From assembly GCA_036939355.1 (NCBI GenBank), contig JALLAP010002454.1:1-11422 (forward strand): 11,422 nt of DNA, written 5' to 3'. The notes beneath the pieces were generated by a model that ran no database searches, had not been told where the DNA came from, and worked only from the letters and a program-made list of their open reading frames with translations. This document shows, in pieces, positions 1-11,422 of the stretch. The position numbers and the translations under genes are program-made. This stretch comes from Thalassiosira profunda. Its lineage: Eukaryota > Bacillariophyta > Thalassiosirophyceae > Thalassiosirales > Thalassiosiraceae. The number at the start of each line of letters is the position of its first letter. Position 1 is the stretch's first letter.

Positions 1-120
1 TCTTCAGGGGCACCGATCCCTGCCCGATATCCACATGCACCTACGTGACATTTGGCGGTTGCAAATGAGGATACCGACGTCGGAAGGGCGAGTAGGAAGT
101 TGAGGCATAGAAGATAGAAC

Positions 121-449
121 ATGTTTGCCATCGTTGCTGGTGATCTTCGCCGCCGCGTGAGTATTATTTGTTGCGTCATGATGCTTGCTGCGTTCCTCGC
201 GCCCCGGGCCCGCGCCCTGTTCAGCGTAGCCAACCCGCTCGCGCGCACCCTTCAGCGTATCTGAGCAGCGACTGCGGCGCCGAGGGTCGGCGGCATACCA
301 ATAGCTGCGACAAGGTCACCCTCGGGTACTACGGGGCGGCGGTTCCTCCCGCCGAAGGATCGATTGTGGACGATGACGTCGCTCGCTCGAGCTCGCTCGC
401 CTTCAAATTCTTCGCTCAACCGCTCAACACGCAACGCGAGGAAAGGTGA
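121..449 (+). CDS. Possible two-exon small hypothetical gene
   Basis: I do not recognise this product. A reading starting at ATG 121 runs 12 codons (MFAIVAGDLRRR) to a GTGAGT donor at 157. An acceptor ending CTGTTCAG at 224 would join it in phase 0 to an open frame 225-449 that stops at TGA 447-449. The product would be about 86 aa. The 68-nt intron matches the size of better-supported introns in the window. The C-terminal part (VTLGYYGAAVPPAEG onward to FKFFAQPLNTQ) reads like protein but has no domain I can name. Unspliced, the frame from ATG 121 ends after 47 codons. The region could equally be non-coding, or belong to a gene on the other strand. Confidence 0.25.
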
Positions 450-467
450 TCTTCGCACGCGAAGATC
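448..467. repeat. Small perfect hairpin
   Basis: GATCTTCG at 448-455 is followed after four bases by its exact reverse complement at 460-467. It touches the stop codon of the doubtful gene 121-449. It could form a short stem-loop in RNA, but a stem of this length may be chance. No other structure or gene is evident in the interval 450-687, which would also hold the 3' UTR of the minus-strand gene. Confidence 0.3.
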
Positions 468-687
468 CGACAAGCAAGAGGCACGCACGGTGCTGGGAGG
501 GGGCACAGCGGACAGAGACTGCAGGCCATTTGCAAACTCGTCCTTCAGTTACATTCTAAACTCTTCACACAAATGGGAGCTCCGCCTATCTTCCGCAGTG
601 CCACAACTCTTTCTACCTCTTTCTCCCGCAGCTCCAAAAACCCTGCCATAGATCCTTCGCTTGGGCACCTCCTGCATATAGCAGTGC

Positions 688-1452
688 TCAGCACTCGTTC
701 ACTTTCTGCCTCGCTGCGTGCACCAAATCCCTCTCTTCCGAAGACAGTCCCCAAACCGGCTGTGCGTCGTTTCCAGAGCAAATGTTAGGATAGAAACATA
801 GATTTGGCGGCAAATCAGAGCCAGATCACAACGCACCTCTCCCTCCACCTCCAAACGGTTGAGGCAGCTCATCACATCTTCGCTCGTCATGATCTTCTTG
901 ATCTTCGAACTGATCTCCAACGATTTCCCAGTGACGCCACTTTCTGAGCCTTCTTTTGCCTCCTCCAACTCGGCATCCATTTTGCTGATTTCAGTCATCA
1001 CCAGAGTGAGATTCTCCACATCAGCGGCCAGGGCCAACATTTCGGGCCGATGCTCTGTTTCCAGCTTGGACACACGAGCGCCCCCCGATCCATAGAATCC
1101 CCCCTGTCCCTCGCTTGCTTGGCCTGCATGTTATAACGTTGTGGAAATGAGAGACGAGCACATTGCAAACACGAGATGTATCTTCACACAAATCTCACCC
1201 CCGGAGTACTGTCGCGACAATTGAGAGACCAAGTTGCGCATGTGAGATATGAGCGGTGTCAATTGCAATGCACGCCAACAATTGCAAATATTCACTCACC
1301 GTAATGCTCTCGCCATAATCGGATGAGAACGCCCTCGACGACACGCTCACATTCAACGCCGGGACGGCAGTCCGGGCAGGCCCAGCCACACTAGCCCGGA
1401 CGACCGCCGAGGTCGTCGCGCGCGCAACAGAGGGCGCGATGCGGTTCCACAT
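688..1452 (-). CDS. Mitochondrially targeted small coiled-coil protein, three exons
   Basis: Exons on the minus strand are 1452-1300 (51 codons, ATG at 1452-1450), 1103-837 (89 codons) and 759-688 (23 codons plus TGA), giving 163 aa. The first intron (1299-1104) has a GTGAGT donor and a GACAG acceptor. The second (836-760) has GTGCGT and CGCACAG. Both are phase 0. The N-terminus (MWNRIAPSVARATTSAVVRA...) has Arg, Ser, Ala and Thr but no acid. It ends in a typical presequence site, SSRAFSSDYGES, so matrix targeting is likely. The mature part starts GGFYGSGGARVSKLE and is rich in heptad-like Glu/Lys/Leu up to about residue 140, suggesting a coiled coil. It ends PVWGLSSEERDLVHAARQKVNEC. I cannot name the family. 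The first acceptor was chosen because it keeps the frame; the stronger-looking ACATGCAG at 1124 would not. The gene is divergent from the PPR gene, and the two may share the region 1453-1744. Confidence 0.6.
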
Positions 1453-1744
1453 GTTCACTTATTCGCCCTGGCTTTTGACGGGCTCGTCACCTTCGAGTTG
1501 AGGTGCACTGACTCGGTGAAATGAGGAGCGTTTTGCTTTTTGCTTGTTCTGACGCCACCAGGAATATCGGGAAAGATACACCGGAGATGCGGGAAGGTTC
1601 TCCTCTCCTCTTGTTGATTCTCGAGAATGGCCCCTCACCCGTGGCCATTCATTTTCCCACACTACTTCCGCGCCGCCCGCCCCGCCCCGCGGCCCAGCCT
1701 AGCCCCGCCGCCGCGTCCTGCCGCAAAGACGCCCACCTACAAAT
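1453..1744. promoter_or_regulatory. Divergent intergenic region with GC-box-like tract
   Basis: The 292 bp between the start of the minus-strand mitochondrial protein gene and the PPR start contain a GC-rich stretch at about 1669-1712 with repeated CCCGCC/CCGCCCC. That composition would fit GC-box promoter elements serving one or both genes. No TATA box stands out. An ATG at 1627 opens another frame overlapping the PPR start. It has no recognisable product and is at most an upstream ORF. Confidence 0.35.
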
Positions 1745-2263
1745 ATGAAGGATACTCACCGAAAGAAGCGGCGCAAGCGATCCCGGAGTCAGGGGGAGCG
1801 GGACGACCGCGATGGTGGCCGCACTCGGGAGCCATCGTCGGCGGAGCCCCCATCGGTGCATCAGAAGCAGACGCAGCAAACCCAGATGGAAAGACAGCGC
1901 CGGCACCAAGAGGCGCTCGCCCTCTCGCAGCAGCTCCGCCAGCTGTCGTCGAGGAAGCTTCTGAAGGAGTGCCTCGACCTTTATCGCTCTCCTTCCAACG
2001 ATAACATTCGCGATGCCCACCATGGCAGTATCGTGGTGGACTGCTGCGCGAGGTGTGGCGATGTGAAGGAGGCGGAGAGGACAGTTCATTCAATGCTGTC
2101 GAAGGGTAAAAAGGCGGGGATGAATGAGGATGTGGTGCCGTATTTTTGGGAGCAGCACAAGCGATTCTCTTACAAATCAGTGCCGATCCAGGCGTGGACG
2201 GCGCTTCTAAAGGGATATGTGCATGCGGGGATGATGGCAAAGGCGGACTCGCTGTTCCAATAT
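1745..2263 (+). CDS. PPR protein, 5' part, cut by transposon
   Basis: Translation from ATG 1745 begins MKDTHRKKRRKRSRSQGERD, a strongly basic N-terminus, followed by a Gln-rich helical stretch. Two helix-turn-helix repeats of pentatricopeptide type follow. One is near residues 79-118 (DAHHGSIVVDCCARCGDVKEAERTVHSML). The other begins near residue 146 (QAWTALLKGYVHAGMMAKADSLF). PPR proteins bind RNA and usually act on organelle transcripts; that role is family knowledge, not shown here. The host frame ends at Tyr 173 (codon 2261-2263). The next two codons, CCA TAG, belong to the transposon terminal repeat and stop translation at 2269. The frame resumes at 11034-11422. The gene is broken in this haplotype unless the element excises. 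Its 3' end lies outside the window. Confidence 0.85.
2260..2263. repeat. Left target-site duplication ATAT
   Basis: ATAT directly precedes the terminal inverted repeat and recurs at 11034-11037 directly after the other end. Because the motif is palindromic, a 2-bp duplication (AT or TA) with a slightly longer inverted repeat cannot be excluded. All these readings restore the same host sequence. Confidence 0.75.
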
Positions 2264-2273
2264 CCATAGTGAG
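2264..2273 (+). repeat. Left terminal inverted repeat
   Basis: CCATAGTGAG is the exact reverse complement of 11024-11033. Counting the flanking ATAT, the mirrored match is 14 bp. It provides the in-frame TAG at 2267-2269 that ends the PPR reading. With the following T it also makes a consensus splice donor, GTGAGT, at 2269-2274. Confidence 0.85.
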
Positions 2274-2617
2274 TTTTTGTTGGGGCTCCTGCAGAATGAT
2301 GCAATCAACGTTGCATCATTTCGACGAAGCGGCGTAAAGTGCAACCCATGCGATGATCTGGCCCTGCCAGGCCCAGAGGGGGGTCCTCTTGAGAGGCCAC
2401 GAAAAAAATTTGCTCCAGCTCGTTCACGGCGGCTCAGAGGGGCGGTTTTGATGTTCAGCGATATTTGGCGAACGTAGGAATAGTATAGTATCAATTTTGA
2501 CCCTCAATTGCCGACGCGTGTCCCCTCTTCTCATTCTATCGACCTCGATCAACACGGACCGGTGCGCAATATGAACATGAACGTCGTCGTCCTTCTCTGT
2601 CGGGCGGCGGCGCCGTC
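2274..2617. promoter_or_regulatory. Left subterminal region and presumed transposase promoter
   Basis: This stretch has no convincing gene. It holds the left palindrome at 2295-2320, a GC-rich part around 2356-2395, a run of seven A at 2402-2408, and AT-rich sequence around 2476-2500 (AATAGTATAGTATCAA) that could include core promoter signals. ATGs at 2571 and 2577 open a frame that runs to 2882 and overlaps both candidate transposase starts. Its product is a Leu/Ala/Arg-rich shadow, and if transcribed it would act as an upstream ORF. Confidence 0.35.
2295..2320. repeat. Left subterminal palindrome
   Basis: Arms AATGATGCAA (2295-2304) and TTGCATCATT (2311-2320) are exact reverse complements around the spacer TCAACG. 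The centre is about 44 bp from the left end. The same arms recur four times near the right end, so this is a shared element-specific motif. A likely role is a binding site for the transposase or another dimeric protein (inference). Confidence 0.85.
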
Positions 2618-5600
2618 ATGGGCTGCCCCTGCAGTCAACAGCAGTGTTTCGGGAGCAGTCAAAGCGTTGAGCCATCGCCTTCACTCAACGGCGCCGCTCG
2701 TCGACCCAACCCGCTCGTTGAACTGGTTGCCATTGTTGGGCCCAGTTCGCTCTTGCCGTCGTTTGCAACTATGTCCAATCGACCTGCTCGCCGCCTTGCT
2801 GCCAGGCAGAAGCGCAGCTATGCCGAAACCGGCACAGACGACGAGGAGGAGGAGGAGGAGGAGGAGAGCGAGGAGGAGGTGATCGGACCGCTCGAGGAGG
2901 AGGAGGAGGAGGAGGAGGACGAGGACGAGGACGAGGAGCTGCAGCAGGACGACGACGACGACGACGACGACGAGGAGGAGGAGAACGTCTATCATGACGC
3001 GTCCGATGGATCGGAAGACGGCGGAGGTCGAGCAACTCAAGGCGCAGCTCGTCGTGGTCGTGGTGCGGCAGCTGATCGTGGCGGCCGTCGCGGTGGGAGT
3101 GGAGGCAACGACGGTGAGGAGGACGACGAGGACGAAGTGGACGACGACGACGGCTCTCTGTTCTACTTTGATGCCAATGAGGACGTCGAGGATGACGAGG
3201 ACGATGCCAATGAGTCGGTTGGTACTCTTCCAATGGAAGAAGATGAAGAAGGCGAAGAACAGTGGGAATACGGAGATGAGGAAGAACTCAACTCGGACAA
3301 AGAGAAGAGGCATTGGAGAGGCATGCAATGGGTTGACGATCTAAAGCGCTTCGTGTACGATGACCACGAGGGTCGCCGTGGTGATCTCAAGGACGTGCCG
3401 GATGTTACCGATTGGAGGAAAGTGCACCCTCGAAACATGAAAGAAATCCGTCTTTCCTTTAATGGTGCACGAGAGGGAGCGATGGCATTGCTTGCGGCGG
3501 AAGTCAAGGCCTTCAAAGACAGGCTCGACGAGCTGGGGATAGATCAGACATCTGATGGGCTGTTCGACTACTTTTTTGGAGAAGAGAGCCGCTTTGCCAC
3601 GGCCGTTAAGAGGGAGTTGGACCTCTCAAATGAGGACTTCTACCGGTTTCTCGCCACATTCTACTTTGCGGCTGAATTCCGGGTGCCCCCAAAGCGCCTT
3701 CAAGAGCACGGAAGGGTCAACTTTAAAGGTTTCATGAAGTCAGATAAGTTGAACGCCATCTGGAAGAAAATCGGAGTTGCCGGGAAGGACGGGGCGCAGT
3801 CGAAGCTCTGGGAGGTGGTGGAGACTGCAATCAACGAAACATGCCGGGAGCTATTCCTGCAGGGGAAAGGGCGAGTGCCCAACCTCAAGATTGCGTGGGA
3901 CGACGACAAGGTCCACTTCCAGTTCAGCACGGCAGCTGTAAGAAAGGACAAGGACAACCTTTGTGGACTGAAGGCGTGCCAGCACGTGATGAGCAATTGT
4001 AGGGGTGTGACAATCGACACAGCAGTCGCCCCGGCGTCTGGCTTTCCTCTGTCCTTCTCTGCACTGCGGCAAGGAGAAGACCACACGTCGAACTACCAGC
4101 GAATGTTCAGGTTTATGTTCTCCCACCTGTTCTCTCGCGAGGGTTGCATTAGAACGGCGCTCCACGGGGTACAGTTTTGCTCCGATCGCGGATACTGGAC
4201 GGCTGCGCTCATCCTCCTCATCCTCTCGTACGGAGGCACAGTCTTTGGGACTATCAAGCGATCGTACTGGTGCCCTCTGACCTACGACCAACAACTGAAA
4301 CGAAACGATAAGAGAGAGAAGATCGACAAGAAGTATGGCCGCAGCGCAATACTGGCCTTTTCACGGTGGGGCGATGGCCTGTTGAAGGTGATCGGGTATC
4401 GCAGCGGTACCGGTGCTGTATCTCTGGCGATGACCAGCGACTGTGAAGATGACGAGCCTCAACAGTACGACTTCTGCATCAAGAACAATGGCGAGGCCAA
4501 GTGGTACAAGTCGAACCTGTCGCAGAAGGAGCGTGATTTGAAGGCGTTCCACGAAATGGTGCTCAGGGACGACGGGATCCGGAAGGACATCCTCCACCAC
4601 CTATTCCTCCTGACATGCAATACCGTGATGATGCTGACGTGCCACGATCTCTGCCAAGCGTGGTTCCTCCTCCGCATGTTTTCCTTCACATCGTCTTCGG
4701 CAGAGAATACTCTTCGCCACGCGGCACCATTCATTTCAACGGATAGCGATGAACACGCTTCTTTTGCGAATGTCCTCGACTTTGCTGGCCTTGGCAAACA
4801 TTTGAGTGAACCAGATCTCAACGAGAGCGACAGCAGCACAGATGGGGCGGGCGGCGCGCCAATCGATAGCGGACTAGTGCATTCGATGGTCAATTCGATG
4901 CGAGCGGCGTCCTCTCGAACCAGGGCATCGGTCGAGGAATGTGCCCGGAATGCAGCACGAATTGAGAACGAGCTTGACGGGATGGGTTCGTCGAAGTTGG
5001 AGGCGCTGTTGACAAAGCTTGGTTTCTTGTGCCCAACTATCGCAAACATGACAGATGACACAAGGAGGAAGAAGCTGAAAAAGTGGATCAAGTCCATCCG
5101 GGATTGCGCCGACGGCCTTCCCGACTCTGAGTCCGACGAGTCGAGCGTGGACTCGTCTGAATCAACGGCGCCACCTGTCATCGAGTACAATTTCCCGTAC
5201 AATATCTTGAGCGCCAAAGAAAACGAGGAGTTGCTTAGGAGCCGTGTTGGCGGAGACGCTATCAGCAATGGCACCGTACCCGGGCCCGTCAACAAGCCAA
5301 CGAAGAATGCCCAGCGGGTAGCAGCAATGCACTTTCTTGACAACGATCGTGACTTTGTGTCTCCTGCTTCCTCGACTGACATGGGCTCTGGCAATAGCGA
5401 TCTACGGGCTGCCATTGTAAAAGGAGCTGTTGGAAAGGCGTTCCTCAAGCCTTTGGAGAAGCAGGAGAAGGCAGAATCGAGGCTTGGGCATCAGAACGAG
5501 CCGCTCTACATCCAGCAATACCTCGATGATAGCAGAGAGGGTCGTGTGCCCGGTATTGAGCTCGTTGGCATTACCCGGTGTGGCATGGCGATGCAGAAGG

Positions 5601-7246
5601 AACGGCCTTACGTCCGGGACTCTGCCGACGCGATGGCATTTGAAGAGAAGGACGTTGAGTCGCTGCCGAGTGACGACGAAGGCTCCGAAGACGACGCGTC
5701 GGATGCTTTCGATCGAATCAAAAGTCACATGGTCGAGTGCAAGTGCAGATCAGGAGCGGGGTACAACGGATCCTTCGCGAAGGCTCTGCGAATTCAGAAA
5801 AAGGTGGCCGAGCTGGGGCTGAATGCGAAGCCAACGGATCTCATTGAAGGCAAGGCTGTCTACGTGCGCGTGTCCTCTTCCCAACGGACTCTGCTGCGTG
5901 AGCTGGTTCCTAAAGCCAGCGAGCTGATCCAGGCCATGCATCATGCGTTCACATACGGCCGGGACACAACCACTTTACTCGTCGGGAGTCCTGAGGGAAA
6001 AGTCCTGTATGGCATTGTGATTACCTTCGAAGCCGAGCTCCTGAAAGACTACGGTGTGGCGCTCGACTACCTGTACAGCAATGGCTTGAATCTATTCTGG
6101 CAGGACGACATCGATGCTTTGCCGCTTGATCACATCGAATCTATTCTCATGAGCGATCCCAAGTTGAAGAAGAAGTACCAGCTGGACGATTTTATGACCG
6201 CTCTCTTGGTCTGGCGCGCGACGATTCCCGGGAAAGATCACAGCCCCAAGTTTCCCATTCCTTTCTGCGATATGCTTCTGCCAATCGAACATGCTACTTG
6301 GAATGTCTTGAAGGGCGGTTCAGACACTGTGACGAGATTTACCTGGAACTGTCTCCCGGTGCTTCCGATCAAAATGATTCAGTGTGCCGTCGTTGCTCGG
6401 TACTTCCAGTGCCTTGCTGTTGTATTCCATCGATCGAGGCAGCATGTTACTGGAAGCAAATCGCCTGATGTCCTTGTCGACACGCTTCGAAGTGTGCGTG
6501 AACGAAACAACCAGCGAATTGCTTTCCACGACACGCTGAAGTATGTCGCCAATCGTCTCCTCGAAAAGGCTGAAAAGCACAGAAAGACTACTGGGCCCAA
6601 GCGTACGACGAGCCCAGTCAAATGGGCAAAAAAGGCTGCTGCTCGATTCCACGTCAACAACCGAAAGAGGCGATTCGAGCGAGATCACTCTGTTCTTGGA
6701 GGAGTCGGAATGACTGGAGTTACTCCATTTGGTCGAGGAAAGGTGAAGGCATCGGTGGCGGAACACGAAAACTACCCGGCTTTTATGGATCGCAACAATA
6801 ACTGCACCGGATGTGCCGCTCGCCTCTATGCTCCGAAGAAGGACAAGAGCGGCGAGTTCACGAAAGACACGCGTAATTGCGACCTTTGCAAAACGCGTGG
6901 GGTGAACTGGTTCTGCTATGGTTGCAAGCGGGCCCTCTGTTTTGACCTGGACCGTAGCGCGGATTTGATGAAGCTTATGAAAGATGACGACGAAAGGAAA
7001 AGGATCCAACGTGACTTCCCTGCGCTTGCCGCTCTTGGCAGAGGAGATGCGCCTGCATTTTATTGTGACATCGGGGAGATCGGGGGGAAGCCTATCTTCG
7101 TTGGCAGGAGTTGCTGGCATCTTGCACACCCGCAACACCTCAACGGTGGTGGCAACCCAGACTCTGCGGACGATCCAGATGGGCAACTATCGATGATAGC
7201 TGCTTCCTCGGTATCAAGCCCGCCTCGCAGCCGACCCCGTCTATAG
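2618..7246 (+). CDS. piggyBac-type transposase with YqaJ-like nuclease domain
   Basis: A single open frame of 1,542 codons from ATG 2618. An in-frame ATG at 2771 (MSNRPARRLAARQKR, A at -3, basic) is at least as likely a start and gives 1,491 aa. Residues below use the 2618 start. Residues ~75-230 are extremely acidic. A piggyBac DDE_Tnp_1_7 core follows: the entry motif (LFDYFF, near 315), Asp428-430 (KIAWDDDKVHF), Asp523 (FCSDRGYW, then GTIKR) and Asp608 (MTSDCEDDE). A YqaJ/lambda-exonuclease-like PD-(D/E)XK domain covers about 950-1160: GHQNEP (Glu961), DSADAM (Asp1004), VECKC (Glu1040, Lys1042). The piggyBac KGG-D motif comes only after it (KGGSD, 1232-1236). A basic stretch, ~1302-1350, leads to the zinc-binding end: C1396/C1399, C1421/C1424, C1433/C1436/C1441, C1499/H1501/H1504. 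It should cut and join DNA in the nucleus, and all expected acidic residues appear present. Homology is by eye. There is no intron or internal stop, so it may be active. Confidence 0.88.
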   Translation: MGCPCSQQQCFGSSQSVEPSPSLNGAARRPNPLVELVAIVGPSSLLPSFATMSNRPARRLAARQKRSYAETGTDDEEEEEEEESEEEVIGPLEEEEEEEEDEDEDEELQQDDDDDDDDEEEENVYHDASDGSEDGGGRATQGAARRGRGAAADRGGRRGGSGGNDGEEDDEDEVDDDDGSLFYFDANEDVEDDEDDANESVGTLPMEEDEEGEEQWEYGDEEELNSDKEKRHWRGMQWVDDLKRFVYDDHEGRRGDLKDVPDVTDWRKVHPRNMKEIRLSFNGAREGAMALLAAEVKAFKDRLDELGIDQTSDGLFDYFFGEESRFATAVKRELDLSNEDFYRFLATFYFAAEFRVPPKRLQEHGRVNFKGFMKSDKLNAIWKKIGVAGKDGAQSKLWEVVETAINETCRELFLQGKGRVPNLKIAWDDDKVHFQFSTAAVRKDKDNLCGLKACQHVMSNCRGVTIDTAVAPASGFPLSFSALRQGEDHTSNYQRMFRFMFSHLFSREGCIRTALHGVQFCSDRGYWTAALILLILSYGGTVFGTIKRSYWCPLTYDQQLKRNDKREKIDKKYGRSAILAFSRWGDGLLKVIGYRSGTGAVSLAMTSDCEDDEPQQYDFCIKNNGEAKWYKSNLSQKERDLKAFHEMVLRDDGIRKDILHHLFLLTCNTVMMLTCHDLCQAWFLLRMFSFTSSSAENTLRHAAPFISTDSDEHASFANVLDFAGLGKHLSEPDLNESDSSTDGAGGAPIDSGLVHSMVNSMRAASSRTRASVEECARNAARIENELDGMGSSKLEALLTKLGFLCPTIANMTDDTRRKKLKKWIKSIRDCADGLPDSESDESSVDSSESTAPPVIEYNFPYNILSAKENEELLRSRVGGDAISNGTVPGPVNKPTKNAQRVAAMHFLDNDRDFVSPASSTDMGSGNSDLRAAIVKGAVGKAFLKPLEKQEKAESRLGHQNEPLYIQQYLDDSREGRVPGIELVGITRCGMAMQKERPYVRDSADAMAFEEKDVESLPSDDEGSEDDASDAFDRIKSHMVECKCRSGAGYNGSFAKALRIQKKVAELGLNAKPTDLIEGKAVYVRVSSSQRTLLRELVPKASELIQAMHHAFTYGRDTTTLLVGSPEGKVLYGIVITFEAELLKDYGVALDYLYSNGLNLFWQDDIDALPLDHIESILMSDPKLKKKYQLDDFMTALLVWRATIPGKDHSPKFPIPFCDMLLPIEHATWNVLKGGSDTVTRFTWNCLPVLPIKMIQCAVVARYFQCLAVVFHRSRQHVTGSKSPDVLVDTLRSVRERNNQRIAFHDTLKYVANRLLEKAEKHRKTTGPKRTTSPVKWAKKAAARFHVNNRKRRFERDHSVLGGVGMTGVTPFGRGKVKASVAEHENYPAFMDRNNNCTGCAARLYAPKKDKSGEFTKDTRNCDLCKTRGVNWFCYGCKRALCFDLDRSADLMKLMKDDDERKRIQRDFPALAALGRGDAPAFYCDIGEIGGKPIFVGRSCWHLAHPQHLNGGGNPDSADDPDGQLSMIAASSVSSPPRSRPRL
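2838..2985 (+). repeat. GAG/GAC triplet repeat encoding acidic tract
   Basis: Near-pure GAG and GAC codons encode runs of Glu and Asp in the transposase N-terminus, broken by a short EEVIGPLEE segment and LQQ. Triplet slippage probably lengthened it. On the opposite strand it gives poly-Leu or poly-Arg frames that are not genes. Acidic tails of this kind often bind histones or mimic DNA, but nothing here proves that. Confidence 0.85.
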
Positions 7247-7248
7247 CA

Positions 7249-7664
7249 CCGGGCGCGGCGTTGGACTTCCGGGGCGCCGGGACGAACGACTTGGCGTTAT
7301 TACCGGGCGAGGTGGCCTTGCCGGCGCGGCGTTGGACTTCCGGGGCGCCGGAACGAACGACTTGGCGTTATTACCGGGCGAGGTGGCCTTGCCGGGCGCG
7401 GCGTTGGACTTCCGGGGCGCCGGAACGAACGACTTGGCGTTATTAGCCGACGCCGTTATTAGCACCGGGCGCGGCGTTGGACTTCCGGGGCGCCGGAACG
7501 AACGACTTGGCGTTCCCGGGCGAGGTGGCCTTGCCGGGCGCGGCGTTGGAGGACTTCCGGGGCTCCGGGACGAACGACTTGGCGTTCCTGGGCGAGGTGG
7601 CCTTGCCGGGCGCGGCGTTGGAGGACTTCCGGGGCTCCGGGACGAACGACTTGGCGTTGCCGGC
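7249..7664. repeat. Minisatellite, six ~72-bp units
   Basis: Six tandem units can be followed by the word GCGGCGTTGG, starting at 7255, 7326, 7398, 7471, 7540 and 7612, with spacings of 71, 72, 73, 69 and 72 bp. Each unit also holds a GACTTCCGGGG word, ACGAACGACTTGGCGTT and most of GGCGAGGTGGCCTTGCCG. Units 5 and 6 share an extra GAG after GTTGGA and CTCC in place of CGCC, so the array falls into an older-type (1-4) and a younger-type (5-6) part. It begins three bases past the transposase stop and lies in the gap before the BRCT gene. Both strands have long open frames, but the uneven period shifts the frame between units, which argues against coding. Confidence 0.9.
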
Positions 7665-7908
7665 GCTTCTATTACATGCACAGCAATACTTATCGTAAAC
7701 AGTATTAAGTTGCACGCTGGTGAAATGCGCCCTCGATGCGCTTGTCCTACTGCCACGTCATAGCCTGCAATTGAAGGGACATCATAACATGTGCAACGCT
7801 TCGCTGGGTATTTAGTTGATGGAATTGGTATCTAGTATTGGCGCCTCAAATTTCGTTAGATGAAGCGCGCCAATTGCTGTTGTGGCCCCGCGAAACAGAG
7901 AGTGCAAG
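7665..7908. promoter_or_regulatory. Leader/promoter region of the BRCT gene with two short uORFs
   Basis: This AT-richer stretch separates the minisatellite from the BRCT gene. It contains an uORF at 7819-7863 (MELVSSIGASNFVR) whose stop overlaps the start of a second uORF at 7860-7934 (24 codons) through ATGA. The second passes over the first BRCT-frame ATG at 7909 and ends 13 bases before the next one at 7948. No clear TATA box is visible. If the transcript starts upstream of 7819, these uORFs would dampen translation (inference). Confidence 0.35.
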
Positions 7909-10079
7909 ATGTGGGCACTGCAAGCGCCTCATAAAGCAAAGCAGCAAATGCCATCGCGTCGACCAAAGAGAGAGCGCCGTGCGCGCCGTTCCGGCCCTGG
8001 CTCCGGCATCCAAGGAGCGCTGAGCATTCTGACAAACAAGCGCTCGCCCCCGAAGAGCAGCAAGACCTCGAGCAATGGACCCCGTATTGTATTGACTGGA
8101 TTCGATGGCGTTGTCCGCGATCAGCTCGTCAAGGTGAGCGTTGATTCGTCTTCTAGGTTATTTGTGGTTCTCTCCCTCCGCTGAACTTGTTGTTTAGAAA
8201 ATCGAGACGATTGGAGGCAACGTTGTCGAGACGTGTGGCGATGATGGTGTCTGCGTCACTGCCACGGATGACCAGAACAACGTCACCGGGCCTCGCCGGC
8301 TCAAGTTGTTGAATGCCCTGTGCGTCAATAGCAATATTGTCTCGAGGGAGTGGATTGACGCGTCTACGGAGAATGGCGCCTTCCTTCCAACCAAGGCGTA
8401 CTCCATTCCAGTGTTGATCGCCACGATTGAGCGCGGAATTGTCGCACGTGACCGTGGTGGATTGTTCGAGGGCTGGGCGTTCTATCTTCATAACTCCGTT
8501 TCTGCAAAGAAAGGCAACCCATCGAAGAAGGAACTAGCCACTCTCTTCGACAACACTGGTGGCAAGAAGGTGGATGCCGGAGCCATTGGCAGGCTGTTGA
8601 AAAGTGGCGGCGACGTGTCCAAGTTGATCATCATCGCCGAGGAAGGCGTGGATCTGCCAAAGAAGGTGTCGGAGGCTATCCAGCTAGGAGCGAAACAGCT
8701 GCGGTGCCCCAAGTTCGTCGAAGCAGTGGCAAAGCAGCTGCTGTCCTTCGAGCACCTCTTTTCTCGCCCCACCCATGGAACGATCTCCGGAATCGCCCAC
8801 GCCCACGACGCCATCTCCGGAATCGCCCACGACGTTGCCGCGTCCGGCGCCATCTCCGGAATCGCCCACGCCCACAGCAATGTCCCAGAATCTTCTTCCG
8901 ATGCGGAATCGAGCAAGGACGATGACGGTGTCAAATGTAAGTGATGCATTTTCGATTAGGCCAGCTGCGTGTAGCAGATGACTTACCTGAACGGCATTTC
9001 CCTGCAATACCACAGCCAATCTGACGACGCTCAAGAAGCTCCATCTCGAGGCGCCCCGCGAGAAAGCCGCCCGGGAGGCAAAGGAGGCGAGGACCACACG
9101 CATGATGGAGCTTGCGGGGCTCTTAAAGAAGAAGAAGTCCGAGATCGCCAACCACGCCGAGGGCCTCGACGCGACGCTGTCCAAGATGACCGAGCGCCAA
9201 GACGAGGATTTGGCCCTCCTCAAGGAGCGTCAGAAAATCAAGATGGCCGAATACATAGCGCAGCACGACCACGAACTCGTCGTTGCCACCACAGCCCACT
9301 CCAAGGAGCGCGAAGGTTTCGTAGAGAGTCACACTAAGCGGGGGGTTGCTCTCTCTGCCGATCGCTATGCTCTCATGAAGGAGCTTCTCGAGCTAGAGAA
9401 CGAGGACCAGGTAAGTATCGAGGTGTGCATGTTTGCGTTGCATACTGATATTTCCACTCACCTTTTCGCCACATCACCAAAGCCTCGTCCTCGTCCAGGG
9501 CGCGATCTCCTACTAGGGACGTTCTTCCTTCCCCACCTGCAGAGGAACACAACCGTCGGACTCGACGACATCCTCGAGCTGGGAGAGGTACTCCTTGAAG
9601 TTTACTCCGAAGGTCCGGATCGTGGCAAGAAGTTTGCCCGTATGGCTCGCTTTGAGGGTGACCGTGGCACGGTGATCTTCCTGGCCGATGCTCCCAAAGC
9701 GGGCGAGGGAATGTTTGGAAACGCTGGAAACCAGCCCATCGTTGTGTGGCAGGCATTCAACGAGAAGCATGTCCAGGCAGGCGGCACTACCATCAAGGGC
9801 GCCCAAGATCCGCTGAAGTCCACGGGGTCGCGCCGCTATCACCTCCATTTCGAGAGCAACGAGGACGTCGAACGTTTCCTGGATCTCCTCGGAATCTCCC
9901 TCGAAGAATGGAACGACCCCGGCGGCAGGTTCTGTCCCCAGACGTCCATCGCGCCCGCCAACAAGCACGAGCTGAACGACAGTGACATGGAGGTCGAGGC
10001 CCAGAACAAGACCATAACCGAGGAGGATGCGGAGAAGCTGTTTGGCTACGACCCCTACGAGGTATCCCAGAAATATTGA
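7909..10079 (+). CDS. Tandem-BRCT coiled-coil protein, transposon-borne, four exons
   Basis: Exons are 7909-8133, 8198-8936, 9016-9410 and 9543-10079 (stop TGA). The introns have donors GTGAGC, GTAAGT, GTAAGT and acceptors TTTAG, CCACAG, CTGCAG in phases 0, 1, 0. The product is 631 aa. Residues 14-28 are basic (SRRPKRERRARR), a likely nuclear signal. BRCT-1, about 59-135, has the Thr63-Gly64 and Lys111 (RRLKLLNAL) positions that bind phosphate in tandem BRCTs such as MDC1, and the conserved Trp127 (SREWIDAS). BRCT-2, about 155-250, lacks the usual late Trp. Three ISGIAH repeats follow at 271, 281 and 294, then a Ser/Asp-rich linker, a long coiled coil (~323-440) and an unrecognised C-terminal domain (~460-590). 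It probably binds phosphorylated repair or chromatin partners as an adaptor. The family role is known; its job in the element is inferred. The start could instead be ATG 7948. It lies downstream of the transposase on the same strand, inside the terminal repeats. Confidence 0.8.
8783..8869 (+). repeat. Three in-frame ISGIAH coding repeats
   Basis: The 18-bp word ATCTCCGGAATCGCCCAC occurs exactly at 8783-8800, 8813-8830 and 8852-8869, with offsets of 30 and 39 bp. Both offsets keep the frame and encode ISGIAH each time. It sits just behind BRCT-2 in exon 2 of the BRCT gene and may be a short binding motif or simply linker expansion. Confidence 0.85.
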
Positions 10080-10176
10080 GTTGCTTGGATGGCTGGGGGC
10101 GGTCGGAGAAGTGGAAGCCAGAAGCTTCCTATTGGGCGAAGTGAAAAGAGAGGTGCCTTATTAGAACAGGCCTTAA

Positions 10177-10182
10177 AATAAA
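10177..10182 (+). terminator. Poly(A) signal AATAAA of the BRCT gene
   Basis: AATAAA lies about 98 bases after the BRCT stop codon, in an otherwise non-coding stretch, which is the usual range for a cleavage and polyadenylation signal. It is a 6-bp match, so chance remains possible. Confidence 0.5.
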
Positions 10183-10266
10183 GTAGAATCAATGAGACAG
10201 ACTCACCTGTCGTCTCCATTTCCTAGACGACGCGCCCCCCTCGCCCGTTCCGGCGCTCGCAGCAAC

Positions 10267-10497
10267 CTACTCGATGCTCACCTCGACGCACTCCTCGTTG
10301 CTCGCGTTGGATCCCGCCTCGATGCTCGTGTCGGCGCGCCCCTCGTCGACGCGCCCCACGTCTGACCCGGCGCTCCGTGCTTGCTCCCGCCCGTCGTCCG
10401 CAGCGGGCATATCCACTTTTGGTGAAACAATACACTTTTGGGGCACACCGGCGGCCAAATCGTCGGCAGACGAGCCGTTCTTGCGGCGGCGATGAAT
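10267..10497 (-). CDS. Possible exon of a small minus-strand gene
   Basis: On the minus strand a splice acceptor TTATAG (10498-10503) opens a phase-0 frame beginning IHRRRKNGSSADDLAAGVPQK and running 76 codons to TAG at 10267-10269. Internal donor GTGAGC at 10281-10276 could end the exon at 10282 instead. A consensus GTAAGT donor lies further upstream on that strand, at 10616-10611, in a matching phase after a short Gly/Arg-rich frame. The product is hydrophilic, basic first and then acidic, with no known domain. It would converge on the BRCT gene. GC-rich sequence easily yields open frames, so this is weak. If real it is a third gene of the element. Confidence 0.25.
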   Translation of the reverse strand: MHRRRKNGSSADDLAAGVPQKCIVSPKVDMPAADDGREQARSAGSDVGRVDEGRADTSIEAGSNASNEECVEVSIE

Positions 10498-10503
10498 CTA
10501 TAA

Positions 10504-11023
10504 CCGCTTCTGGACGCGGGGGACGGCGCGGAGTGGATATGGGGCAGCAGGAGCCGCTAGTAGCGGCGATCTTTGTGTCAGACAAAGATCCAAAAGATAC
10601 GGTTATCTACTTACGTAAGTACGTATGTAGGCGATTTTTCCTCTTCGTCCCCCCCTTTGCCCCCCCCATCCTGCAAAGTTGATGAAAACCACCCACCAAT
10701 GCCCACCCTGCCTCCCTATTCCCCGAATTATTCATACATAGCACATTGGAGTCATTTCGTAATATTGATGAAATGATGCAACCATCGTTGCATCATTCTG
10801 GATGATGCAACCATCGTTGCATCATTTCTGGCAACAATATCCCCGGAAGTAAAAGTCCCCTGATGGAGTGAAAAACACCTTCTGGGACCTTTTATCATCA
10901 TATGTTGGCCTATTGTTATGCTCCCAAGCAAGCATCACTCAATTGGAGCCATTTTGCAAATTGATCAAATGATGCAACGATCGTTGCATCATTTTGGGTG
11001 ATGCAACGATCGTTGCATCATTT
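10504..11023. other. Right subterminal region of the transposon
   Basis: Apart from a possible upstream exon on the minus strand (about 10611-10670), I see no gene here. The region turns AT-rich toward the end. It holds pyrimidine runs near 10636-10668 and two copies of an 82-bp module (10748-10829 and 10945-11025), each with two palindromes. The outer module copy runs directly into the terminal repeat. Confidence 0.7.
10748..10829. repeat. Inner copy of right-end module with two palindromes
   Basis: The module starts GGAGTCATTT, ends CATCATTTCT and contains palindromes 10772-10797 and 10801-10826, each AATGATGCAA-type arms around CCATCG; the second left arm begins GATG instead of AATG. It matches 10945-11025 with about nine differences by eye. 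The spacer CCATCG is not itself palindromic, unlike CGATCG in the outer copy. Confidence 0.85.
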
Positions 11024-11025
11024 CT
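10945..11025. repeat. Outer copy of right-end module with two palindromes
   Basis: Contains palindromes 10968-10993 and 10997-11022 with spacer CGATCG, so each is unbroken through the centre (at least 22 bp for the second). The centres are about 30 bp apart, close to three helical turns, and the outermost lies about 24 bp from the element end. The last two bases of the module overlap the terminal repeat. Likely binding sites for the transposition machinery (inference). Confidence 0.88.
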
Positions 11026-11033
11026 CACTATGG
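11024..11033 (-). repeat. Right terminal inverted repeat
   Basis: CTCACTATGG is the exact reverse complement of 2264-2273 and is followed by ATAT and then PPR-coding sequence. It does not contain an AG that could serve as a splice acceptor, so the element is not neatly removable as an intron. Confidence 0.85.
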
Positions 11034-11037
11034 ATAT
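11034..11037. repeat. Right target-site duplication ATAT
   Basis: Second copy of the ATAT at 2260-2263. Joining the left flank through one ATAT to CTTTGCGG at 11038 continues the PPR frame with no shift. Confidence 0.75.
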
Positions 11038-11422
11038 CTTTGCGGCACGCTCAAACCAAAAGCTGCTTCTGGTGATGGCACAAGCAATGGCACAAGTGAG
11101 AACCGCAAGCGCAAGAGGGAAGGGGCGGAGAATAGATATGGGCCCAACGTTCGCACGTTGAATACGCTCTTGCGGGGCTGCCTTTGGACCGCGACCACAC
11201 TCAATCCCGATGGGATACCCGACGGGCAGGGCGCGCCAAGGAACGAACTGGTGGGAGGAGTGGTAACGGCAGAGCGGGCATGGTCCCTTACCGAGGACAG
11301 CATCGCTCGCGACGCTTCTTCCTACGAGTATTACATCTCACTGCTATCCCAGTCTTTGCAGTGCCAACGCGCCGAGGAATGTTTGCAGAAGATGAGGAGC
11401 GAGTTTGGCCTCCCCGACAACG
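11038..11422 (+). CDS. PPR protein, 3' part, continues past window
   Basis: Open from the element boundary to the window edge in the frame CTT TGC GGC ACG, with no stop in 385 nt. It has no start of its own, because it is the continuation of the gene that begins at 1745. A Lys/Arg-rich linker (SENRKRKREGAENR) is followed by PPR-like helices NVRTLNTLLRGCLW and, later, DASSYEYYISLLSQSLQCQRAEECLQKMRSEFG. The first matches the usual PPR pattern of an Asn-Thr-Leu-Leu helix. An uninterrupted frame with intact PPR motifs means few or no disabling changes since the insertion. The gene is partial at the window edge. Confidence 0.82.

What the first reader, a model, noticed from the sequence alone, without database searches (positions are those of the whole stretch)
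2260..11037. Precisely bounded 8.77-kb multi-gene transposon splitting a PPR gene
Ten-base terminal inverted repeats, a flanking ATAT duplication and exact restoration of one host reading frame together define both ends to the base. The two PPR pieces lie 8.8 kb apart and each looks incomplete alone. An annotation pipeline would likely call two unrelated fragments or a giant intron.
Basis: partly seen in the sequence, partly recalled or inferred. Interest (0 to 1): 0.9.

Follow-up and report, generated by a model that had tools for sequence, protein, structure and literature searches.

The report
Diatom transposon with two-nuclease transposase
An 8.8-kb piece of DNA bounded by inverted repeats splits a diatom-type gene exactly at an ATAT; it is likely a jumping gene whose main protein is predicted to carry two different DNA-cutting enzymes in one chain, which would change how such elements cut themselves out.

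Summary
Element 2264-11033 (8,770 bp) has 10/10 inverted ends (CCATAGTGAG) between two ATAT copies; joining the flanks with one ATAT restores an open PPR frame, and 15 of 15 aligned homologues (of 35 found) cross the junction without a gap. It was found once in its 21.8-Mb genome. The surprise lies inside. The 1,542-aa ORF is predicted to be a distant piggyBac-like transposase with a lambda-exonuclease-like PD-(D/E)XK nuclease nested between catalytic Asp 2 and Asp 3. No Pfam model finds either enzyme in this protein, but a relative in the same genome (C628) passes curated cut-offs for both piggyBac DDE (PF13843) and YqaJ nuclease (PF09588), and has its own ATAT flanks, CC-starting TIRs and subterminal palindromes. 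Four of five related transposases found in this genome carry the nuclease residues. Precedents put such a nuclease beside (ISL2EU) or downstream of (KolobokE) other transposases; ten paper searches showed none nested in a piggyBac-type one. The nuclease's role (likely second-strand cutting) and Asp 3 are inferred. The spliced BRCT accessory gene has no detected homologue. New variant of a known kind.

The parts
1745..2263 (+). 5' part of the split host PPR gene (up to and including the left ATAT)
   Evidence: Pfam PPR 1.5e-10; 35 homologues for the joined protein
2260..2263 (.). left copy of the ATAT target-site duplication
   Evidence: sequence; frame restored with one ATAT
2264..2273 (+). 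left terminal inverted repeat CCATAGTGAG
2296..2319 (.). left subterminal quasi-palindrome ATGATGCAATCAACGTTGCATCAT (predicted binding site of the Cys-rich domain)
2618..7246 (+). transposase ORF, 1,542 aa (a second in-frame ATG is at 2771)
   Evidence: 7 homologues at 41-50% identity
3899..3901 (+). predicted catalytic Asp 1 (D428, IAWDDDK)
4184..4186 (+). predicted catalytic Asp 2 (D523, SDRGYW)
5462..6124 (+). lambda-exonuclease-like PD-(D/E)XK nuclease domain (predicted); E961 (5498), D1004 (5627), E1040 (5735), K1042 (5741), Q1105 (5930)
6323..6325 (+). predicted catalytic Asp 3 (D1236, KGGSDT)
   Evidence: motif in the relatives, aligned with C68 MGNVD
6800..7141 (+). C-terminal Cys/His-rich finger region
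   Evidence: sequence; weak zf-B_box E 0.018, below cut-off
7252..7682 (.). six head-to-tail copies of a ~72-bp G+C-rich repeat (62-100% alike) between the two genes
7909..8133 (+). accessory gene, predicted exon 1
8198..8936 (+). accessory gene, predicted exon 2 (completes the BRCT domain begun in exon 1)
   Evidence: BRCT_2 27.2 bits for the exon-2 frame alone, 37.5 bits spliced
9016..9410 (+). accessory gene, predicted exon 3 (borders of intron 2 are one of 12 open choices; GTAAGT donor chosen)
9543..10079 (+). accessory gene, predicted exon 4 (ends at stop)
10773..10825 (.). right subterminal palindromes 1 and 2
10969..11021 (.). right subterminal palindromes 3 and 4, ending 2 bp before the right TIR
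11024..11033 (-). right terminal inverted repeat
11034..11037 (.). right copy of ATAT
11038..11422 (+). 3' part of the split host PPR gene, running off the contig

Best explanation
An 8,770-bp element with perfect 10-bp inverted ends lies between two copies of ATAT inside a diatom-type PPR gene, and it is likely a cut-and-paste DNA transposon whose main protein is predicted to be a piggyBac-like DDD transposase with a lambda-exonuclease-like nuclease domain nested between its second and third catalytic aspartates. Shown: the ends, the ATAT copies, the restored host frame, the conserved nuclease residues, and a relative in the same genome with both domains above curated cut-offs. Inferred: the RNase H-like active site (D428, D523, D1236) nicks the 3' ends and joins them to the target with a 4-bp stagger over a palindromic tetranucleotide, as piggyBac does at TTAA, here at ATAT; the Cys-rich C-terminus binds the subterminal palindromes to bring the ends together; the nested nuclease cuts or trims the non-transferred strand or the flanks at excision, a TnsA-like share of labour. 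The BRCT protein would act at the break or its repair. Removal of the element with one ATAT would leave an intact PPR frame.
Confidence: 0.7

Rival explanations
1. The nuclease is real but lies downstream of a complete DDE domain, as reported for KolobokE, so nothing is nested; the third catalytic residue is before the nuclease.
For: [quoted passage not shown] The DDE half is not resolved by structure prediction. One acidic position between Asp 2 and the nuclease, D507 in A1 numbering, is Asp in 8 of 8 family members and Glu in C763.
Against: Of the three Asp that are invariant between Asp 2 and the nuclease in A1 (D507, D558, D627), D558 and D627 are lost in C763 and in C68, and D507 does not line up with an acid in C68 (an Asp is one place off), all read by eye. 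A WN-x(2)-KGG-[SG]-D motif follows the nuclease in the window protein, in 6 of 6 homologues that reach it (P0007 ends before) and in C763; C68 has WNKFMGNVD. Kolobok makes TTAA duplications and has RR termini; here ATAT and CC.
Confidence: 0.17
2. The nuclease does not serve excision; it is an exonuclease that resects broken donor or target DNA so that repair restores or copies the element (copy gain).
For: The closest folds are lambda-Exo-type exonucleases, which are processive 5'-3' enzymes (recalled); lambda-Exo-like nucleases are reported in two other transposon groups, ISL2EU and KolobokE; the BRCT domain of the second protein points to repair (inference).
Against: The predicted position at the insertion-domain site, which in piggyBac contacts the excision hairpin, favours a role at the ends; only one copy was found here.
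Confidence: 0.25
3. The nuclease is a structural relic or target-binding module with no cutting activity.
For: The piggyBac insertion domain is described as binding DNA, not cutting it; no activity is shown here.
Against: The catalytic E-D-E-K-Q set is among only 11 invariant columns over seven sequences of four divergent families, which argues for retained catalysis.
Confidence: 0.12
4. The feature is an assembly chimera or a large intron rather than an insertion.
For: The window is a whole 11.4-kb contig of a 1,366-contig assembly; no second allele is seen.
Against: Both junctions fit one ATAT duplication, perfect inverted ends and an exact frame, which a chimera would not give. No GT...AG at the borders; the predicted introns of the accessory gene are 64-132 bp.
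Confidence: 0.03

Closest known systems
piggyBac superfamily (T. ni piggyBac, PF13843)
   Same: Predicted DDD triad with G-G-x-D at Asp 3, Cys-rich C-terminal finger, palindromic internal repeats inside the ends, 4-bp palindromic duplication, restorable target; a same-genome relative passes the PF13843 cut-off
   Different: ATAT instead of TTAA; TIR CCAT; protein of 1,542 aa; 713 residues between Asp 2 and Asp 3 against 127 in the canonical copy C924 and 101 in piggyBac (D346-D447); predicted nested nuclease; second gene
KolobokE
   Same: A DDE transposase with a lambda-exonuclease-like PD-(D/E)XK nuclease
ISL2EU
   Same: DNA transposon with a DDE transposase and a YqaJ exonuclease, AT-rich target
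   Different: Harbinger-related transposase, YqaJ on a separate ORF, 2-bp AT duplication, TIRs that usually start GG
Tn7 TnsA/TnsB
   Same: Division between a PD-(D/E)XK nuclease and an RNase H-like transposase (recalled)
   Different: Bacterial, two proteins (or end-to-end fusions), needs further Tns proteins (recalled)
piggyBac-like elements listed in diatoms (P. tricornutum, T. pseudonana)
   Same: Diatom hosts; one uncharacterised element 'weakly related to piggyBac' with a T. pseudonana homologue (PMC2806351, passage); 65 PiggyBac entries listed for Phatr3 (PMC5859163, passage)
   Different: No nuclease domain or ATAT target is mentioned in the one passage I saw of each

Membership tests
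piggyBac superfamily | TTAA target-site duplication | tested here: not met
   ATAT at both ends; ATAT again in relative C628
piggyBac superfamily | TIR terminal motif CC[C/T]T (as given in PMC2872659, passages) | tested here: not met
   CCAT here, CCCA in C628; only the first two C agree in both
piggyBac superfamily | PF13843 DDE domain | tested here: not met
   Not matched by the window protein or listed for any of 8 family members; met by relative C628, 25.5 bits
piggyBac superfamily | DDD triad with G-G-x-D at Asp 3 | tested here: inconclusive
   Motifs present and partly profile-supported; fold of the DDE half not resolved
piggyBac superfamily | N-terminal helical DDBD | tested here: inconclusive
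piggyBac superfamily | C-terminal Cys-rich domain | tested here: inconclusive
   CDLC...C-x2-CK...C pattern in the 4 of 7 homologues that reach it; only sub-threshold finger hits
piggyBac superfamily | palindromic internal repeats inside the TIRs | tested here: met
   Five quasi-palindromes, one left and four right; none in 200 shuffles, with a pattern made from the copies themselves
YqaJ / lambda-Exo PD-(D/E)XK nucleases | fold | tested here: met
YqaJ / lambda-Exo PD-(D/E)XK nucleases | catalytic E, D, E-x-K, Q | tested here: met
   Invariant in 8 of 8 family members and in the 7 of 7 sequences from four families aligned
YqaJ / lambda-Exo PD-(D/E)XK nucleases | match over the Pfam PF09588 cut-off | tested here: not met
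   Window: none; 2 of 8 members, best E 0.003; C628 over cut-off
Kolobok / KolobokE | TTAA duplication and 5'-RR termini | tested here: not met
   ATAT and CC; definition
Kolobok / KolobokE | nuclease downstream of the DDE domain | tested here: inconclusive
   Asp 3 predicted after the nuclease, not proven
ISL2EU | 2-bp AT duplication, GG TIR start, YqaJ on its own ORF | tested here: not met
   4-bp ATAT needed to restore the frame, CC start, one ORF; definition
Tn7 TnsA/TnsB | TnsA-type 5'-strand cleavage | not testable with these tools
   needs biochemistry

The most novel reading that the evidence does not exclude
A eukaryotic one-chain counterpart of TnsA+TnsB: an ATAT-targeting relative of piggyBac in which a lambda-Exo-like nuclease has taken the insertion-domain place inside the RNase H fold and cuts the second strand, replacing the hairpin step while keeping seamless excision.
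Probability: 0.3. Interest if true: 0.87.

Novelty: new variant of a known kind. Interest (0 to 1): 0.62.

Why it matters
piggyBac is valued because it excises without a scar, a property tied to its TTAA hairpin. A set of relatives that use other short targets and carry a second nuclease in the chain would give natural variants with which to ask what fixes the target and whether the hairpin is needed. It would be a third transposon lineage (after ISL2EU and KolobokE) joined with a lambda-Exo-like nuclease, suggesting that such a nuclease solves a recurring problem of eukaryotic cut-and-paste elements.

Tried and rejected
Rejected: giant intron (no splice signals); assembly chimera (frame, duplication and TIR all fit); 2-bp AT duplication (breaks the PPR frame); ISL2EU and Kolobok membership (ends and duplication differ); a WGR/PADR1 domain in the accessory protein, my first guess by eye, not supported by Pfam.

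Led nowhere: IMG/VR and GTDB prokaryote scans with A1 (13 and 35 pattern stretches, none a relative); PDB sequence search with A1 (best E 0.29, unrelated) and with the nuclease alignment A6 (best a 29-residue piece of mimivirus R354 at E 0.19); accessory protein against 5.8 billion proteins (none at E <= 0.001 among the 7,993 candidates scored, a capped list); ends of the C763 relative (no convincing TIR with duplication); second structure model for the DDE half; the generic scan for the ends of C628 and C68, whose best hits were internal palindromes, so those ends were placed by the outermost repeats; Asp 3 pieces and the N-terminal half of C68 against Pfam (none). An HMM of the window family's DDE half against C628, C68 and C924 with 3,000 shuffled decoys ranked C68 first at E 0.0033 (its best piece, however, is the stretch after Asp 2, not the triad; first decoy 0.045) and did not list C628 or C924. 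The transposase search also scored a capped list of 7,990 candidates. Only 15 of the 35 PPR homologues were aligned. The profile tests used subsets: 5 of the 7 homologues, and, 4 of 7, each with the window protein and C763; the nuclease alignment A6 used the window, 3 of 7 homologues, C763, C628 and C68. On ATAT in print: of 3 papers listed, I looked at passages of PMC2872659 (ATAT seen only inside primers) and searched PMC4625184 (0 whole-word occurrences); PMC7913693 was not opened.
Full report
WHAT WAS CLAIMED AND WHAT IS THERE. The window is a whole contig (C1279, 11,422 bp) of a 21.8-Mb, 1,366-contig genome. Positions 2264-11033 form an element with identical 10-bp inverted ends CCATAGTGAG, flanked by ATAT on both sides. 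Because ATAT is its own reverse complement the visible inverted repeat is 14 bp. A pair with a 4-bp flank repeat and a 10-bp perfect TIR arises in 2 of 300 shuffles of the flank regions, so the ends need support from elsewhere, and the host gene gives it. The left flank codes for a PPR protein from 1745 (PPR 1.5e-10) that meets a stop at 2267-2269 inside the element; joined to the right flank with one ATAT it reads on for 301 residues to the contig end. A search found 35 homologues; the three that name an organism are Skeletonema dohrnii, Chaetoceros tenuissimus and Ditylum brightwellii, all diatoms (recalled). Of the 15 that I aligned, 15 run through the junction (…LFQY|LCGTL…) without a gap and 14 continue into an NVRTLNTLLRG-like motif. 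A 4-bp duplication restores this frame; a 2-bp one would not.

COPY NUMBER. The left end, the right end and the exact 14-mer were found nowhere else in the assembly (the tool calls its counts lower bounds), and no empty allele was found. The transposase frame is open and the TIRs are identical, so the insertion is likely recent (inference).

RELATIVES IN THE SAME GENOME. Searching the genome with the window protein found C763; with PF13843 found C924 and C628; with the C628 protein found C68 at E 0.0026. PF13843 and PF09588 do not ring in the window, C763 or C68 in these searches. C628 is the key: its 1,296-aa protein passes the curated cut-offs of both PF13843 (25.5 bits, residues 286-472) and PF09588 (26.4 bits, residues 692-868). 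Its DNA shows the same architecture as the window element: ATAT, CCCACCCGAT (10 of 10), two palindromes of the AACCCGGAATCTAG kind at each end, 858-6317. C68 carries the same motifs (DDDK, DRGY, SPDG…EMK, WNKFMGNVD) and likely ends CCGTAGTCT flanked by only 3 bp, CTA, at 2899-8505; it hits no Pfam or PHROG model. C763 has the motifs, a PHROG RecE hit at 9.2e-5 and no detected ends. C924 is a canonical piggyBac-type protein (99.8 bits) with a PHD finger, 127 residues between Asp 2 and Asp 3, no YqaJ or RecE hit, and likely CTAG-flanked ends. So four of the five related transposases that I found carry the nuclease residues; ATAT flanks two of the three of these whose ends I could place.

HOW FIRM IS THE piggyBac LINK. 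Profile comparison ties the window family to C68 over Asp 1 to Asp 2 (score 68.0; best of 150 shuffles 29.4), and to C628 weakly (28.1 against 23.9); over nuclease and Asp 3 to the C628/C68 pair at E 5.1e-7. The Asp 3 block alone ties to C68 (0 of 200 shuffles reach it, though the best has 26.3 against 26.4) but not to C628 or C924. A second model, of the DDE half, stayed poor and is inconclusive. The nuclease E, D, E-x-K and Q are invariant in all 8 family members and among 11 invariant columns over seven sequences of four families. I therefore call the protein piggyBac-like and do not file it as piggyBac: TTAA, the CC[C/T]T motif and a direct PF13843 match were tested and not met.

THE SECOND GENE. 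Exons 7909-8133, 8198-8936, 9016-9410 and 9543-10079 give a 631-aa protein; intron 2 was one of 12 open choices. Splicing raises the BRCT score from 27.2 bits (exon-2 frame alone) to 37.5, which supports intron 1. Nothing like the whole protein was found among the candidates scored and its C-terminal part was found once in the genome. Inside C628 and C68 the lists of ORFs of 200 aa or more show no second gene, apart from one frame antisense to the C68 transposase.

MECHANISM. In piggyBac the CRD dimer binds a palindromic internal repeat, the insertion domain interrupts the RNase H fold after strand 5 and contacts the hairpin, and G444-G445 precede D447 (PMC7351741; passages seen). The window element has palindromes just inside the ends, a predicted insertion between Asp 2 and Asp 3, and KGGSD. 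The most economical reading is that the nested nuclease handles the non-transferred strand or the flanks at excision, but this is inference. That paper explains TTAA preference by a bond between the first T and the last A; ATAT has A first and T last, so target reading must differ (inference).

PRIOR ART. ISL2EU has a separate YqaJ ORF (PMC4482050, passages; PMC9179366, passage); KolobokE has a lambda-Exo-like nuclease downstream of its transposase domain (PMC9587614, passages). P. tricornutum and T. pseudonana have elements called weakly piggyBac-related (PMC2806351, passage) and 65 PiggyBac entries are listed in P. tricornutum (PMC5859163, passage). The listings of ten paper searches and the passages of eight papers that I looked at showed no nuclease nested in a piggyBac-type transposase and no ATAT-targeting piggyBac relative; subscription papers and Repbase entries were not searchable, so this is a weak negative.

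Noticed in passing
L021 (C628:1-10000), 854-6321: Second ATAT-flanked element, 5,460 bp, one gene, with both PF13843 and YqaJ above cut-off.
   Followed up: yes
L027 (C68:1-10000), 2899-8505: Third nuclease-bearing element; its right end lies directly after the stop codon of an FKBP-like gene (by eye), flanks share only CTA.
   Followed up: partly
L010 (C763), 2507-7498 minus: Relative with two long frames that meet at one point, likely an intron; no ends found, perhaps old or domesticated.
   Followed up: partly
L022 (C924), 2837-6779: Canonical piggyBac-type element with a PHD finger and CTAG flanks, not TTAA, with CGTCCCGGGACG palindromes inside both ends.
   Followed up: partly
window 7252-7682: Six G+C-rich ~72-bp tandem repeats between the two genes of the element, function unknown.
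   Followed up: no
window about 700-1453, minus strand: Likely a host gene with a mitochondrial-type leader, divergent from the PPR gene (by eye).
   Followed up: no
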